DNA of 64,000 nt from Melaminivora jejuensis (GTDB lineage: Bacteria; Pseudomonadota; Gammaproteobacteria; Burkholderiales; Burkholderiaceae_C): positions 2,790,001 through 2,854,000 of the forward strand of contig NZ_JACWIJ010000002.1 in assembly GCF_017811175.1 (NCBI RefSeq). The letters run 5' to 3'. Of this stretch, positions 1 to 64,000 are shown in pieces (position 1 is the stretch's first letter; the number at the start of each line of letters is the position of its first letter). Below the pieces are notes generated by a model. The model was not told the origin of the DNA. It saw only the letters and a list, made by a program, of their open reading frames with translations, and made no database searches. Both the position numbers and the translations under genes were made by a program.

Positions 1-1
1 C

Positions 2-235
2 GCCTGCTTGCTGCTGTGCGCGGCGCTGGCGGCCTGCGATCCGCGCCCGGCGGACAAGCCGCTGCAGCCCACGGCGCCGCCCGTGCCCAGCCCTTCGGCC
101 ACGGCGGCACCAGCACCAGCACCAGCACCAGCGCAGGCCAGACTCGGTATTTATACGAAAAGTGCCTCAAACCCTTTACCAGCAAGCGCTGACAGCTACT
201 ACAAATATAGCAACAGGTTGATTCTCTGCGGCTGA
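2..235 (+). CDS. Lipoprotein, 5' end cut by window edge
   Basis: The frame is already open at the window edge. It reads a hydrophobic stretch ending in a lipobox (LAAC, Cys about 10 codons in), so this is the signal peptide and short body of an exported lipoprotein whose start lies outside. The mature part is low-complexity Ala/Pro, with a hexanucleotide GCACCA run near 110-135. The last ~22 codons are encoded by a copy of the dispersed repeat (169-205), so the natural C-terminus may have been replaced. No function can be assigned. It resembles the small lipoprotein at 6048-6482 only in architecture. Confidence 0.6.
   Translation, partial: ACLLLCAALAACDPRPADKPLQPTAPPVPSPSATAAPAPAPAPAQARLGIYTKSASNPLPASADSYYKYSNRLILCG
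169..205 (-). repeat. Dispersed repeat, copy 1
   Basis: Contains AGCAAGCGCTGACAGCTA preceded by AAACCCTTT, the inverse orientation of the AGCTGTCAGCGCTTG family seen twelve times in this window. It lies inside the 3' end of the lipoprotein reading frame. Confidence 0.75.
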
Positions 236-245
236 TGCACCCACG

Positions 246-275
246 AAAAAAGCCGGCGCCCGCAGCAGGCCCGGC
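246..275 (-). terminator. Rho-independent terminator of the cytochrome c peroxidase gene
   Basis: Read on the minus strand, a GC-rich stem (GCCGG with CCGGC, plus three inner pairs GGC/GCC after a one-base bulge) is followed directly by TTTTTT. It lies about 50 bases after the peroxidase stop codon, where a terminator is expected. Confidence 0.7.
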
Positions 276-322
276 CTTCATGGTGCAGCGCGGCGGCAGC
301 TGCGCCGCTCAGCCCTTGTGCC

Positions 323-1342
323 TCAGTCGAACGGCTGGGGGCGCTTGGTCTTGTCGCTGGACGGCGGCAGGATGGGCAGCACGATCTGGGGCTGCTCGCC
401 GGTCAGCGTCTTCAGGAAGGCCACGATGTCAGCGTTTTCCTGCTCGCTGAACTTGCGCCCGAGCTGGATGCGGCCCATGGTGTCCACGGCCTGGGCCAGC
501 GTATCGGCGGCGCCGTCGTGGAAGTAGGGGTAGGTCAGCTCGACGTTGCGCAGCGTCGGCACCTTGAAGTTGAAGCGCTCGGCGTCGTTCTTGGTCACGG
601 CGTAGCGGCCTTCCGCCGGGTTGTCGGTCTGGTAAGGCTCGACCAGGCCCATCTTCTGGAACGAGGTACCGCCCAGGTTGGGGCCGTTGTGGCAGGCCAC
701 GCAGCCCGAGCCCTTGAACAGCTCGTAGCCGCGCAGCTCCTGCGCGTTGATGGCCTGCTTGTCGCCCTTGAGCCATTTGTCGAAGCGCGCATTGGGCGTG
801 ACCAGGGTTTCCTCGAAAGCGGCGATGGCCGTGGTCACTTCGTTGATGGTCAGCTTGTCGTGGCCGAAGACCTGCTTGAACTCGGCCACGTACTGCGGGA
901 TGGAGCGCAGCATGTCCAGCGCCAGGTCATGGGTGAAGGCCATCTCGCCCGGGTTGGCGATCGGCCCGCCGGCCTGCTCGCGCAAATCCTTGGCGCGGCC
1001 GTCCCAGAACTGCGCCATGTTCAGGCTGGAGTTGAGCACCGTGGGCGAGTTGATCGGCCCTTTTTGCCAGTTGTGGCCGATGGAGGTCTTGAGGTTGTCC
1101 GAGCCGCCCATGCTCAGGTTGTGGCAGGAGTTGCACGAGATGAAGCCCGAGCGCGACAGGCGCGGGTCGAACCACAGCTTCTTGCCCAGCTCGGCCTGGG
1201 CAGCGTTGACGTTTCGGGCCGGCTCGATGGGCTGCACCGGCTCGGCAGCGCGCGCCGGGGCCAAGGCCAGCATGGCGGCGGCGGACACGGCGCCCAGCAC
1301 CAAGCGCAGGACGGGGGACTTGAACAGGGGTTTATCTCGCAT
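323..1342 (-). CDS. Di-haem cytochrome c peroxidase (CcpA/MauG family)
   Basis: 339 residues, periplasmic. A signal peptide (about residues 1-33, ending ALAPARAA) is followed by two c-type haem motifs, CNSCH at residues 70-74 and CVACH at 214-218, the layout of bacterial di-haem peroxidases that reduce H2O2 with electrons from cytochrome c. The start was chosen at the ATG in front of MRDKPLF because it has a GGAG ribosome site about 10 bases upstream and gives a proper signal peptide; the longer frame to 1441 adds a non-signal segment. Monocistronic, with a terminator at 246-275. MauG-like oxidases have the same two motifs, so the exact substrate is not settled. Confidence 0.9.
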   Translation of the reverse strand: MRDKPLFKSPVLRLVLGAVSAAAMLALAPARAAEPVQPIEPARNVNAAQAELGKKLWFDPRLSRSGFISCNSCHNLSMGGSDNLKTSIGHNWQKGPINSPTVLNSSLNMAQFWDGRAKDLREQAGGPIANPGEMAFTHDLALDMLRSIPQYVAEFKQVFGHDKLTINEVTTAIAAFEETLVTPNARFDKWLKGDKQAINAQELRGYELFKGSGCVACHNGPNLGGTSFQKMGLVEPYQTDNPAEGRYAVTKNDAERFNFKVPTLRNVELTYPYFHDGAADTLAQAVDTMGRIQLGRKFSEQENADIVAFLKTLTGEQPQIVLPILPPSSDKTKRPQPFD

Positions 1343-1493
1343 GGGGCACTCCACTCGTATCGTTGTATGGGTGCAGGGCAACGAGGCCGCTGCAACCCCA
1401 TTCTTCGGGAATACCCTGGGCTGCACTTTGACTTGAGGCAAAGCAAGACTATTTTTTCAACAGGGTCTTTGCCGCCCTTCGGCCCTGCCTTTT

Positions 1494-2381
1494 TCAGCGC
1501 CCGCGCAGCAGGCGCACGGCGTGCGGCAGGGACTGCGCCTCGGGCAGGAAGTGCTGCAGCGCCGCGCCCAGCACGGCGGCGCACAGGGTGGCGCCCAGCA
1601 GCGGCTTCCAGGTCAGGCGCACGGCGGCGCCCAGCCAGCCGGCGCGCTCGGCGCCCATGGCGGCGCGCGCCGCCGCCACCGAGAACGCCAGCTCCACGGC
1701 CACCGCCAGCAGCACCTCGGAGCTGAAATACAGCCAGGCCAGGGTGCCGGCGCCCGTCAGCAGCGCTGCGCCCAGCAGGAAGATGGCCAGCACCGGCACG
1801 ATGACCACCGCGCCCTCGTCCACGCCGGACACCGCCTCCAGCGCCCCGCCGGCGGCATCGCCCAGGCTGCCGCCACCCGCCTCCAGGCCACTGCCGCCGT
1901 CGAACAGACCGACCTGCGCTGCCCCGGCGCTGTCGAACTGCCCGCTGGCCCCGCCGCCGGCAAAGCGTCCGCCGCCACCGCTGCCCCAGGAGCCGCTCCC
2001 CGCACTACCGCCTGCACTGCCGCCGGCGCGCCCGTCGCCTACCGGCCAGCCGCCATCGAGCCAGGCGTCGCCGCCGCGCCCCCACCGATCCGGGCGGCGC
2101 ACCAGCCAGCCGGCCCACAGGCGCAGCACCAGCAGATAGGCCAGATAGCCCGCGCCCAGCGTGAGCAGGTAGCGCAGCGCCAGCGACTGCACGCCCAGCG
2201 TGCGCAGCACGTGCGCGCTGCTCCACATCAGCACCAGCGTGAAGCTGCCGATGAGCAGGCCATGCAGGCGCAGCGCATGGCGCCGCTGCAAACCGTCGGC
2301 CAGCGGCGCACGCTGGCGCGCCTGCAGCCGGCGCCAGTTCGAGCGTGGCCCGGGGGAGTCTGGCCGGGTGCTGCGGGGCAT
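1494..2381 (-). CDS. Hypothetical membrane protein with glycine-rich centre
   Basis: 295 residues. Two N-terminal membrane helices (about residues 40-60 and 70-95) are followed by a roughly 75-residue Gly/Ser/Ala-rich linker and then two or three more helices (about 195-275). I do not recognise a family. The start lies 22 bases after the stop of the alanine racemase gene on the same strand, so the two are probably co-transcribed. The glycine-rich loop is low complexity. Confidence 0.65.
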   Translation of the reverse strand: MPRSTRPDSPGPRSNWRRLQARQRAPLADGLQRRHALRLHGLLIGSFTLVLMWSSAHVLRTLGVQSLALRYLLTLGAGYLAYLLVLRLWAGWLVRRPDRWGRGGDAWLDGGWPVGDGRAGGSAGGSAGSGSWGSGGGGRFAGGGASGQFDSAGAAQVGLFDGGSGLEAGGGSLGDAAGGALEAVSGVDEGAVVIVPVLAIFLLGAALLTGAGTLAWLYFSSEVLLAVAVELAFSVAAARAAMGAERAGWLGAAVRLTWKPLLGATLCAAVLGAALQHFLPEAQSLPHAVRLLRGR

Positions 2382-2403
2382 GGGGCGTTGTGCGTTGGCG
2401 CTT

Positions 2404-3503
2404 TCAGTCGCCCTCGACGCTCACCGGCACGCGCGGCGCCAGGGCGCACATCAGCTCGTAGCCGATAGTGCCGGCCGCCTGCGCCACCTCGTCGATGGGC
2501 AGCAGGGCGCCGCCCGGGCCACGGCCCCACAGCGTGACGGCGCTGCCGATGCCGGCGCCGGGCACGGGGTCAGATCCACGGTCAGCATATCCATGCTGAT
2601 GCGCCCGACCAGGCGCGTGCGCACGCCATCGACCAGCACCGGCGTGCCGCTGGGCGCATGGCGCGGGTAGCCGTCGGCATAGCCGCAGGCGACCACGCCG
2701 ATGCTCATCGGCTCAGGCGCGACGAAGCGCGAGCCGTAGCCCACGGTGTCGCCGGCGTTCAGCTGCTGCACGCCGATCAGGCGCGAGGCCAGCGTCATGG
2801 CCGGCTGCAACTGCCACTCCTGCGCCGTGCGCTCGGGGTGGTCGGGCGCGCTGCCATACAGCGCGATGCCGGCGCGCACCCAGTCCAGGCGCACGCCGGC
2901 CTGCAGGCCGTGGCGCAGCAGCGCCGCGCTGTTGCAAATGCTGCGTTCGCCCGGCAGATCCTGGCTGGCGCCCTGGAACGCCGCCAGCTGATGGGCAATG
3001 CCGCGCGCGCCGTCGGCGTCGGAGAAATGCGTCATCAGCGAGATCTCGTCCACCTGCGGCAAGGCCGACAGCCGGGCAAAGGCGGCCCGAAAGCGCCCGG
3101 GCGCAAAACCCAGGCGGTTCATGCCCGAGTTCATCTTCAGGAACACCCGGTGCGGCGCGTGCGTCTTGTGCGCCGACAGCCAGTCGATCTGCGCGTCGCA
3201 ATGCACCACATGCCACAGCGACAGGCGCGAGCACAGCTCCAGGTCGCGCGGCTCGAACACGCCCTCCAGCAGCAGGATGGGGCAGCGCCAGCCGAGCTGG
3301 CGCACGCGCTGCGCCTCGGCCAGATCCAGCAGCGCGATGCCGTCGGCGGCACGCACGGCGTCCCAGACGCGCTCGATGCCGTGGCCGTAGGCATCGGCCT
3401 TGACCACGGCCCACAGGCGCGCGTCGGGCGCGGCGCGGCGCGCGCGCTCCAGGTTGGCGCGCACGGCGGCCGGGTGGATGGTGGCGTGAATGGGGCGCGG
3501 CAT
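2404..3503 (-). pseudogene. alr: Alanine racemase, frame broken near the 3' end
   Basis: PLP-dependent L/D-alanine racemase feeding peptidoglycan synthesis. The N-terminal PLP-lysine motif (AVVKADAYGHG, residues ~32-42) and the substrate-loop region are intact, and the start at MPRPIHATIH matches family N-termini. After residues [10 protein letters not shown] the annotated frame runs into non-homologous sequence, while the family C-terminus ([10 protein letters not shown]...[17 protein letters not shown]) continues in the next frame to a TGA at 2404-2406. One missing base near 2564-2569 (ACCCCG|TGCCC) explains this. As read, the protein lacks its last ~55 correct residues. It may be a sequencing indel, because alr is normally essential or important. 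Confidence 0.85.
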
Positions 3504-3643
3504 GGCAGGTCGGGCACGGGAGTCGCGAGGGGGCATTCTCACATTGACGCCGCAACCCCCGTGCTATAACCACCCGTCGCTCCCCGGAGTGCCTGGAGTT
3601 TTCAAGGTCCGCCGGCCAACGCCGACGGCACATCTCGCCCCCG

Positions 3644-4921
3644 ATGAAGCGCGGTTTCTACACCATCATGTCGGCGCAGTTTTTCAGCTCGCTGGCCGAC
3701 AACGCCCTGTTCGTGACCGCCGTGGAGCTGCTGCGTACCAGCGGCGCGCCCGAGTGGCAGCGCGCCGCGCTAGTGCCGATGTTCGCGCTGTTCTACGTCG
3801 TGCTGGCTCCTTTCGTCGGCGCCTTTGCCGACTCGCAGCCCAAGGGCCGCGTCATGTTCATCAGCAACGCCATCAAGGTGGTCGGCTGCCTGATGATGCT
3901 CTACGGCTCGCACCCGCTGCTGGCCTATGCCGTGGTCGGCCTGGGCGCGGCGGCGTATTCGCCCGCCAAGTACGGCATCCTGACCGAGCTGCTGCCGGCC
4001 TCGCAACTGGTGCAGGCCAATGGCTGGATCGAGGGGCTGACCATTGCCTCCATCATCCTGGGCGTGCTGCTGGGCGGGCAGCTGGTGGCGCCGCACATCT
4101 CGGGCATCTTGCTGGCGCTGGACTTTCCGCTGATCGACTTCGGCATCGACCTGCCCGCCGAGTCCGCCATCATGGCCCTGGTGCCCATCTACGGCCTGGC
4201 GGCCTGGTTCAACCTGCGCATCCCGCGCACCAACGTGGAACTGCGCCCCATGCCGCGCAACCCGCTGGCACTGCTACCCGATTTCTGGACGTGCAATGGC
4301 CGGCTGTGGCGCGACCGGCTGGGGCAGATCTCGCTGTCCACGACCACGCTGTTCTGGGGCGTGTCGGGCAATCTGCGCTACATCGTGCTGGCCTGGAGCG
4401 CTGCCGCGCTGGGCTATGGCGTGACGCAGGCCTCGGCGCTGGTCGGCGTGGTGGCCATCGGCACTGCCGCAGGCGCCATCCTGGCCTCGACCCGCATGAG
4501 GCTGGACACGGCCACGCGCGTCATCCCGCTGGGCATTGCCATGGGCGTGTTCGTGATGCTGATGAACGTCATCCACAGCATCTGGCTGGCGATACCGTTT
4601 CTGATCATCCTGGGCGCTCTGGGCGGCTTTCTGGTCGTGCCCATGAATGCGCTCCTGCAGCACCGCGGGCACAACCTGATGGGCGCGGGCCGCTCCATCG
4701 CCGTGCAGAACTTCAACGAGCAGGCGGCCATCCTGGGCATGGGTGCGTTCTACAGCCTGTCCACCAGGTTCGGCCTGTCGGCCTTTGGCGCCATCACCAT
4801 CTTTGGCCTGCTGGTGGCCGTGGTCATGTGGTTGATCGGGCGCTGGCACCGCTACAACCTGCGCTGCCACGCCCGGGAGATGGAGCAGCTGCTCGCCATC
4901 GCCCGCAGCGATCAGCACTGA
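3644..4921 (+). CDS. lplT: Lysophospholipid transporter LplT
   Basis: 425-residue major-facilitator protein of the inner membrane that flips lysophospholipids. The opening MKRGFYTIMSAQFFSSLADN and the segment AYSPAKYGILTELLPASQLV are typical of LplT, followed by about twelve hydrophobic helices. It is divergent from alr, a neighbourhood common in Burkholderiales. Here it stands without the acyltransferase fusion partner (Aas) found in enterics. The dispersed repeat copy 2 follows the stop codon. Confidence 0.9.
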   Translation: MKRGFYTIMSAQFFSSLADNALFVTAVELLRTSGAPEWQRAALVPMFALFYVVLAPFVGAFADSQPKGRVMFISNAIKVVGCLMMLYGSHPLLAYAVVGLGAAAYSPAKYGILTELLPASQLVQANGWIEGLTIASIILGVLLGGQLVAPHISGILLALDFPLIDFGIDLPAESAIMALVPIYGLAAWFNLRIPRTNVELRPMPRNPLALLPDFWTCNGRLWRDRLGQISLSTTTLFWGVSGNLRYIVLAWSAAALGYGVTQASALVGVVAIGTAAGAILASTRMRLDTATRVIPLGIAMGVFVMLMNVIHSIWLAIPFLIILGALGGFLVVPMNALLQHRGHNLMGAGRSIAVQNFNEQAAILGMGAFYSLSTRFGLSAFGAITIFGLLVAVVMWLIGRWHRYNLRCHAREMEQLLAIARSDQH

Positions 4922-4938
4922 CCGCCTCTCCAAAACTC

Positions 4939-4988
4939 CTTTTTTTATAGCTGTCAGCGCTTGCCAGTCAAGGGCTAGAGGCATTTTT
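4939..4988 (+). repeat. Dispersed repeat, copy 2
   Basis: TTTTTTTATAGCTGTCAGCG, then CTTGCCAGTCAAGGGCTAGAGGC and a T run. It fills nearly all of the gap between lplT and the EamA gene and is the best preserved copy in the window. Confidence 0.85.
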
Positions 4989-5002
4989 GACATGAATTCT
5001 TC

Positions 5003-5878
5003 ATGAAGACACCACTGCCCGTCCTGGCCTTGCTGTTCAACGCCCTGATCTGGGGCCTGGCCTGGTGGCCGTTCCGGCAGATGCTGGACGCCGGCCTGCA
5101 TCCGCTGTGGGCCACGGCGCTGATGTATGCCGCTATCGTGGCGGTGCTGACGCTGGCGCGCCCGGGCATCTGGGCGCAGGCGCGCGCCGTGCCGGCCCTG
5201 CTGCTGCTGGCCTTCAGCTCGGGGCTGAACAACGTGGCCTTCAACTGGGCAATCTCGATTGGCGACGTGGTGCGCGTCATCCTGCTGTTCTATCTGATGC
5301 CGGCCTGGGCCGTGCTGCTGGCCTGGCGCATCCTGGGCGAGCGGCCCACCCCCGCAGCGCTGGGCCGCCTGGCGCTGGCCTTTGCCGGCGTGCTGCTGGT
5401 GCTGTGGCCGCAGGGCGCGGGCGCCAGCGCCCGGCTGTCGGCCACGCTTGGCCTGGCCGATGGGCTGGCGCTGCTGGGCGGCTTCATGTTCGCGCTGACC
5501 AACGTGCTGCTGCGGCGGATGCAGGCCGTGCCCAGCCAGGCGCGCATGTTGGCCATGTTCGTCGGCTGCTGCGCCATGGCACTGCTGGCAGCCCTGGGCG
5601 GGCAGGCCCTGGCGCTGGTGCCGGCGTTTCCGGCCTTCGATGCGCGCTGGGCGCTGGCGGCGGCGGGCCTGGCCGTACTGCTGATGGTGGGCAACTGGGC
5701 GCTGCAGTACGGCGCAGCGCGCCTGGCTGCCGGCACCACGGCGGTGGTCATGTTGTCGGAAGTGGTCTTTGCCAGCGGCTCGTCCATGCTGGCCGGCAGC
5801 GCCCAGCCGACGGCGCAGACCCTGCTGGGCGGCGCTCTGGTAGTGGGCGCGGCACTGCTGGCGGCGCTGCGGCGGTGA
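5003..5878 (+). CDS. EamA-family (DMT) transporter
   Basis: 291 residues with about ten hydrophobic helices arranged as two EamA repeats (residues ~6-135 and ~148-290), the drug/metabolite transporter superfamily. The opening LLFNALIWGLAWWPFRQM and YLMPAWAVLLAWRILGERP are characteristic. Substrate unknown; family members export amino acids, nucleotides or small metabolites. No clear ribosome site precedes the ATG, which lies just downstream of a dispersed repeat. Confidence 0.85.
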   Translation: MKTPLPVLALLFNALIWGLAWWPFRQMLDAGLHPLWATALMYAAIVAVLTLARPGIWAQARAVPALLLLAFSSGLNNVAFNWAISIGDVVRVILLFYLMPAWAVLLAWRILGERPTPAALGRLALAFAGVLLVLWPQGAGASARLSATLGLADGLALLGGFMFALTNVLLRRMQAVPSQARMLAMFVGCCAMALLAALGGQALALVPAFPAFDARWALAAAGLAVLLMVGNWALQYGAARLAAGTTAVVMLSEVVFASGSSMLAGSAQPTAQTLLGGALVVGAALLAALRR

Positions 5879-6047
5879 GGGGAGGTTGTGCGTTGTGCGT
5901 TTGTTCACGCTCAACCGCAACCCTCGGCGGGCCTACAGCCGCCAGCGCCCACGCCTGACGCGGGAATCAGGCCGGCCCGGCACGCACCGGGCGCCGGCAG
6001 CGGCCAGCATCGGGCGGACATCCATCCAAACCTCAGGAGAGCCGCCC

Positions 6048-6482
6048 ATGTCCCGCCAGCCCCCCTTCGCCCGCGCCACCTGGCCCCGCCTGTGCCTCGC
6101 CCTGCTGGTAGCCGCCTCGGCCTTTGCCAGCGGCTGCAACCGCCGTGACGAGACCCCGCCCACGGCCAACCAGCCAGCGCTGCGCGACCTGCCCAGCGCC
6201 GCCGAGCCAGCCCCGGCCACAGCCGCCAACGTGCCGCCGCCCGCTGCCGCCGATGCCTCCGACGCATCCGGGACGGCGACCGCCCTGCCCTCTGACCCGG
6301 CCACGCCCTCGGAGGGCAACCGCAGCCCGGCGCAGGGCGACGCCACGCCAGTGCCGGCGCCCGAGCAGGGCGAGCGCGCCGCCGTCAACCCCGCCGGCAC
6401 CAGCACCAGCTCGCCAGCCCTGATGGGGCCGGGCACGGGCGATGCCTCGGGCAGCCCGGCCAGCAGTAGCAGCGCCCGCTGA
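6048..6482 (+). CDS. Small low-complexity lipoprotein
   Basis: 144 residues. A signal peptide (MSRQPPFARATWPRLCLALL...) ends in the lipobox ASGC, and the mature chain is Ala/Pro/Ser/Thr/Gly-rich without recognisable domains. The start was placed at the ATG preceded by CAGGAGA; the longer open frame to 5886 has no signal features. Likely an outer-membrane-anchored or periplasmic unstructured lipoprotein. Function unknown. Confidence 0.6.
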   Translation: MSRQPPFARATWPRLCLALLVAASAFASGCNRRDETPPTANQPALRDLPSAAEPAPATAANVPPPAAADASDASGTATALPSDPATPSEGNRSPAQGDATPVPAPEQGERAAVNPAGTSTSSPALMGPGTGDASGSPASSSSAR

Positions 6483-6489
6483 GTCCGCC

Positions 6490-7101
6490 TCAGGCGCCCG
6501 TCGCAGGCGCCTCGGGTGCCTCGGGTGCTTCAGGCGTTTCAGGTATCTCGGATGCTGCCTCCTGCGCCGGCGCCGCGCGCAGCCGGCGCGCCCGTGCCAG
6601 CTGCTGGGTGACCTGGCGCCTGTCCATCCCGTACATGTCGGCAAAGTGCTCGGGCGTGGCGCCACTGGCCTCGAAGGCGCGCAGCAGCGCTTCGGCCCGG
6701 GCATCACGCTCGGCGACTTCGGCAAAGGCCTCGTCGAGCAGCGCATTGGCGCGCTCATCGCGCCCGCGCACCAGCGCGTCGTAGGCGTCCCGCGTCAAGC
6801 CGCTGGTCTCGAAAGCCTGGGCGATGCGCCGGCGCAGCTTAGTCGCCAAGTCCTCCCCATCGCGCGGGCGGCGGCGGCGAAACACTTCCAGCAGCGCATG
6901 ATGGACATGCTCGGGCGCCATGGCCTCGACCGCCTGGCCCGACAGGTCGTGGCGCTGCTGGCCGCTGGCCACCGCCGTCAGGTAGCGCGTGGAGCGCGTG
7001 TGCTGCGCCAGCGCCAGCTTCAAATCGTCCTTGGCGATGGCCTCGCCATGCGCAGCCAGCAGGTCATGGAAGATGCCGCGCTTGAGCGGCAGCGGCTGCA
7101 C
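6490..7101 (-). CDS. ProQ/FinO-domain RNA-binding protein, N-terminus out of frame
   Basis: Contains the FinO/ProQ fold signature QPLPLKRGIFHDLLAAHGE at the start and TRSTRYLTAV, followed by a helical tail and a C-terminal PETPEAPEAPE repeat. ProQ-family proteins bind structured sRNAs and mRNAs. The listed start is a GTG; the same frame upstream continues the conserved fold (HPLLEQLAQWHPQLFG) but has no start codon before a stop near 7344. A plausible Ala/Pro-rich N-terminus begins at the ATG at 7471 (MNHPANTPPP) and can be joined by two one-base shifts, one of them at the C-rich run near 7152-7161. The true gene is probably 6490-7471. Confidence 0.75.
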   Translation of the reverse strand: MQPLPLKRGIFHDLLAAHGEAIAKDDLKLALAQHTRSTRYLTAVASGQQRHDLSGQAVEAMAPEHVHHALLEVFRRRRPRDGEDLATKLRRRIAQAFETSGLTRDAYDALVRGRDERANALLDEAFAEVAERDARAEALLRAFEASGATPEHFADMYGMDRRQVTQQLARARRLRAAPAQEAASEIPETPEAPEAPEAPATGA

Positions 7102-7642
7102 GCCGAACAGCTGCGGGTGCCACTGCGCCAGTTGCTCCAGCAGCGGATGGCGGGGCGGGGGCCAGCGGGCGGTCGCGCGGCTGGTGCGCTCGCAGCTCCC
7201 GGCCCGGCAGCGCCGCCCGCCACGCCAGGGGCGCCCCGGCCCCGGCGGCGCTGGCCACCACGGCGGGCGGCGCGGCGCTCTGGCGCCCCCGCAGCAGCTG
7301 CCTGCCCGGCTGGGCCGGCTGCGGCCTGGGTGGCTGGCGCTGTGTCAGGCACAGTGCCAGACGCGGCGTTGTCTGGGCCTGGCGCAGCCGCTGCCGGCTC
7401 GGCGGCGCCAGGGGAACGGCAGCCAGCTCGGCGCTGGGCTGCGGCGGGGGAGTATTCGCGGGATGGTTCATGGCTCAACCGCTACGGCGGCGTGGCGCGC
7501 TGGCGCCTGTGGTCGATGAAAGAAAAGCCCGCCATCATGCCAGCGCCCGCAGCATCACCCGGTTGCACAAGGGCCATGGCAGCTGCCATCGGCAGAGTCC
7601 GAGTAAGACAGGCAACGATACGTAAAAACCGATGGCGCATTT

Positions 7643-7648
7643 TAAAAT
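7643..7648 (+). promoter_or_regulatory. Candidate -10 element (TAAAAT)
   Basis: TAAAAT lies 7 bases before the ATG at 7656, a spacing that would give a leaderless or near-leaderless transcript of the lipoprotein/GGDEF-EAL operon. No convincing -35 was identified. Confidence 0.3.
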
Positions 7649-7655
7649 TGCTCCG

Positions 7656-8687
7656 ATGCGCCCATCCGCCCCGCTGCCTCCGAACCCTCCCTCACCCCTG
7701 CCTGCCCCCCCGCGTCGAGGCTGGAAGGCCCTGGCGCTGGCCGGTTTCGTCGGCCTGGCGCTGGCAGCGGGCTGCGGTGCGCGCCATGAGGCCCCGTTGA
7801 GCATTGGCACCAACACCTGGGTGGGCTACGAGCCGCTGTACCTGGCACGCGATCTGGGCCTGCACGAGGGCCTGGCGCTGCGCCTGGTGGAGCTGGGCTC
7901 GACCACCCAGGCCATGGACGCGCTGCGCGTGGGTTCGCTGGATGTGGCCGGGCTGACGCTGGACGAGACGCTGACCCTGCTGCACGAGGGCGTGCCCATC
8001 AGCGTGGTCTGGGTCATGAACATCTCCGCCGGCGCCGACGCCGTGCTGGCGCAGGCCGATGTGCCTGACCTGGCCAGCCTGCGCGGGCGGCGCATCGGCG
8101 TCGAGCAGACCGCCCTGGGCGCCTATATGCTCGACGCCGCGCTGCGCCACGCCGGCCTGAAGGCCGAGGACGTCACCATCGTCCCGCTGCCCGTGGACGA
8201 GCATGTCAGCGCCTGGAGCACCGGCGCCGTCGATGCGCTGGTCACCTTCGACCCGCCGCGCCAGATGCTGCTGGACACCGGCGCACGCACCATGTTCGAC
8301 AGCCGGCAGATCCCCGGCCAGATCGTCGATGTGCTGGTGGCACGGCGTGCGGCACTGCAGTGCTGCGCGGCGCGCATCGCCCAGCTGATCGCCAGCCAGC
8401 AGCAGGCGCTGGCCCATCTGCAAGCGCAGCCCCAGGACGCCCTGCAGCGCATGGCGCCGCGCCTGGGCCTGTCGCCCGAGGGCGTGGCCGCAGCCCTGGC
8501 TGGCATGGAGCTGCCCGATGGCGCAGCCAACCAGCGCCTGCTGGCCGGGGCCAACCCGCCGCTGGCGCAGACTGCCGGGCAACTGATGCAGGCCATGTGG
8601 CAGCAGGGCCTGCTGCCGCGCCAGCCCGATCTGGGCCAGCTCATCGACGATCGCTTCGCCCACACCAGCGCGGAGCAGACGCCATGA
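7656..8687 (+). CDS. NMT1/SsuA-like substrate-binding lipoprotein
   Basis: About 343 residues. A proline-rich leader, hydrophobic signal (ALALAGFVGLALAAGC) and lipobox Cys are followed by a type 2 periplasmic binding fold: NTWVGYEPLYLARDLGLHEG at the start of the mature domain and LRGRRIGVEQTALGAYMLD in the hinge region, typical of nitrate/sulfonate/thiamine-precursor binding proteins. No permease or ATPase is adjacent. Instead the gene overlaps the next one, a GGDEF-EAL protein, by four bases (ATGA), which suggests it is the periplasmic sensor for that protein. I prefer the ATG at 7656 because a TAAAAT box lies between it and the earlier ATG at 7632. Confidence 0.8.
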   Translation: MRPSAPLPPNPPSPLPAPPRRGWKALALAGFVGLALAAGCGARHEAPLSIGTNTWVGYEPLYLARDLGLHEGLALRLVELGSTTQAMDALRVGSLDVAGLTLDETLTLLHEGVPISVVWVMNISAGADAVLAQADVPDLASLRGRRIGVEQTALGAYMLDAALRHAGLKAEDVTIVPLPVDEHVSAWSTGAVDALVTFDPPRQMLLDTGARTMFDSRQIPGQIVDVLVARRAALQCCAARIAQLIASQQQALAHLQAQPQDALQRMAPRLGLSPEGVAAALAGMELPDGAANQRLLAGANPPLAQTAGQLMQAMWQQGLLPRQPDLGQLIDDRFAHTSAEQTP

Positions 8688-11245
8688 GCGACACCCGCCC
8701 CCTGGCGCAGACTGCCGCCCCCGACACGCCCCGCGTGGTGCGCCTGCAGTTGTGGCTGCCGCTGGGCATGGTGCTGACGGCGCTGGCCATCCTGTGCGTG
8801 CTGCTGGTGGTCGATGGCGGGCGCTACATCGCCAGCTTGCAGCAGTTCGCCGATCGCACCGCGCACGAAGAGCTGCTGCGCACCCGGCGCAGCCTGGAGG
8901 CGGCGCTGCGCCGCACCGATGGCAGCAGCCTGGACGGGCTGGTCACCGGACTGGGCCTGGATCGGGCCGTGCGCCACGCGGCACTGGTCGATGATGCCGG
9001 CGCCATCCTGGCCGCGACACGCCTGGCCTGGAAGGGCGGGGCAGCGCCGCAGCTCATCCCCGACTATCCGCAGCAAGCGGCCCGGCAGGTGCTGCAGACA
9101 CAGCGCGAGGCGCTGGAGCTGTCCATCGCCGGACAGCGGCTGACAGCACTGGCCCCGGTCACCCTGGGCCTGCGCCCGGGCGAGCTGCGCGCCACCCGCC
9201 ATGGCCTGCTGTTGATCGAATATGACCTCTCGCCTCTGGCACGGCAGGCGCTGGGGCATCTGCTGCAGCAGGCGCTGGTCTTCGGCAGCGTGCTGCTGCT
9301 GGGCGCGCTGATTGCGGTGCTGCTGGCGCGCCGCCTCATCCTGCGGCCGCTGCAGGTGCTGCAGCAGGGCCTGGCACGCATCGGCGCGGGTGACTTCACC
9401 CACGTGCCGCGCCTGCGCGGCCGGGGCGAGCTGCGCGAACTGGCCGATGCCATGGCGCGCATGGCCGCCGAACTGCAGGCGCGCAGCGCCGCGCTGCAGG
9501 ACAGCGAGGCACGCTACCGCCAGCTCTCGGACGCCGCCTTCGAGGGCATCGTGCTGCACGAGGACGGCGTGATCGTCGATGGCAACGCCGCTGCCGAGCG
9601 ACTGATGGGCGTGCCGCCGGGCAGCTTGATGGGGCGCGACCTGTTTTCCTTCGTCGCTGCCCATGACATGCCCATCATGCGCCAGCGCGCCCAGCAGGGC
9701 GAGGAAGGCGTCTGGAGCGTCGATCTGCTCGACCACACAGGCAGCATCATTGCCGCCGAGTGCAGCGTGCGCCAGCGCAGCGTGGGTGGGCGCACCCTCC
9801 GCGTGGTGGCCGTGCGCGACATCCGCGAGCGCCTGGCAGCGCAGGCCGAAATCCGCCAGCTCTCGCACGTCGATGCCCTGACCGGCCTGCCCAACCGCCA
9901 CGCCCTGCTGCAGCAGCTGGCCGAGGAAGTCGCCCGGGACGGCCTGCCGGGGCGGCGCGCCGCGCTGGCGGTGCTGAACCTGGACGCCTTCAAGTCGGTC
10001 AACGACTCGCTGGGCATGGCCGCCGGCGACCTGGTGCTGCGCACCATCGCGCGGCGCCTGAGCGCGGCGCTGGTACCCGGGCAGGCTGTGGCGCGCATCA
10101 ACGCCGACAGCTTTGCCCTGCTGATCAGCGGGCTGCAGGGCAGCCTGGAGCAGGCCTCGGCGACGGCGGCGCGCGCTGTGGAAGGGCTGCTGGCCCAGGT
10201 GGCGCAGCCCCTGCATCTGCCCGAGCACGAGCAGGTGCTGCACCTGAGCGCGGCGGCTGGCGTGGTCATGATGCCCAACGACAGCCGCGAGCCGCCCGAG
10301 CTGCTGCGCGAGGCGGAAACCGCCATGCACCAGGCCAAGCAGGCCGGCACGCGTGTGCAGTTCTTCGCCCATGCGCTGCAGCAGGCGGCCAGCGCCCGGC
10401 TGCTGCTGCGCAACGATCTGCGCCAGGCGCTCGACGGCCATGGCCAGCTGCTGCTGCACTACCAGCCGCAGGTGGACAGGCACGGGCAGATCCTGGGCGT
10501 GGAGGCGCTGGTGCGCTGGCAGCACCCTCGGCGCGGCCTGATCCCACCGGGCGAGTTCATCGCCGAGGCCGAGGCCAGCGGCCTGATCGTGCCGCTGGGC
10601 CAATGGGTGCTGGAGGAAGCCGTGAGCTGCCTGCGCCGCTGGCGCAGCCGCGCCGACGAGTTGCCCTGGGCGCGCCAGCTGTCCATGGGCGTCAACGTCA
10701 GCCCGCGCCAGTTCCGCGACAACGACTTCGTGGCGCGCGTGCAGGATGTGCTGGCGTGCGTGGGCGTGGATGCGCTGTCGCTGGAGCTGGAGCTGACCGA
10801 GAACGTGGTCGCCGACGACCTGCAGGCGACGCTGGAGAAGATGGCCGAGCTGCGCCGCCACGGCGTGCGCTTTGCGCTGGATGATTTCGGCACCGGCTAC
10901 TCCAGCCTGTCCTACCTCAAGCACCTGCCCATCAACACCCTGAAGATCGACCGCTCCTTCGTCATGGACATCGGCGCGCCGGTGCAGGACGGCGGCAGCG
11001 GTGGCAAGTCGCCCTCGGTGCTGATCGATGCCATCGTGGCCATGGCGCACCAGCTCGACCTGTGCGTGCTGGCCGAGGGGGTGGAGACGCCCAGCCAGCT
11101 GGCGCGTCTGGTGGCCACCGGCTGCGACGTGTTCCAGGGCTATTACTTCAGCCGCCCCCTGCCCGAGGATGCGCTGGTGGCCTGGGCGCAGGCGCAGGCG
11201 GGCAAGGCTTCGGCGCAAGTTCAGGCCGTCGTCACCGGCCCCTGA
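8684..11245 (+). CDS. Membrane GGDEF-EAL c-di-GMP phosphodiesterase with PAS domain
   Basis: 853 residues. A first membrane helix (about 24-45), a periplasmic segment (~46-204), a second helix (~205-228), a HAMP-like linker, a PAS domain (~290-400), then GGDEF (~410-575) and EAL (~590-840). The GGDEF signature is degenerate (NADSF at 473-477), so cyclase activity is unlikely. The EAL domain keeps EALVRW (from Glu607), ELTENV, DDFGTGYSS, KIDRSFV and LAEGVET, so it should hydrolyse c-di-GMP. Translationally coupled to the upstream binding lipoprotein, which fits ligand control through the periplasmic segment. Its 3' end overlaps glcF convergently by 25 bases. Confidence 0.9.
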   Translation: MSDTRPLAQTAAPDTPRVVRLQLWLPLGMVLTALAILCVLLVVDGGRYIASLQQFADRTAHEELLRTRRSLEAALRRTDGSSLDGLVTGLGLDRAVRHAALVDDAGAILAATRLAWKGGAAPQLIPDYPQQAARQVLQTQREALELSIAGQRLTALAPVTLGLRPGELRATRHGLLLIEYDLSPLARQALGHLLQQALVFGSVLLLGALIAVLLARRLILRPLQVLQQGLARIGAGDFTHVPRLRGRGELRELADAMARMAAELQARSAALQDSEARYRQLSDAAFEGIVLHEDGVIVDGNAAAERLMGVPPGSLMGRDLFSFVAAHDMPIMRQRAQQGEEGVWSVDLLDHTGSIIAAECSVRQRSVGGRTLRVVAVRDIRERLAAQAEIRQLSHVDALTGLPNRHALLQQLAEEVARDGLPGRRAALAVLNLDAFKSVNDSLGMAAGDLVLRTIARRLSAALVPGQAVARINADSFALLISGLQGSLEQASATAARAVEGLLAQVAQPLHLPEHEQVLHLSAAAGVVMMPNDSREPPELLREAETAMHQAKQAGTRVQFFAHALQQAASARLLLRNDLRQALDGHGQLLLHYQPQVDRHGQILGVEALVRWQHPRRGLIPPGEFIAEAEASGLIVPLGQWVLEEAVSCLRRWRSRADELPWARQLSMGVNVSPRQFRDNDFVARVQDVLACVGVDALSLELELTENVVADDLQATLEKMAELRRHGVRFALDDFGTGYSSLSYLKHLPINTLKIDRSFVMDIGAPVQDGGSGGKSPSVLIDAIVAMAHQLDLCVLAEGVETPSQLARLVATGCDVFQGYYFSRPLPEDALVAWAQAQAGKASAQVQAVVTGP

Positions 11246-12513
11246 TCCAGCGCCTCATCCAACGCTTCGTCCAGCACCTCGATCCAGTGCCGCACCGGGG
11301 TGGCCGTGCCGCCCTGCAGGTGCTGGATGCAGCCGACGTTGGCCGAGACGATGGCCGCCGGCGGCTGGTCGGCAAAGACCTCGCCCAGAGCGCCCAGCTT
11401 GCGCTCGCGCAGCTGCTGCGACAGCTGGGGCTGCAGCACCGAGTACGTGCCGGCCGAGCCGCAGCACAGGTGCGCCTCGACGCGCGCCAGGCGCAGCTCG
11501 AAGCCCAGCGCGGCCAGGCCCTGCTCGACACCGCCGCGCAGCTTCTGGCCGTGCTGCAGCGTACACGGCGGATGCCAGGCCAGCGGCGCAGCAGGCGCGC
11601 GCACCCGGCCCTGCAGCCGTGGCACCAGATCGGGCAGCAGTTCGGAGACATCGCGCGCCAGCTGGCTGACGCGGGCGGCGCGCTCGGCATAGCGCGCATC
11701 GCGGCGCAGCAGGTGGCCGTATTCCTTGACCGTGGCGCCGCAGCCCGAAGCGTCGATGACCAGCGCCTCGACCCCGCCGGCCCCGGTGCCGGGCTCGATA
11801 TAGGGCCACCAGGCGTCGATGTTGGCGCGCATCTGCGCCAGGCCGCCATCCTGGTCGTTGAGGTGAAAGCGGATGGCGCCGCAACAGCCGGCCTCGGGAG
11901 CGATCACGCATTCGATGCCGGCGGCGTCCAGCACGCGCGCCGTGGCCGCGCTGATGCCCGGCGCCAGGGTCGGCTGCACGCAGCCGGCCAGCAGCAGCAC
12001 CCGGCGCGCATGGCGGCGCTTGGGCCAGGGCCGGGTGCGCTGCTGCGGTGGCGCGGCAGGCGGCACCTTGTCCTGCAGCGCCGGCGGCAGCAGGCCGCGC
12101 ACGGCCTGGCCCAGCTTCATGGCCGGGGCAAACAGCGACGAGGTCAGGCCCTCCTTGAGCGCCCAGCGCACGGCGCGCTCGCCCATGGGGCGCGGCACCT
12201 GTTCATCGACCAGCTTGCGGCCAATGTCCAGCAGATGGCCATACTGCACGCCGCTGGGGCAGGTGCTCTCGCAGTTGCGGCAGGTCAGGCAGCGATCGAG
12301 GTGCAGTTGCGTGCTGCGCGTGGGCGCGTGGCCCTCCAGCACCTGCTTGATGAGGTAGATGCGCCCGCGCGGGCCGTCGAGCTCATCGCCCAGCAACTGG
12401 TAGGTCGGGCAGGTGGCCGTGCAAAAGCCGCAATGCACGCACTTGCGCACGATGGCTTCGGCCTCCTGCCCCTCGGGCGTGCCGGCGTACTGGGGTGCCA
12501 GGGTGGTCTGCAT
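11221..12513 (-). CDS. glcF: Glycolate oxidase iron-sulfur subunit GlcF
   Basis: 430 residues. Two 4Fe-4S motifs, CVHCGFCTATCP and CLTCRNCESTCP, lie in the first ~80 residues, followed by two CCG-type cysteine domains (CCGAIRFH and CCGSAGTYS), the layout of GlcF. With GlcD and GlcE it oxidises glycolate to glyoxylate at the membrane. The start is the ATG before MQTTLAPQYAG; the longer frame to 12789 is antisense shadow of the DUF1275 gene. glcE lies upstream on the same strand but separated by one gene; glcD is not in the window. Confidence 0.93.
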   Translation of the reverse strand: MQTTLAPQYAGTPEGQEAEAIVRKCVHCGFCTATCPTYQLLGDELDGPRGRIYLIKQVLEGHAPTRSTQLHLDRCLTCRNCESTCPSGVQYGHLLDIGRKLVDEQVPRPMGERAVRWALKEGLTSSLFAPAMKLGQAVRGLLPPALQDKVPPAAPPQQRTRPWPKRRHARRVLLLAGCVQPTLAPGISAATARVLDAAGIECVIAPEAGCCGAIRFHLNDQDGGLAQMRANIDAWWPYIEPGTGAGGVEALVIDASGCGATVKEYGHLLRRDARYAERAARVSQLARDVSELLPDLVPRLQGRVRAPAAPLAWHPPCTLQHGQKLRGGVEQGLAALGFELRLARVEAHLCCGSAGTYSVLQPQLSQQLRERKLGALGEVFADQPPAAIVSANVGCIQHLQGGTATPVRHWIEVLDEALDEALDQGPVTTA

Positions 12514-12550
12514 GGTGTCGTATCCCTTCAAAGTCTGCTGCAGCCGGCCT

Positions 12551-13339
12551 CTACATCCGGCTGTCCGGGCGGCGGCCCGGGCGGCTGCGCCACCAGGCGG
12601 CCAGGCGCTGGGTGTCCATGAGCAGCGGCGGCAGCGACAGGCCCAGCAGCAGCGCCGCCTGCGGCACCACCCAGATGAAGCCGTAGTGCTGGAACGCCGC
12701 CGCGCCCAGCACGCCGCCGATGACGAACAGCGCCAGCAAGCTGGCGTACAGCCGCACGCGCTCGCGATTGGCGCGCACGCGCGCAGCACGCGGCGTGCCA
12801 GTGCGGTTCCAGTACAGCATCTTGCCCAGCTCCATGCCGAGATCGGTGACCACGCCGGTCATGTGCGTGGTGCGGATCTGCGCCGAACTCATCTTGGTGA
12901 CCACGGCGTTTTGTACGCCCATCATGAAAGCCAGCAGCAGCACCGCCAGCGGCACGGCAAAGGGCGTCGGCCACTGCAGCATGATGGCGCCCAGCAGGCC
13001 GAACAGCAGCATCAGCACGGCTTCGAGCAGCAGCGGCAGCGCCCAGGTGCCGTGCAGGCGCTGGCGCCGGCCCCAGTTGACCAGGATGGCCGTGGTGCCC
13101 GCGCCCGACATGAAGGCCCACAGCGCCCCCACCGCCGCCAGCGCCAGGGCGAACTCGCCGATGACCAGGCTGTCGGCCAGCGTGGCCAGAAAGCCCGTCA
13201 TGTGCGAGGTGTACATATGCACTGCCATGAAGCCGCCGGCATTCATGGCGCCAGCGTTGAAGGCCAGCATCAGCCCCAGCGTGCGGTTGGTGGCCACGGT
13301 GCGATGGCGCGCCGTCAGGTGGCGCAGCACGCGGCGCAT
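12551..13339 (-). CDS. YoaK/DUF1275-family membrane protein
   Basis: 262 residues with about six or seven hydrophobic helices. FNAGAMNAGGFMAVHMYTSHMTG at the N-terminus and IRTTHMTGVVTDLGMELG in the middle are the paired signatures of DUF1275. Function unknown in general. The ATG follows the glcE stop by two bases and glcF begins 37 bases after its stop, so it is the middle gene of a glcE-DUF1275-glcF operon. Confidence 0.88.
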   Translation of the reverse strand: MRRVLRHLTARHRTVATNRTLGLMLAFNAGAMNAGGFMAVHMYTSHMTGFLATLADSLVIGEFALALAAVGALWAFMSGAGTTAILVNWGRRQRLHGTWALPLLLEAVLMLLFGLLGAIMLQWPTPFAVPLAVLLLAFMMGVQNAVVTKMSSAQIRTTHMTGVVTDLGMELGKMLYWNRTGTPRAARVRANRERVRLYASLLALFVIGGVLGAAAFQHYGFIWVVPQAALLLGLSLPPLLMDTQRLAAWWRSRPGRRPDSRM

Positions 13340-13341
13340 GG

Positions 13342-14499
13342 TCAGGCCGCCGCAGCAAAGCCAAAGACCCCGGCTGGGTCGAATGCCGCGTACAGACGCT
13401 GGTGGATCGCCTGCAAGGCCGCATCTTTTAGGTCAAAATGGCCTGAAACCCGCTCTGGACAAGCGCTGTCAGCTATGAATAACGAAGCACTTCCGCCCAC
13501 CTCCCGGGCCAGTCGTGCCAGTTGGGCGCCATGCTGCGGCGCCGCCTGCACCCAGCGCAGGCCACCTTGCCACTCGATCAGCGGTGCGCCGACGCCGGCG
13601 GGCAGCTCCAGCACCGGCGCCGTCTGTGGCAGCGACAGGCGCCACAGCGCCAGGGCCGGCTCGCGTGCGGCGAACCAGGGCAGGCGCTGGTCGCGGCAGG
13701 CCTGCCAGTCGGCAGCAGGGCTGCCCGCGCCGGCCGCCCCGGATTCGGCCAGGCGCTGGCCGCCCATGCGCCGGCAGGCGGCCTCGATGGCGGCGCGCGC
13801 GCCGCGCAGGCGCACGTAGAGCTGGCCGATGCCGCCCTCCTCAAGCCAGAAACTGGCATTCAGTGGCAATGGCTGGCCGCCCCAGGCGTGCAGGCGCGCC
13901 AGGGCGTCGTGCTGGGAGCAGTCGGCAAAGTGCAGCGTGGCCTCGGCGGGGGCCACGGGCAGCACCTTCAGGCTGACCTCGGTAATGGCCGCCAGCCGGC
14001 CCCAGGAGCCGGCCATCAGGCGCGAGATGTCGTAGCCGGCGACGTTCTTCATGACCTGCCCGCCAAAGCGCAGCAGCTCGCCCCGGCCATTGACGATCTC
14101 GGCACCCAGCACGAAGTCGCGCACCGCGCCGACGCTGGCGCGCGCCGGGCCGGACAGGCCGGCAGCGACCATGCCGCCGACGGTGCCGCCTGCCTCGTCC
14201 CCCGCTGCAGCCACGCCCGCACCGAAGCGCGGCGGCTCGAAGGCCAGGCACTGGCCGTGCGCGGCCAACAGCGCCTCGACCTCGGCCAGTGGCGTGCCGG
14301 CGCGCACGGTGATGACCAGTTCGCTGGGCTCGTAGCTCAACACCCCGGCATAGGGGCGCATGTCCAGCGCCGGGACTGGCGCACCGGCGCGGCTGTCCGG
14401 ATGAAAATTCTTGCTGCCGCTGCCGGCGATGCGCAGCGGCTGGCGCTGTACGGCGGCATCGCGCACGCGCTTGGTGATCTGGCGAAGGACGGTATCCAT
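13342..14499 (-). CDS. glcE: Glycolate oxidase FAD-binding subunit GlcE
   Basis: 385 residues. A PCMH-type FAD domain (LRIAGSGSKNF, then GTVGGMVAAGLSGPARASVGAVRDFVLG and VMKNVAGYDISRLMAGS) occupies the N-terminal half; the C-terminal end FDPAGVF is a family hallmark. Start at MDTVLRQITKRV. Unusually, a dispersed repeat copy (13431-13482) is embedded in frame and encodes about 17 residues (roughly ADSACPERVSGHF) shortly before the C-terminus. The oxidation partner GlcD is not nearby. Confidence 0.92.
   Translation of the reverse strand: MDTVLRQITKRVRDAAVQRQPLRIAGSGSKNFHPDSRAGAPVPALDMRPYAGVLSYEPSELVITVRAGTPLAEVEALLAAHGQCLAFEPPRFGAGVAAAGDEAGGTVGGMVAAGLSGPARASVGAVRDFVLGAEIVNGRGELLRFGGQVMKNVAGYDISRLMAGSWGRLAAITEVSLKVLPVAPAEATLHFADCSQHDALARLHAWGGQPLPLNASFWLEEGGIGQLYVRLRGARAAIEAACRRMGGQRLAESGAAGAGSPAADWQACRDQRLPWFAAREPALALWRLSLPQTAPVLELPAGVGAPLIEWQGGLRWVQAAPQHGAQLARLAREVGGSASLFIADSACPERVSGHFDLKDAALQAIHQRLYAAFDPAGVFGFAAAA
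13431..13482 (-). repeat. Dispersed repeat, copy 3, inside glcE
   Basis: On the minus strand it reads TTCATAGCTGACAGCGCTTG, then TCCAGAGCGGGTTTCAGGCC, a diverged full-length copy of the family, translated in frame within glcE. Other copies lie in gaps or at gene ends; this one is internal. Confidence 0.7.
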
Positions 14500-14608
14500 G
14501 GCCGGCGATGGTAAGGCGCAGGCCCGCGCAGGCCTTGTGATTTTTCTGAACGCGCGGCGTGAAGTTTTCCGCCCCGACCTGCAGTGCTCGGGCAGCAGGC
14601 CCTGGCAC

Positions 14609-15576
14609 TCAGCCCAGTTCGCACCAGGCCACCGGCAGGGCTGTCGCAGCCACGGGCCTGTGCAGCACCTGGCCGGACAGCGGCAGGCGCGCCAGCTCGG
14701 CCTCGGGCCGACCACCGCTGGCGCTGGTCACGAACAGCGTGTGCCCGTCCGGCCCGCCCAGCACGGGCATGGTCGGGCACTGCACCGGCACGGGCAGATC
14801 GGCCAACACCTCGCCGACCGGCGACAGGCACAGCACGCGCGCACCCTCGTAGGCCGCGCACCAGTAGTTGCCGGCAGCGTCAACGCTGGCGCCATCGGGC
14901 CGACCGCCATAAGGCTGGCCGGCGGCCTCGCACTGCTCGCGCGTGGCAAAGCGGTGCAGCACGCGCGGCGCGTCCACGGGCTGGAGCTGCGCATCGCAGT
15001 CCCAGGCGCGGATGGCGTGCGTGGGCGTGTCGGCAAAGTACAGCGTGCGGCCATCGGGCGCCCAGGCCAGGCCGTTGGCCGTGGCCACGCCGTCGAAGAT
15101 GCGCTGCACCCGCGCCGGGCCGCCGGCGCGCGCATCAATGCAGTACAGCGCACCCACGGGCTGGCGTGCGCCGCTGGCCGGCTCGTGGATGCTGCCGACC
15201 CACAGCCGCCCGAGCGCATCGCACTTGCCGTCGTTGGCGCGCTGGGTGGCGGCATCGAAGGGCAGCCGCGCGATCTCGGCCAGCGGGCCGCCCCACTCGG
15301 ACGCATGGCAGATGTGCCCGCGCAGGGAGACGACCAGGCCGGCGCTGCACCCCCCCTGCGCGCCGGGGCGATGCAGCCTGGCTCGGTCGGCAGGGGCCAG
15401 CGCTCGGGCGCGCTGCCATCCAGGCGCGCGCGCAGCAGGGCGCGGCCAGCGATGTCCACCCAGTACAGGCGCTGTTCGAGCGGGTGCCACAAGGGCGACT
15501 CGCCCAGCAGGGCGGGACTCTGGCCGGGCAGCGCCGACCAGGAAGAGGGGCAAGAGGCAGGAGCAGGGGCGGACAT
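14609..15576 (-). pseudogene. SMP-30/gluconolactonase family protein, frameshifted
   Basis: Sugar-lactone lactonase type beta-propeller. The N-terminus (LLGESPLWHPLEQRLYWVDI) lies in one frame from the ATG at 15576; the rest (RGHICHASEWGG..., NDGKCDALGRLWVGSIHE, ANGLAWAPDGRTLYFADT) lies in another down to 14609. The switch falls at a run of seven G on the coding strand (15350-15356); six would restore one frame. Metal-binding residues (N and D of NDGKCD, and the D of the ANGLAWAPDG region) are present. It is on the same strand as glcE, about 110 bases upstream. Probably a homopolymer indel, real or technical. Confidence 0.8.
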
Positions 15577-15629
15577 GGCGGCCATTGTGGGACAGGGCCA
15601 CCGGGCCTGTCACCCTTCAGCGCGGCAAC

Positions 15630-16826
15630 TCAGGAATTGACCATGTCCGAGGTGGCGCGAATCCGGTGGATGGCCAGGTCGGCGCCCATGAACTCATCCT
15701 CGCGGCTCAAACGGATGCCCACCAGACGGCGCAGCGTGGCATACACCGCCAGCCCGCCCAGACAGGCGATGGCCACGCCCAGCAACGTACCCAGCACTTG
15801 GCTCCAGAAGCTCACACCGCCCAGCCCGCCCAGGGCGCGCTGGCCGAAGATGCCGCAGGCGATGCCGCCCCAGGTGCCGCACAGACCATGCAGCGGCCAC
15901 ACGCCCAGCACGTCGTCGATCTTCCAGCGGTTTTGCGTCCAGGTGAACAGCTGCACGAAAATTAGCCCGGCCACGGCGCCGATCAGCAGCGCCGCCAGCG
16001 GATGCACGATGTCGGAACCCGCGCAGATGGCCACCAGACCGGCCAGCGGGCCGTTGTGCACGAAGCCTGGATCATTGCGCCCGCTCAGGGTGGCGGCGAT
16101 GGTGCCGCCCACCATGGCCATGAGCGAGTTCATCGCCACCAGCCCGGTGATCTTGTCCAGCGACTGCGCGCTCATCACGTTGAAGCCGAACCAGCCTACG
16201 ATCAGAATCCAGGCGCCCAGGGCAAGGAACGGGATGCTCGAGGGTGGGTGCGCCGTCACGCCGCCCGCAGCGTAGTGCCCGCGGCGCGCGCCCAGTTGCA
16301 GCACCGCCATCAGGGCAATCCAGCCGCCCACCGCGTGTACCACGACCGAGCCGGCGAAGTCGTGGAAAGGCGCGCCCAGGTGCCTCGTCAGCCAGTCCTG
16401 CAGCCCGAAGGCGCCATTCCAGGCAATGCCCTCGAAAAACGGATAGACGAAGCCGACGATGAAGAAGGTGGCCGCCAACTGCGGAGCAAAGCGCGCGCGC
16501 TCGGCAATGCCTCCCGAGACGATGGCCGGCACGGCGGCGGCAAAGGTCAGCAGGAAGAAAAAGCGTGTCAGGTCATAGCCGTTGTGCTCGGCCAATGCCG
16601 GCGCGCCGCTGAAGAAGTGGATGCCGTAGGCGATGCCATAGCCAATGAAGAAGTACGACAGCGTGGAGACCGAGAAATCCACCAGGATCTTGACCAGGGC
16701 GTTGACCTGATTCTTGGGGCGCACGGTGCCCAGTTCGAGGAAGGCAAAGCCGGCGTGCATAGCCAGGATCAGGATGGCGCCCAGGAGGATGAACAGGACG
16801 TCTTCAGGAGTGTGCGGGGTGGGCAT
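15630..16826 (-). CDS. amtB: Ammonium transporter AmtB
   Basis: 398 residues, about eleven membrane helices, inner membrane ammonium channel. The twin pore histidines are visible in DFAGSVVVHAVGG and WPLHGLCGTWGG, and GWFGFN and the FFLLTF region are family-typical. It lies downstream of glnK on the same strand, the usual glnK-amtB pair in which GlnK blocks the channel under nitrogen sufficiency. There is no N-terminal signal-peptide extension; the protein begins directly at MPTPHTPEDVLF. Confidence 0.94.
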   Translation of the reverse strand: MPTPHTPEDVLFILLGAILILAMHAGFAFLELGTVRPKNQVNALVKILVDFSVSTLSYFFIGYGIAYGIHFFSGAPALAEHNGYDLTRFFFLLTFAAAVPAIVSGGIAERARFAPQLAATFFIVGFVYPFFEGIAWNGAFGLQDWLTRHLGAPFHDFAGSVVVHAVGGWIALMAVLQLGARRGHYAAGGVTAHPPSSIPFLALGAWILIVGWFGFNVMSAQSLDKITGLVAMNSLMAMVGGTIAATLSGRNDPGFVHNGPLAGLVAICAGSDIVHPLAALLIGAVAGLIFVQLFTWTQNRWKIDDVLGVWPLHGLCGTWGGIACGIFGQRALGGLGGVSFWSQVLGTLLGVAIACLGGLAVYATLRRLVGIRLSREDEFMGADLAIHRIRATSDMVNS

Positions 16827-16921
16827 GGAAGCTCCCTGGAAAGGTGGAAAAAGCGCAGCAATAGGCAGCCGTTGACAGCACGCAGGCGCAGGTCATGGCT
16901 GTTCAGGGGATGTTCACGAGT

Positions 16922-17260
16922 TCAGACGGCCGCGTCGCCGGTCTCACCCGTGCGGATGCGCACGGTCTGGAGCAGCTCGGTGATGAAGACCTTTCCATCA
17001 CCGATCTTGCCGGTGCGGGCAGCCGCTTCAATGGCCTCGACGACGGTCTCGAGCAGGGCGTCGGGCACGGCGGTCTCGATGCGGATCTTGGGCAGGAAAT
17101 CCACTGCGTACTCGGCACCGCGGTACAGCTCGGTGTGCCCTTTTTGCCGGCCAAAACCCCGAACTTCGGTGACCGTCAGGCCTTGCACGCCTGCAGCCGA
17201 CAAGGCACGGCGCACCTCGTCGAGCTTGAACGGCTTGATGATGGCGGTGACCATTTTCAT
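16922..17260 (-). CDS. glnK: Nitrogen regulatory protein P-II (GlnK)
   Basis: 112 residues, full length. The start MKMVTAIIKPFKLDEVR, the T-loop with the uridylylated tyrosine at position 51 (TELYRGAEY), and GKIGDGKVFI in the B-loop region are all intact. It senses 2-oxoglutarate and ATP/ADP and controls AmtB and nitrogen assimilation. It precedes amtB with a 95-base gap, so the pair is most likely one operon. An AT-rich segment of about 70 bases upstream (17300-17360) separates it from comM and probably holds its promoter. Confidence 0.95.
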   Translation of the reverse strand: MKMVTAIIKPFKLDEVRRALSAAGVQGLTVTEVRGFGRQKGHTELYRGAEYAVDFLPKIRIETAVPDALLETVVEAIEAAARTGKIGDGKVFITELLQTVRIRTGETGDAAV

Positions 17261-17424
17261 GGCGCGAATCCTTTCGGAAAGCTTTGTGGAAGATCAGATG
17301 TTGCGCCGCACCATTATGCATATTCAGCATCAGGTCATGCATTTATTTTTTATCCCTGTTGGGCTTCCCGGCCTGGGCACAGCCCGCTAAAGTGCCGGGC
17401 ACCTATGCTTTGCCCTCCCAGCCG

Positions 17425-18969
17425 ATGAGCCTTGCCTTCGTCCAAAGCCGCGCCCTGCTGGGGCTGGATGCGCCCGCCGTCACCGTCGAGGTGCATCTGG
17501 CCAACGGCCTGCCCAGCTTCACCCTGGTCGGCCTGGCCGATGTCGAGGTCAAGGAGGCGCGCGAGCGCGTGCGCGCCGCCCTGCACAACGCCGGGCTGGA
17601 GTTTCCGCACAACAAGCGCATCACCGTCAACCTGGCACCAGCCGACCTGCCCAAGGACTCAGGGCGCTTCGACCTGCCGATCGCCCTGGGGCTGCTGGCG
17701 GCCAGCGGGCAGATCGACGTGGCGCAGTTGGCCGGCTGGGAGTTCGCCGGCGAGTTATCGCTGTCGGGCAGCCTGCGCCCGGTGCGCGGCGCGCTGGCCG
17801 TGGCACTGGCGCTGGGCGCGCTGCCGGGCACTGCCGCGCCGCGCGTGGTGCTGCCGCCCGGCAGCGCCGAGGAGGCCGCCCTGGTACCCGGCACGTGCAT
17901 CTGGCGCGCGCGCCATCTGCTGGATGTGGTGCGCCAGTTCCTGCCTGCCGGTGCGGATGGCGGTGCGGATGTTGCGGATGGCGACGGCTGGCAGCGCCTG
18001 GAGCCGGGCGACGCCGTGCCGACTCCCTGCGGCCCCGACCTGGCCGACGTCAAGGGCCAGGCCGGCGCACGCCGGGCGCTGGAGATCGCCGCTGCCGGCG
18101 GCCACGGCCTGCTGCTGATCGGCCCGCCCGGATCAGGCAAGTCCATGCTGGCCGAGCGCTTTGCCGGTCTGCTGCCGCCCATGAGCGTGCGCCAGGGCCT
18201 GGAGAGTGCGGCCATCGCCAGCCTGGCCGGGCGCTTTGCGCCCGAGCGCTGGATGCAGCGCCCCACGGCCAGCCCGCACCACAGCGCCAGCGCCGTGGCC
18301 CTGGTGGGCGGAGGCTCGCCGCCGCGCCCGGGCGAGATCTCGCTGGCGCATCACGGCGTGCTGTTTCTCGATGAATTCCCGGAGTTCGCCCGCAGCGCGC
18401 TGGAGGCGCTGCGCGAGCCGCTGGAGAGCGGGCGCATCACGATCGCCCGGGCGGCGCAGCGCGCGGAGTTCCCGGCGCGCTTTCAGCTCATCGCCGCCAT
18501 GAACCCCTGCCCCTGCGGCTTTGCCGGCTCGCGCCAGCGCGCCTGTCGCTGCACGCCTGAGCAGGTAGCGCGCTACCAGGGCCGGCTGTCCGGCCCGCTG
18601 CTCGACCGCATCGACCTGCACGTCGAGGTGCCGGCCCTGCCGGCGGATGAGTTGCTGGCCGCCCCGCCGGGCGAGGCCAGCGGCGTGGTGCGCGAGCGCG
18701 TGGCTGCCGCGCACGAGCGTGCCCTGGCGCGCCAGGGCAAAGCCAACCAGGCGCTGGCCGGGCAGGAGATCGACCAGCAGGCGCGGCTCGACGATGCTGC
18801 GCGGGCGTTCTTGCTGACCGCCGCCACGCGCCTGGCCTGGTCGGCGCGCAGCACGCACCGGGCGCTGAAGGTGGCGCGCACCATTGCCGACCTGGCCGGC
18901 AGCGAGACGGTGGCCGTGGCGCATGTCGCCGAGGCGGTGCAGTACCGGCGCGTGCTGCGGGAGCAGTGA
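17425..18969 (+). CDS. comM: YifB/ComM-type Mg-chelatase-like AAA+ ATPase
   Basis: 514 residues. An N-terminal ChlI-like domain (MSLAFVQSRALLGLDAPAV) is followed by a Walker A (GPPGSGKSM, near residue 233), a Walker B (LFLDEFPEF) and a cysteine cluster (CPCGF...CRC). ComM is a hexameric helicase that promotes branch migration during natural transformation. The start was chosen at the family-conserved MSLA; the longer frame adds a non-homologous leader. Divergent from glnK. A perfect 24-base palindrome (19024-19047) follows the gene. Confidence 0.92.
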   Translation: MSLAFVQSRALLGLDAPAVTVEVHLANGLPSFTLVGLADVEVKEARERVRAALHNAGLEFPHNKRITVNLAPADLPKDSGRFDLPIALGLLAASGQIDVAQLAGWEFAGELSLSGSLRPVRGALAVALALGALPGTAAPRVVLPPGSAEEAALVPGTCIWRARHLLDVVRQFLPAGADGGADVADGDGWQRLEPGDAVPTPCGPDLADVKGQAGARRALEIAAAGGHGLLLIGPPGSGKSMLAERFAGLLPPMSVRQGLESAAIASLAGRFAPERWMQRPTASPHHSASAVALVGGGSPPRPGEISLAHHGVLFLDEFPEFARSALEALREPLESGRITIARAAQRAEFPARFQLIAAMNPCPCGFAGSRQRACRCTPEQVARYQGRLSGPLLDRIDLHVEVPALPADELLAAPPGEASGVVRERVAAAHERALARQGKANQALAGQEIDQQARLDDAARAFLLTAATRLAWSARSTHRALKVARTIADLAGSETVAVAHVAEAVQYRRVLREQ

Positions 18970-19011
18970 GAAAAGGGGCGCGCAGCTGCGGCGCAGCGCC
19001 CATTGCCGGCA

Positions 19012-19050
19012 CCCTCACCCCAACCCTCTCCCGCGCGCGGGAGAGGGGGC
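19012..19050 (+). repeat. Hairpin repeat family 2, copy 1
   Basis: CCCTCACCCCAACCCTCTCC followed by a perfect inverted repeat, CCCTCTCCCGCG with CGCGGGAGAGGG. It could fold at the end of the comM transcript, although no T run follows. Confidence 0.75.
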
Positions 19051-19061
19051 AAGAGACTGGC

Positions 19062-19193
19062 TCAGGCCTGCCGCATCTCCTGGAGCAGATGCGGATGCCG
19101 CTCCAGCAGTTTCAGTAGCTGCACCAGGGCCAGCGGCGGGCGCGTCCTGCCGGTCTCGTAGCGCGAAAAAGCGTTGACCCCGCCGTCACCCTG
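19062..19193 (-). pseudogene. 3' remnant of an MqsA-type antitoxin gene
   Basis: Reading the minus strand gives a 43-codon fragment ending in TGA at 19062-19064: GGVNAFSRYETGRTRPP, then LALVQLLKLLERHPHLLQEM. This is the C-terminal helix-turn-helix of MqsA/YgiT-family antitoxins (the family pattern being NAFSRYE.GK..PP..LV.LL.LL..HP.LL). A stop codon lies immediately upstream in frame, and the livF stop follows within 6 bases, so the zinc-binding N-terminal half and the toxin gene are gone. It is a fossil of a toxin-antitoxin locus, not a working gene. Confidence 0.7.
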
Positions 19194-19198
19194 TCAAC

Positions 19199-20035
19199 CT
19201 ACACCCCCAGATACATCCGCCGCGCTGCCTCGTCGGCCACCAGCTCGGCCATCGGGGCCTCGTGCACGATGCGGCCCTTTTCCAGCACACAGGCACGATC
19301 CGCCACGGCGGCAGCGAAGGGCAGGTTCTGCTCGCACAGCAGGACGCCCAGGCCCTGGCGCTTAAGCTCGGCGATGGCGCGCGCCATCTGCTGGGCGATC
19401 AGGGGGGCGACGCCCTCGGACGGCTCGTCGAGCAGCACCGCCAGCGGCTGGCCCATCAGCGTGCGCGCCACCGACAGCATCTGCTGCTCGCCGCCGCTCA
19501 TGCGCCCGCCGGGGCGCTGCGGCATCTCGCCCAGGTTGGGAAACAGCGCAAACAGACGCTCGGGCGTCCAGGATGGCAGGGGCGTGCCGTCCGGGCGGGC
19601 GCGCGGGCTCTGGCGGCCCGCTTCGAGGTTTTGCAGCACGGTGAGATCGGTGAAGATGCGCCGCTCCTCGGGCACATAGCCCAGGCCCAGGCGGGCGATG
19701 CGGTGTGCCGGCAGGCCGGCGATAGGCTGGCCCAGAAAGGCCACGTCGCCCTGCGTGCGCGCCAGCAGGCCGGCGATGCCCTTGAGCGTGGTGGACTTGC
19801 CCGCGCCGTTGCGCCCCATCAGGGCCACGACCTCGCCGGGGGCAACGTGCAGCGACACGCCGTGCAGGACGTGCGCGGCGCCGTACCAGGCGTGCAGGTG
19901 CTGGACGGTGAGCAGGGGCGGGGCAGCGGCGGCAGGGGCGGCGGGGGATGGGGAGCGCCCTGGGCGGGCCGGCCCCTCACCCCAGCCCTCTCCCCAGAGG
20001 GCAGAGGAAGTGAAGACTGCTGCGCTGTCGGCCAT
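19199..20035 (-). CDS. livF: Branched-chain amino acid type ABC transporter ATPase LivF
   Basis: 278 residues as read. Walker A GRNGAGKST, signature MSGGEQQML, Walker B LLDEPSEGVAP and the switch region CEQN are complete. The family core begins at about residue 42 (LLTVQHLHAWYGAAHVLHG); the 40 residues before it are low complexity and partly encoded by hairpin repeats (SALWGEGWGEG), so the true start is uncertain and the 5' end looks altered by repeat insertion. Last gene of the livK-livHM-livG-livF set. Confidence 0.88.
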   Translation of the reverse strand: MADSAAVFTSSALWGEGWGEGPARPGRSPSPAAPAAAAPPLLTVQHLHAWYGAAHVLHGVSLHVAPGEVVALMGRNGAGKSTTLKGIAGLLARTQGDVAFLGQPIAGLPAHRIARLGLGYVPEERRIFTDLTVLQNLEAGRQSPRARPDGTPLPSWTPERLFALFPNLGEMPQRPGGRMSGGEQQMLSVARTLMGQPLAVLLDEPSEGVAPLIAQQMARAIAELKRQGLGVLLCEQNLPFAAAVADRACVLEKGRIVHEAPMAELVADEAARRMYLGV

Positions 20036-20958
20036 TTTCTGGCTGCGTCAGTCTTCTCCTCAGTGGGGAGAGGGAGCGAAGGCTCTGGCGTAGCGGTACC
20101 CGGTCTTGCTCCCTCTCCCTCTGGGAGAGGGCTGGGGTGAGGGCCAGCGAGGCTGGCATCCCCCGACGCTTCACCCGGCCCGTCCGCCGCTGCAAAACCC
20201 GCCCCCAGATACGCCTGCTGCACCCGCGCATCTGCCTGAATCTCCTGCGGCGCGCCCTCGGCCAGCAGCTGCCCGCGCACCAGCACCGCCACGCGGTCGG
20301 CCTGGCCGAACACCACGTCCATGCTGTGCTCGGTGAACAGCACGCCCATCTGCCGCTCGCGCGCGATGCGCCGCACCAACGCCATCAGCGCCACGCGCTC
20401 GCCCGGCGCCATGCCGGCTGTGGGCTCGTCCATCAGCAGCAGGCACGGCGCGCCGGCCAGGGCGATGGCCAGCTCGACGCGCTTGACGTCGCCATAGGCC
20501 AGCTCGCTGCAGGGCCGGGCCGCCTGCTCGTCCATGCCGACCTGCACCAGCAGCGCCAGCGCGTCCTGCGGGCGATGCCGCGCCGCGCGCCGCCACCAGC
20601 GCCCGAGCAGCCCGGCCAGTCCGTCCTGCGCCAGCAGCGCCAACTGCACGTTCTCCAGCACCGTGAAGCTCTGGAAGGTCTGCGCGATCTGGAAGGTGCG
20701 TCCCACGCCCAGGCGCGCCAGGCGGCGCGGCGGCACGCCGGTGATGTCCCGCCCGGCCAGCAGCACGCGCCCGGCGTCGGGTACCAGCTGGCCGCCGACC
20801 ATGTTGAAGCTGGTGGTCTTACCCGCGCCGTTGGGGCCGATCAGCGCCAGCAACTCGCCCGCGTGCAACTGCAGCGACAGGCCCTGCACCGCCTGCACGC
20901 CGCCAAAGGATTTGTGCAGGCCCGCGATCTGCAGCAGGGCGGGTGCCGATACATTCAT
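19819..20958 (-). CDS. livG: Branched-chain amino acid type ABC transporter ATPase LivG, extended by repeats
   Basis: 379 residues as read, whereas the family is about 255. Walker A GPNGAGKTT, YGDVKRVELAIALA in the signature position (degenerate relative to LSGGQ, as is usual in LivG), Walker B LLMDEPTAGM. The family C-terminus is reached at VQQAYLGAGF near 20190. After that the frame runs through three hairpin repeats (HPSPLPEGEGARPG, SLPLPTEEKTDA, SSLPLPSGERAGVRG) and into livF in the wrong frame, overlapping it by 217 bases. The tail is therefore a by-product of repeat insertion. Its start overlaps the livHM stop by four bases. Confidence 0.85.
   Translation of the reverse strand: MNVSAPALLQIAGLHKSFGGVQAVQGLSLQLHAGELLALIGPNGAGKTTSFNMVGGQLVPDAGRVLLAGRDITGVPPRRLARLGVGRTFQIAQTFQSFTVLENVQLALLAQDGLAGLLGRWWRRAARHRPQDALALLVQVGMDEQAARPCSELAYGDVKRVELAIALAGAPCLLLMDEPTAGMAPGERVALMALVRRIARERQMGVLFTEHSMDVVFGQADRVAVLVRGQLLAEGAPQEIQADARVQQAYLGAGFAAADGPGEASGDASLAGPHPSPLPEGEGARPGTATPEPSLPLPTEEKTDAARKWPTAQQSSLPLPSGERAGVRGRPAQGAPHPPPPLPPLPRPCSPSSTCTPGTAPRTSCTACRCTLPPARSWP
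19973..20150 (+). repeat. Three hairpin repeats between livG and livF
   Basis: Three units in alternating orientation: GCCCCTCACCCCAGCCCTCT near 19973-20005, TCTTCTCCTCAGTGGGGAGA near 20052-20080, and CCCTCTCCC-TCT-GGGAGAGGG at 20111-20131 followed by CTGGGGTGAGGG. Each can fold as a hairpin. The cluster is translated as the tail of livG and, in another frame, the head of livF. Confidence 0.8.
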
Positions 20959-22861
20959 GCCGGCACCTCATTCACTCTTTTTTTGATAGCTGCTCGCGCT
21001 TGCCAGTATTGGGTAAAACCCGAAATTCCCTTTGGAAACAGCAAGATCAGCAGCAGCATGGCCCCGCCCATCCAGGCGCGCCAGTATTCGCTGGCCCGGG
21101 CCACGCTGTCGTGCAGCCAGGTGAAGGCCGCCGCGCCGACGATGGGGCCGGCGAGCTGCTGCACCCCGCCCAGCAGCACCATGACCAAGGCATCGACCGA
21201 GCGGTTGACGCTCAGCACGTCCGGTGCCACGCCGCCCTTGGAGTAGGCAAACAGCGCCCCGCCCAGCCCGGCCACCAGCCCGGCCAGCGTGAAGGCCGCC
21301 CAGCGCACGCCGCGCACGTGCAGGCCCACGGCCTCGGCGCGCAGGGCCGAGTCGCGCGCCGCACGCAGCGCCCAGCCCAGGGGCGCGAACAGCACGCGCC
21401 GCAGCGCGTACAAGGCAGCGGCGGCCAGCGCCAGCACCAGCCAGTAAAAGCGCGCGCCCTCGGCCAGCCACTCAGGGGGCCAGACGCCCGTCAGGCCGTT
21501 GCTGCCACCGGTCACCGCATCCCACTGCCAGGCCACGGCCCAGGTGATCTGCGCCAGCGCCAGCGTCAACATGCTCAGCGGCACGCCGCTCAGGCGCACG
21601 CACAGCGCGCCATAGACCAGCGCCAGGGCCGCACCGCCCAGCGCCGCCAGCGCCAGCACCGCCGGCAGGGGCAGGCCGCTGCCGCGCGCCAGCAGCGCCG
21701 CCGCATAAGCCCCGGCACCGAAATAGGCCGCATGGCCAAAGGAGTGCATCCCGCCCGGCCCGGCGATGAAATGCAGGCTGGCCGCCAGCAGCGCCGCCAG
21801 GGCGATATCGGCCAGCAGCACCGTGGCGTAGCTGCCGCCGCCGGTGAGCAACGGCAGCAGCGCCAGCACCAGCAGCAGCGCCGCCCAGCCGGCGCTGGCG
21901 GCGCGGCCTACCGGGCGCAGCGGCAGCTCGGGCGCACTGGGGGCGCGCGTGGCCTCGTGCGGGCGGCCCAGCAGGCCCCAGGGCCGCCAGACCAGCACGG
22001 CGGCCATGACGGCGAACTCCACCACCAGCGTGAGCTTGGGAAAGTCCACCTCGGCGCCGCCGATGTGCTGCACGCCCAGCCAGATGAAGACCGCCTTGGC
22101 CTCGGCAATGACCAGTGCGGCAACGAAGGCCCCGGCAGCGAACCCATGCCGCCGGCCACCACCACGACGAAGGCCGCGCCTATGGTCAGCATGTCCAGCT
22201 CCAGGCTGGCTGGCTCGCGTGGCAGCTGCAGCGCGCCGCCCAGGCCGGCCAGCAGCGCGCCCAGGGCAAAGACTGCCGTGAACAGCCAGGCCTGGTTCAC
22301 GCCCAGCGCGCCCAGCATCTCCCGGTCTTGCGTGGCCGCGCGCACCAGCGTGCCCCAGCGCGTGCGCGTCAGCAGCAGGTGCAGCAGCAAGAGCACCAGC
22401 GGCCCGGCGGCGATCAGGAACAGGTCATAGACCGGAAAGCGCCGCCCCAGAATCTGTATTGCTCCCTCCAGCCCGGGCGCACGCGGGCCGAACAGCTCCT
22501 GCGCGCCCCACAGGGCCAGCGCTGCGTCCTTGATGATCAACACCAGGGCGAAGGTCGCCAGCAGCTGCAGCAGCTCGGGCGCATGGTAGATGCGGCGCAG
22601 CAGCAGCACCTCGACCAGCGCGCCCAGGGCGCCGATGGCCAGCGGCGCCAGCAGCAGTGCCGGCCAGAAGCCGATGCTGGCGGCCAGGTGCTCGACGCTG
22701 GAGTACGCCACGTACAGGCCCAGCATGTACAGCGAGCCATGCGCGAAATTGACGATGCGCGTGACACCGAAGATCAGCGACAGGCCGGCGGCGACCAGAA
22801 ACAATGTGGACGCGCCGGCCAGGCCGTTGAGCAATTGGACGAGCAGGCTGGACAGGGTCAT
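20955..22861 (-). pseudogene. Fused LivH-LivM permease, one-base frameshift
   Basis: Inner-membrane permease of a branched-chain amino acid type ABC importer. The LivH half starts at MTLSSLLVQLLNGLAGASTL and reaches GGMGSLPG; there the frame breaks at a G4 run (22130-22133 on the plus strand, one base short) and the expected continuation AFVAALVIAEAKAVFIWLG runs in the next frame. That second frame passes without a stop from the LivH C-terminus (LVWRPWGLLGRP) into a full LivM domain ending at 20955, so the two permeases are one gene, about 635 codons when repaired. The last ~15 codons (QARAAIKKRVNEVPA) are supplied by a dispersed repeat. Confidence 0.82.
20976..21020 (+). repeat. Dispersed repeat, copy 4, at the 3' end of livHM
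   Basis: TTTTTTTGATAGCTGCTCGC, then GCTTGCCAGTATTGGGTAAA. It lies over the last codons of the livHM gene on the opposite strand, so the permease C-terminus is repeat-encoded. Confidence 0.75.
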
Positions 22862-22904
22862 GGGGCGAGGTCTCGGGCGGGTGTTGCGCCCATGGCCAGC
22901 CGGC

Positions 22905-22978
22905 CCTCACCCCAGCCCTCTGCCAGGGAGAGAGGGAGCAAGACCCGGGGCACAGCTGCCCCCTGGGGGAAGACTGGG
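22905..22978 (+). repeat. Hairpin repeat family 2, between livK and livHM
   Basis: CCCTCACCCCAGCCCTCTGC, then CAGGGAGAGAGGGAGCAAGA, followed by a second short stem around CAGCTGCCCCCTGGGGGAAG. It fills most of the 156-base gap between livK and livHM and may attenuate or stabilise the operon transcript. Confidence 0.7.
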
Positions 22979-23017
22979 ATGGGGGCCAGCCCCTGCGGGT
23001 GGCCGCCACCGCCAGGC

Positions 23018-24226
23018 TCACTTGCCCGCAGGCCGCAGCCTGGCCACCTCGGCGTCCGAGGGCTGGAACTTGCCGCCGTCCATGTAGCTGAAGTCCACCA
23101 TCACGCCCTTGCCCTGCTGCTGGGCCGTCCTGCCGACGTAGGCACCCATGGTGGACTGGTGATCCTGCACGCGGTAGGTGATGGGGCCGAACGGCGTGGC
23201 GACTTCCAGCCCGCGAAAGGCGGCGATCAGCTTTTCCGTGTCGGCCGAGCCGGCCTTCTTCAGCCCCGCCGCGACCGACAGCACGGCGTTGTAGCCCACC
23301 ACCGAGCCGGCGCGCGGATAGTCCTTGAAGCGCTTTTGGTAGGCGTCCAGAAACGCCTGATGCTCGGGCGTCTTGATGGCATACCAGGGGTAGCCGGTGA
23401 CGATCCAGCCATCGGGCGTCTCGGTCTTGAGCGTGTCCAGGTATTCCGGCTCGCCCGACAGCAGGCTGACCACGGCGCGGCCCTCGAACAGGCCGCGCGT
23501 GTTGCCCTCGCGCACGAACCTGGCCAGATCGGCAGCAAACAGCACGTTGAAGATGGCGTCCGGCCTGGCATCCTGCAGCGCCTGCACCACGCTGCCGGCG
23601 TCCACCTTGCCCAGGGGCGTGGCCTGCTCGGCGACGAACTCCACGCCCGGCTGGGCCTCGGCCAGCAGCTTCTTGAAGGTCGCCACCGCCGACTGGCCGT
23701 ATTCGTAGTTGGGATAGACGATGGCCCAGCGCTTCCTGTTCAGCCGCACCGCCTCGGGCACCAGCATGGCCACCTGCATGTAGGTCGAGGGCCGCAGGCG
23801 GAAGGTGTAGCGGTTGCCCTGTTCCCAGACGATCTTGTCGGTGAGCGGCTCGGCGGCCAGGAAGAAGCGTTTTTTCTGCTGCGCGTAGTCGGTCAGCGCC
23901 AGGCCGACGTGCGACAGGAAACTGCCCATGAGCACGTCGATCTTCTCGCGCGCAATCAGCTCCTCGGCAGCGCGCACGGCGTCGCCCGGCGTGCCGTTGT
24001 CGTCGCGCGTGAGCAGCACCAGCTTCTTGCCGTTGACGCCGCCGGTGGCATTGACCTGCTCGACGGCCAGTTCCATGCCTTTCTTGTAGGGCTCCAGGAA
24101 GGCCGGCTGGGCCTTGTAGCTGTTGATCTCGCCCAGCTTGTAGCTACCCTGGGCCTGGGCCAGGCTGGCGGCCAGGACGCCGAGGGCAAAGACGGAGGTG
24201 GCGCGGGCGCGCAGACGAAGAGGCAT
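23018..24226 (-). CDS. livK: Branched-chain amino acid type ABC substrate-binding protein LivK
   Basis: 402 residues, periplasmic. Signal peptide to about residue 26 (ALGVLAASLAQAQG), then a type 1 periplasmic binding fold (NGTPGDAVRAAEELI, GYNAVLSVAAGLKKAG). First gene of the liv cluster. The start was set at MPLRLRARATS because a tandemly duplicated AAAGGATTGCG, containing the ribosome site, lies just upstream. The ligand could be an amino acid, urea or an aromatic acid; the family does not decide. Confidence 0.9.
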   Translation of the reverse strand: MPLRLRARATSVFALGVLAASLAQAQGSYKLGEINSYKAQPAFLEPYKKGMELAVEQVNATGGVNGKKLVLLTRDDNGTPGDAVRAAEELIAREKIDVLMGSFLSHVGLALTDYAQQKKRFFLAAEPLTDKIVWEQGNRYTFRLRPSTYMQVAMLVPEAVRLNRKRWAIVYPNYEYGQSAVATFKKLLAEAQPGVEFVAEQATPLGKVDAGSVVQALQDARPDAIFNVLFAADLARFVREGNTRGLFEGRAVVSLLSGEPEYLDTLKTETPDGWIVTGYPWYAIKTPEHQAFLDAYQKRFKDYPRAGSVVGYNAVLSVAAGLKKAGSADTEKLIAAFRGLEVATPFGPITYRVQDHQSTMGAYVGRTAQQQGKGVMVDFSYMDGGKFQPSDAEVARLRPAGK

Positions 24227-24231
24227 GGCGA

Positions 24232-24253
24232 CGCAATCCTTTCGCAATCCTTT
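24232..24253 (-). repeat. Tandem 11-base duplication at the livK ribosome site
   Basis: Two perfect head-to-tail copies of CGCAATCCTTT on the plus strand, that is AAAGGATTGCG twice on the mRNA strand. Each carries an AAAGGA Shine-Dalgarno-like core; the nearer one ends 5 bases before the livK ATG. Confidence 0.7.
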
Positions 24254-24335
24254 GTTGCAGGTCAGTGCAGGGGGAGGCAAATGTACCCGGGGCGGGAGTT
24301 TGCTCCACAATTTGCGGGTTTGTCCTGATGGCAAA

Positions 24336-24349
24336 CGGTTGGCCAACCG
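24336..24349. promoter_or_regulatory. Perfect palindrome in the livK-fpr intergenic region
   Basis: CGGTTGGCCAACCG is a 14-base perfect dyad in the divergent 298-base gap between livK and fpr. The gap has lower GC than its flanks, with an AT-rich part (24380-24435, including two GGCTTAT copies) that probably carries the fpr promoter. A LysR-type or dimeric regulator could bind here; this is inference. Confidence 0.4.
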
Positions 24350-24524
24350 AAGGCAGAACGCATCGCGACAGGCCGACGATTTATCAATGCTGGCTTATAA
24401 ATATCGGCTTATGCCCATGCCGCATAAAAAAACCGCGACATTGCCGCCCCGGCTGCCGCAACCTCTGGCATCCGATCTGATCCGATTTTTCCACTCCCCG
24501 ATCCACTGCTGATCCATTCCTGCA

Positions 24525-25298
24525 ATGAGCGCTTTCCTCGAAGAACGTGTCCTGTCGGTACACCACTGGACTGACCGCCTGTTTTCCTTCACCACCACCC
24601 GCGACACCGCCCTGCGGTTTTCCAACGGCCACTTCACCATGATTGGCCTGAAGGTGGACGGCAAGCCACTGCTGCGCGCCTACAGCGTCGTCAGCGCCAA
24701 CTACGAGGAGCATCTGGAATTCCTGTCCATCAAGGTGCCCGACGGCCCGCTGACCTCGCGCCTGCAGCACATCCAGGTGGGCGACACCATCATCGTCGGC
24801 AAGAAGCCCACGGGCACGCTCCTGATCGACTATCTGCTGCCGGCCAAGCGGCTGTACCTGATGTCCACCGGCACCGGCCTGGCGCCCTTCATGAGCGTCA
24901 TCCGCGACCCGGAAACCTACGAGAAATTCGAGGAGGTCATCCTGATCCACGGCGTGCGCGAGGTGGCCGAGCTGGCCTACCACGACTACCTGACCAAGGA
25001 GTTGCCGCAGCATGAAATCCTGGGCGAGATGGTCTCGGCGCAGCTCAAGTACTACCCGACGGTGACGCGCGAGCCGTTTCGCAACCAGGGCCGCATCAAC
25101 GAGCTGATCGACAGCGGCAAGCTGTTTGCCGACCTGGGCGTGCCGCCGCTGTCGCCGCTGGAAGACCGCGTCATGCTGTGCGGCAGCCCGGAGATGCTGG
25201 CCACGCTCAAGGAATTGCTGGAAAAGCGCGACTTCGAGGAAGGCAACACCACGCGCCCAGGCGACTTCGTGATCGAGCGCGCCTTCGTCGAGAAATAG
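24525..25298 (+). CDS. fpr: Ferredoxin/flavodoxin-NADP+ reductase
   Basis: 257 residues, cytoplasmic FAD enzyme moving electrons between NADPH and ferredoxin or flavodoxin. FAD motif RAYSVVSA (residues ~51-58), NADP-binding GTGLAPFMS (~115), and the C-terminal end VIERAFVEK, the bacterial subclass I terminus. Length and motifs are complete. Faces the livK promoter region, with a long AT-rich upstream segment. Confidence 0.95.
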   Translation: MSAFLEERVLSVHHWTDRLFSFTTTRDTALRFSNGHFTMIGLKVDGKPLLRAYSVVSANYEEHLEFLSIKVPDGPLTSRLQHIQVGDTIIVGKKPTGTLLIDYLLPAKRLYLMSTGTGLAPFMSVIRDPETYEKFEEVILIHGVREVAELAYHDYLTKELPQHEILGEMVSAQLKYYPTVTREPFRNQGRINELIDSGKLFADLGVPPLSPLEDRVMLCGSPEMLATLKELLEKRDFEEGNTTRPGDFVIERAFVEK

Positions 25299-25308
25299 GC
25301 GCAGCACT

Positions 25309-26430
25309 TCAAGCGCTGGACGTGGGCTGGCGGCCCGGCTCGCCCCGGGCCATGCGCGCCAGCTCAGCCAGGTCGGCAGCCTGCTCGAAGCTGGGCGGGC
25401 CGACCGGGGTGGCAGGAACTGCACAGCCACCGGAGCGGGCAGCCAGCGTGGCCCGGCTGCCGGGCGCAGCACTGCCCTGCCGAGCCGGGCGCTGGTGCGC
25501 TGCCGGTGCCGTGTGCGCGTCCTGCGGGCGCCGTTGCTCGTGCAGCGCGCGCGCGCTGCTGGCGGCAAACAGCAGCACCGCCGAGGAAAAATAAATCCAC
25601 ATCAGCAGCACCACCAGCGAACCCGCCGCGCCATAGGCCGAGACCACGGCGGCGGTGGACAGGTACAGCGCCAGCGCCTGCTTGCCGACGGTGAAAAAGA
25701 CGGCACCAATAAAGCCGCCGAAGAACAGGAAGCGCAGCGGTGGCCGGTGCCCGCCGCCGATGCGCATCAGGCCGACGAACAGCAGCACCGTCACGCCCAT
25801 GGCCACACCCTCGCTGATCAGGCCCGAGACCAGCCCCGAGCCAAAGGGCAGCCACTCGCTGGCCCATGTGGACAACACCTTGATGGCCGTGGACAGCACC
25901 AGCGACACCAGCAGCAAGAAGCCGATGGCCAGGATGTAGGCCAGCCCGCGCAGGCGCAACGAGGCCAGCCGCCACCAGGCGGGCCTGGCCGCAGCCTCGC
26001 CGGAATGCTCGCCGCGCCCGGCCTCCCACAGACGCTCCAGCGAGTTCTGCAGCTCGACGAACACCCCGCTGGCCCCCGACAGCAGCAGCACGAAGGCAGC
26101 GATGGCGGCCAGCCGCCCTTCCGCCGGCTCCTGCGCGCTGGCCAACGCATCGCGCACCACGCCGGCTACGCGATTGCCGGCCACACCCTGCACCTGGGCG
26201 ATCAGGTTGCTCTCCAGGTAGGAGCGGTCGAACCACCAGCCCAGCACGCCCACCAGCAACAGCAAGAGAGGTGCCAGGCTGAGCATCCCGTAGAACGACA
26301 TGGCGGCGCTCATGCGCAGCCCGTCCGCGCCCGACCACAGGGACACGGCCCGGAAAAACGGCCGTATGGGCCTGAGCAGCGGCTGCGCCCATGTCTTGAG
26401 CGCCTGGAGCTTGTTCGGAAATGCTGGCAT
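25309..26430 (-). CDS. YihY/BrkB-family inner membrane protein
   Basis: 373 residues, about six membrane helices. MSAAMSFYGMLSLAPLLLLLVGVLGWWF and ASGVFVELQNSLERLWE and YGAAGSLVVLLMWIYFSSAVLLF are the family signatures. Often labelled ribonuclease BN, but that assignment belongs to another gene; the actual role is unknown. The C-terminal ~80 residues are low complexity (Ala, Arg, Pro). The start at MPAFPNKLQALKTW was preferred over the longer frame. Convergent with fpr, with a 10-base gap. Confidence 0.85.
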   Translation of the reverse strand: MPAFPNKLQALKTWAQPLLRPIRPFFRAVSLWSGADGLRMSAAMSFYGMLSLAPLLLLLVGVLGWWFDRSYLESNLIAQVQGVAGNRVAGVVRDALASAQEPAEGRLAAIAAFVLLLSGASGVFVELQNSLERLWEAGRGEHSGEAAARPAWWRLASLRLRGLAYILAIGFLLLVSLVLSTAIKVLSTWASEWLPFGSGLVSGLISEGVAMGVTVLLFVGLMRIGGGHRPPLRFLFFGGFIGAVFFTVGKQALALYLSTAAVVSAYGAAGSLVVLLMWIYFSSAVLLFAASSARALHEQRRPQDAHTAPAAHQRPARQGSAAPGSRATLAARSGGCAVPATPVGPPSFEQAADLAELARMARGEPGRQPTSSA

Positions 26431-26561
26431 GGCGGCATTGTCGGCAAGCTTTGCAACCAGGCGTGTCGGCGCAGACCGCATCGGCAGGCCCGTACACTCG
26501 GCAGCCAGTCCCTGGCGCCCCGCCTGCCGCCTTCTTCCCTGATCCAGACAAGCACCTTCCC

Positions 26562-27101
26562 ATGCAAACGCGCTGCGCCCTCATCGGTATGCCCGGCTCC
26601 GGCAAGACCACCGTGGGGCGCCAGTTGGCGCGCCGCCTGCAGGCACCCTTCATCGACATGGATCAATTGCTGGAGGAGCGCCTGGGCAGCAGCATCCGCC
26701 AGTATTTCGAGCAGTGCGGCGAGGAAAGCTTTCGCAACCATGAGGAGCAGTTGCTGGCCGAGCTGACGGCCCAGGACGGCCCCATGGTGCTGTCCACCGG
26801 CGGCGGCGTGGTGCTGCGCCCGGCCAACCGCGCCGCCCTGCGCGCTGGCGCCGGACAGGTGCTGTACCTGCACGCCACGCCCGAGGACTTGCTGCGTCGC
26901 CTGCGCCACGACCAGAGCCGGCCTCTGCTGCAGGTCGCCGATCCGCTGGCACGCCTGCGCGAGTTGTACCGCGTGCGCGACCCGCTGTACCGCGAGGCTG
27001 CGCAGCACCTCCTGGAGCTGCCCCGCCCGACGGTGGCGGGCCTGGTCAACCTGGCGCTGGAACTGCTGCAGGCAGGAGCCGGCGCAGCCGCACCGCGCTG
27101 A
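26562..27101 (+). CDS. aroK: Shikimate kinase
   Basis: 179 residues. Phosphorylates shikimate in aromatic amino acid synthesis. Walker A GMPGSGKTTVG (residues 8-18), FIDMD for Mg2+/shikimate, the ESFRNHE arginine, STGGGVV, and the lid arginine in QSRPLLQ are all present. The usual partner aroB is not next to it. The start follows a weak purine-rich leader; the longer frame to 26421 lacks homology. Confidence 0.94.
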   Translation: MQTRCALIGMPGSGKTTVGRQLARRLQAPFIDMDQLLEERLGSSIRQYFEQCGEESFRNHEEQLLAELTAQDGPMVLSTGGGVVLRPANRAALRAGAGQVLYLHATPEDLLRRLRHDQSRPLLQVADPLARLRELYRVRDPLYREAAQHLLELPRPTVAGLVNLALELLQAGAGAAAPR

Positions 27102-27131
27102 CTGACTGGCTGGCCTTCAGGCAGCCAACAG

Positions 27132-27959
27132 CTACAGCTTGCCCCCGTCCCCCGCCTGCGGCTGCCAGCGCATCAGGCGCCGCTCGATGCGCCCGACTGC
27201 GGCGTCCAGCGCCAGGGCAAACGCCGTCAGCACCAGAATGCCGGCCATCACCGTGTTGATGTCGAAGCTGCCCTCGGCCTGCAGGATCAGATAGCCCACG
27301 CCCTGGCTGGAGCCCAGGTACTCGCCCACCACCGCACCGACGAAGGCCAGCCCCACGCTGGTATGCAGCGAACTGAAGACCCAGCTCGTGGCACTGGGCA
27401 GATAGACGTGGCGCAGCAACTGGCGCTGGCTGGCACCCAACATGCGGGCGTTGGCCAGGATGACCGGACTGACTTCGCGCACGCCCTGATAGACGTTGAA
27501 GAACACGATGAAGAACACCAGCGTCACGCCCAGGGCCACCTTGGAGCCTATCCCCAGGCCGAACCACACGGCAAAGATGGGCGCCAGGATGATGCGCGGC
27601 ATGGCGTTGGCCGCCTTGATGTAGGGCTCCAGGATGGCCGAGGCCATGGGCGACAGTGCCAGCCACAGCCCGCCCGCGAGGCCGCCGGCAGCGCCGATGG
27701 CAAAAGCCAGCACCGTCTCGGCCAGGGTGATCCACAGGTGCTGATAGATGTCGGCATCCACCACGAACCAGTCCCAGATGCGGCCAAGGATCTTCAAAGG
27801 CTCGCCGAAGAAGAACGCCGCCTGCTGGTCGTTGTCGAACATGAAGGGCGGGATCACGCCCGGTCGGGTCATGACGTGCCAGAACACGAACAGCGCCACC
27901 AGCAGCGCCAGTTGCCACAGCCGCAGCGTGGCCGGGCGCGGTTTGATCAGATTCCACAT
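27132..27959 (-). CDS. ABC transporter permease, nitrate/sulfonate/taurine type
   Basis: 275 residues with about six membrane helices. The EAA loop region reads LGASQRQLLRHVYLPSATSWV. The family is SsuC/TauC/ThiX-like. Third gene of a binding protein-ATPase-permease operon on the minus strand, starting 19 bases after the ATPase stop. Substrate not deducible; such systems import sulfonates, nitrate, pyrimidine precursors or aromatic acids. Confidence 0.9.
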   Translation of the reverse strand: MWNLIKPRPATLRLWQLALLVALFVFWHVMTRPGVIPPFMFDNDQQAAFFFGEPLKILGRIWDWFVVDADIYQHLWITLAETVLAFAIGAAGGLAGGLWLALSPMASAILEPYIKAANAMPRIILAPIFAVWFGLGIGSKVALGVTLVFFIVFFNVYQGVREVSPVILANARMLGASQRQLLRHVYLPSATSWVFSSLHTSVGLAFVGAVVGEYLGSSQGVGYLILQAEGSFDINTVMAGILVLTAFALALDAAVGRIERRLMRWQPQAGDGGKL

Positions 27960-27978
27960 GGTCGGACGGCGCCTGGCA

Positions 27979-28791
27979 TCAGGCGCGTTGCAGTTGTTGC
28001 TGATAGCCCTTGAGCACCTCGCCGCGCAGCTCGTCCCAGATGGCGGCGTGCAGCTCCAGGAAGCGCGGCGTCATCTTGACCTCGGCCACATCGCGCGGGC
28101 GCTCGATGTCGATCGCGAACTCGCCGATGGGGTGCGAGGCCGGGCCGGCACTCAGCACCACCACCCGGTCGCTCATGGCAATCGCCTCGTCCAGGTCGTG
28201 CGTGATGAACAGCACGGCCTTTTTCTTGCGCTGCCACAGGTCGAGCACCTCGTTTTCCATGAGCTGGCGCGTCTGGATGTCCAGTGCCGAGAACGGCTCG
28301 TCCATCAGGATGATGTCCGGATCCATGACTAGGGTCTGTGCCAGGCTGGCGCGCTTTCTCATGCCGCCGCTCATCTGGTGCGGGTAGCGATCCCCGAAAT
28401 TGCCCAGGCCCACGCGGCGCAGCCAATCCTGCGCCTGGGCGCGGGCCTGCGCCTCGGGCACGCCGCGAAACTGCAGACCTGCCATGACGTTGGCCAGCGC
28501 CGTGCGCCAGGGCATCAGGCTCTCGGCCTGGAACATGTAGCCGGCGCGGGCGTTGATGCCCGCCAGCGGCTGGCCGAAGATGCGCACGCTGCCCTCGGAA
28601 GGCACCAGCAGGCCAGCAGCCACGTTGAGCAGCGTGCTCTTGCCGCAGCCCGTGGGGCCGACCACGCTGACGAACTCGCCGGCGCCCACGGTCAGGTTCA
28701 CGCCGCTCACGGCGGTGTAGCGCTGAGCGGGGTTGTCCTTGTCCGTGAAGGTGCAGGCCACCCCTTGCAACTCGATTGCGGGAGCACTCAT
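27979..28791 (-). CDS. ABC transporter ATPase, nitrate/sulfonate/taurine type
   Basis: 270 residues. Walker A GPTGCGKST, Q-loop FQAESLMPW, signature MSGGMRKRASLAQ, Walker B ILMDEPFSALD, and H-loop THDLDEA are all intact. The start was set at MSAPAIELQGV just before the family core; it overlaps nothing, and the upstream binding-protein stop lies 8 bases away. Powers the permease encoded next. Confidence 0.92.
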   Translation of the reverse strand: MSAPAIELQGVACTFTDKDNPAQRYTAVSGVNLTVGAGEFVSVVGPTGCGKSTLLNVAAGLLVPSEGSVRIFGQPLAGINARAGYMFQAESLMPWRTALANVMAGLQFRGVPEAQARAQAQDWLRRVGLGNFGDRYPHQMSGGMRKRASLAQTLVMDPDIILMDEPFSALDIQTRQLMENEVLDLWQRKKKAVLFITHDLDEAIAMSDRVVVLSAGPASHPIGEFAIDIERPRDVAEVKMTPRFLELHAAIWDELRGEVLKGYQQQLQRA

Positions 28792-28798
28792 TGCCACA

Positions 28799-29824
28799 TC
28801 AGCCCTTGGGATATTTGGCGTTGGCCCGCTTGACGAAATCGTTGGTGTAGATGGCATTCAGATCGACCTTCTTCGCATCCAGCTTGGGGTCGATGCTGGC
28901 CAGCGCGCGCAGGGCCGTCTCCGCGCCCCTGGCCGGGAAGCTGCCATCGGGCGACAAGGCCTGCTTGGACGCCAGAAAGCCATCGATATAGACGGCCCGG
29001 TCACCCAGCAGATAGCTCTCGGGCACGACCTTGATGACATCGCCGCCGCCGGCCTGCTGGATCCACTTGTCGGCACGCACCATGGCGTTGACCAGGGCCT
29101 GGGCAGTGTTGGGGTTCTTGTCCAGGAACGGCTGCGGCGCGTACAGGCAGCCCGCCGGCATGGGGCCGCCGAAGACCTGCTCGGCCTCGTCCATCTTGCG
29201 CGTGTCGGAGACGATCCGCAGGTCGCCCGAGCGCACCAGCAGCGTGATGACCGGATCAAGGTTGGAGATGGCATCGATCTGCCCGGCACGCATCGCCGCC
29301 ACGGCGCCATTGCCCGCACCCACGCCGACGAAGCTCACATCGCTGGGTTTGAGCCCCGCCTTGGCCAGCACGTAGTTGGCGACGATGTTGGTGGAGCTGC
29401 CCGGCGCCGTGACGCCAATCTTCTTGCCCTTGAGATCAGCCACCGACTTGAAGTTGGGCATGGTCTTGGGGTTGACGCCCAGCACCACCTGGGGCGCTGC
29501 GCCCTGCAGCACGAAGGCGCGCATGGGTTGGCCCTTGAGCTGCATGTTGATGGTGTGCTCGAACGCGCCCGAGACCACATCGGCACTGCCACCCACCACC
29601 GCCTGCAGCGCGCGCGAGCCGCCGGCAAAGTCCACGATGGTGACGTCCAGCCCCTCATCCTTGAAGTAGCCCTGCTGCTCGGCAATGGTCAGCGGCAGGT
29701 AATAGAACAGGTTCTTGCCGCCGACAGCGATGGTCAGCTTGGTTTTTTCCAGCGTCTGGGCGAAGCTGAAGCCGGGCAGCGCGGCAGCGGCCAGGCCGCC
29801 GGCGATAAGGTGGCGTCGTTGCAT
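28799..29824 (-). CDS. NMT1/SsuA-type ABC substrate-binding protein
   Basis: 341 residues, periplasmic. Begins MQRRHLIAGGLAAAALPGFSF, a signal with paired arginines (possibly Tat), cleaved near FAQ. Type 2 binding fold with AEQQGYFKDEGLDVTIVDF and GKKIGVTAPGSSTN. The ribosome site AGGAGAG is 6-12 bases upstream. First gene of the ABC operon running to 27132. The mature protein is only a distant relative of the lipoprotein at 7656. Confidence 0.9.
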   Translation of the reverse strand: MQRRHLIAGGLAAAALPGFSFAQTLEKTKLTIAVGGKNLFYYLPLTIAEQQGYFKDEGLDVTIVDFAGGSRALQAVVGGSADVVSGAFEHTINMQLKGQPMRAFVLQGAAPQVVLGVNPKTMPNFKSVADLKGKKIGVTAPGSSTNIVANYVLAKAGLKPSDVSFVGVGAGNGAVAAMRAGQIDAISNLDPVITLLVRSGDLRIVSDTRKMDEAEQVFGGPMPAGCLYAPQPFLDKNPNTAQALVNAMVRADKWIQQAGGGDVIKVVPESYLLGDRAVYIDGFLASKQALSPDGSFPARGAETALRALASIDPKLDAKKVDLNAIYTNDFVKRANAKYPKG

Positions 29825-29916
29825 AGTGAGGCTCTCCTGTTGTCAGAAAAAAAACATCCTCGGCGGCTGGCACGGGCCAGCGGCGGGGCGCAGCGGGCCA
29901 TGATAGCCACGTACCC

Positions 29917-30545
29917 TTGACATCCTCCCCCGCCTAAAGGCGTGGGATTCCTACCGCGCTCATTGCAGGCGCAACGCCTGAACCAGTCGCCTCGGCGGGT
30001 TCCTGCTTCACCGAGGCTGCACGCTTGGCCCTTGCGGGCCTTGCACGGCTGACGTCCTCTCCACAGGCTGCTACGCGGTGTCCCCGCGCCAGTATGTTGA
30101 TCGCGCCGGTGTGATCGGCGTGGCCTTCGCGCCCGCATTCGATGCACCTGAACACGGCCTGCGCCCTGCGGTTGTCCGCGCTCACGCAGCCGCACTCGGG
30201 GCAGGTTCTGCTGGTGTTGTGCGGCGGCACGGCAATCAGCATTCCCCCAGTCCAGGCCAAGGCGTTTCAGAGCCGTTGCGCCATGCGGTCAGGTGCTTGG
30301 CCAGCGCCACGTAGCCGATGAATTTGCCGCCCGCTTCATGGTTGGCCTTTTGCAGCGCCAGCGCCTTGTTGAAGACGAAACGGCACGCCCCGGCAAAGCG
30401 GCGCATGGCAAGCGCTTGCCCGCCGTTGGGGCGAAGCTCGAATTTGAAGGCTTGCAGGCGTTGCATACCTGTATGAATAGACAGTTATTTCAGGACGCCT
30501 TCGGTGTCCGCGCTTTCCTTCCCAGCCCTGAAGGGCGGGCTTTGA
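29917..30545 (-). mobile_element. IS200/IS605-type element with internally deleted tnpB
   Basis: About 629 bases. The right end, just after tnpB, has the hairpin CCCCCGCC-TAAA-GGCGTGGG flanked by TTGACATCCT, and the left end has GCCC-TGAA-GGGC followed by GGGCTTTGA, both typical of subterminal structures of this family. There is no tnpA and no terminal inverted repeat, as expected. Only the tnpB relic lies between. Non-autonomous; any movement would need a TnpA from elsewhere. Exact ends are estimates. Confidence 0.75.
29934..30466 (-). pseudogene. tnpB: tnpB (RNA-guided nuclease family), centre deleted
   Basis: The N-terminal 65 or so residues (MQRLQAFKFELRPNGGQ, AGACRFVFNKALALQK, AKHLTAWRNGSETPW) are joined out of frame to the C-terminal zinc-ribbon part (AWTGGMLIAVPPHNTSRTCP, ECGCVSADNRR, FRCIECGREGHADHTGAINI). 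Intact TnpB is about 370-400 residues, so roughly 200 or more residues with most RuvC catalytic residues are missing. The join is at a short shared CTTGG near 30258-30266. The 3' end and right-end hairpin, which in this family encode the guide RNA scaffold, are retained. Confidence 0.85.
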
Positions 30546-30630
30546 CGCGCAATCCGATCACTGTCCGACCCGTAGAAACCGCAACTCCCGCCGCCCCCAG
30601 ATCCAAGGGTCTCAAGATGCTCTGCCTGTC

Positions 30631-33347
<2,717 letters not shown>

Positions 33348-33351
<4 letters not shown>

Positions 33352-33416
33352 GGGGGAACGCACACGGCAGCGACAGCAGGAATGGAGGCAGTGGTTGCAG
33401 TACCAGTGGAAGTCAT
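33348..33416 (-). CDS. 22-codon frame at the 5' end of metH: coupled leader peptide or true N-terminus
   Basis: An ATG with a well-placed AGGTGA (5-6 bases upstream) opens a frame [20 protein letters not shown] followed by PP, whose TGA overlaps the metH ATG (CCCCCATGA). Two readings fit. It may be a leader peptide that couples ribosomes into metH. Alternatively one C is missing from the CCCCC run and the real MetH begins here, reading ...[11 protein letters not shown]. The second is attractive because similar run-length errors occur elsewhere in this window. Confidence 0.5.
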
Positions 33417-33419
33417 CAG

Positions 33420-33458
33420 GCTCACCTGTGGGGTCGATATCAAGGGGTACAGGTGAGC
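33420..33458 (-). promoter_or_regulatory. Ribosome-site-masking hairpin in the metH leader
   Basis: A perfect 10-base inverted repeat, GCTCACCTGT with ACAGGTGAGC, separated by 19 bases. Its 3' arm contains the AGGTGA ribosome site for the ATG at 33416, so folding would hide it. It sits 27 bases downstream of the SAH riboswitch and is a natural expression platform for it. Confidence 0.65.
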
Positions 33459-33485
33459 GTCGTTGATGGGTTGTGGTCACGCCCT

Positions 33486-33555
33486 GCCAAGCCTGACGGT
33501 CTGCCGCTCGACACACAGGACAAGACAAAAGGCAGCCGCTGCAACGCTCCTTGGC
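33486..33555 (-). promoter_or_regulatory. S-adenosylhomocysteine (SAH) riboswitch upstream of metH
   Basis: On the minus strand the segment opens GCCAAGGAGCGTTGCAGCGG and closes CCGTCAGGCTTGGC. Outer stem GCCAAG/CTTGGC, conserved GGAGCGTTGCAGC bulge strand, second stem CGG-CTGCC/GGCAG-A-CCG enclosing a 25-base loop, and the conserved CAGGCTTGG 3' strand match the SAH riboswitch pattern. The class is known upstream of ahcY, metH and metF in proteobacteria and switches genes on when SAH accumulates. Downstream, a hairpin masks the ribosome site. Confidence 0.8.
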
Positions 33556-33636
33556 GGGGAAAGCGGGTCAAAGTGGGGGATTCTAGGAAGACTGCAGCAA
33601 CCCCGGGCGCAGCAGCGCATCGCAAGCTTGCCGTCA

Positions 33637-33813
33637 GGCTACGCGGGCAGCTTCTATTCCCAAGAAGCAGACGGCAAAAGAAATTACGCCAGCCAGCAAT
33701 TCCCGCTGCACTTCATCTCGCTCGACACCAAGCCGCAATCGCGCTTCCCGCTGGCATTTGCTTATCAAGGCTCGTATTACGGCACGGCCAAAATTTGGGT
33801 TTGCGCGCGCTGA
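33637..33813 (+). other. Orphan coding-like fragment between metH and a lipoprotein gene
   Basis: About 59 codons ending in TGA: SQEADGKRNYASQQFPLHFI, then SLDTKPQSRFPLAFAYQGSY and GTAKIWVCAR. Codon choice looks coding but AT content is higher than in neighbours, and no start codon with a ribosome site is visible. Probably the 3' stump of a lost gene. The rest of the 33556-33911 gap holds no other recognisable feature. Confidence 0.35.
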
Positions 33814-33911
33814 TCAGCCAAGCAGCGCTGGCCTGGGCTGGCCGGCATTGGCTGGCGCTGGCCTGCGCCAGGGGCGCGCTACATTCAGGCCTTCCCTCCA
33901 AGGCTTGCTCC

Positions 33912-34670
33912 ATGCGTACACCTCCATTTTTTCTGCGTATGTCCGTGGCTGCTGCGGCTGCCGCTACCTTGCTGCTCAGCGCCTGCGGCGGCGGCAGCAG
34001 CAGCGACGATGACCCGTCCACCGGCCCGCCGCCAGCCAGGCCCATCGCCGGGGCCGAGGGCCGCTGGGCGGGCCGCGCCTCGACCGGCTATGACGTGCTG
34101 CTGACCATCCTCGACACGGGCGAGACCTGGGGCGTCTATACGCGCGGGCCGGTCATCCACGGTGCGTTTCATGGCTCCAGCAGCTCCTCCGGCGGGCAGT
34201 TGCGCGGCTCGGCGGCGGTGGTGGACTACGAGCGCGCCGGGCAGGTGCATTCGTCGCTCTACGGCGGCAGCTATGTGCCGCAACGCCAATTGGAGGCAGG
34301 CTTCGTCTTTGATGTCTTCTCCGGCACCTATGTGCCCGGCTACGAGCGCACGGCACCCGTCGCTGCACTGGCTGGCAGCTATGTCGGCAGCGTGGGCGGC
34401 TGGCCGGCGCCGCTGGCGCTGACCATCCATGCCGACGGCGGCCTGATGTCCACCGAGCCCACGCCAGCCTGCCTGGTGCGCGGCTCCGTCGGGGTGCGTC
34501 CCGGTGGGCGCGGCGTATATGACCTGCGCGCGTCGTTCACCGGCGATGGCTGCCCCCTGCCGCACGGCACTGCCGTGGCGGGCATTGCGCTGCTCGATGG
34601 CACGCGATTGACCATTACCAGCGTGGCCCCGTCGGCGGTGGACTTCTTCGTCTTCCAAGGCGGGCGCTGA
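33912..34670 (+). CDS. Hypothetical lipoprotein
   Basis: 252 residues. Signal peptide with lipobox LLSACG (Cys about residue 24), a [11 protein letters not shown] spacer, then a beta-rich body with repeated short segments ([44 protein letters not shown]). Comamonadaceae genomes contain many such surface or periplasmic lipoproteins of unknown role. No catalytic motif seen. It lies 67 bases before the 3-methyladenine glycosylase on the same strand. Confidence 0.75.
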
Positions 34671-34737
34671 CCTCGGGCCACCGCATGGGCCTGACACCCG
34701 CCCCCACGCAGCGCCCGGCGCTGCTGCCGCCACCGAT

Positions 34738-35331
34738 GTGCAGCCACTGGTGCCCGCCGCGCTCGACTTCACGCTGCCCGCCCAGGCGCTGGCCCCGCTG
34801 CTCATCGGCGTCACGCTGCTGGTCGATGGCGTGGGCGGGCGCATTGTCGAGACCGAGGCCTATGACGCCAGCGACCCGGCCTCGCACAGCTTTCGCGGCC
34901 CGACGGCGCGCAACGCGGCCATGTTCGGGCCGGCGGGGCGGGCCTATGTCTATCGCTCGTATGGCGTGCATTGGTGCCTGAACCTGGTGTGCGGGCGGCC
35001 CGAGGACGGCGCCGCCGTGCTGATCCGCGCGCTGCAGCCCACGCATGGCCTGGAGGCCATGCGCGCGCGGCGCAGGCTGCCCGAAGGCGGGGATGTGCGC
35101 CTGCTGTGCGCCGGGCCGGGGCGGCTGGCGCAGGCGCTGGGCATCGACGGCAGCTTCGACCATCTGCCGCTGGATGCGCCGCCTTTCAGCTTGCTGGCAC
35201 CACAGGACGCCGCGCCGGCGCCGGCCCTGGTGGTCGGCCCGCGCATTGGCATCACCCGGGCAGTGGATGTGCCGTGGCGCTTTGGCGCGGCTGGCTCGCG
35301 TTTTTTGAGCCGGCCTTTTCAGAAAATTTGA
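34738..35331 (+). CDS. DNA-3-methyladenine glycosylase (AAG/MPG family)
   Basis: 197 residues, DNA base-excision repair of alkylated purines. [32 protein letters not shown] (catalytic Glu in VETEAY) and [15 protein letters not shown] are the family core; [13 protein letters not shown] follows. A GTG start was used; no ATG gives a longer family-consistent N-terminus. The stop codon and last two or three codons come from a dispersed repeat (35326-35374). Confidence 0.9.
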
Positions 35332-35374
35332 TAGCTGCCAACGCTTGTCTGGCAAGGGTTTGCGGGCTTTTTTA
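35326..35374 (+). repeat. Dispersed repeat, copy 5, supplying the glycosylase stop codon
   Basis: ATTTGATAGCTGCCAACGCT, then TGTCTGGCAAGGGTTTGCGG and a T run. The TGA of TTTGATAG is the stop codon of the glycosylase gene. Confidence 0.8.
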
Positions 35375-35401
35375 CGGGTTTTTCAGGCCTGCGGCACTGG
35401 C

Positions 35402-35908
35402 TCAGGCGGGCGTGGCTTCAGGCAGCGCCAGGGCCGACGCGGGCAGGCCGAAGATGCGGTCGAAGGCCCAGTTGAAGGCGTAGGTATAGACCAGGAAGAA
35501 CACCAGCAGCCCGGCCTCCATCAGCGTGGCCTGCCACAGGCCGACGCCGAACCACCAGGCCATCAGCGGGATCAGCATCAGCGCCAGCCCGCCCTCGAAG
35601 CCCAGGGCGTGCACGATGCGGCGCAGCACCGAGCGACCCTTGACGCTCTGGCGCGCCTCCCAGCGCTCGAACAGATGGTTGAAGGTCACGTTCCAGATGA
35701 TGGCCAGCGTCGAGGCCACGACCGACATGACGCCCGAGGCCGCCGCCTCCTGGCCGATGGCCATGAACAGCAGGCTGGAGGCGACGATGGCAATGAATTC
35801 GTACAGGCTGACGAAGACCACCCGCCGGCGCGCGCCTTGCAGGCCGGGGATCAGGGGGGGCGGGGAAGATGGGCGGCGCACGGGTGTGCGGGAGTTGCTC
35901 TCAGGCAT
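35402..35908 (-). CDS. PACE-family (AceI-like) transmembrane pair efflux protein
   Basis: 168 residues with four membrane helices in two tandem pairs. RRVVFVSLYEFIAIVASSLL with the helix-1 Glu, NHLFERWE, then RRIVHALGFEGGL (second pair, Glu conserved) and YTYAFNWAFDRIFGLP match the bacterial transmembrane pair domain of chlorhexidine-efflux PACE proteins. Convergent with the glycosylase gene, separated by a dispersed repeat. Confidence 0.88.
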   Translation of the reverse strand: MPESNSRTPVRRPSSPPPLIPGLQGARRRVVFVSLYEFIAIVASSLLFMAIGQEAAASGVMSVVASTLAIIWNVTFNHLFERWEARQSVKGRSVLRRIVHALGFEGGLALMLIPLMAWWFGVGLWQATLMEAGLLVFFLVYTYAFNWAFDRIFGLPASALALPEATPA

Positions 35909-35960
35909 TGGGCCAGTATAGGCAGGGGGCGATACCGCAGTGCAACATAATGGAAAATGC

Positions 35961-36009
35961 GGCCAAAACCCTTGCCAGTCAAGCGCTGACAGCTATTTAA
36001 TTGATAGCT
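35961..36009 (-). repeat. Dispersed repeat, copy 6, with a terminal dyad
   Basis: AAAACCCTTGCCAGTCAAGC, then GCTGACAGCTATTTAATTGATAGCT at the end. The AGCTAT...ATAGCT pair forms a small dyad that is not present in other copies. Located in the 220-base promoter region between the PACE gene and gdhA. Confidence 0.75.
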
Positions 36010-36128
36010 TTTGGTAACGTATAGGACAGGCGGCCCGGCAGCGCTTGGGCGCCAGTGTTGGACAGTGCCACGAGTGCGGCATAGAGTAGCCCGGTTGCGC
36101 CGGGCACCCGTCCGGCCAGGAGCCAGCC

Positions 36129-37435
36129 ATGTCCAGCCACTCTTCTTCCTCGTCCAACCTCCAGCACGCGCTGCCCTCCTACCTCGACCCCGCCCACCTC
36201 GGCCCCTGGGGCGTGTATCTGCAGCAGATCGACCGCGTCACGCCCTATCTGGGCAACTTGGCACGCTGGGTGGAGACCTTGAAGCGCCCCAAGCGTGCGC
36301 TGATCGTCGATGTGCCCATCGAGATGGACGACGGCACGATTGCCCACTTCGAGGGCTACCGCGTGCAGCACAACACCAGCCGCGGCCCGGGCAAGGGCGG
36401 CGTGCGCTTTCACCAGGACGTGACGCTGTCGGAGGTCATGGCGCTGTCGGCCTGGATGAGCATCAAGAACGCGGCGGTGAACGTGCCCTACGGCGGCGCC
36501 AAGGGCGGCATCCGCGTCGATCCGAGAAAGCTCTCGCGCGGCGAGCTGGAGCGCCTGACGCGGCGCTACACCAGCGAGATCGGCATCATCATCGGCCCGA
36601 CCAAGGACATCCCGGCGCCCGACGTGAACACCAACGGCCAGATCATGGCCTGGATGATGGACACGTATTCCATGAACGTGGGCGAGACCTCGACCGGCGT
36701 GGTCACCGGCAAGCCCATCGACCTGGGCGGCTCGCTGGGCCGCCTGGAGGCTACCGGACGTGGCGTGTTCACTGTGGGGGTGGAGGCGGCGCGGCATATC
36801 GGCCTGGAGATCGGGGGCGCGCGCGTGGCCGTGCAGGGCTTTGGCAACGTCGGCGGCACGGCGGGCCGGCTGTTTGCCGAGGCTGGCGCCCGGGTGGTGG
36901 CGGTGCAGGATCACACCGGCAGCGTGTTCAACGATGGCGGGCTGGATGTGCCGGCGCTGCTGGCCCATGTGCAGGAGACGGGCGGCGTGGGCGGCTTTGC
37001 CGGTGCCGAAGCCATGGCCAGCGAGGAGTTCTGGGGGTGCCGTGCGACATCCTGATCCCGGCAGCGCTGGAGGGGCAGATCACGGCCGCCAACGCAGGCC
37101 GCATCCGCGCGCGCATGGTCATCGAGGGCGCCAACGGCCCGACCACGCCCGAGGCCGACGACATCCTGCAGGGCAATGGTGTGCTGGTGCTGCCGGACGT
37201 GATCTCCAATGCCGGCGGCGTCACCGTGAGCTATTTCGAGTGGGTGCAGGACTTCACCAGTTTTTTCTGGACGGAGGACGAGATCAACGACCGGCTGGTG
37301 CGCATCATGCAAAACGCCTTTGCTGGCGTCTGGCAGGTGGCGCAGGAGCACCAGGTGTCCTTGCGCACCGCGACCTTCATCGTGGCCTGCAAGCGCATCC
37401 TGCACGCACGCGAGATGCGCGGGCTGTATCCCTGA
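36129..37435 (+). pseudogene. Glutamate dehydrogenase family enzyme, one-base frameshift
   Basis: Glu/Leu dehydrogenase superfamily, converting glutamate and 2-oxoglutarate. The N-terminal domain is intact ([19 protein letters not shown] with catalytic Lys, [27 protein letters not shown]), followed by the Rossmann loop [15 protein letters not shown]. After SEEFWG the frame breaks at a G5 run (~37033-37037), where one more G would continue [20 protein letters not shown] to the correct end at 37435. As read, the product stops early at 37055. It may be a read error. Confidence 0.85.
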
Positions 37436-37457
37436 GAGAACGCTTGCTGCCCAGACC

Positions 37458-38480
37458 ATGCCACCGCCCTCTTCGCACCAGCACGACAGCGGCTACAAGC
37501 AATTGTTCTCGCACCCCCAGATGGTGCGCGACCTGCTGCTGGGCTTCGTGCCCGGGCCGTGGCGCGAGCGAGCGGACTTCTCGTCACTGGAGCGCGTCAA
37601 CGCCAGCTATGTGAGCGAATCCGACCGCCAGCGCCACGACGACATGGTCTGGCGCCTCAAGGTGGGCGAGCAGTGGGTGTGGGTCTATTTGCTGCTGGAG
37701 TTCCAAAGCGAGGCGGACGCCTGGATGGCGCTGCGCATGTTGGTCTATGTAGGCCTGCTGTCGCAGCACCTGGTCAAGGAGGGGGAATTGCAGGACGGCA
37801 AGCTCCCTGCCATCGTGCCCATCGTGCTGTACAACGGCGCGCCGGCGTGGAAGGCCGCCACCGACGTGGCCGAGTGCTACGCGCCCAGCCTGCCCGGGCT
37901 GGAACCCTATCGCCCGCGCCTGCTCTACCACCTGGTCGACGAGGCGCGGCTGAAGCTGCATTCCCTGCAGGGAGTGCGCAACCTGGCCGAGGCGCTGTTT
38001 CAACTGGAGCAAAGCCGCACGCCCGAGGACATCATCCGCGTGCTCAAAAGCCTGGGCGAGGTGCTGCAGGGCCAGGAGATGCAGCAGCTGCGGCGTACGG
38101 TGGACATCTGGGTGCGCAAGCTGCTGCGGCGCAAGGTGCCCAAAGCTAACATCACCGACATTGAGACCATCACCGACCTGTTGGAGGGCCATGCCATGCT
38201 GGAGCAGACGATTGAACGCTGGTTTGATGAGGCCACCATGCGCGGCGTGCGCCAGGGGCGGCAGGAGGGGCGGCAGGAGGGCCGGCAAGAGGGCCGTCTT
38301 GAAGGCCTGGCCCGCGCCATCGCCCTGCAGGTGCAGATGCGCTTTGGCAGCGTACCGTCCTGGGTCGATGCCCGCTTGCAAGCCGCCACACAGGACGAGC
38401 TGCTGGCCTGGGCGGCGGCCATCCTCACGGCGGCCTCGGTGCAGGAGTTGTTTGGCCAGGCGGACGGCCAGCGCTCTTGA
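37458..38480 (+). CDS. Rpn-family recombination-promoting nuclease (transposase_31 type)
   Basis: 340 residues. HDSGYKQLFSHPQMVRDLL opens the PD-(D/E)XK nuclease domain; catalytic candidates are Asp61/62 and the E-x-Q of LLLEFQSEAD (Glu81, Gln83). The C-terminal half includes YNGAPAWKAATD and LVDEARL, typical of RpnA/YhgA-like proteins. Near the end a 12-base unit is repeated about 3.5 times, giving RQEGRQEGRQEGRLEG, a common feature of this family. Starts 22 bases after the gdhA stop. Confidence 0.87.
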   Translation: MPPPSSHQHDSGYKQLFSHPQMVRDLLLGFVPGPWRERADFSSLERVNASYVSESDRQRHDDMVWRLKVGEQWVWVYLLLEFQSEADAWMALRMLVYVGLLSQHLVKEGELQDGKLPAIVPIVLYNGAPAWKAATDVAECYAPSLPGLEPYRPRLLYHLVDEARLKLHSLQGVRNLAEALFQLEQSRTPEDIIRVLKSLGEVLQGQEMQQLRRTVDIWVRKLLRRKVPKANITDIETITDLLEGHAMLEQTIERWFDEATMRGVRQGRQEGRQEGRQEGRLEGLARAIALQVQMRFGSVPSWVDARLQAATQDELLAWAAAILTAASVQELFGQADGQRS

Positions 38481-38509
38481 ATGACCCCTCCTGCCAGGTC
38501 AGGTGGATC

Positions 38510-38536
38510 AGGCCGCTCCAGTCGGGCGGCCTTTTT
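38510..38536 (+). terminator. Rho-independent terminator after the Rpn nuclease gene
   Basis: A 7-base perfect stem, AGGCCGC with GCGGCCT, a 9-base loop, and a run of five T. Located about 30 bases after the stop codon. Confidence 0.8.
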
Positions 38537-38586
38537 CATGGCGCTCTGCGCAGGTCAGGGGCGGCTCATCGCCCCGCCGGGCTGCA

Positions 38587-40833
38587 TCACTGGAACTTGG
38601 CCGAGAACGTCAGCACTGCATTGCGCCCCAGGCCGGGCAGCTCATCGACGCCGGCGCGGTAGCCCTTGTCCAGCAGGTTGTTCAGGTGCAGGGCGACGCG
38701 GTAGCGATCCTGCGGGCCGAAGCTGGTGCCCACGGCCAGGTTGAGCGTGCCCCAGCCGGCCAGGTGGCGCGAGACCTTGCCGGATTTCTCGATGTCGCGC
38801 TCGCGCTTGTCCACCGCCGTGGCGCCCTGCACGAATACGTCCAGCCAGGTGTTGGCGTTGGCGATGGTGTCCTCGTAGCGCAGGCCCAGGCGCCCGGCCA
38901 GGCGTGGCACGTCGGTCTGGTAGGTGGAGAAATCATCGACCGTGATCTGGCGGCGCATCCAGGTGGCGGAGACATATGGCGTCAGGCTGGTGCCCGGCAC
39001 CAGGTATTCCGTCAGCAGCTCCAGGCCGTAGCTCCTGGCGCTGTCGGCGTTGACGTAGATGTCGCCGCCGCTGCAACGCCCGCCAATGGCGCAGGACTCG
39101 AAGGTGATGTAGTCCTTGGCACGGCTGGCGAACAGTGTGCCGTCGAAGACCACGCCCTGGTTCTGGTAGCGCAGGCCGAGTTCGTAGTTCTTCGAGCGCT
39201 CGGGCGCAAGTTCTGGATTGCCGTGCAGCACGATGCCACGCCCGGCGCGCGAGTCGGTGAACTGCTCCAGCAGCGAGGGCATGACGTAGCCCTCGGAATA
39301 GCCGGCGCGCACGGTGGAATGCGCCAGGCCCGTCCAGGTCAGGCCCAGCGCCTTGACGAAGCGCCCGTGCCGGCTGCGCTCGCCGGCCTGGTGGGCGCTG
39401 CTGGTGGTTTCGTCCAGCGAGGAGCTGACGCGGTAGTAGCGCAGGCCGCCGGTGAGCTTCCAGTCGCGCGCCAGCGTCCACTCGTCCTGCACGAAGGCCG
39501 AGGCAGTCTGCATGGTGGCGCGGTCATAGGCCGTGCTGCGCACGCCGAACGGTGGCTGGTACTGCGGCAGCGGCGGCAGCGGGTTGGCGCCCACCACGGT
39601 GATGTTGTTGAGCTTGGTGGTCTGCAGGTCGTCGCGCAGCCACTGCCCGCCGAGCACGGTGTAGTGATCGGGGTGCAGACGCCAGTCCAGCTGCACGCTG
39701 GCGCCCCAGGTGTCGGTGCGGTCGGTGGAGGCCGAGTCCATCACGATGTCGCTGGTGTTCAAGGGGATGGTCATTCCCGCCCCCGGCCCGGGGATGTGGA
39801 CGCGCCCGCCCCGGCCCCGGATTCTGATCAGGTTGCCGAACTCCCGATCGACGCGCTGCACGAAGGCATCGGCGCTCACTTTGCGCAGCACCGGCCCCAG
39901 CTCCTTGCCCTCGTAGTGCAGGCCCAGCTTGCTCAGGTCGCGCTGGGGCAGGTTGGCGTTGAACTGGCTGATGGCCGCCTCGGCGATGTCGATGCGCGCC
40001 TGCCGCCCGGCGATGGTCGGGTTGATGTCCACGTTCCTCAAAGTCACCAGGGCGAACGGATCCTGCCAGCCGTCGGCGCGCAGGCTGTGGTGGTTGGCCT
40101 TGAGCGCCACGTAGTGCCGGCCGGCCTCGTCGAGCTTGAGGCCCAGGTGCGCGCTCACGTCCTGGTTGGCATACGACGAGTTGTCCAGCCGGCCATCGGC
40201 GCTGTATGACCCCTTGGCGACGCGGCGGTCGCCGTGCTCGTCGGCGCTGGCCGACACGCGCCAGTCCAGCCGGCCCTGCGTGCCCGACAGCGCCGTCCAG
40301 CCGCGCCAGCCGCGCGTGCCGCTATCCAGGGTCGCGCCCACCTCGGTGGCCAGGGGCGCGGCTGCGCCTGTGCGCGTGATGATGTTGATGACTCCGCCAA
40401 TGGCCTTGGCGCCGTAGAGCACCGAGGCCGGGCCGCGCACGACTTCGATGCGCTCGATGTTGGCCGGATCGACCAGCAGCGGCGAGCCGAACGAGCTGTG
40501 GTCGGTCAGCTCCTGGCCATCGACCAGGATGACCACGCGGTTGGACTGCTCGCCCCGGATGCGGATGCGCTGGATGCCGGCCACCGCCGAATCGACCACC
40601 GACACGCCCGGCACGTCGCGCAGCAGCTCGGCGATGCTGCCCGAGCCGTTGTTCTCTATCGTCTCGCGCTCGACGATGGACACCGATGCGGGGTTGTCGC
40701 GCACCGTGGTGGCCGTGCGCGTGCCGGTGACGACGAGCGCATCGAGCACCGTGGCGGGTTCTTTGGCGTGCGCCGTGGCGGCGCAGGCCAGGGCGGTCAG
40801 GACAGCGAGCCGGCGGGGAGAAAAGGCATTCAT
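38587..40833 (-). CDS. TonB-dependent outer membrane receptor (CirA/HmuR-like)
   Basis: 748 residues. Signal peptide (MNAFSPRRLAVLTALACAAT...AHA), plug domain (VRDNPASVSIVERETIENN, IRIRGEQSNRVVILVDGQEL, VRGPASVLYGAKAIGGVINI) and a 22-strand barrel ending in aromatic FSAKFQ, the C-terminal Phe rule of outer membrane proteins. Likely imports an iron complex or haem. The start was placed at the signal peptide; the 944-residue open frame upstream is antisense shadow. No Fur box or cobalamin riboswitch could be recognised in the 146 bases upstream. Confidence 0.9.
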   Translation of the reverse strand: MNAFSPRRLAVLTALACAATAHAKEPATVLDALVVTGTRTATTVRDNPASVSIVERETIENNGSGSIAELLRDVPGVSVVDSAVAGIQRIRIRGEQSNRVVILVDGQELTDHSSFGSPLLVDPANIERIEVVRGPASVLYGAKAIGGVINIITRTGAAAPLATEVGATLDSGTRGWRGWTALSGTQGRLDWRVSASADEHGDRRVAKGSYSADGRLDNSSYANQDVSAHLGLKLDEAGRHYVALKANHHSLRADGWQDPFALVTLRNVDINPTIAGRQARIDIAEAAISQFNANLPQRDLSKLGLHYEGKELGPVLRKVSADAFVQRVDREFGNLIRIRGRGGRVHIPGPGAGMTIPLNTSDIVMDSASTDRTDTWGASVQLDWRLHPDHYTVLGGQWLRDDLQTTKLNNITVVGANPLPPLPQYQPPFGVRSTAYDRATMQTASAFVQDEWTLARDWKLTGGLRYYRVSSSLDETTSSAHQAGERSRHGRFVKALGLTWTGLAHSTVRAGYSEGYVMPSLLEQFTDSRAGRGIVLHGNPELAPERSKNYELGLRYQNQGVVFDGTLFASRAKDYITFESCAIGGRCSGGDIYVNADSARSYGLELLTEYLVPGTSLTPYVSATWMRRQITVDDFSTYQTDVPRLAGRLGLRYEDTIANANTWLDVFVQGATAVDKRERDIEKSGKVSRHLAGWGTLNLAVGTSFGPQDRYRVALHLNNLLDKGYRAGVDELPGLGRNAVLTFSAKFQ

Positions 40834-40979
40834 GGAGGCGGGAGCAAACGAGAACAGAAAGGCGCCACGGCGGCATTGGCCGCAGCCTGGGTGGCGCCGG
40901 CCAGCGGCGATTTTCTCAGCAACGCGCAGCGCCACCCGCGCTGCCCCGTCAGACCGGCAGCAGCGGCCCTGCAGGCGCG

Positions 40980-42347
40980 CTACACCACGCCCCGGCTGCG
41001 CAGCGCCTCGATCTGCCCCGCATCCAGCCCCAGGCGCTCGCGCAGCACGTCTTCGGTGTGCTGGCCCAGTGCCGGCGGCGCGTGGCGCAGCGTGGGCGGC
41101 GTGTCCGACAGCCGCAGCGGGCTGGCAGTGCTGGCAACCGTGTCCACGGCCTGGCCCGGCGGCAGCTGGCCAGCGGGCCAGCGCTGCTGCTCGATGCGCA
41201 GGCCGCGCGCGCGCACCTGCACGTCGTCGAAAGCCTGGCCGACGTTGTTGATGGGGCCGCAGGGCACGGCCTTGTCCTGCAGCAGCGCGATCCAGTCGGC
41301 GGTGGCGCGCGTGCGCGTGAGCTCGGCCATCATGGGGATCAGCACAGCGCGATGGGTGACGCGCCCGGCGTTGCTGGCAAAGCGCTCGTCGCGCGCCCAG
41401 TCCACCCCGGCAGCCTCGCAAAAGCGCGCGAACTGCCCGTCGTTGCCAATCGCCAGCAGCATGTGGCCGTCCCGGGTCGGAAAGTCCTGGTAAGGCACGA
41501 CGCTGGGGTGCGTGTTGCCCTGGCGGCCCGGAATGTTGCCGGCGTTCAGAAAGCCGGCGCCCTGGTTGGCCAGCACGGCCATGGCCACGTCCAGCAGCGC
41601 CATGTCGATGTGCTGGCCGCGCCCGGTGTGGTGGCGCGCCTCCAGCGCGGCCAGGATGGCACTGGTGGCGTACAGGCCGGTGAACAGATCAATCACGGCC
41701 ACGCCCACGCGCAGCGGGCCGCCGCCGGGTTGGCCGTCGGCGTGGCCGGTGATGCTCATCAGGCCGCTCATGGCCTGGATCAGCAGGTCGTAGCCGGCGC
41801 GCGGCGCATACGGGCCAGTCTGGCCAAAGCCCGTGACCGAGCAGTAGATCAGGCGTGGATTCAAGGCGCTCAGGGAGGCGTAGTCCAGCCCGTAGCGCGC
41901 CAGGCCCCCGGTCTTGAAGTTCTCCACCAGCACGTCGCTGGTGCTGGCCAGCTCGCGGATCAGCTGCTGGCCTTCGGGCGTGGCCATGTCCACGGTGATG
42001 GAGCGCTTGTTGCGGTTGCAGGCGGCGAAGTAGCAGGCCTCCTGCGTGGGCTGGCCGCTGGCGTCCGGGAAGAAGGGCGGCCCCCAGTGGCGTGTGTCGT
42101 CGCCTTCGCCGGGCTTTTCCACCTTGATGACGTCGGCGCCCAGGTCGGCCAGGTTCTGCGTACACCAGGGGCCGGCCAGCACGCGCGAGAGGTCGAGCAC
42201 GCGCAGATGGCTCAGGGCGCCGGCGGGCGGCTGGGAGGATGCGGGAGGGCGGAGGATGCGTTCATACGGCAGTCGGACAAGGGGGACGGCGCGCGGCTGG
42301 CGCGGCGCAGGACGGGCCAAGGATAGGCAAAGAGTGGGCCGCTGCAT
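40980..42347 (-). CDS. Family III CoA-transferase (CaiB/BaiF)
   Basis: 455 residues. RVLDLSRVLAGPWCTQNLADLGADVIKVEKPGEGD is the family opening; the catalytic aspartate is Asp187 in AGYDLLIQAMSGLMS; HIDMALLDVAM follows. Transfers CoA between organic acids. The first ~45 residues are not family-conserved, so the true start may be internal. It is divergent from a LysR gene with a 93-base gap, which suggests LysR control. Confidence 0.9.
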   Translation of the reverse strand: MQRPTLCLSLARPAPRQPRAVPLVRLPYERILRPPASSQPPAGALSHLRVLDLSRVLAGPWCTQNLADLGADVIKVEKPGEGDDTRHWGPPFFPDASGQPTQEACYFAACNRNKRSITVDMATPEGQQLIRELASTSDVLVENFKTGGLARYGLDYASLSALNPRLIYCSVTGFGQTGPYAPRAGYDLLIQAMSGLMSITGHADGQPGGGPLRVGVAVIDLFTGLYATSAILAALEARHHTGRGQHIDMALLDVAMAVLANQGAGFLNAGNIPGRQGNTHPSVVPYQDFPTRDGHMLLAIGNDGQFARFCEAAGVDWARDERFASNAGRVTHRAVLIPMMAELTRTRATADWIALLQDKAVPCGPINNVGQAFDDVQVRARGLRIEQQRWPAGQLPPGQAVDTVASTASPLRLSDTPPTLRHAPPALGQHTEDVLRERLGLDAGQIEALRSRGVV

Positions 42348-42426
42348 GGTACGCGGGCCATCCGCGCCGGCCTTCGCCTTTGTGAAAGCGCCTCTTCAGG
42401 CGCCGCCGCACGCACCCTGCGCTTCC

Positions 42427-42432
42427 TACAAT
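42427..42432 (+). promoter_or_regulatory. Candidate -10 element of the LysR gene (TACAAT)
   Basis: TACAAT lies 9 bases before the LysR ATG, consistent with a near-leaderless message. The 93-base divergent gap also contains the start region of the CoA-transferase and would hold any LysR binding site. Confidence 0.35.
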
Positions 42433-42440
42433 CGCGCGCC

Positions 42441-43355
42441 ATGGCCATGCACTTCGACCTCGTGGACTTGCGCCTGATGGTGCATATCGCCGACGCCAAC
42501 AGCATGACGCGCGGCGCCGAGCTGTCGCACATCTCGCTGCCGGCGGCCAGCACGCGCATCAAGAATCTGGAGGAAAGCATCGGCACCAAGCTGCTGTACC
42601 GCACCAGCCAGGGCGTGACGCTGACGCCGCCGGGCCAGTCCTTCGTCGGCCACGCGCGCACCGTGCTGGCGCAACTGGAGCACCTGCGCGGCGACATGCA
42701 GGAGTACGTGCGCGGCATCAAGGGCCATGTGCGCGTGTTTGCCAACACCACCTCGCTGGGCGAATTTCTGCCGCCAGTGCTGCGCCACTTCCTGCGCCGG
42801 CATCCGGACGTAAACGTGGACTTGCGCGAGCGGCTGTCGCACGACATCGTGCGCGCCGTGACCGAGGGCCAGGCCGACATCGGCATCGTCGCCGGCCTGG
42901 TGCGCACCGAGGCGCTGGAGACGCGCCCCTACCGCCGCGACCGCCTGGTGCTGGTGGTGCCGCGCGGCCACGCCCTGGACGGGCACACGCAGATCGCCTT
43001 TGCCGACACGCTGGAGCTGGACTACGTGGGCCTGCACGAGTCCAGCGCCATCCACGCCTTTCTGCGCCAGGCCAGCGACCAGCTGCACCGGCCCATCAAG
43101 CAGCGCATTCAGGTCGGCAACTTCGAGACCGCCTGCCGCATGATCGAGTCCGGCGTGGGCGTGGGCGTGCTGCCCGAGTCCGCCGCCGCCCGCCATGCCC
43201 ACACCATGCAGATCGCCATCGTGCCGCTGGCCGATGCCTGGTCGGTGCGCGAGATGCTGATCTGTATGCGCAGCCTGCCGGCGCTGCCCGCCTTCGCGCA
43301 GGAGCTGGTGCAGCTGCTGCAGGCCGATGCGCAGGGGCGGCTGCCGCTGGCCTGA
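42441..43355 (+). CDS. LysR-type transcriptional regulator
   Basis: 304 residues. N-terminal winged helix-turn-helix (MVHIADANSMTRGAELSHIS, AASTRIKNLEESIGTKLLYR), then a type 2 binding-protein effector domain (GHVRVFANTTSLGEFLPPVL...). The DNA-binding helix has the usual S-L-P-A-A-S-T-R-I pattern. Divergently transcribed from the CoA-transferase, the standard arrangement for LysR activation of the neighbouring gene. Confidence 0.92.
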   Translation: MAMHFDLVDLRLMVHIADANSMTRGAELSHISLPAASTRIKNLEESIGTKLLYRTSQGVTLTPPGQSFVGHARTVLAQLEHLRGDMQEYVRGIKGHVRVFANTTSLGEFLPPVLRHFLRRHPDVNVDLRERLSHDIVRAVTEGQADIGIVAGLVRTEALETRPYRRDRLVLVVPRGHALDGHTQIAFADTLELDYVGLHESSAIHAFLRQASDQLHRPIKQRIQVGNFETACRMIESGVGVGVLPESAAARHAHTMQIAIVPLADAWSVREMLICMRSLPALPAFAQELVQLLQADAQGRLPLA

Positions 43356-43372
43356 TGAGCTGCGGCCCACTC

Positions 43373-43412
43373 CTTTTCCAATAGCTAGCCGCGCTTTACC
43401 CGCAACGGCTTT
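43373..43412 (+). repeat. Dispersed repeat, copy 7 (diverged)
   Basis: CTTTTCCAATAGCTAGCCGC, then GCTTTACCCGCAACGGCTTT. Recognisable but with several substitutions. It sits between the LysR gene and the following hairpin repeat. Confidence 0.6.
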
Positions 43413-43424
43413 CGCGCAATTCCT

Positions 43425-43446
43425 CCTCTCCCGCTGGCGGGAGAGG
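43425..43446 (+). repeat. Hairpin repeat family 2
   Basis: CCTCTCCCGC-TG-GCGGGAGAGG, a perfect 10-base stem with a two-base loop, followed by GAGCTTGG. It directly follows dispersed repeat copy 7. Confidence 0.75.
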
Positions 43447-43501
43447 GAGCTTGGTTCCGATCCAGCACCGGCTGCACATTGACCCACTGCAGGAGATCTC
43501 C

Positions 43502-44317
43502 ATGGCCTTGCCACACCACACCCTCGACATCGACGCGCGCGGCGTCGCCACCCTGACTATCGCCAACGGCACGCCGCTGAACATCCTGGACAGCGCCACC
43601 ATCGCCGCGATGACGGCCACGCTGCGCCGCCTGGCCCGCAGCGACGCCGTGCGCGCCCTGGTGCTGCGCGGCAGCGGCGAGCGGGCGCTCATCGGCGGCG
43701 CCAACATCCACGAGCTGGCCGCGTTGGAGCCAGACAGCGCCGTCGATTTCATCAGCCGCCTGCGCGACCTGTGCGAAGCCATGCGCGACTTTCCCGCGCC
43801 CACTATCGCCCGCATGGCCGGCTGGTGCATGGGCGGGGGGCTGGAGCTGGCGGCGGCGTGCGACCTGCGCATCGCCGCGCACGACGCGCGCTTTTCCATG
43901 CCCGAGGTGCGCATCGGCATCCCCTCGGTCATCCACGCCATCTTGCTGGCGCGCCTGATCGGCGAGGGCCATGCGCGCTGGCTGCTGCTGACCGGCGCGC
44001 CCATCGATGCGGAAAAAGCGCTGCGCTGGGGCCTGGTCAACGAGGTGGCGCAGCCCGGCGGCCTGGACGGCGCCATCGAGCACACCCTGGCCGAACTGCT
44101 GGCCTGCGGCCCGCGCGCCCTGCGCACGCAAAAGGCATTGCTGCGCGCCTGGGAAGAGCCGCACATCGAGCGCGGCATCAAGGAGAGCGTGGCGGCCTTC
44201 GGCGCCAGCTACGAGACGGACGAGCCGGCACAGTGCATGGAACGTGAGTTTTTCAGCAAAAACCGCCAGAAAGCCTTGCAGGGCAAGCGTGAGCAGCTAT
44301 TTATCCGGGAGCATTGA
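43502..44317 (+). CDS. Enoyl-CoA hydratase/isomerase family protein
   Basis: 271 residues, crotonase fold. Oxyanion-hole segments RGSGERALIGGANIHEL and WCMGGGLELAAACDLR are clear; PEVRIGIPSVIHAILLARL replaces the more usual glycine-rich PE..G..PG.GGT stretch, so the second catalytic Glu of true hydratases appears absent and the reaction is uncertain. Start at MALPHHTLDID, with AGGAGAT upstream. The last ~12 codons (KALQGKREQLFIREH) are encoded by a dispersed repeat. Confidence 0.88.
   Translation: MALPHHTLDIDARGVATLTIANGTPLNILDSATIAAMTATLRRLARSDAVRALVLRGSGERALIGGANIHELAALEPDSAVDFISRLRDLCEAMRDFPAPTIARMAGWCMGGGLELAAACDLRIAAHDARFSMPEVRIGIPSVIHAILLARLIGEGHARWLLLTGAPIDAEKALRWGLVNEVAQPGGLDGAIEHTLAELLACGPRALRTQKALLRAWEEPHIERGIKESVAAFGASYETDEPAQCMEREFFSKNRQKALQGKREQLFIREH
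44271..44303 (-). repeat. Dispersed repeat, copy 8, in the 3' end of the crotonase gene
   Basis: AAGCCTTGCAGGGCAAGCGT, then GAGCAGCTATTT, matching the inverse orientation of the family. It is translated as the crotonase C-terminus. Confidence 0.6.
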
Positions 44318-44357
44318 GAGCACCTCAAAACACCCCGTTTTCATAGTCAAATCCGCT

Positions 44358-44391
44358 GCAAACCCTTATGGGGCAAGCGCTGGAAGCTCAC
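44358..44391 (-). repeat. Dispersed repeat, copy 9
   Basis: GCAAACCCTTATGGGGCAAG, then CGCTGGAAGCTCAC. Second copy within 120 bases; it fills the convergent gap between the crotonase and thioesterase genes and touches the thioesterase stop. Confidence 0.65.
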
Positions 44392-44879
44392 TTTTTTGCA
44401 GGCATTTTCTCGTGGTGCTGCCAGGTCGTCGGCGCCAGCCAATACTTGAAGGTGCCGCTGCCGGTGGCCACCACCCGGCCCTCGGCGTCCAGCAACTGCG
44501 CCGCGCAGCTACACAGGCTGCGCGTGGCGTGTACCACCCAGCCCTCGGCCAGCAGCGCACCCCGGCCCGGGCGGTGGAAGCGGCTGCTCATCTCCACCGT
44601 CACGGCGGTGCGCGAGGGGGCACCCGGCAACTCGCCGGCTGCGCGCGACATGACCGAGTCCAGCAGCGCCATGATCACGCCGCCATGCGCAGCAGGCAGC
44701 TGGTTGAGCAGCTCCTCGCGCAGCTCGGGCAGGCGCACCCAGACGCGGCCCTCGGGCGCCGGTACCTGCGCCGCGCCGATCAGGCGCATGAAGGCGCTGC
44801 GCTCGGGCGCTGGGCCGTCCTGGCCGAGGCGCTCGCCACCACCCTCGCTGCAGCCCGGCTCGGGCGCCAGCGCGCTCAT
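44388..44879 (-). CDS. PaaI-like hotdog-fold thioesterase
   Basis: 163 residues. The hotdog core is visible: LNQLPAAHGGVIMALLDSVMSRAA (the HGG motif with catalytic Asp), TAVTVEMSSRFHRPGRGALLAEG, and GRVVATGSGTFKYW. Hydrolyses acyl-CoA or phenylacetyl-CoA type thioesters. The start codon overlaps the stop of the acyl-CoA dehydrogenase (ATGA), so it ends a tightly coupled operon. Confidence 0.85.
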   Translation of the reverse strand: MSALAPEPGCSEGGGERLGQDGPAPERSAFMRLIGAAQVPAPEGRVWVRLPELREELLNQLPAAHGGVIMALLDSVMSRAAGELPGAPSRTAVTVEMSSRFHRPGRGALLAEGWVVHATRSLCSCAAQLLDAEGRVVATGSGTFKYWLAPTTWQHHEKMPAKK

Positions 44880-46033
44880 GCGTCTCGCGCGGCGCGGATC
44901 ATGCCGCGCGCGATGATGATCTGCTGGATCTGCGTCGTGCCCTCGTACAGCCGAAACAGGCGCACGTCGCGGTAAAAGCGCTCGATGCCGTACTCGGCCA
45001 TGTAGCCGGCGCCGCCCAGGATCTGCACCGCGCGATCGGCCACGCGGCCACACATCTCGGTGGCGAACATCTTGGCGCACGAGGCCTGCACGGCCACGTC
45101 GCGGCCCTCGTCGCGCCGGCGCGCGGCGTCCAGCGTCATGCACTCGGCGGCGTAGATCTCGGCCTGGCTGTCGGCCAGCATGGCCTGCACCAACTGGAAG
45201 TCGCAAATGGCCTGGCCGAACTGCCGGCGCTCCAGCGCATAGGCCAGCGCGTCGCGCAACATGCGCTGGGCCACGCCCACGGCCACGGCGGCGATGTGGA
45301 TGCGGCCCTTTTCCAGCACCTTCATGGCGGTCTTGAAGCCGCGCCCCTCCTTGGCGCCGATCAGGTTGGCGGCGGGCACGCGCACGTTGTCGAAGATCAC
45401 GTCGCAGGTGTGCGCGCCGCGCTGGCCCATCTTGCGGTCGTTCCTGCCGAAGCTGATGCCCGGCGTCCTGGCATCGACGATGAAGGCCGACACGCCGCCG
45501 GCGCCCTTGTTGGCCGGGTCGGTGCGCGCCATCAGCGTGAACATGCCGGCGTGCGGCGCATTGGTGATGAAGCGCTTGGTGCCGTTGACGACGTAGTGCT
45601 CGCCGTCGCGGATCGCCGTGGTGCGCAGCGAGGCGGCGTCCGAGCCGGCCTCAGGCTCGGTCAGCGCAAACGAGGCGATGACCTCGCCCGTGGCCATGCG
45701 CGGCAGCCACTGGCGCTGCTGCTCGGGCGTGCCATCCATCAGGATGCCCTGCGAGCCTATGCCCACAGTGGTGCCGATGACCGAGCGGAAGGCCGGCGCG
45801 GTCTGGCACAGCTCCAGCAGCACGCGGCATTCCTCCTCCATGGTCAGCTCCAGCCCGCCGAACTCCTGCGGGATGGTCATGCCGAACAGGCCCAGCTCGC
45901 GCATCTCCTGCACGATTTGTTCGGGGATCTCGTCAGTCTCGGCCACTGTTTCTTCGGCGGGCACCAGGCGCTCGCGCACGAAGCGGCGCACGCTGTCCAG
46001 CAGCGCCTCCAGGGTTTCGGGGTCGCGGATCAT
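44876..46033 (-). CDS. Acyl-CoA dehydrogenase
   Basis: 385 residues, FAD enzyme of beta-oxidation type. IASFALTEPEAGSDAASLRT is the flavin/substrate motif, ERRQFGQAICDFQLVQAMLAD and ILGGAGYMAEYGIERFYRDV follow, and the catalytic glutamate is in RLYEGTTQIQQ near the C-terminus. Start at MIRDPETLEALL, about 28 bases after the thiolase stop. Member of a DUF35-thiolase-dehydrogenase-thioesterase operon. Confidence 0.93.
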   Translation of the reverse strand: MIRDPETLEALLDSVRRFVRERLVPAEETVAETDEIPEQIVQEMRELGLFGMTIPQEFGGLELTMEEECRVLLELCQTAPAFRSVIGTTVGIGSQGILMDGTPEQQRQWLPRMATGEVIASFALTEPEAGSDAASLRTTAIRDGEHYVVNGTKRFITNAPHAGMFTLMARTDPANKGAGGVSAFIVDARTPGISFGRNDRKMGQRGAHTCDVIFDNVRVPAANLIGAKEGRGFKTAMKVLEKGRIHIAAVAVGVAQRMLRDALAYALERRQFGQAICDFQLVQAMLADSQAEIYAAECMTLDAARRRDEGRDVAVQASCAKMFATEMCGRVADRAVQILGGAGYMAEYGIERFYRDVRLFRLYEGTTQIQQIIIARGMIRAARDA

Positions 46034-46061
46034 GGCGATGCCTGTCCTTCCTGCAGATTCA

Positions 46062-47285
46062 TCAAAGGGTGTCCGCCGTGCCCAGGATGGCCGTGGCCTG
46101 GCTCGACAGGGTGCCGCCGTTGCCATGCACCACGGCAGTGCGCGCCTGCGGCAGTTGGCGCGCGCCTGCCTGGCCGCGCAGCTGGCGCACGGCCTCGATC
46201 AGGGCAAAGATGCCGTACATGCCCGGATGGACGCACGACAGGCCGCCGCCGTTGGTGTTCACGGCCAGCCGCCCGCCGGGGGCGATGCCGCCGTCCGCAA
46301 CGAAGGCGCCGCCCTCGCCCTTGGCGCAAAAGCCCAGGTCTTCCAGGAACAGGAGGGTGTTGATGGTGAAGGCGTCGTAGAGCTGCGCCATGTCCATGTC
46401 CGCCGCCGCCAGGCCGGCCATGGCGTAGGCCTGCGCGCCGGACTGCACTGCCGCCGTGGTGGTCAGATCGGGCATACACGAGATCTGCCGGTGCCATACC
46501 GCCGTGGCGCTGCCCAGCACATGGACGGGTTTTTGCGGCAGGTCGCGTGCGCGCTCGGCGCGCGTGAGCACGATGGCACCGCCGCCGTCAGTCACCAGGC
46601 AGCAGTCGCGCACCGTGAGCGGGCTGGCGATCGGGCGCGCGGCCAGCACCTCGTCGATGCTCAAAGGATCGCGCATGAAGGCTTCGGGGTTGAGCTGCGC
46701 CCAGGCGCGCGCAGCCACGGCGACTTCGGCCAGCTGCGCGCGTGTGGTGCCGAACTCGTGCATGTGGCGCGCTGCCGCCAGCGCGTAGGCGGCCACCGGC
46801 AGCACCGGCTCGTAGGGGAATTCATAGGGCTGGGGGTCGAGAAAGCGTCGCACGGCCTGCACCTCCTTGCGCCCGAAGGTGGCGCTGCGCTGCGCGCTGC
46901 CATAGCACACCAGCACGGCCTGGCACTGCCCGGCGGCCAGCGCGCGCATGGCCGGCAGCAAGTGGGCGATGAAGCTGGAGCCGCCCAGCATGGTGCTGTC
47001 CACGTAGGTGGGATTGATGCCCAGATGCTCGATCACCGGCAGCGCCCACATGGTGGCGCCGACGCTGCAGGTGGCGATGCCGTCGATGTCCTGCATGGCC
47101 AGGCCGGCGTCGGCCACTGCGGCCTGCGCGGCGCGCACCAGCAGCGCCATGTCGTCCATGCCCGGCGCCGCGCCGCAGCCATAGGTGGCGGCGCCGACGA
47201 TGGCGGCACTGCCGCGCAGCGGGCGGTTGACGGCGGCGGCATCCAGCCGGCTCGTGGGAAGCTGCGGGTAGTTCGTACGGCTCAT
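46062..47285 (-). CDS. Thiolase-like protein (lipid-transfer/SCP-x type)
   Basis: 407 residues. Thiolase fold with AAIVGAATYGCG near the N-terminus and the HGxGG motif in VVHGNGGTLSS near the C-terminus. At the usual nucleophile position the sequence reads STMLGGSSFIAHL, so the catalytic Cys is replaced by Ser/Gly, as in the branch of thiolase-like proteins that work with a DUF35 partner. The DUF35 gene lies directly upstream with an ATGA overlap. It may cleave or condense a bulky acyl-CoA (sterol/terpenoid-like), or have lost thiolase activity. Confidence 0.85.
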   Translation of the reverse strand: MSRTNYPQLPTSRLDAAAVNRPLRGSAAIVGAATYGCGAAPGMDDMALLVRAAQAAVADAGLAMQDIDGIATCSVGATMWALPVIEHLGINPTYVDSTMLGGSSFIAHLLPAMRALAAGQCQAVLVCYGSAQRSATFGRKEVQAVRRFLDPQPYEFPYEPVLPVAAYALAAARHMHEFGTTRAQLAEVAVAARAWAQLNPEAFMRDPLSIDEVLAARPIASPLTVRDCCLVTDGGGAIVLTRAERARDLPQKPVHVLGSATAVWHRQISCMPDLTTTAAVQSGAQAYAMAGLAAADMDMAQLYDAFTINTLLFLEDLGFCAKGEGGAFVADGGIAPGGRLAVNTNGGGLSCVHPGMYGIFALIEAVRQLRGQAGARQLPQARTAVVHGNGGTLSSQATAILGTADTL

Positions 47286-47689
47286 GCGGCACCTCCTGCC
47301 GCCGCCGGCTGCTGCTGGGCCTCGCGCAGCGGCGCGAACAGCACCAGGCCGCGCCCGTCCTTGCTGCCGACGTAGGCATGGACGCGCTGGCCGATGGCCA
47401 CGCTCTCGGGTGCCACGCCCTCGACGCGGCCCATCATGCGCACGCCCTCGTCCAGGTCGATCAGCGCCACGTTGTAGCTGCCGCCGGCGTCAGGCTTGCG
47501 GGCGATAGTGGAAGTGGAGTACACGCTGCCCGTGCCGCGCGCCGGCGTCCAGTGCAGTGCGCCGGCGCCGCAGTGCGGGCACAGCTCGCGCGGCGGGAAG
47601 ATATGGCGGCTGCAGTCGCCGCATTGCTGGAGCCGGAAGCGCCCGGCGTCCAGCTCAGCCTGGTAGTGGGTGTGCGCGGTCATGTGCAT
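47282..47689 (-). CDS. DUF35 OB-fold protein with zinc ribbon
   Basis: 135 residues. N-terminal zinc ribbon (CGDCSRHIFPPRELCPHC) followed by an OB fold (GTGSVYSTSTIARKPDAGGSYNVALIDLDEGVRMMGRV). These small proteins form complexes with thiolase-like partners, and the partner is the next gene with a four-base overlap. Start ambiguous between two ATGs (47689 and 47683). First gene of the operon. Confidence 0.9.
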   Translation of the reverse strand: MHMTAHTHYQAELDAGRFRLQQCGDCSRHIFPPRELCPHCGAGALHWTPARGTGSVYSTSTIARKPDAGGSYNVALIDLDEGVRMMGRVEGVAPESVAIGQRVHAYVGSKDGRGLVLFAPLREAQQQPAAAGGAA

Positions 47690-47784
47690 GGCACGTGAGG
47701 ATGCCCGCAAGTGCCGGCCCTGGGCAATTTGCCAATGTGAAAGGGTGGCTTTGCGTGTACGGAGCCTGTCTTTGCGACAGCATG

Positions 47785-47818
47785 GAAAAATGGGCTCCCG
47801 CCTCCACGGGAACCCATT
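47785..47818 (-). terminator. Rho-independent terminator of the TRAP transporter operon
   Basis: On the minus strand: ATGGG-TT-CCCG, a 6-base loop, CGGG-AG-CCCAT and TTTT. Located about 55 bases after the dctM stop, between dctM and the DUF35 operon, so the two are separate transcription units. Confidence 0.8.
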
Positions 47819-47869
47819 CATTGTGTTGACGGCCAAGCACAACGGCGCGGCGGGCGCCGTGGCCAGGCC

Positions 47870-49195
47870 CTACATCACCGGCTTGCCAAAGAACAGATTC
47901 GGCAGATACAGCGCAATCTGCGGGAAGGCGATGATGATCAGCGCCCCCAGCAGCGTCACCAGCACGTAGGGAATGACCGAGACGTACAGGTCGCGCATGG
48001 TGATCTCCGGCGGCGCCACGCCCTTGAGGTAGAACAGGTTGAAGCCAAACGGCGGCGTCATGTAGCCCACCTCCATCATGATGATGAACAGCACGCCGAA
48101 CCAGATCGGATCCCAGCCGTAGTTGTTCACCACCGGCAGGAAGGCCGGCAGCGTGATGAGCATGATGCCCACCGGGTCGAGCACCATGCCCAGGATGAAC
48201 ATGACCAGCATCATGAAGGCCAGCGCGCCGTACTCGCCGCCGGGGATGAGCAGCATCAACTCGTCGATCAGCGCGTCGGCGCCCAGCGTCGAGTACGCCG
48301 TGGAAAAGGCGTGCGCGGCAAACAGAATCCACATCACCATGGCCGTCAGGCGCAGCGTCTGCACGCCCGAGTCGCGCAGCACCTCCAGGGACAGCTTGCG
48401 GTGTACGGCGGCGGCGATCAGCGCGCCGAACACGCCCAGCGCCGCCGTCTCGGTGGCCGTGGCCAGGCCGGTGAAGATGGCGCCCAGCACCAGCGCCACG
48501 ATGAACAGCGGCAGGAACACCGCCTTGAGCGAGTCCAGCTTCATCTTCCAGTCGCCGCGCTCCTCGGGCGGCAGCGCCGGCGCCAGGTGCGGCTGCAGCC
48601 AGGCGCGCACGCCGATGTAGATGGTCACCAGCACGAACAGCAAGATGCCCGGGCCGATGCCCGAGGCGAACAGCCGGCCCACCGAGACTTCGGTCAGCAT
48701 GGCGTACAGAATCATCAGCACCGACGGCGGGATCAGGATGCCCCAGCCGCCGCCGCAGTTGATGGCACCCGCCGCCAGCCGCTTGTCATAGCCCCGGCTG
48801 AGCATCTGCGGCAGGGCGATGGTGCCCATGGTGACCACCGCTGCGCCGCTCACCCCGCTCATGGCGGCAAAGATGGCGCAGATCGCCACCGTGCCGATGG
48901 CCAGGCCGCCGCGCAGGCCACCAAACCACAGGTGCATCATCCGGTACAGGTTGGTGGCCACCCCGGATTTCTCCAGCAGCATGGCCATGTACACGTACAT
49001 CGGGATGGCCAGCAGCGTGAAATTGCTCATCGAGTCCCAGAACTTGGACGCGACGATGTAAAAGCCCGGCGTGCCGATGGAAAAGAACAGAAAGGCGACC
49101 GAGATGCCGCCCAGCGTGAACACCAGCGGCACGCCCAGAAACAGGAAAAACAGCAGCGAGCCGAAAAACAGCGCAGTGATCAATTCAACCGACAC
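47870..49195 (-). CDS. dctM: TRAP transporter large permease DctM
   Basis: 441 residues, about twelve membrane helices. TLLAIPMYVYMAMLLEKSG, FAAMSGVSGAAVVTMGTIALPQM and GYMTPPFGFNLFYLKGV are family signatures. Forms the Na+-driven carboxylate importer with DctQ and DctP. GTG start with GAGGAG upstream. Last gene of dctP-dctQ-dctM. Confidence 0.93.
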   Translation of the reverse strand: MSVELITALFFGSLLFFLFLGVPLVFTLGGISVAFLFFSIGTPGFYIVASKFWDSMSNFTLLAIPMYVYMAMLLEKSGVATNLYRMMHLWFGGLRGGLAIGTVAICAIFAAMSGVSGAAVVTMGTIALPQMLSRGYDKRLAAGAINCGGGWGILIPPSVLMILYAMLTEVSVGRLFASGIGPGILLFVLVTIYIGVRAWLQPHLAPALPPEERGDWKMKLDSLKAVFLPLFIVALVLGAIFTGLATATETAALGVFGALIAAAVHRKLSLEVLRDSGVQTLRLTAMVMWILFAAHAFSTAYSTLGADALIDELMLLIPGGEYGALAFMMLVMFILGMVLDPVGIMLITLPAFLPVVNNYGWDPIWFGVLFIIMMEVGYMTPPFGFNLFYLKGVAPPEITMRDLYVSVIPYVLVTLLGALIIIAFPQIALYLPNLFFGKPVM

Positions 49196-49210
49196 GATGA
49201 CTCCTCGTTG

Positions 49211-49753
49211 TCAATGCTCGGGGCCATCGGCCGCCTGTCTGCCCCAGACCGCCGGGTCGTTTTGCAGGCCGCGCAGCACGCGGATGTCCGAACCCATGCG
49301 CACCAGGCCCTGCAGCAGCAGCAGCACGCCAGCGACCGGAATGGCCGCCTTGAAGGGCCAGATGTAGGGGTTCCACAGGCTGTGCGAGCGCTCCCACTTG
49401 CCGATGGACTCCCAGGCCATGTCGCCGCTTTGCCAGATCAGCACGATCAGGAAGAACAGGAACAGGAACGAGGTCGCCAGGTCGATGACGGCCTTTTTGC
49501 GCGCCGTGCAGCGGCCATAGAAGATGTCCACGCTGACATGCCCGCGCTCGGCCAGCAGGTAGCCGCCGCCGATGACGGCATACAGCCCGAAGATCAGCTG
49601 CGCCAGCTCCGACGTCCAGACGGTGGCGCTGCCCACCAGGTAGCGCATGGCCACGTCGGCCAGCAGCGCGAGGAACATGGGCACGATCAGCCAGCCGGCA
49701 AAGCGGCCCACCCACAGGTTGGTCTGCGTGATCAAGCGCGCGAAGGCGTGCAT
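49211..49753 (-). CDS. dctQ: TRAP transporter small permease DctQ
   Basis: 180 residues, four membrane helices. VTVRYLVGS-like segment DVAMRYLVGSATVWTSELAQ and YLLAERGHVSVDIFYG are typical. AGGAGAGAC ribosome site. Lies between dctP and dctM with short gaps (40 and 15 bases). Confidence 0.9.
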   Translation of the reverse strand: MHAFARLITQTNLWVGRFAGWLIVPMFLALLADVAMRYLVGSATVWTSELAQLIFGLYAVIGGGYLLAERGHVSVDIFYGRCTARKKAVIDLATSFLFLFFLIVLIWQSGDMAWESIGKWERSHSLWNPYIWPFKAAIPVAGVLLLLQGLVRMGSDIRVLRGLQNDPAVWGRQAADGPEH

Positions 49754-49793
49754 TTGTCTCTCCTGGTGTGGCGCAGCAATGGCCGATGGCCGC

Positions 49794-50834
49794 TCAGACG
49801 TAGCCCAGGTCTTTCATCAGACCCAGCAGCCGCTCGCCCATCTCCTTGGCCTTGGCGCCTTTTTGCATGTCCTTGGCCAGGATGTCCTTGGAGGCCTGCG
49901 CCATGCGCTTTTGCACATCGTCCGGGAACGGCACCAGCTCCAGGCCCATCTTGGACACGCCGCTGTTGGTGGCCTGCGCCTCCTCGTGCTGGTAGGCCAC
50001 GGTGCGGCGGAAGTAGCGCTCCTCCAGCAGGCCGTGGAAGATGCCGCGCAGGTCTTCGGGCAGCTTGTTGTAGGCGTCCAGGTTGATGACGTACACGTCG
50101 TTGGCCAGCAAGATGGGCGGCTTCATCTGGAACTTGGCCACTTCCCACAGCTTCATGGACAGCGCCCCCACGGCAGCGCCCCAGTGCGCGCCGTCGATCA
50201 CGCCGGTGGCCAGCGCCTGGTACAGCTCGGGGCCATCGATGCGCTGGGGCACGAAGCCGGCTGCCGACAGGTAGTCGATCAGATTGCCCGCCGAGCGCAC
50301 CTTGATGCGCGAGAGATCGTCGCCGGCCTTGATCTTCTTTTTCAGCACCAGCTCGGTGGGATAGGTCTTCTCGGCCATCATGAACACGCCCTTGGCCTTG
50401 AGCTGCTCATTGAGCGCTGCCTCCAGGCCCAGGTTCTTGACCAGGTGCGCCATCTCCCAGGGTTCGCGCAGCGTGCCGGGCATTCCGAAGTACTGATCCA
50501 TCAGCTCGGACTCGTCCGGGTTGTAGCTGGGCGCGGTCGAGCCCATCTGCACCACGCCGCGGCGCACCACGTTGAAGACCTCGCCGCCCTTGGCGATCTC
50601 GCCCGCGCCCATCAAGGTGAGCTTGAAGCGGCCCTTGGTGCGCTCCTCCAGCTCCTTGGCCAAGGGCACCAGGCTGGCGTTGAACGAGCCCGAGGCCTTG
50701 GGCCAGTGTGACTGCACGCGCCAGGTCACCTTGGCCTGCGCGCTGGCCGAGGTGACGATGGCCGGCGCTGCCGCCAGGGCCAGCGTGCCCTTGAGTGCAT
50801 TGCGGCGGTTGAAGGGATTGCTGGGTTGGTTCAT
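49794..50834 (-). CDS. dctP: TRAP transporter substrate-binding protein DctP
   Basis: 346 residues, periplasmic. The signal peptide has paired arginines (FNRRNALKGTLALAAAPAIV), possibly Tat-dependent. RSAGNLIDYLSAAGFVP carries the conserved arginine that binds a substrate carboxylate; GVIDGAHWGAAVG is also typical. AGGAGA ribosome site. First gene of the TRAP operon; the surrounding acyl-CoA genes suggest its substrate is the acid they degrade. Confidence 0.92.
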   Translation of the reverse strand: MNQPSNPFNRRNALKGTLALAAAPAIVTSASAQAKVTWRVQSHWPKASGSFNASLVPLAKELEERTKGRFKLTLMGAGEIAKGGEVFNVVRRGVVQMGSTAPSYNPDESELMDQYFGMPGTLREPWEMAHLVKNLGLEAALNEQLKAKGVFMMAEKTYPTELVLKKKIKAGDDLSRIKVRSAGNLIDYLSAAGFVPQRIDGPELYQALATGVIDGAHWGAAVGALSMKLWEVAKFQMKPPILLANDVYVINLDAYNKLPEDLRGIFHGLLEERYFRRTVAYQHEEAQATNSGVSKMGLELVPFPDDVQKRMAQASKDILAKDMQKGAKAKEMGERLLGLMKDLGYV

Positions 50835-51008
50835 GCCATGTCTCCTGGTGATTGGATTGCGATGAGAGAAAGTCCCGGCCGTGCCGTCGCGCCCGACCGT
50901 CCGGTGATGTCAGCTTCGTGCAAGCCTAGACGCTGCGCAAGGGTTGTGACCCTGAACTCTGTCGCCTAGCGGACGCAGGCAGGGCGGAGGCTGGCCCGCC
51001 CGGCAGCC

Positions 51009-51806
51009 TCACGGCGCGCGATCCCAGTCGAAGCGCAGCGGCTGCTTGCCGGCAAAGCGCTGCACGGCATCCTGGTGGTACGCCGAGCTGCGTGCCAGCG
51101 ACTGGGCGTAGGCCTCCAGCTCGGCCAAGGTGCGCGCGTCGGTCTCGAACGACTGGTTCAGCAGGTTCTTGGCCATGCCGATAGCGGCGGTGGAGGCATC
51201 GCCAAAGCGCTGCGCAAGCTGCAGCGCAGCGGCTCGCAGCTCGTTGCCGTCCGCCACGATCCCGTACACCAGGCCCAGCTGCCGGGCCTCCTCGGCGGCC
51301 ACGGTGCGTGCGCTGAAGACCAGCTCCTTGGCCTTTTGCAGGCCGACCATGCGCGGCAGCAGATGCAACATGCCCAGATCGGGCACCAGGCCGATGCGGC
51401 CAAACACCGCGCTGAACCGGGCGCTGCGCGTGGCCACGATGAAGTCCGCCGCCAGCGCCAGGCTCATGCCGGCGCCGAACGCCGGGCCATCGACGGCGGC
51501 GATCACCGGCTTTTCCAGGTTGACCAGCTCGGGAAACCACTGGTGCAACTGGCGCATCCCGTTGCGAAACGCCAGGCCGGTGCGGCTGGCGTCGAGCATG
51601 GCGGAGATGTCGCCGCCCGAGCAGAATGCGCCGCCCGCGCCGGTGAGGATCACGGCGTGGACGCCGGCGTCGTCGCGCATCTGCCGCACGGCCTCGTCCA
51701 GCCCGGCGCGCATGTCCTGGTTCAGCGCGTTGCGCGCCCCGGGGCGGTTCATGGTGATGGTGCCGATGCCGTCTTCGACGGTGGCCAACACGGCGGGTTC
51801 GCTCAT
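51009..51806 (-). CDS. Enoyl-CoA hydratase/isomerase, PaaG-like
   Basis: 265 residues, crotonase fold. TGAGGAFCSGGDISAML and VDGPAFGAGMSLALAADF form the oxyanion hole; GRIGLVPDLGMLHLLPR keeps the Asp used by PaaG-type isomerases. Start at MSEPAVLATVEDG, with the ribosome site inside a triple 11-base repeat (51814-51846). Third gene of the SDR-MaoC-crotonase run. Confidence 0.92.
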   Translation of the reverse strand: MSEPAVLATVEDGIGTITMNRPGARNALNQDMRAGLDEAVRQMRDDAGVHAVILTGAGGAFCSGGDISAMLDASRTGLAFRNGMRQLHQWFPELVNLEKPVIAAVDGPAFGAGMSLALAADFIVATRSARFSAVFGRIGLVPDLGMLHLLPRMVGLQKAKELVFSARTVAAEEARQLGLVYGIVADGNELRAAALQLAQRFGDASTAAIGMAKNLLNQSFETDARTLAELEAYAQSLARSSAYHQDAVQRFAGKQPLRFDWDRAP

Positions 51807-51813
51807 CGATGTC

Positions 51814-51846
51814 TCCTGGTGGTTTCCTGGTGGTTTCCTGGTGGTT
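51814..51846 (-). repeat. Three perfect 11-base tandem repeats at the crotonase ribosome site
   Basis: TCCTGGTGGTT three times on the plus strand, that is AACCACCAGGA on the mRNA strand, each containing an AGGA core. Makes up nearly the whole gap between the MaoC stop (51848) and the crotonase ATG (51806). Confidence 0.8.
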
Positions 51847-51847
51847 G

Positions 51848-52738
51848 TCAGGCCAGCTCGGCGTGGCCGTGGCTCAGGACGATCTTGTCGCGCTCGGCCA
51901 CGCGGGCGCGCAATTGATAGCGCCCATCCTGCCCCGGCACGCGCCAGATTTCGGTGACCAGGGTCTCGCCCGGATAGACCGGGGCGGCAAAGCGGATGTC
52001 CAGCGCCTTCAGGCGCGACGCATCGCCACCTGCGCACTGGCGCACCAGCGCCCAGGCCACCAGGCCATAGCTGGCCAGGCCGTGCAGGATGGGGCGCTCG
52101 AAGCCCGCCTGGCGCGCCACGGCAGGGTCGGCGTGCAGCGGGTTGTAGTCGCCCATCAGGCGGTACAAGAGCGCCGCCTCGGGGCGGATGGCCTGCTGGT
52201 CGATGCCATCGGGCGCGCGCTCGTGCGGCGTGGCTGCCAGCGCCGGCAGCGGCGCATCGCTGGCTTGGCCCGTGCGCTGGCTGTAGCCGCCATCGCCGCG
52301 CAGGAATGTCACCTGCTCCAGCGTCGCCAGCAGCGCGCCGGCAGCGCTTTCCAGGCGCCGCTCGGTCACCAGGATGGCGCCCTTGTCCGCGCCCTTGTCG
52401 ATCAGGCGCGTGATGCGGCTCTTGCCGACCACATCGCCGCTGGCCGGCAGCGGCTGGTGCCAGCGCACGCGCTGCTCGCCGTGCAGCAGGCGCACCCAGT
52501 CGATGCCGGTGTCTGGCTCGCGCGCCCAAAAGCCCGGGTAGCCCAGCACCACGGCCAGCGTGGGCAGGGCGCGCAGGCCGCCGTCCAGGCCTTCGTAGGT
52601 GTAGGGCAGGCTGGCGCCGTCGAGCGGATCGCAGCCCAGCCCCAGGCTGAGTGCATACAGCATGGTGTCGCGCTCGGCGTAGTGCTGGCGCACCGGCGCG
52701 AAGGGGCGGCCCTTGAGATGGTGGTAGTCGATGGCCAT
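51848..52738 (-). CDS. MaoC-like double-hotdog dehydratase
   Basis: 296 residues. An N-terminal degenerate hotdog is followed by a catalytic one with the hydratase-2 motif (YRLMGDYNPLHADPAVARQA, Asp and His spaced as expected) and FERPILHGLASYGLVAW. Related to the (R)-specific enoyl-CoA hydratase part of peroxisomal multifunctional enzyme 2. It lies 12 bases after the SDR stop, on the same strand. Together with the SDR it could hydrate and oxidise an enoyl-CoA. Confidence 0.9.
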   Translation of the reverse strand: MAIDYHHLKGRPFAPVRQHYAERDTMLYALSLGLGCDPLDGASLPYTYEGLDGGLRALPTLAVVLGYPGFWAREPDTGIDWVRLLHGEQRVRWHQPLPASGDVVGKSRITRLIDKGADKGAILVTERRLESAAGALLATLEQVTFLRGDGGYSQRTGQASDAPLPALAATPHERAPDGIDQQAIRPEAALLYRLMGDYNPLHADPAVARQAGFERPILHGLASYGLVAWALVRQCAGGDASRLKALDIRFAAPVYPGETLVTEIWRVPGQDGRYQLRARVAERDKIVLSHGHAELA

Positions 52739-52750
52739 GCGCCGGCCCCG

Positions 52751-53683
52751 TCAGATCGGATCCCAGGAGAACACGTCGCCCGAGCGCTCCATGGGCACGA
52801 ACGAGCTTTGCAGCGCCGGCATGGCGTGCGCGGCGATGTCCTGCGCCGTCCAGCCCTCGCTCCTGTGGACTGAGCGCAGCGGACGCGGCTGGCTCATCAG
52901 GAAGATCTCGTTGTTGCGCACGGCAAAGACCTGGGCGTTCACGTCCTGCGCGGCGTCCGACAGCAGGTACACGGCCAGCGGCGCGATCTTGCCCGGCGTC
53001 ATCTGCTGGATCTTGGCCACGCGCGCCTGCTGCTCGGGCGTGTCGGTCGGGATGGAGCCGATCATGCGGCTCCAGGCAAAGGGCGCGATGCAGTTGGAGC
53101 GCACGTGGAATCTGGCCATGTCCAGCGCGATCGACTTGGACAGCGCCACCAGCGCCAGCTTGGCCGCGCTGTAGTTGGCCTGGCCGAAGTTGCCGATCAG
53201 GCCCGAGGTCGAGGTCATGTGGACGAAGGCGCCGCCTTCCTGCTCCTTGAAGTGGTTGGCTGCCGCACGGCTCAGGTAGTAGCTGCCGTACAGATGCACC
53301 TTGAGCACCGCGTCCCACTCGTCCAGGCTCATCTTGTGGAAAAAGCGGTCGCGCAGGATGCCGGCGTTGTTGACCACGCCGTCAATGCGCCCGAAGTGAT
53401 CCAGCGCGCTTTGCACGATGCGCCCGGCCGGCGCGGCCTCGGCCACGCTGTCGGTGCTGGCCACGGCCTGGCCGCCGGCGGCGCGGATCTCCTGGGCGAC
53501 GCGCTGCGCCGGGCCGGCGTCCTGGCCCTCGCCGCTGGTCGAGGTGCCGATGTCGTTGACCACCACCTGCGCGCCCTGCGCCGCCAGGGCCAACGCGATG
53601 TCGCGGCCAATGCCGCCGCCTGCGCCCGTCACCACCACCACCTTGCCCTGCATCATCGTGTCGTCGCCGCCGTGCTGCGCCAT
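52751..53683 (-). CDS. Short-chain dehydrogenase/reductase
   Basis: 310 residues. Cofactor motif VVVTGAGGGIGRD (residues ~16-28), VVNNAGILRD, catalytic Ser in HMTSTSGLIG, and YSAAK. The ~50-residue C-terminal extension beyond the SDR core (ending ...SGDVFSWDPI) resembles the MFE-2/HSD17B4-like SDR subgroup, which fits the MaoC gene next to it. Start at MAQHGGDDTMMQGK with AAAGGA upstream. Confidence 0.92.
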   Translation of the reverse strand: MAQHGGDDTMMQGKVVVVTGAGGGIGRDIALALAAQGAQVVVNDIGTSTSGEGQDAGPAQRVAQEIRAAGGQAVASTDSVAEAAPAGRIVQSALDHFGRIDGVVNNAGILRDRFFHKMSLDEWDAVLKVHLYGSYYLSRAAANHFKEQEGGAFVHMTSTSGLIGNFGQANYSAAKLALVALSKSIALDMARFHVRSNCIAPFAWSRMIGSIPTDTPEQQARVAKIQQMTPGKIAPLAVYLLSDAAQDVNAQVFAVRNNEIFLMSQPRPLRSVHRSEGWTAQDIAAHAMPALQSSFVPMERSGDVFSWDPI

Positions 53684-53896
53684 GTCGTGCCGTCCTTTGC
53701 TGCTGCTGAAATGGAGTTGTCGAAAACCGCACAAGCATGGCCGCAAAACCACGCCTGCGCCATTCGCCAATCGCTAGGCCGGGCTTTGGCGCACTGAAAG
53801 CGCCCGCCTGGCTCACCGCCCTGTTCATGCCCGTCGAAGGCACGCTTTCACAAAGGCAGATTGCGCCCAGTGGCCCCAGCGCCGACCATCGCGGCC

Positions 53897-54811
53897 ATGA
53901 CCGACATGCCGCCATCCACGCCTTCTGCACCATCTGCCCCCCTGGACGCCGCCGCCGTGGCGCACCTGCAGTCCTGGCAGGGGAAAAGCGAAACCCTGCA
54001 CGAACAGCTTGCCGCACAACCGCTGGCCGCGCTGGCAGCCACGCTGGATCTGGCGGGCGCCGCGCCGCAGCCGGACGAGGCCGTGCCGCCGCTGTGGCAC
54101 TGGCTGTACTTCCTGCCGCTGGCGCCGCGCAGCGCGATCGGCCCGGACGGCCACCCCCGGCGCGGCGGCTTCCTGCCGCCAGTGCCGCTGCCCCGGCGCA
54201 TGTGGGCCGGCGGGCGCCTGCGCTGGCAGCCGCACAACCCGCTGTGCGTGGGCCAGCCGGTGCAGCGCCAATCGACGATCCGCAGCGTGCAGCACAAGCG
54301 CGGGCGCTCGGGCGAGTTGCTATTCGTCGTAGTCGAGCATCACTACAGCAACGCCGCCGGCCTGGCGTTGACCGAGGAGCACGACATCGTCTATCGCAGC
54401 GCCGCCCAGCCGGGCGAGCCGGCGGCGCCCCCGCAAGCGCCGCCGCTGGCCGGCCAGGCCGCCTGGTCGCGGCGCATCGAGCCAGATGCAGTGCTGCTGT
54501 TTCGCTACTCGGCGCTGACCTTCAACGGCCACCGCATCCACTACGACCGCCAGTACGCCACCCAGGCCGAGGGCTACCCCGGCCTGGTGGTGCATGGCCC
54601 GCTGATCGCCACGCTGCTACTCGATCTGCTGCACCGCCAGTTGCCGCAGGCGCGGCTGGCGGCCTTCGATTTCCGCGCCGTGCGCCCGACCTTCGACCTG
54701 CACCCGTTCAGCGTCCACGGCCAGCCAGCCGCCGATGGCCGCAGCGTCCAGTTGTGGGCCGAGGATCACCAGGGCTGGCTGACCATGCAGGCCACAGCCC
54801 ACCTGGCCTGA
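53897..54811 (+). CDS. FAS1-like dehydratase-domain protein (mesaconyl-C4-CoA hydratase-like)
   Basis: 304 residues. The arrangement WHWLYFLPLAPRSAIGPDGH, RGGFLPPVPLPRRMWAGGRL and a C-terminal hotdog (FRYSALTFNGHRIHYDRQYA, EGYPGLVVHGPLIATLLLDL) is that of the family named for mesaconyl-C4-CoA hydratase. The GHRIHYD motif carries the catalytic His. First gene of a five-gene plus-strand run (dehydratase, dehydrogenase, CoA-transferase, PrpD, MFS). Divergent from the SDR across 213 bases. Confidence 0.85.
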   Translation: MTDMPPSTPSAPSAPLDAAAVAHLQSWQGKSETLHEQLAAQPLAALAATLDLAGAAPQPDEAVPPLWHWLYFLPLAPRSAIGPDGHPRRGGFLPPVPLPRRMWAGGRLRWQPHNPLCVGQPVQRQSTIRSVQHKRGRSGELLFVVVEHHYSNAAGLALTEEHDIVYRSAAQPGEPAAPPQAPPLAGQAAWSRRIEPDAVLLFRYSALTFNGHRIHYDRQYATQAEGYPGLVVHGPLIATLLLDLLHRQLPQARLAAFDFRAVRPTFDLHPFSVHGQPAADGRSVQLWAEDHQGWLTMQATAHLA

Positions 54812-54823
54812 ACCGGAAATCAT

Positions 54824-54871
54824 CAAAAACAATAGCTGTCAGCGCTTGCCCCATAAGGGTTTCCAGCCAAA
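54824..54871 (+). repeat. Dispersed repeat, copy 10
   Basis: AAAAACAATAGCTGTCAGCG, then CTTGCCCCATAAGGGTTTCC. Fills the gap between the dehydratase and acyl-CoA dehydrogenase genes. Confidence 0.8.
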
Positions 54872-54887
54872 AACACTGAAAATTTCC

Positions 54888-56054
54888 ATGATCGAACAAA
54901 CCCTGTCCAACAACTACCCGGAACTGCGCGAGGCCGTGCGCGCCCTGTGCGCGCAGTTCCCGGACGAGTATTTCCGCCGCGTGGACGCACAGCGCGCCTA
55001 CCCGGCCGAGTTCGTCGATGCGCTGACGCAGGCCGGCTGGCTGGCGGCGCTGATCCCGCAGGAGTACGGCGGCTCGGGCCTGGGCTTGGCCGAGGCCAGC
55101 GTCATCATGGAGGAGATCAACCGCGCGGGCGGCAACGCCGGCGCCTGCCACGGCCAGATGTACAACATGGGCACGCTGCTGCGCCACGGCTCGGCGGCGC
55201 AAAAGGAGCGCTTTTTGCCCAGAATTGCCAGCGGCCAGTGGCGCCTGCAGTCCATGGGCGTGACCGAGCCGAGCACCGGCACCGACACCACCAGGATCAA
55301 GACCAGCGCCGTGAAAAAAGATGGCCGCTACGTGGTCAACGGCCAGAAGGTCTGGATCTCGCGCGTGCAGCACTCGGACTGGATGATCCTGCTGGCGCGC
55401 ACCACGCCGCTGGCCGAGGTGACGAAGAAGAGCGAGGGCATGTCCATTTTCATGGTCGATCTGGCCGAGGCGCAGCAAAAAGGCCTCACCGTGCGCCCCA
55501 TCGCCAACATGGTCAACCACGAGACCAACGAGCTGTTCTTCGAAGACCTGGAAATCCCCGAGGACAACCTGATCGGCCAGGAGGGCCAGGGCTTCAGGTA
55601 CATCCTGGACGGCCTGAACGCCGAGCGCACGCTGATCGCCGCCGAGTGCATCGGCGACGGCTACTGGTTCATCGACCGCGTGAGCGCCTATGCGCGCGAG
55701 CGCCAGGTCTTTGGCCGGCCCATCGGCCAGAACCAGGGCGTGCAATTCCCCATCGCCGAGGCCTTCATCGAGGTCGAGGCCGCCAACCTGATGCGCTGGA
55801 AGGCCTGCGCGCTGTTCGACGCGCACCAGAGCATGGGCGCGCAGGCCAACATGGCCAAGTACCTGGCGGCCAAGGCCAGCTGGGAGGCGGCCAACGCCTG
55901 CCTGCAGTTCCACGGCGGCTTCGGCTTTGCCTGCGAGTACGACGTGGAGCGCAAATTCCGCGAGACGCGGCTGTACCAGGTGGCGCCGATCTCCACCAAC
56001 CTGATCTTTTCCTACGTGGCCGAGCACATCCTCAGACTGCCACGATCGTTCTGA
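54888..56054 (+). CDS. Acyl-CoA dehydrogenase
   Basis: 388 residues. LQSMGVTEPSTGTDTTRIKT is the flavin/substrate motif and ERQVFGRPIGQNQGVQFPIA the dimer segment. Where the straight-chain enzymes have the catalytic YEGT glutamate, this one reads ETRLYQVAPISTNLI, so the base must be elsewhere, as in isovaleryl-type or branched-acid subgroups. Start at MIEQTLSNNYPEL; earlier in-frame codons belong to the repeat. Followed by a CoA-transferase. Confidence 0.92.
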   Translation: MIEQTLSNNYPELREAVRALCAQFPDEYFRRVDAQRAYPAEFVDALTQAGWLAALIPQEYGGSGLGLAEASVIMEEINRAGGNAGACHGQMYNMGTLLRHGSAAQKERFLPRIASGQWRLQSMGVTEPSTGTDTTRIKTSAVKKDGRYVVNGQKVWISRVQHSDWMILLARTTPLAEVTKKSEGMSIFMVDLAEAQQKGLTVRPIANMVNHETNELFFEDLEIPEDNLIGQEGQGFRYILDGLNAERTLIAAECIGDGYWFIDRVSAYARERQVFGRPIGQNQGVQFPIAEAFIEVEAANLMRWKACALFDAHQSMGAQANMAKYLAAKASWEAANACLQFHGGFGFACEYDVERKFRETRLYQVAPISTNLIFSYVAEHILRLPRSF

Positions 56055-56065
56055 TGCCTTGCTCC

Positions 56066-56094
56066 TTCCCCCTGTGGGGGAGGGAGCGAAAACC
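56066..56094 (+). repeat. Hairpin repeat family 2
   Basis: CTCCTTCCCCCTGTGGGGGA then GGGAGCG, a stem with a TGT loop. In the 82-base gap between the acyl-CoA dehydrogenase and CoA-transferase genes. Confidence 0.65.
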
Positions 56095-56136
56095 AACGCC
56101 AACCCCACCAGGCCCACCAGGCACGAGAGCCCACCC

Positions 56137-57309
56137 ATGACCCGACCCCTGGACGGCATCACCGTCGTCTCCCTCGAACACGCCGTCGCAGCGCCGTTTT
56201 GCACGCGCCAGCTGGCCGACCTGGGCGCGCGCGTCATCAAGGTCGAGCGCCCGGGCAGCGGCGACTTTGCGCGCGGCTACGACACGCGCGTGCGCGGCCA
56301 GTCCTCGCACTTCACCTGGATCAACCGCAGCAAGGAAAGCCTGGCGCTGGACTTGAAGCAGCCCGAGGCGCTGGCTGCGCTGGCGCAGCTGCTGGCGCGC
56401 GCCGACGTGCTGGTGCAAAACCTCGCGCCCGGCGCCGCCGCGCGCCTGGGCCTGTCCTTTGCCGCGCTGCACGCGGCGCACCCGCGCCTGATCGTGTGCG
56501 ACATCTCGGGCTACGGCGCCAGCGGCCCGTACCGCGACAAGAAGGCCTACGACCTGCTGATCCAGAGCGAGGCGGGCTTTCTGTCCGTGACCGGCACGCC
56601 TGACGCGCCGGCCAAGGCCGGCATCTCGGTGGCCGACATCGCCGCCGGCATGTATGCCTACTCCAGCATCCTGTCGGCGCTGCTGCTGCGCGGCAGGACG
56701 GGCCTGGGCAGCCATATCGACGTGTCCATGCTCGAAGCCATGGCCGAGTGGATGGGCTATCCGCTGTACTACGCCTTCGAGGGCGCAGCGCCGCCGCCGC
56801 GCGCTGGCGCCGCGCACGCCAGCATCTACCCCTACGGGCCGTTTGCCGCCGGCGCGGGCGGCAGCGTCATGCTGGGCCTGCAAAACGAGCGCGAATGGCA
56901 GGCTTTCTGCGCCGGCGTGCTGCAGCAGCCGCATATCGCCAGCGATCCGCGCTTTTGCTCCAACGCCCAGCGCAGCCAGCACCGCGCCGAGCTGCAGGAG
57001 CTGATCGCCCAGGCCTTTGCCCCGCTCACGGCCGCGCAGCTGGTCGAGCGCCTGGAGGCCGCCGGCATCGCCAACGCCCGCGTCAACGACATGGCCGATG
57101 TGTGGGCGCACCCGCAACTGCAGGCACGCCAGCGCTGGCGCGAGGTGGACTCGCCCGCAGGCCGCATCCCGGCGCTGCTGCCCCCGGGTGTGAGCAGCGC
57201 CTTCGAGCCGCGCATGGACGCCGTGCCGGCGCTCGGCCAGCACACGCGCGCCATCCTGGCCGAGCTGGGCTGGGCCGAGGCACGCATCGCCGCACTGGTG
57301 GGGCAGTGA
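56137..57309 (+). CDS. Family III CoA-transferase (CaiB/BaiF)
   Basis: 390 residues. ITVVSLEHAVAAPFCTRQLADLGARVIKVERPGSGD, catalytic Asp139 in KKAYDLLIQSEAGFLSVTG, and HIDVSMLEAMAEWMG. Related to mesaconyl/itaconyl-type and succinyl-CoA transferases. Together with the FAS1-like dehydratase and PrpD-family neighbour this suggests a branched C4-C5 dicarboxylic acid as substrate; that is inference. Confidence 0.9.
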   Translation: MTRPLDGITVVSLEHAVAAPFCTRQLADLGARVIKVERPGSGDFARGYDTRVRGQSSHFTWINRSKESLALDLKQPEALAALAQLLARADVLVQNLAPGAAARLGLSFAALHAAHPRLIVCDISGYGASGPYRDKKAYDLLIQSEAGFLSVTGTPDAPAKAGISVADIAAGMYAYSSILSALLLRGRTGLGSHIDVSMLEAMAEWMGYPLYYAFEGAAPPPRAGAAHASIYPYGPFAAGAGGSVMLGLQNEREWQAFCAGVLQQPHIASDPRFCSNAQRSQHRAELQELIAQAFAPLTAAQLVERLEAAGIANARVNDMADVWAHPQLQARQRWREVDSPAGRIPALLPPGVSSAFEPRMDAVPALGQHTRAILAELGWAEARIAALVGQ

Positions 57310-57325
57310 GGCGCATCCATCGCCA

Positions 57326-57378
57326 TTTGCTATCAAAACATGAGCTGTTTGCGCTTGTCCCAAGACGGCTGGAGCCTT
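57326..57378 (+). repeat. Dispersed repeat, copy 11
   Basis: TTTGCTATCAAAACATGAGC, then TGTTTGCGCTTGTCCCAAGA and CGGCTGGAGCC. It fills the gap before the PrpD-family gene, ending two bases before its ATG. Confidence 0.65.
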
Positions 57379-57380
57379 AA

Positions 57381-58751
57381 ATGACCCCAAACCCGCCCTC
57401 CCCCGCCCCCATCCACCCCCTGGCCTTTTTTGCCGCCCAGCTCCAGTGGAGCGACATCCCCGAGCCTGTGCAGCGCCGCGCCGAAGACCTGTGGGTGGAC
57501 TGGTTCGGCTCGGTGCTGGCCGGCTGCCGCGCGCGGCCTGTGGCCAGCATCACGCGCTTTGCCCGTGCGCAGGGGCCGGCCAGCGGCCCGGCCGAGGTCA
57601 TCGGCCACCAGGGCGCCAGCACCTCGCCCATGATGGCCGCGCTGGCCAACGCCGCTGCGTCGCACGTGGCCGAGCAGGATGACGTACACAACGGCTCGGT
57701 CTTCCACCCGGCGGCGGTGGTCTTTGCGCCGGCGCTGGCCGTGGCGCAGGACATCGGCGCCAGCGGCGCCCAGCTCATGGCGGCCTGCGTGGCCGGCTAC
57801 GAGGTCGGCATCCGCGTGGGCGAATTCCTCGGGCGCAGCCACTACCGCGTCTTCCACACCACGGCCACCGCCGGCACGCTGGCCGCCGCCGCCGCCGTGG
57901 GCCGGCTTCTGGCGCTGACGCCCGCGCAGATGCAGCACGCCTTCGGCTCGGCGGGCACGCAGTCCGCCGGGCTGTGGGAGTTCTTGCGCACTGGCGCCGA
58001 CAGCAAGCAGCTGCATACCGCGCACGCCGCCGCCGCCGGGCTGATGGCGGCGTACCTGGCCAAGGACGATTTCACCGGCGCGCAGGACATCTTCACCGGG
58101 CCGCAAGGGCTGGCGGCCGGCATGTCGAGCGACAGCGATCCGGCGCGCCTCACGGACGGCCTGGGCGCGCGCTGGGCCACGGCGGAGACCTCGTTCAAAT
58201 GGCACGCCTCGTGCCGCCACACGCACCCGGCAGCCGATGCGCTGCTGCAGCTCATGCGCGAACACGCGCTTGCGCCGCAGGACATCGAGCGCATCACCTG
58301 CCGCGTCCATCAGGGCGCCATCGACGTGCTCGGCCCGGTGAGCGCGCCGGCCACAGTGCATCAGAGCAAGTTCTCCATGGGCACGGTGCTGGCGCTGGTG
58401 GCGCGCTTCGGCCACGCCGGCCTGGCCGAGTTCGACGAACACTATCTGGCGCCCGAGACCGTGGCGCTGCGCGAGAAGGTCGGCATGGTGCTCGACCCCG
58501 AGGTCGATGGCGCCTACCCGCGCCGCTGGCTGGGCCGCGTCAGCGTGCAGACCACCGACGGGCGCCAGCTCACGGGCCGCGTCGATGAGCCCAAGGGCGA
58601 CCCGGGCAACAGCCTGTCGCGCCAGGAGATCACCGACAAGGCGCTGCGCCTGGCGGCCTACGGCGGCGCCGTGCCGGCCGCGCAGGCGCAGGCCGCCGTG
58701 CAGCGCCTGTGGCAGGTGGCGCAGTGGCCGCGCGTGGGGCCGCTGCTGTGA
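57381..58751 (+). CDS. MmgE/PrpD family protein
   Basis: 456 residues. AGYEVGIRVGEFLGRSHYRVFHTTATAGTLAAAAAVGRLL and SFKWHASCRHTHPAADAL are the family signatures; the family contains 2-methylcitrate dehydratase, cis-aconitate decarboxylase and iminodisuccinate epimerase. No prpB or prpC is nearby, so methylcitrate metabolism is not supported. As part of a dehydratase-CoA-transferase run it probably acts on a small di- or tricarboxylic acid. Confidence 0.9.
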   Translation: MTPNPPSPAPIHPLAFFAAQLQWSDIPEPVQRRAEDLWVDWFGSVLAGCRARPVASITRFARAQGPASGPAEVIGHQGASTSPMMAALANAAASHVAEQDDVHNGSVFHPAAVVFAPALAVAQDIGASGAQLMAACVAGYEVGIRVGEFLGRSHYRVFHTTATAGTLAAAAAVGRLLALTPAQMQHAFGSAGTQSAGLWEFLRTGADSKQLHTAHAAAAGLMAAYLAKDDFTGAQDIFTGPQGLAAGMSSDSDPARLTDGLGARWATAETSFKWHASCRHTHPAADALLQLMREHALAPQDIERITCRVHQGAIDVLGPVSAPATVHQSKFSMGTVLALVARFGHAGLAEFDEHYLAPETVALREKVGMVLDPEVDGAYPRRWLGRVSVQTTDGRQLTGRVDEPKGDPGNSLSRQEITDKALRLAAYGGAVPAAQAQAAVQRLWQVAQWPRVGPLL

Positions 58752-58934
58752 GGGCGTGGGCGGGCCGTGCGTGGTGCGCGGTGCGCCAGACGCACCACCG
58801 GTCGCACAAGCGCGCAGGGCTGCGGCCCGCCCCGCAATGCCTGGGGGTGCCGCCCAGCTCGTGAACCTGCTCTGATGCGCCTCTGGTGCGCCCCGGCGCG
58901 CTGGGGACAGCGCTGCGCCAGCGCCGCGCGCACA

Positions 58935-60254
58935 ATGCGCCCCCTGCCCATGCCTGCCGATCCCGCCTCCACCCCTGCCCCGCCCCCCTCGCCGACACCG
59001 CCAACGCCAACGCCGCCGCGCCCGCAGGCGCCGCTGGTCTTCATGCTGGCCGCGCTGCTGTCGGCCTTTGCGCTGAGCCAGGCGTTTCGCACCGTCACCG
59101 CCATGCTGGGGCCGAGCCTGCAGGCCGAGTTCGGCCTGTCGGGCCAGGCGCTGGGGGCGTTTGCCGGGCTGTTCGGCCTGTCGTTCGGCGTTGCGCAACT
59201 GCTCATGGGCATCGGCCTGGATGTCTATGGCCTGCGCCGCACGGTGCTGCTGGCCTTTGCCCTGGCGGTGGCCGGCAGCGCACTGTCGGCGCTGGCGCCC
59301 AGCTATGGCTGGCTGATGGCCGGGCAGCTGCTGATCGGCATGGGCTGCTCGCCGGCCTTCATCGCCTCGACGGTGTTCATCGCGCGGCACTTTCCCGTCG
59401 AGCGCTTTGCGCTGTTTTCCGGCATGAGCATGAGCGTGGGCGGGCTGGGCCTGATCTTCACCGGCACGCCGCTGGCCTGGGTGGTGCAGCACTGGGGCTG
59501 GCGCGCCGGTTTCTGGGTGCTGACGGCGCTGGCGCTGCTGTCGTGGCTGCTGATCTGGCGCAGCGTCCACGAGCCGCCGCCCGCCTACGGCTCATCGGCG
59601 CCGCGTGAGGGCTGGGGCCAGTCGTTTGCCCGCATGGGGGCGCTGTTCCTGCTGCCGCACACCTGGGGCATCCTGGCGCTGGGCATGTCGGGTTATGCGG
59701 CGTTTCTGTCGCTGCGCGGGCTGTGGCTGGGGCCATTCCTGATCGGGCGCTTTGGCTTTTCGCTGGTGGGCAGCGGCAACGTGGCGCTGGTGCTGTCGCT
59801 GCTGGCGCTGTTCGTGCCGGCGGTCTTTGGCCGCATCGACCCGGGCGTCAGGCGCCGGCGCGCCTGGATCGCCGGCGTGTCGCTGCTCATGGCCGGCCTG
59901 TTTGTGCTGCTGGCCTTCGTGCGGGGCCACGTGGCGGCGCTGGCGCTGATCGTGCTGATGGGGCTGATCTCGGGCTATGGCGTGCTGCAGTACGCCGACG
60001 TGCGCGCCTCCTACCCCAGCGCGCTGACCGGGCGGGCGCTGTCGCTGTTCACGGCGGCGATGTTCCTGGGCGTGGCGCTGATGCAGTGGTTCACCGGCGT
60101 GGTAGCAGCCTGGGCCGCGCAGGCCGGCTGGGAGACCTACCGCGCGGTGCTGCTGGCCATTGCCGCCTGGCTGGGCCTGGCGTCGCTGGCCTTTCGCTTC
60201 CTGCCGGCGTCGCCCCTGCTGGCAACGGGCGGGAGCGGCAAGGCTGCTGGTTGA
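58935..60254 (+). CDS. Major facilitator superfamily transporter
   Basis: 439 residues, twelve helices beginning after a Pro-rich cytoplasmic leader (about 30 residues). The loop 2-3 motif is GIGLDVYGLRRTVLL, and FIARHFPVERFALFSG follows in the N-half. Substrate unknown; its place after four acyl-CoA genes suggests uptake of their acid substrate. Start at MRPLPMPADPAS, with no strong ribosome site. The 183-base gap before it holds nothing recognisable. Confidence 0.85.
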   Translation: MRPLPMPADPASTPAPPPSPTPPTPTPPRPQAPLVFMLAALLSAFALSQAFRTVTAMLGPSLQAEFGLSGQALGAFAGLFGLSFGVAQLLMGIGLDVYGLRRTVLLAFALAVAGSALSALAPSYGWLMAGQLLIGMGCSPAFIASTVFIARHFPVERFALFSGMSMSVGGLGLIFTGTPLAWVVQHWGWRAGFWVLTALALLSWLLIWRSVHEPPPAYGSSAPREGWGQSFARMGALFLLPHTWGILALGMSGYAAFLSLRGLWLGPFLIGRFGFSLVGSGNVALVLSLLALFVPAVFGRIDPGVRRRRAWIAGVSLLMAGLFVLLAFVRGHVAALALIVLMGLISGYGVLQYADVRASYPSALTGRALSLFTAAMFLGVALMQWFTGVVAAWAAQAGWETYRAVLLAIAAWLGLASLAFRFLPASPLLATGGSGKAAG

Positions 60255-60260
60255 ACTGCA

Positions 60261-60310
60261 TTTTTGATAGCTGCAAGCGCTTGACTGGCAAGGGTTTGGG
60301 GCCGATTTGA
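60261..60310 (+). repeat. Dispersed repeat, copy 12
   Basis: ATTTTTGATAGCTGCAAGCG, then CTTGACTGGCAAGGGTTTGG and GGCCGATTTG. It fills the 58-base convergent gap between the MFS transporter and the racemase gene. Confidence 0.8.
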
Positions 60311-60312
60311 CC

Positions 60313-61425
60313 TCAAATAGTGCGCCACACGGCGCCAGCGCCGCCGCTGCCGAGCTGCTCGCGCACCTGCTGCGTATGCGCGCCGGCCTCGCAGGCATCC
60401 TGGATGGCATAGGCCGCGCCATCGAAGCGCGGTGCCGGCGCAGCCTGCAGGACGCCGCCTGGCTCGGCATAGGTGCCGCGCGCGCGCAGGTGCGGGTGCT
60501 GCGCCGCCTCGACCGGGCTGAGCACGGCGCCGAAGCAGGCATCGGTGGGCTCCAGCAGCGCCTGCCAGTGCGCGCGCGGCTGGCCCAGGAACAGCGCGGC
60601 CAAGCGGGCGCGGCGCCGGGGCCAGGCGGCCTTGTCCCACTGGTGGCCGGCAAAGTCGGCGTCTTCCTGCAGGCCCAGGGTCTGCAGCAGCAGGGCGTAG
60701 AACTGCGGCTCGATGGCGCCCACGGTGATGTGCCTGCCATCGGCGCAGACGTAGGTGTCGTAGAAGGGCGAGCTGTCGTGGATGCTCTGGCCGCGCTCGT
60801 CGCCCAGCAGCCCGGCGGCGCGCGCGCTGAGCATCAGGTTGAGCATGTGCGCCGCGCCATCGACGATGGCCGCATCGACCACCGTGCCGCGCCCGCTCGC
60901 GCGCGCCTGCACGATGCCGGCCAGCAGCCCGGTCATCAGGTACAGCGCGCCGCCGCCGATGTCGCCCAGTACGGCAAAGGGCGAGACTGGGCGCGCGTCC
61001 GCCGGGCTGCAGCCCCACAGCGCGCCGGCCACAGCGGCGTAGTTGGTGTCGTGCCCGGCGCGCGGCGCCAGCGGGCCGTCCTGGCCCCAGCCGGTCATGC
61101 GGCCATAGACCAGGCGCGGGTTGACGGCGTGGCACTCGGTCGGCCCCAGGCCCAGGCGCTCCATGACGCCGGGACGCATCCCCTCGATCAGCACATCGGC
61201 TTCGGCCACCAGCTTGAGTACCAGCTCGCGGTCGGCGCCGTCCTTGAGATCGACGAAGACCGAGCGCTTGCCCCGATTGAGCAGCGCCGAGGTGATGGCC
61301 TGGCCCTCGGGGCGGCGCACCAGCGAGATCACGTCCGCGCCCAGGTCGGCCAGGTGCATGGCACAGAACGGCCCCGGCCCCAGGCCGCCAATTTCCAGCA
61401 CGCGCACGCTGTCCAGCACTTTCAT
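60313..61425 (-). CDS. Alpha-methylacyl-CoA racemase (family III CoA-transferase fold)
   Basis: 370 residues. Opening VRVLEIGGLGPGPFCAMHLADLGADVI. The racemase catalytic pair is present: His125/Asp126 in RAGHDTNYAAVAG and Asp155 in LGDIGGGALYLM, the positions used by AMACR/MCR. Interconverts (R)- and (S)-2-methylacyl-CoA so that branched chains can enter beta-oxidation. Length is normal. Starts the minus-strand block that includes a broken SDR and thiolase. Confidence 0.92.
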   Translation of the reverse strand: MKVLDSVRVLEIGGLGPGPFCAMHLADLGADVISLVRRPEGQAITSALLNRGKRSVFVDLKDGADRELVLKLVAEADVLIEGMRPGVMERLGLGPTECHAVNPRLVYGRMTGWGQDGPLAPRAGHDTNYAAVAGALWGCSPADARPVSPFAVLGDIGGGALYLMTGLLAGIVQARASGRGTVVDAAIVDGAAHMLNLMLSARAAGLLGDERGQSIHDSSPFYDTYVCADGRHITVGAIEPQFYALLLQTLGLQEDADFAGHQWDKAAWPRRRARLAALFLGQPRAHWQALLEPTDACFGAVLSPVEAAQHPHLRARGTYAEPGGVLQAAPAPRFDGAAYAIQDACEAGAHTQQVREQLGSGGAGAVWRTI

Positions 61426-61518
61426 GGGTTCTCCTTCATGGTTGGGGTTGCACAGGGGTCAACACCCGGGCGGGTGCGGGCTGCGCAGTATCGCCCGGCG
61501 CAGCCGCTGGGCAGTCTT

Positions 61519-62037
61519 TCAGCGCGGCTGCATCCGGATGGCGCCATCGAGGCGGATGGTCTCGCCGTTGAGCATGGGATTTTCCAGGATGTGCAGCGCC
61601 GTCATGGCGAACTCGTGCGGCTGGCCCAGGCGCGAGGGATGGGGCACCGAGGCACCCAGCGACTGGCGCACGCTCTCGGGCAGGCGCATCAGCAGCGGCG
61701 TCTCGAACAGGCCCGGGGCAATGGTGCATACGCGGATCAGTCGGGTGGCCAGGTCGCGCGCCGCCACCAGCGTCATGCCGATCACGCCGGCCTTGGACGA
61801 GGCGTAGGGGATCTGCCCGATCTGCCCTTCGTAGCCGGCCACCGAGGCGGTGAGCACGCAGGCGCCGCGCTCGCGCAGCTGGCCCGGGTGTTGCTGCTCC
61901 ATGGCCGCGCCGCGCTCGGCGTTCAGATCGACGGCGACGACTTGCAGGCCGCGCGCAAGCAGTTGCTCCGCGCAGGCCTGGCCCAGGCCCGAGACCCCGC
62001 CGGTGACGATAGCGGTCATTCCCTGTTGCAGTTTCAT
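61519..62037 (-). CDS. SDR (HSD10-like) with an in-frame central deletion
   Basis: 172 residues, whereas HSD10-type SDRs (3-hydroxyacyl-CoA dehydrogenases) have ~255. The N-terminal [19 protein letters not shown] (NAD motif) and the catalytic region [20 protein letters not shown], then [10 protein letters not shown], are present, but about 80 residues between EQQHPGQ and RERGACVL, including the NNAG motif, are missing. The join (near 61866-61892) is in frame. The product can hardly bind cofactor normally. Marked as a gene because the frame is open, but likely non-functional. Confidence 0.7.
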
Positions 62038-62059
62038 GGTGTTTCCTGGCGTTTTTGGT

Positions 62060-62095
62060 GTTGCCTCCTTCCCCAGAGGGAGGAAGCAAGAGAGA
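62060..62095 (-). repeat. Hairpin repeat family 2
   Basis: TTGCCTCCTTCCCCAGAGGG, then AGGAAGCAAGAGAGAG, a stem with a short loop. Located between the SDR start and the thiolase fragment. Confidence 0.6.
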
Positions 62096-62101
62096 GAGGA
62101 A

Positions 62102-62225
62102 TCAGAGGCGCTCGATGATGGTGGCGTTGGCCATGCCGCCGGCCTCGCACATGGACTGCAGGCCAAAGCGCTGGCCGTTGTCTTCGAGCGCGTGCAGCAT
62201 GGTGGTCATCAAGCGGATGCCCGGC
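62102..62225 (-). pseudogene. Acetyl-CoA acetyltransferase, 3' fragment
   Basis: Only the last ~40 codons are left: [20 protein letters not shown], then [19 protein letters not shown] and TGA at 62102-62104. The C-terminal active-site Cys (CEAGG) is there. Upstream, homology ends abruptly near 62219-62228, where sequence of an oppositely oriented acyl-CoA dehydrogenase begins, so the 5' ~350 codons are missing. Confidence 0.75.
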
Positions 62226-62507
62226 GCGTGCCGGTGGGCAATCTTCTGGGCCAGGAGAACCAGGGCTTCCAGTACCTGATGCAAGAGCTGGCGCAGGAGC
62301 GCCTGGTGGTGGCCGTGCGCGCCGCCGCCTCCATCGAAACCTTTCTGCAAAAGACCATCGACTACACGCGCGAACGCAAGGCCTTCGGCCAGAGCGTGTT
62401 CGAGCTCCAGAACACCCGCTTCAAACTGGCCGAGGCCAAGGCGCGTGGGCCGCATCTATGGCGGCAGCGACGAAATCATGAAGGAAATCATCGCCCGCAC
62501 GCTGTGA
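62225..62507 (+). pseudogene. Acyl-CoA dehydrogenase, internal fragment plus C-terminus
   Basis: From about 62225 the frame reads RVPVGNLLGQENQGFQYLMQ, then ELAQERLVVAVRAAASIETF and DYTRERKAFGQSVFELQNTR. At about 62442-62447 this joins, out of frame, the extreme C-terminus GRIYGGSDEIMKEIIARTL and TGA at 62505-62507. The N-terminal ~230 residues and ~100 residues before the C-terminus are missing. The fragment has no start and cannot be functional. Confidence 0.78.
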
Positions 62508-62546
62508 GCGCTGTGAGCGCGCCGCCGCATCGCGGCGCGTCCAGGC

Positions 62547-63017
62547 TCATGGCACCGGCTGGCGCGGCAGCAGCTTGAAGGTGCCGGTGGCCAGCGCCAC
62601 CAGCGTGCCGTCCTCGGCGCGCACCTCGCCACGGGCAAAGCTGATGGAGCGCCCGCGCCGCTCACAGTGCGCGCTGGCGATCAGGTCGCCGCTGGCGGTG
62701 GCCACGAAATGCAGCGTCAGGTCGATGGTGGCCACGCCGTGGCCCGCCGGGTCGTGCGCACGCACCGCCGAGGCCAGTGCGCAGTCCAGCAGCGCGGCGA
62801 TGGCGCCGCCGTGCGCCTGCAGACGGCTGTTGCCGAACTGCGGCTGGAAGGCCATGCGCACCTGGGCGCGGTCGGCGCCGATGCACTCGCCGCGCAGCGC
62901 CAGCGCGCCGGCCATGGGCATGGGCAGGCCGAACAGCACGCCGGCAGGCTCGCCGGCGAATGGGTTGTCGCAGGATGGGGCTGGAGTGTCGGATGGATGC
63001 TGCATGGGCGCCATCAT
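62547..63017 (-). CDS. PaaI-like hotdog-fold thioesterase
   Basis: 156 residues. [21 protein letters not shown] carries the HGG and Asp catalytic motif; [21 protein letters not shown] and [13 protein letters not shown] complete the fold. The first ~25 residues are not family-like. Its start (ATGATGG) overlaps the chemoreceptor stop, so the two are co-transcribed, an unusual pairing. Alternative ATGs lie at 63014 and 63005. Confidence 0.85.
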
Positions 63018-64000
63018 CGCCCCTGCAGCCGAAACACCGCCACCGCCTGCGCCAGCTCGCGCGCCTGGCTGTCCAGGTTGGCCGCCGCCGCCGCCATCTG
63101 CTCGACCAGGGCGGCGTTTTGCTGGGTCGAGCGATCCATGTGGACGACCGCCTCGCCGACCTGGGCCACGCCCTGGGCCTGCTCGCGGCTGGCCGAGCTG
63201 ATCTCGCCCACGATGGCGCTGACCCGCTGCACCGCCTGCACCACCTGCTGCATGGTGGCGCCGGCGCGCTCGACCTGGTCGTTGCCCTGCTCGACGCTGC
63301 GCACGCTCTCGGAGATCAGCTCCTTGATTTCGCGCGCGGCCTGGGCGCTGCGCTGCGCCAGGCTGCGCACCTCGCCGGCGACCACGGCAAAGCCGCGCCC
63401 GGACTCGCCGGCGCGCGCGGCCTCGACAGCCGCGTTGAGCGCCAGGATGTTGGTCTGGAAGGCGATCGAGTCGATCACGCCGATGATGTCGGCGATGCGC
63501 CCGGACGAGGCGTGGATGCCGGCCATGGTGCTGACCACCTGCGCCACCACCTCGCCGCCCTGGCGCGCCACGGCGCTGGCCTCGCCGGTCAACTGGCTGG
63601 CCTGGGCGGCGCTGTCGGCGTTGTGCTGCACGGTGGCGGTCATCTGCTCCATGGCCGAGGCGGTCTGCTGCAGCGCGCTGGCCTGGCTTTCGGTGCGCGC
63701 CGACAGATCCTGGTTGCCGTGGGCAATCTCGCTGCTGGCGCTGGCCAGGCCGTCGGCGCTGGCGCGCACGCGCGCCACCACCTGCGCCAGTGCGGCGCGC
63801 ATCTGCACCAGCGCCTGCACCAGGCGCCCGACCTCGTCGTTGCCGTGGGCGATCGGCGGGCCGGCCAGATCGCCCTGCGCCACGGCGTGCGCCAGCTCCA
63901 TGGCCTGGGTCAGCGGCCGGGCGATGGAGCGCACGAACAGCAGCGTCAGCACGCCGCCGCCCAGCAGCACCAGCGCCAGCACCCCGCCCTGCAGCGCCAG
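63014..64000 (-). CDS. Methyl-accepting chemotaxis protein, 5' end outside window
   Basis: At least 328 residues visible. The frame is open at the window end. A membrane helix ([16 protein letters not shown]), a HAMP domain ([20 protein letters not shown]), then the signalling domain with the hairpin tip [40 protein letters not shown]. The N-terminal ligand domain lies beyond the window. The C-terminus lacks a CheR-binding NWxxF pentapeptide. Confidence 0.95.

Follow-up and report, generated by a model that had tools for sequence, protein, structure and literature searches.

An SAH riboswitch and a likely ribosome-site-gating strand in the leader of a split metH of Melaminivora jejuensis

The metH locus and its separated homocysteine domain

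The window, i.e., the whole stretch of 64,000 nucleotides of Melaminivora jejuensis DNA that we analysed, carries on its minus strand a 906-codon open reading frame (30631..33351) matching positions 328-1182 of the 1182 in the metH model TIGR02082. Pfam domains identify it as the large half of MetH, with the pterin-binding, B12-binding and activation domains and without the homocysteine domain; its closest named relative is the protein of Oryzisolibacter propanilivorax (93% over 200 residues). The homocysteine-methyltransferase domain (PF02574) has a single match in the genome, a separate gene at C2:2887283-2888209 on the plus strand. This places it about 64 kb from the riboswitch described below (C2:2823448-2823558) and on the opposite strand. 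A large half devoid of the homocysteine domain and a separate homocysteine-methyltransferase gene together make this a split MetH. The initial annotation was thus right in calling metH split; its view of that gene as the one directly controlled fared less well, because the ATG at the masked ribosome site lies out of the metH frame here.

Downstream of metH, on the same strand, a 108-codon open reading frame (29934-30260) contains a Cas12f1-like TNB domain (PF07282) and appears to be the tail end of a transposon protein of the TnpB/OrfB type. Beyond it lies an ABC transporter set (27132-29824) with an NMT1-like binding protein and, from a reading of the open reading frames, an ATPase and a permease.

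An RF01057 aptamer in the metH leader

A cmscan search of the metH leader returned a match to the SAH riboswitch family RF01057 on the minus strand at 33558-33448, covering model positions 1-78 of 78 with 51.7 bits against a gathering score of 37 (E 1.2e-6 when the 64 kb window is searched, and 5.8e-9 for a stretch of 301 bases). Given this E-value, the coverage of the full model and the fact that RF01057 is the sole family among the 4227 scanned to reach its own gathering score in the window, the match is, judged on sequence, more than chance. The family assignment made from the letters in the initial annotation was thereby confirmed. The SAM/SAH riboswitch RF01727 stayed below its cut-off in the same Rfam scan of the 64 kb window. 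The aptamer (33448..33558) occupies the leader of a SAM-cycle gene, metH (ATG at 33351), on the same strand. Scans of 33300-34000 found neither a sigma-70-like promoter nor a terminator.

The conserved elements of the family can be placed base by base. P1 is formed by GCCAAG (33550..33555) and CTTGGC (33486..33491), both assigned from the sequence and the RF01057 structure line. P2 pairs GCGG (33536..33539) with CCGT (33496..33499), as given by the RF01057 match and by identical pairing in the minimum-energy fold, and is extended by an insert of about 33 bases that the model lacks. P4 is formed by GAGCGT (33544..33549) and ACGCTC (33455..33460), both backed by a pair tally over 117 metH leaders and the 3' strand also by the RF01057 match. 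The core GGAGCG-TGCA and the 3' CGCTC strand are present, and 6/6 P4 pairs are complementary in the window. The 70-base element of the initial annotation, opening with GCCAAGGAGCGTTGCAGCGG at 33555 and closing with CCGTCAGGCTTGGC at 33486, has exact coordinates; as an outline of the aptamer it is too short, since it stops at P1 while the RF01057 match runs on to 33448.

Concerning the ligand, the genome's two RF01057 copies precede ahcY and metH; both are methyl-cycle genes, a setting that SAM or another ligand would also suit. Nevertheless, the full-length match is to a family whose complex with SAH has been solved and for which the available part of PMC7057144 gives SAM binding as roughly 1,000-fold weaker. 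Hence, a ligand other than SAH is extremely improbable.

A ribosome-site hairpin that shares a strand with P4

The ribosome site AGGTGA lies at 33427-33422, ahead of an ATG at 33416 on the minus strand. Twenty-seven bases after the 70-base element there is, exactly where it had been described, a perfect 10-base inverted repeat with arms 19 bases apart. Its 5' arm, the anti-ribosome-site strand GCTCACCTGT, spans 33449..33458, and its 3' arm ACAGGTGAGC, which contains the AGGTGAG ribosome site, spans 33420..33429; both are defined by the sequence, the comparison of leaders and the hairpin fold. Folded alone, the hairpin reaches -17.2 kcal/mol, whereas its shuffles average -6.73 (z -4.99) and 0/200 of them are as stable. 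The stability of the whole 156-base leader in a pseudoknot-free fold is not unusual (z -1.05; 32/200 shuffles as good). This fold contains P1, P2 and the hairpin, and is of a type that cannot represent competition by P4.

The interval between the 70-base element and the hairpin was considered as a mere spacer and this was ruled out, as part of the RF01057 match falls inside it. Indeed, the last four bases of the P4 3' strand (33458-33455) are also part of the hairpin 5' arm. Accordingly, of the layout first proposed, the hairpin over the ribosome site stands, whereas the 27-base separation from the aptamer gives way to a P4 3' strand that doubles as the 5' arm. As these four bases are common to both, P4 and the hairpin are mutually exclusive, which would give the logic of an ON switch. 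The anatomy agrees with such a switch, the ON direction itself, like SAH as the ligand, being inferred from the known family.

Conservation of P4 and the hairpin in related metH leaders

We then compared metH leaders, keeping 195 distinct ones from 232 records, many of which lack a metH start. The GGAGCG-TGC motif is present in 118/195, and 117 of these were parsed (L205 was left out). Of the 18 leaders of the family in which no motif was parsed, 3 score above the RF01057 cut-off, and a fourth, L205, matches below it; these four were counted as aptamer-bearing in the GGTGA comparison below and are absent from the pair tallies. P4 pairs 1-5 are complementary in 117/117 parsed leaders, partly by construction as the search motifs contain them. 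Pair 6, which is free of the motif, occurs as TA in 71, TG in 25, CG in 20 and TC in 1 of the 117, and never as C-A.

For the hairpin, we used the 75 leaders in which no more than 16 bases separate a GGTG-like site from an ATG. In 67/75 of them, the longest stem without interruption that the P4 strand can form with the ribosome site has at least 8 pairs. The pair tally covers 73 leaders, as two of the 75 lack GTGA and were left out. Outside the selected core, 71.7% of the cells of pairs 8-10 hold complementary bases; reshuffled partners average 62.9% and never exceed 68.9% in 500 shuffles, and slid partners give 27-57%; pair 8 is seen as TA, CG and AT, and pair 9 as GC, TA and AT. The core pairs 1-7 are 96.3% complementary versus 96.1% in shuffles, with no excess because they barely vary. 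At the two ends, pair 1 is complementary in 56/73 leaders and pair 10 in merely 26/73. Thus, the covariation across related metH leaders that the initial annotation had proposed as a check is found in both P4 and the hairpin, as paired changes outside the ribosome site.

These tallies bear on whether the hairpin might be a by-product, with GGTGAG merely happening to complement an invariant aptamer strand and no switching taking place. The CGCTC of the 5' arm is indeed fixed by the aptamer, and 5/10 pairs hardly vary and so yield no covariation signal. Such a coincidence is nonetheless very unlikely, as pairs 8 and 9, which flank the core, covary to an extent that none of the 500 shuffles reaches. 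Moreover, the GGTGA before the start tracks the aptamer: it precedes an in-frame start in 63/91 family metH leaders with the aptamer versus 1/14 without it, a comparison confounded by kinship.

A distance of more than 16 bases separates the GGTG-like site from the first following ATG in 38/117 leaders, and for 4 leaders the survey found no such ATG. The former group, with L045, L199, L209 and L216 as examples, often has the P4-pairing GGTGAG strand 30-70 bases from the first ATG. At such distances there is no simple masked ribosome site. Leaders with a far or absent ATG therefore point to other expression platforms, and the simple scheme misses some relatives.

An apparent frame break ahead of metH

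The ATG at 33416 and the metH ATG at 33351 are 65 bases apart and out of frame. As a consequence, in the sequence as written the masked site directly starts a 22-codon open reading frame (33349..33416, minus strand), whose TGA overlaps the metH ATG as ATGA. Our survey showed that this is exceptional: an in-frame ATG lies 5-20 bases from the ribosome site in 74/75 leaders, the sole exception being the M. jejuensis leader itself. A frame break common to the family was thus ruled out (0/74 other comparable leaders); L056 and L133, at first candidates for further out-of-frame cases, proved to carry an ATG in frame four bases farther on.

Taken at face value, the break would mean that the riboswitch controls a 22-codon leader peptide, with metH reached by coupling or re-initiation at ATGA. 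ATGA is a classic overlap for translational coupling, and near the ribosome site no in-frame start is present. Yet the 74 comparable leaders are all in frame. The run of C ahead of the metH-core ATG, 5 bases long here, has 6, 7, 7 and 3 bases in four genus relatives, each of them in frame.

The assembly itself provides further evidence on this point. We surveyed about 464 kb of it against two genus relatives, G004 (720 kb) and G003 (400 kb), counting genes with an internal frame change. In this genome such changes affect 15/127 of the G004 genes and 5/29 of the G003 genes. In the control directions the counts are 1/41 (G004 genes in G003), 3/116 (genes of this genome in G004) and 2/34 (genes of this genome in G003). 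Some of the 15 may be gene boundaries or real pseudogenes; a looser survey with gene boundaries mixed in (28/184 versus 7/195) was replaced by these stricter rules. As many as 12/15 of the changes adjoin a G/C run of at least 4, compared to 23% of random 55-base pieces that have one. One of the 15 lies near metH: glutamate dehydrogenase (36129-37435) is spread over two frames, matching NF040817 positions 6-284 and 284-417, with a break at a GGGGG run and the junction near 37030-37045. G/C runs of at least 6 number 51 in 464 kb here against 161 in 720 kb of G004, about half the density. On the other hand, the density here equals that of G003 (47 in 400 kb), which speaks for a real break and leaves the homopolymer evidence mixed.

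Taking these points together, a real frame break is unlikely. A shift in this species from controlling metH directly to controlling a 22-codon leader peptide that hands ribosomes on at ATGA is, if anything, harder to credit. Most likely, going by the 74 comparable relatives in frame and the 15/127 genes with an internal frame change, the break at metH is a base-calling error, though this falls short of proof.

Phyletic distribution and relationship to known riboswitch systems

RF01057 is present in 392/397 genomes of the host's family and in 5/5 of the genus, which have two copies apiece. The second copy of M. jejuensis, at C2:3593731, precedes ahcY. In 28 ahcY leaders (L001 and 27 among L003-L041), a P4-adjacent CCACGC or CCCGC has a potential pairing partner downstream, GCGTGG or GCGGG, with TT after it. 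The resulting stem averages 5.0 pairs versus 2.4 in shuffles, with 8/28 leaders having no more than 3 pairs or a chance-like 4, and the ahcY start has its own ribosome site farther downstream. From their sequences, the copies before ahcY and before metH seem to differ in their expression platforms.

The metH copy shares with RF01057 in general the full-length model match, the P1, P2 and P4 strands and a position before a methyl-cycle gene; it differs in the extra bases in P2 and in a served ATG that is out of frame in the assembly. The family's primary paper is reportedly that of Wang et al. (2008, Mol Cell). The SAH riboswitch work of Wang et al. 2008 is cited in PMC2864571, which, in its available text, reports the SAM/SAH riboswitch RF01727 from Rhodobacterales and upstream of metK only. 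That riboswitch likewise controls a methyl-cycle gene, with a different aptamer. A closer precedent is the SAH regulon of the Comamonadaceae, in which MetH is listed as a Comamonadaceae-specific member (Leyn et al. 2014, PMC4239095, in the portion available). Here the riboswitch, the target gene and the family are all the same, and because MetH was already listed in 2014, an SAH riboswitch before metH is a known and ordinary arrangement in the host's family. In contrast, the strand shared by P4 and the ribosome-site hairpin seen here is without description in that portion of the regulon study. We found none in the literature searched, as far as its available text goes, a search that left the 2008 primary paper outside its scope; hence, the overlap may already be in print.

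Proposed mechanism and its implications

In the reading we favor, an RF01057-type SAH riboswitch very probably activates translation of the large half of MetH, with the frame break probably an error. When SAH is scarce, the anti-ribosome-site strand would pair with the ribosome-site strand and hide the ribosome site in the hairpin. When SAH is present, ACGCTC would be held in P4 with GAGCGT, the hairpin would lose its 5' arm and the ribosome site would be freed. Should the frame break be real, control would pass to metH via coupling at ATGA, and the leader peptide would add one more step, coupling, to the path from SAH sensing to methionine synthase.

At the level of this genome, a known SAH switch and a likely gating strand can now be placed on a specific metH leader. 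The metH start in the assembly is probably misread, so that automatic annotation would pick a wrong ATG, cut off from its own ribosome site. At the level of the family, the same pairing of the P4 strand with the ribosome site is found repeatedly in the metH leaders of the host's relatives, and offers a directly testable reading of how these leaders may work.
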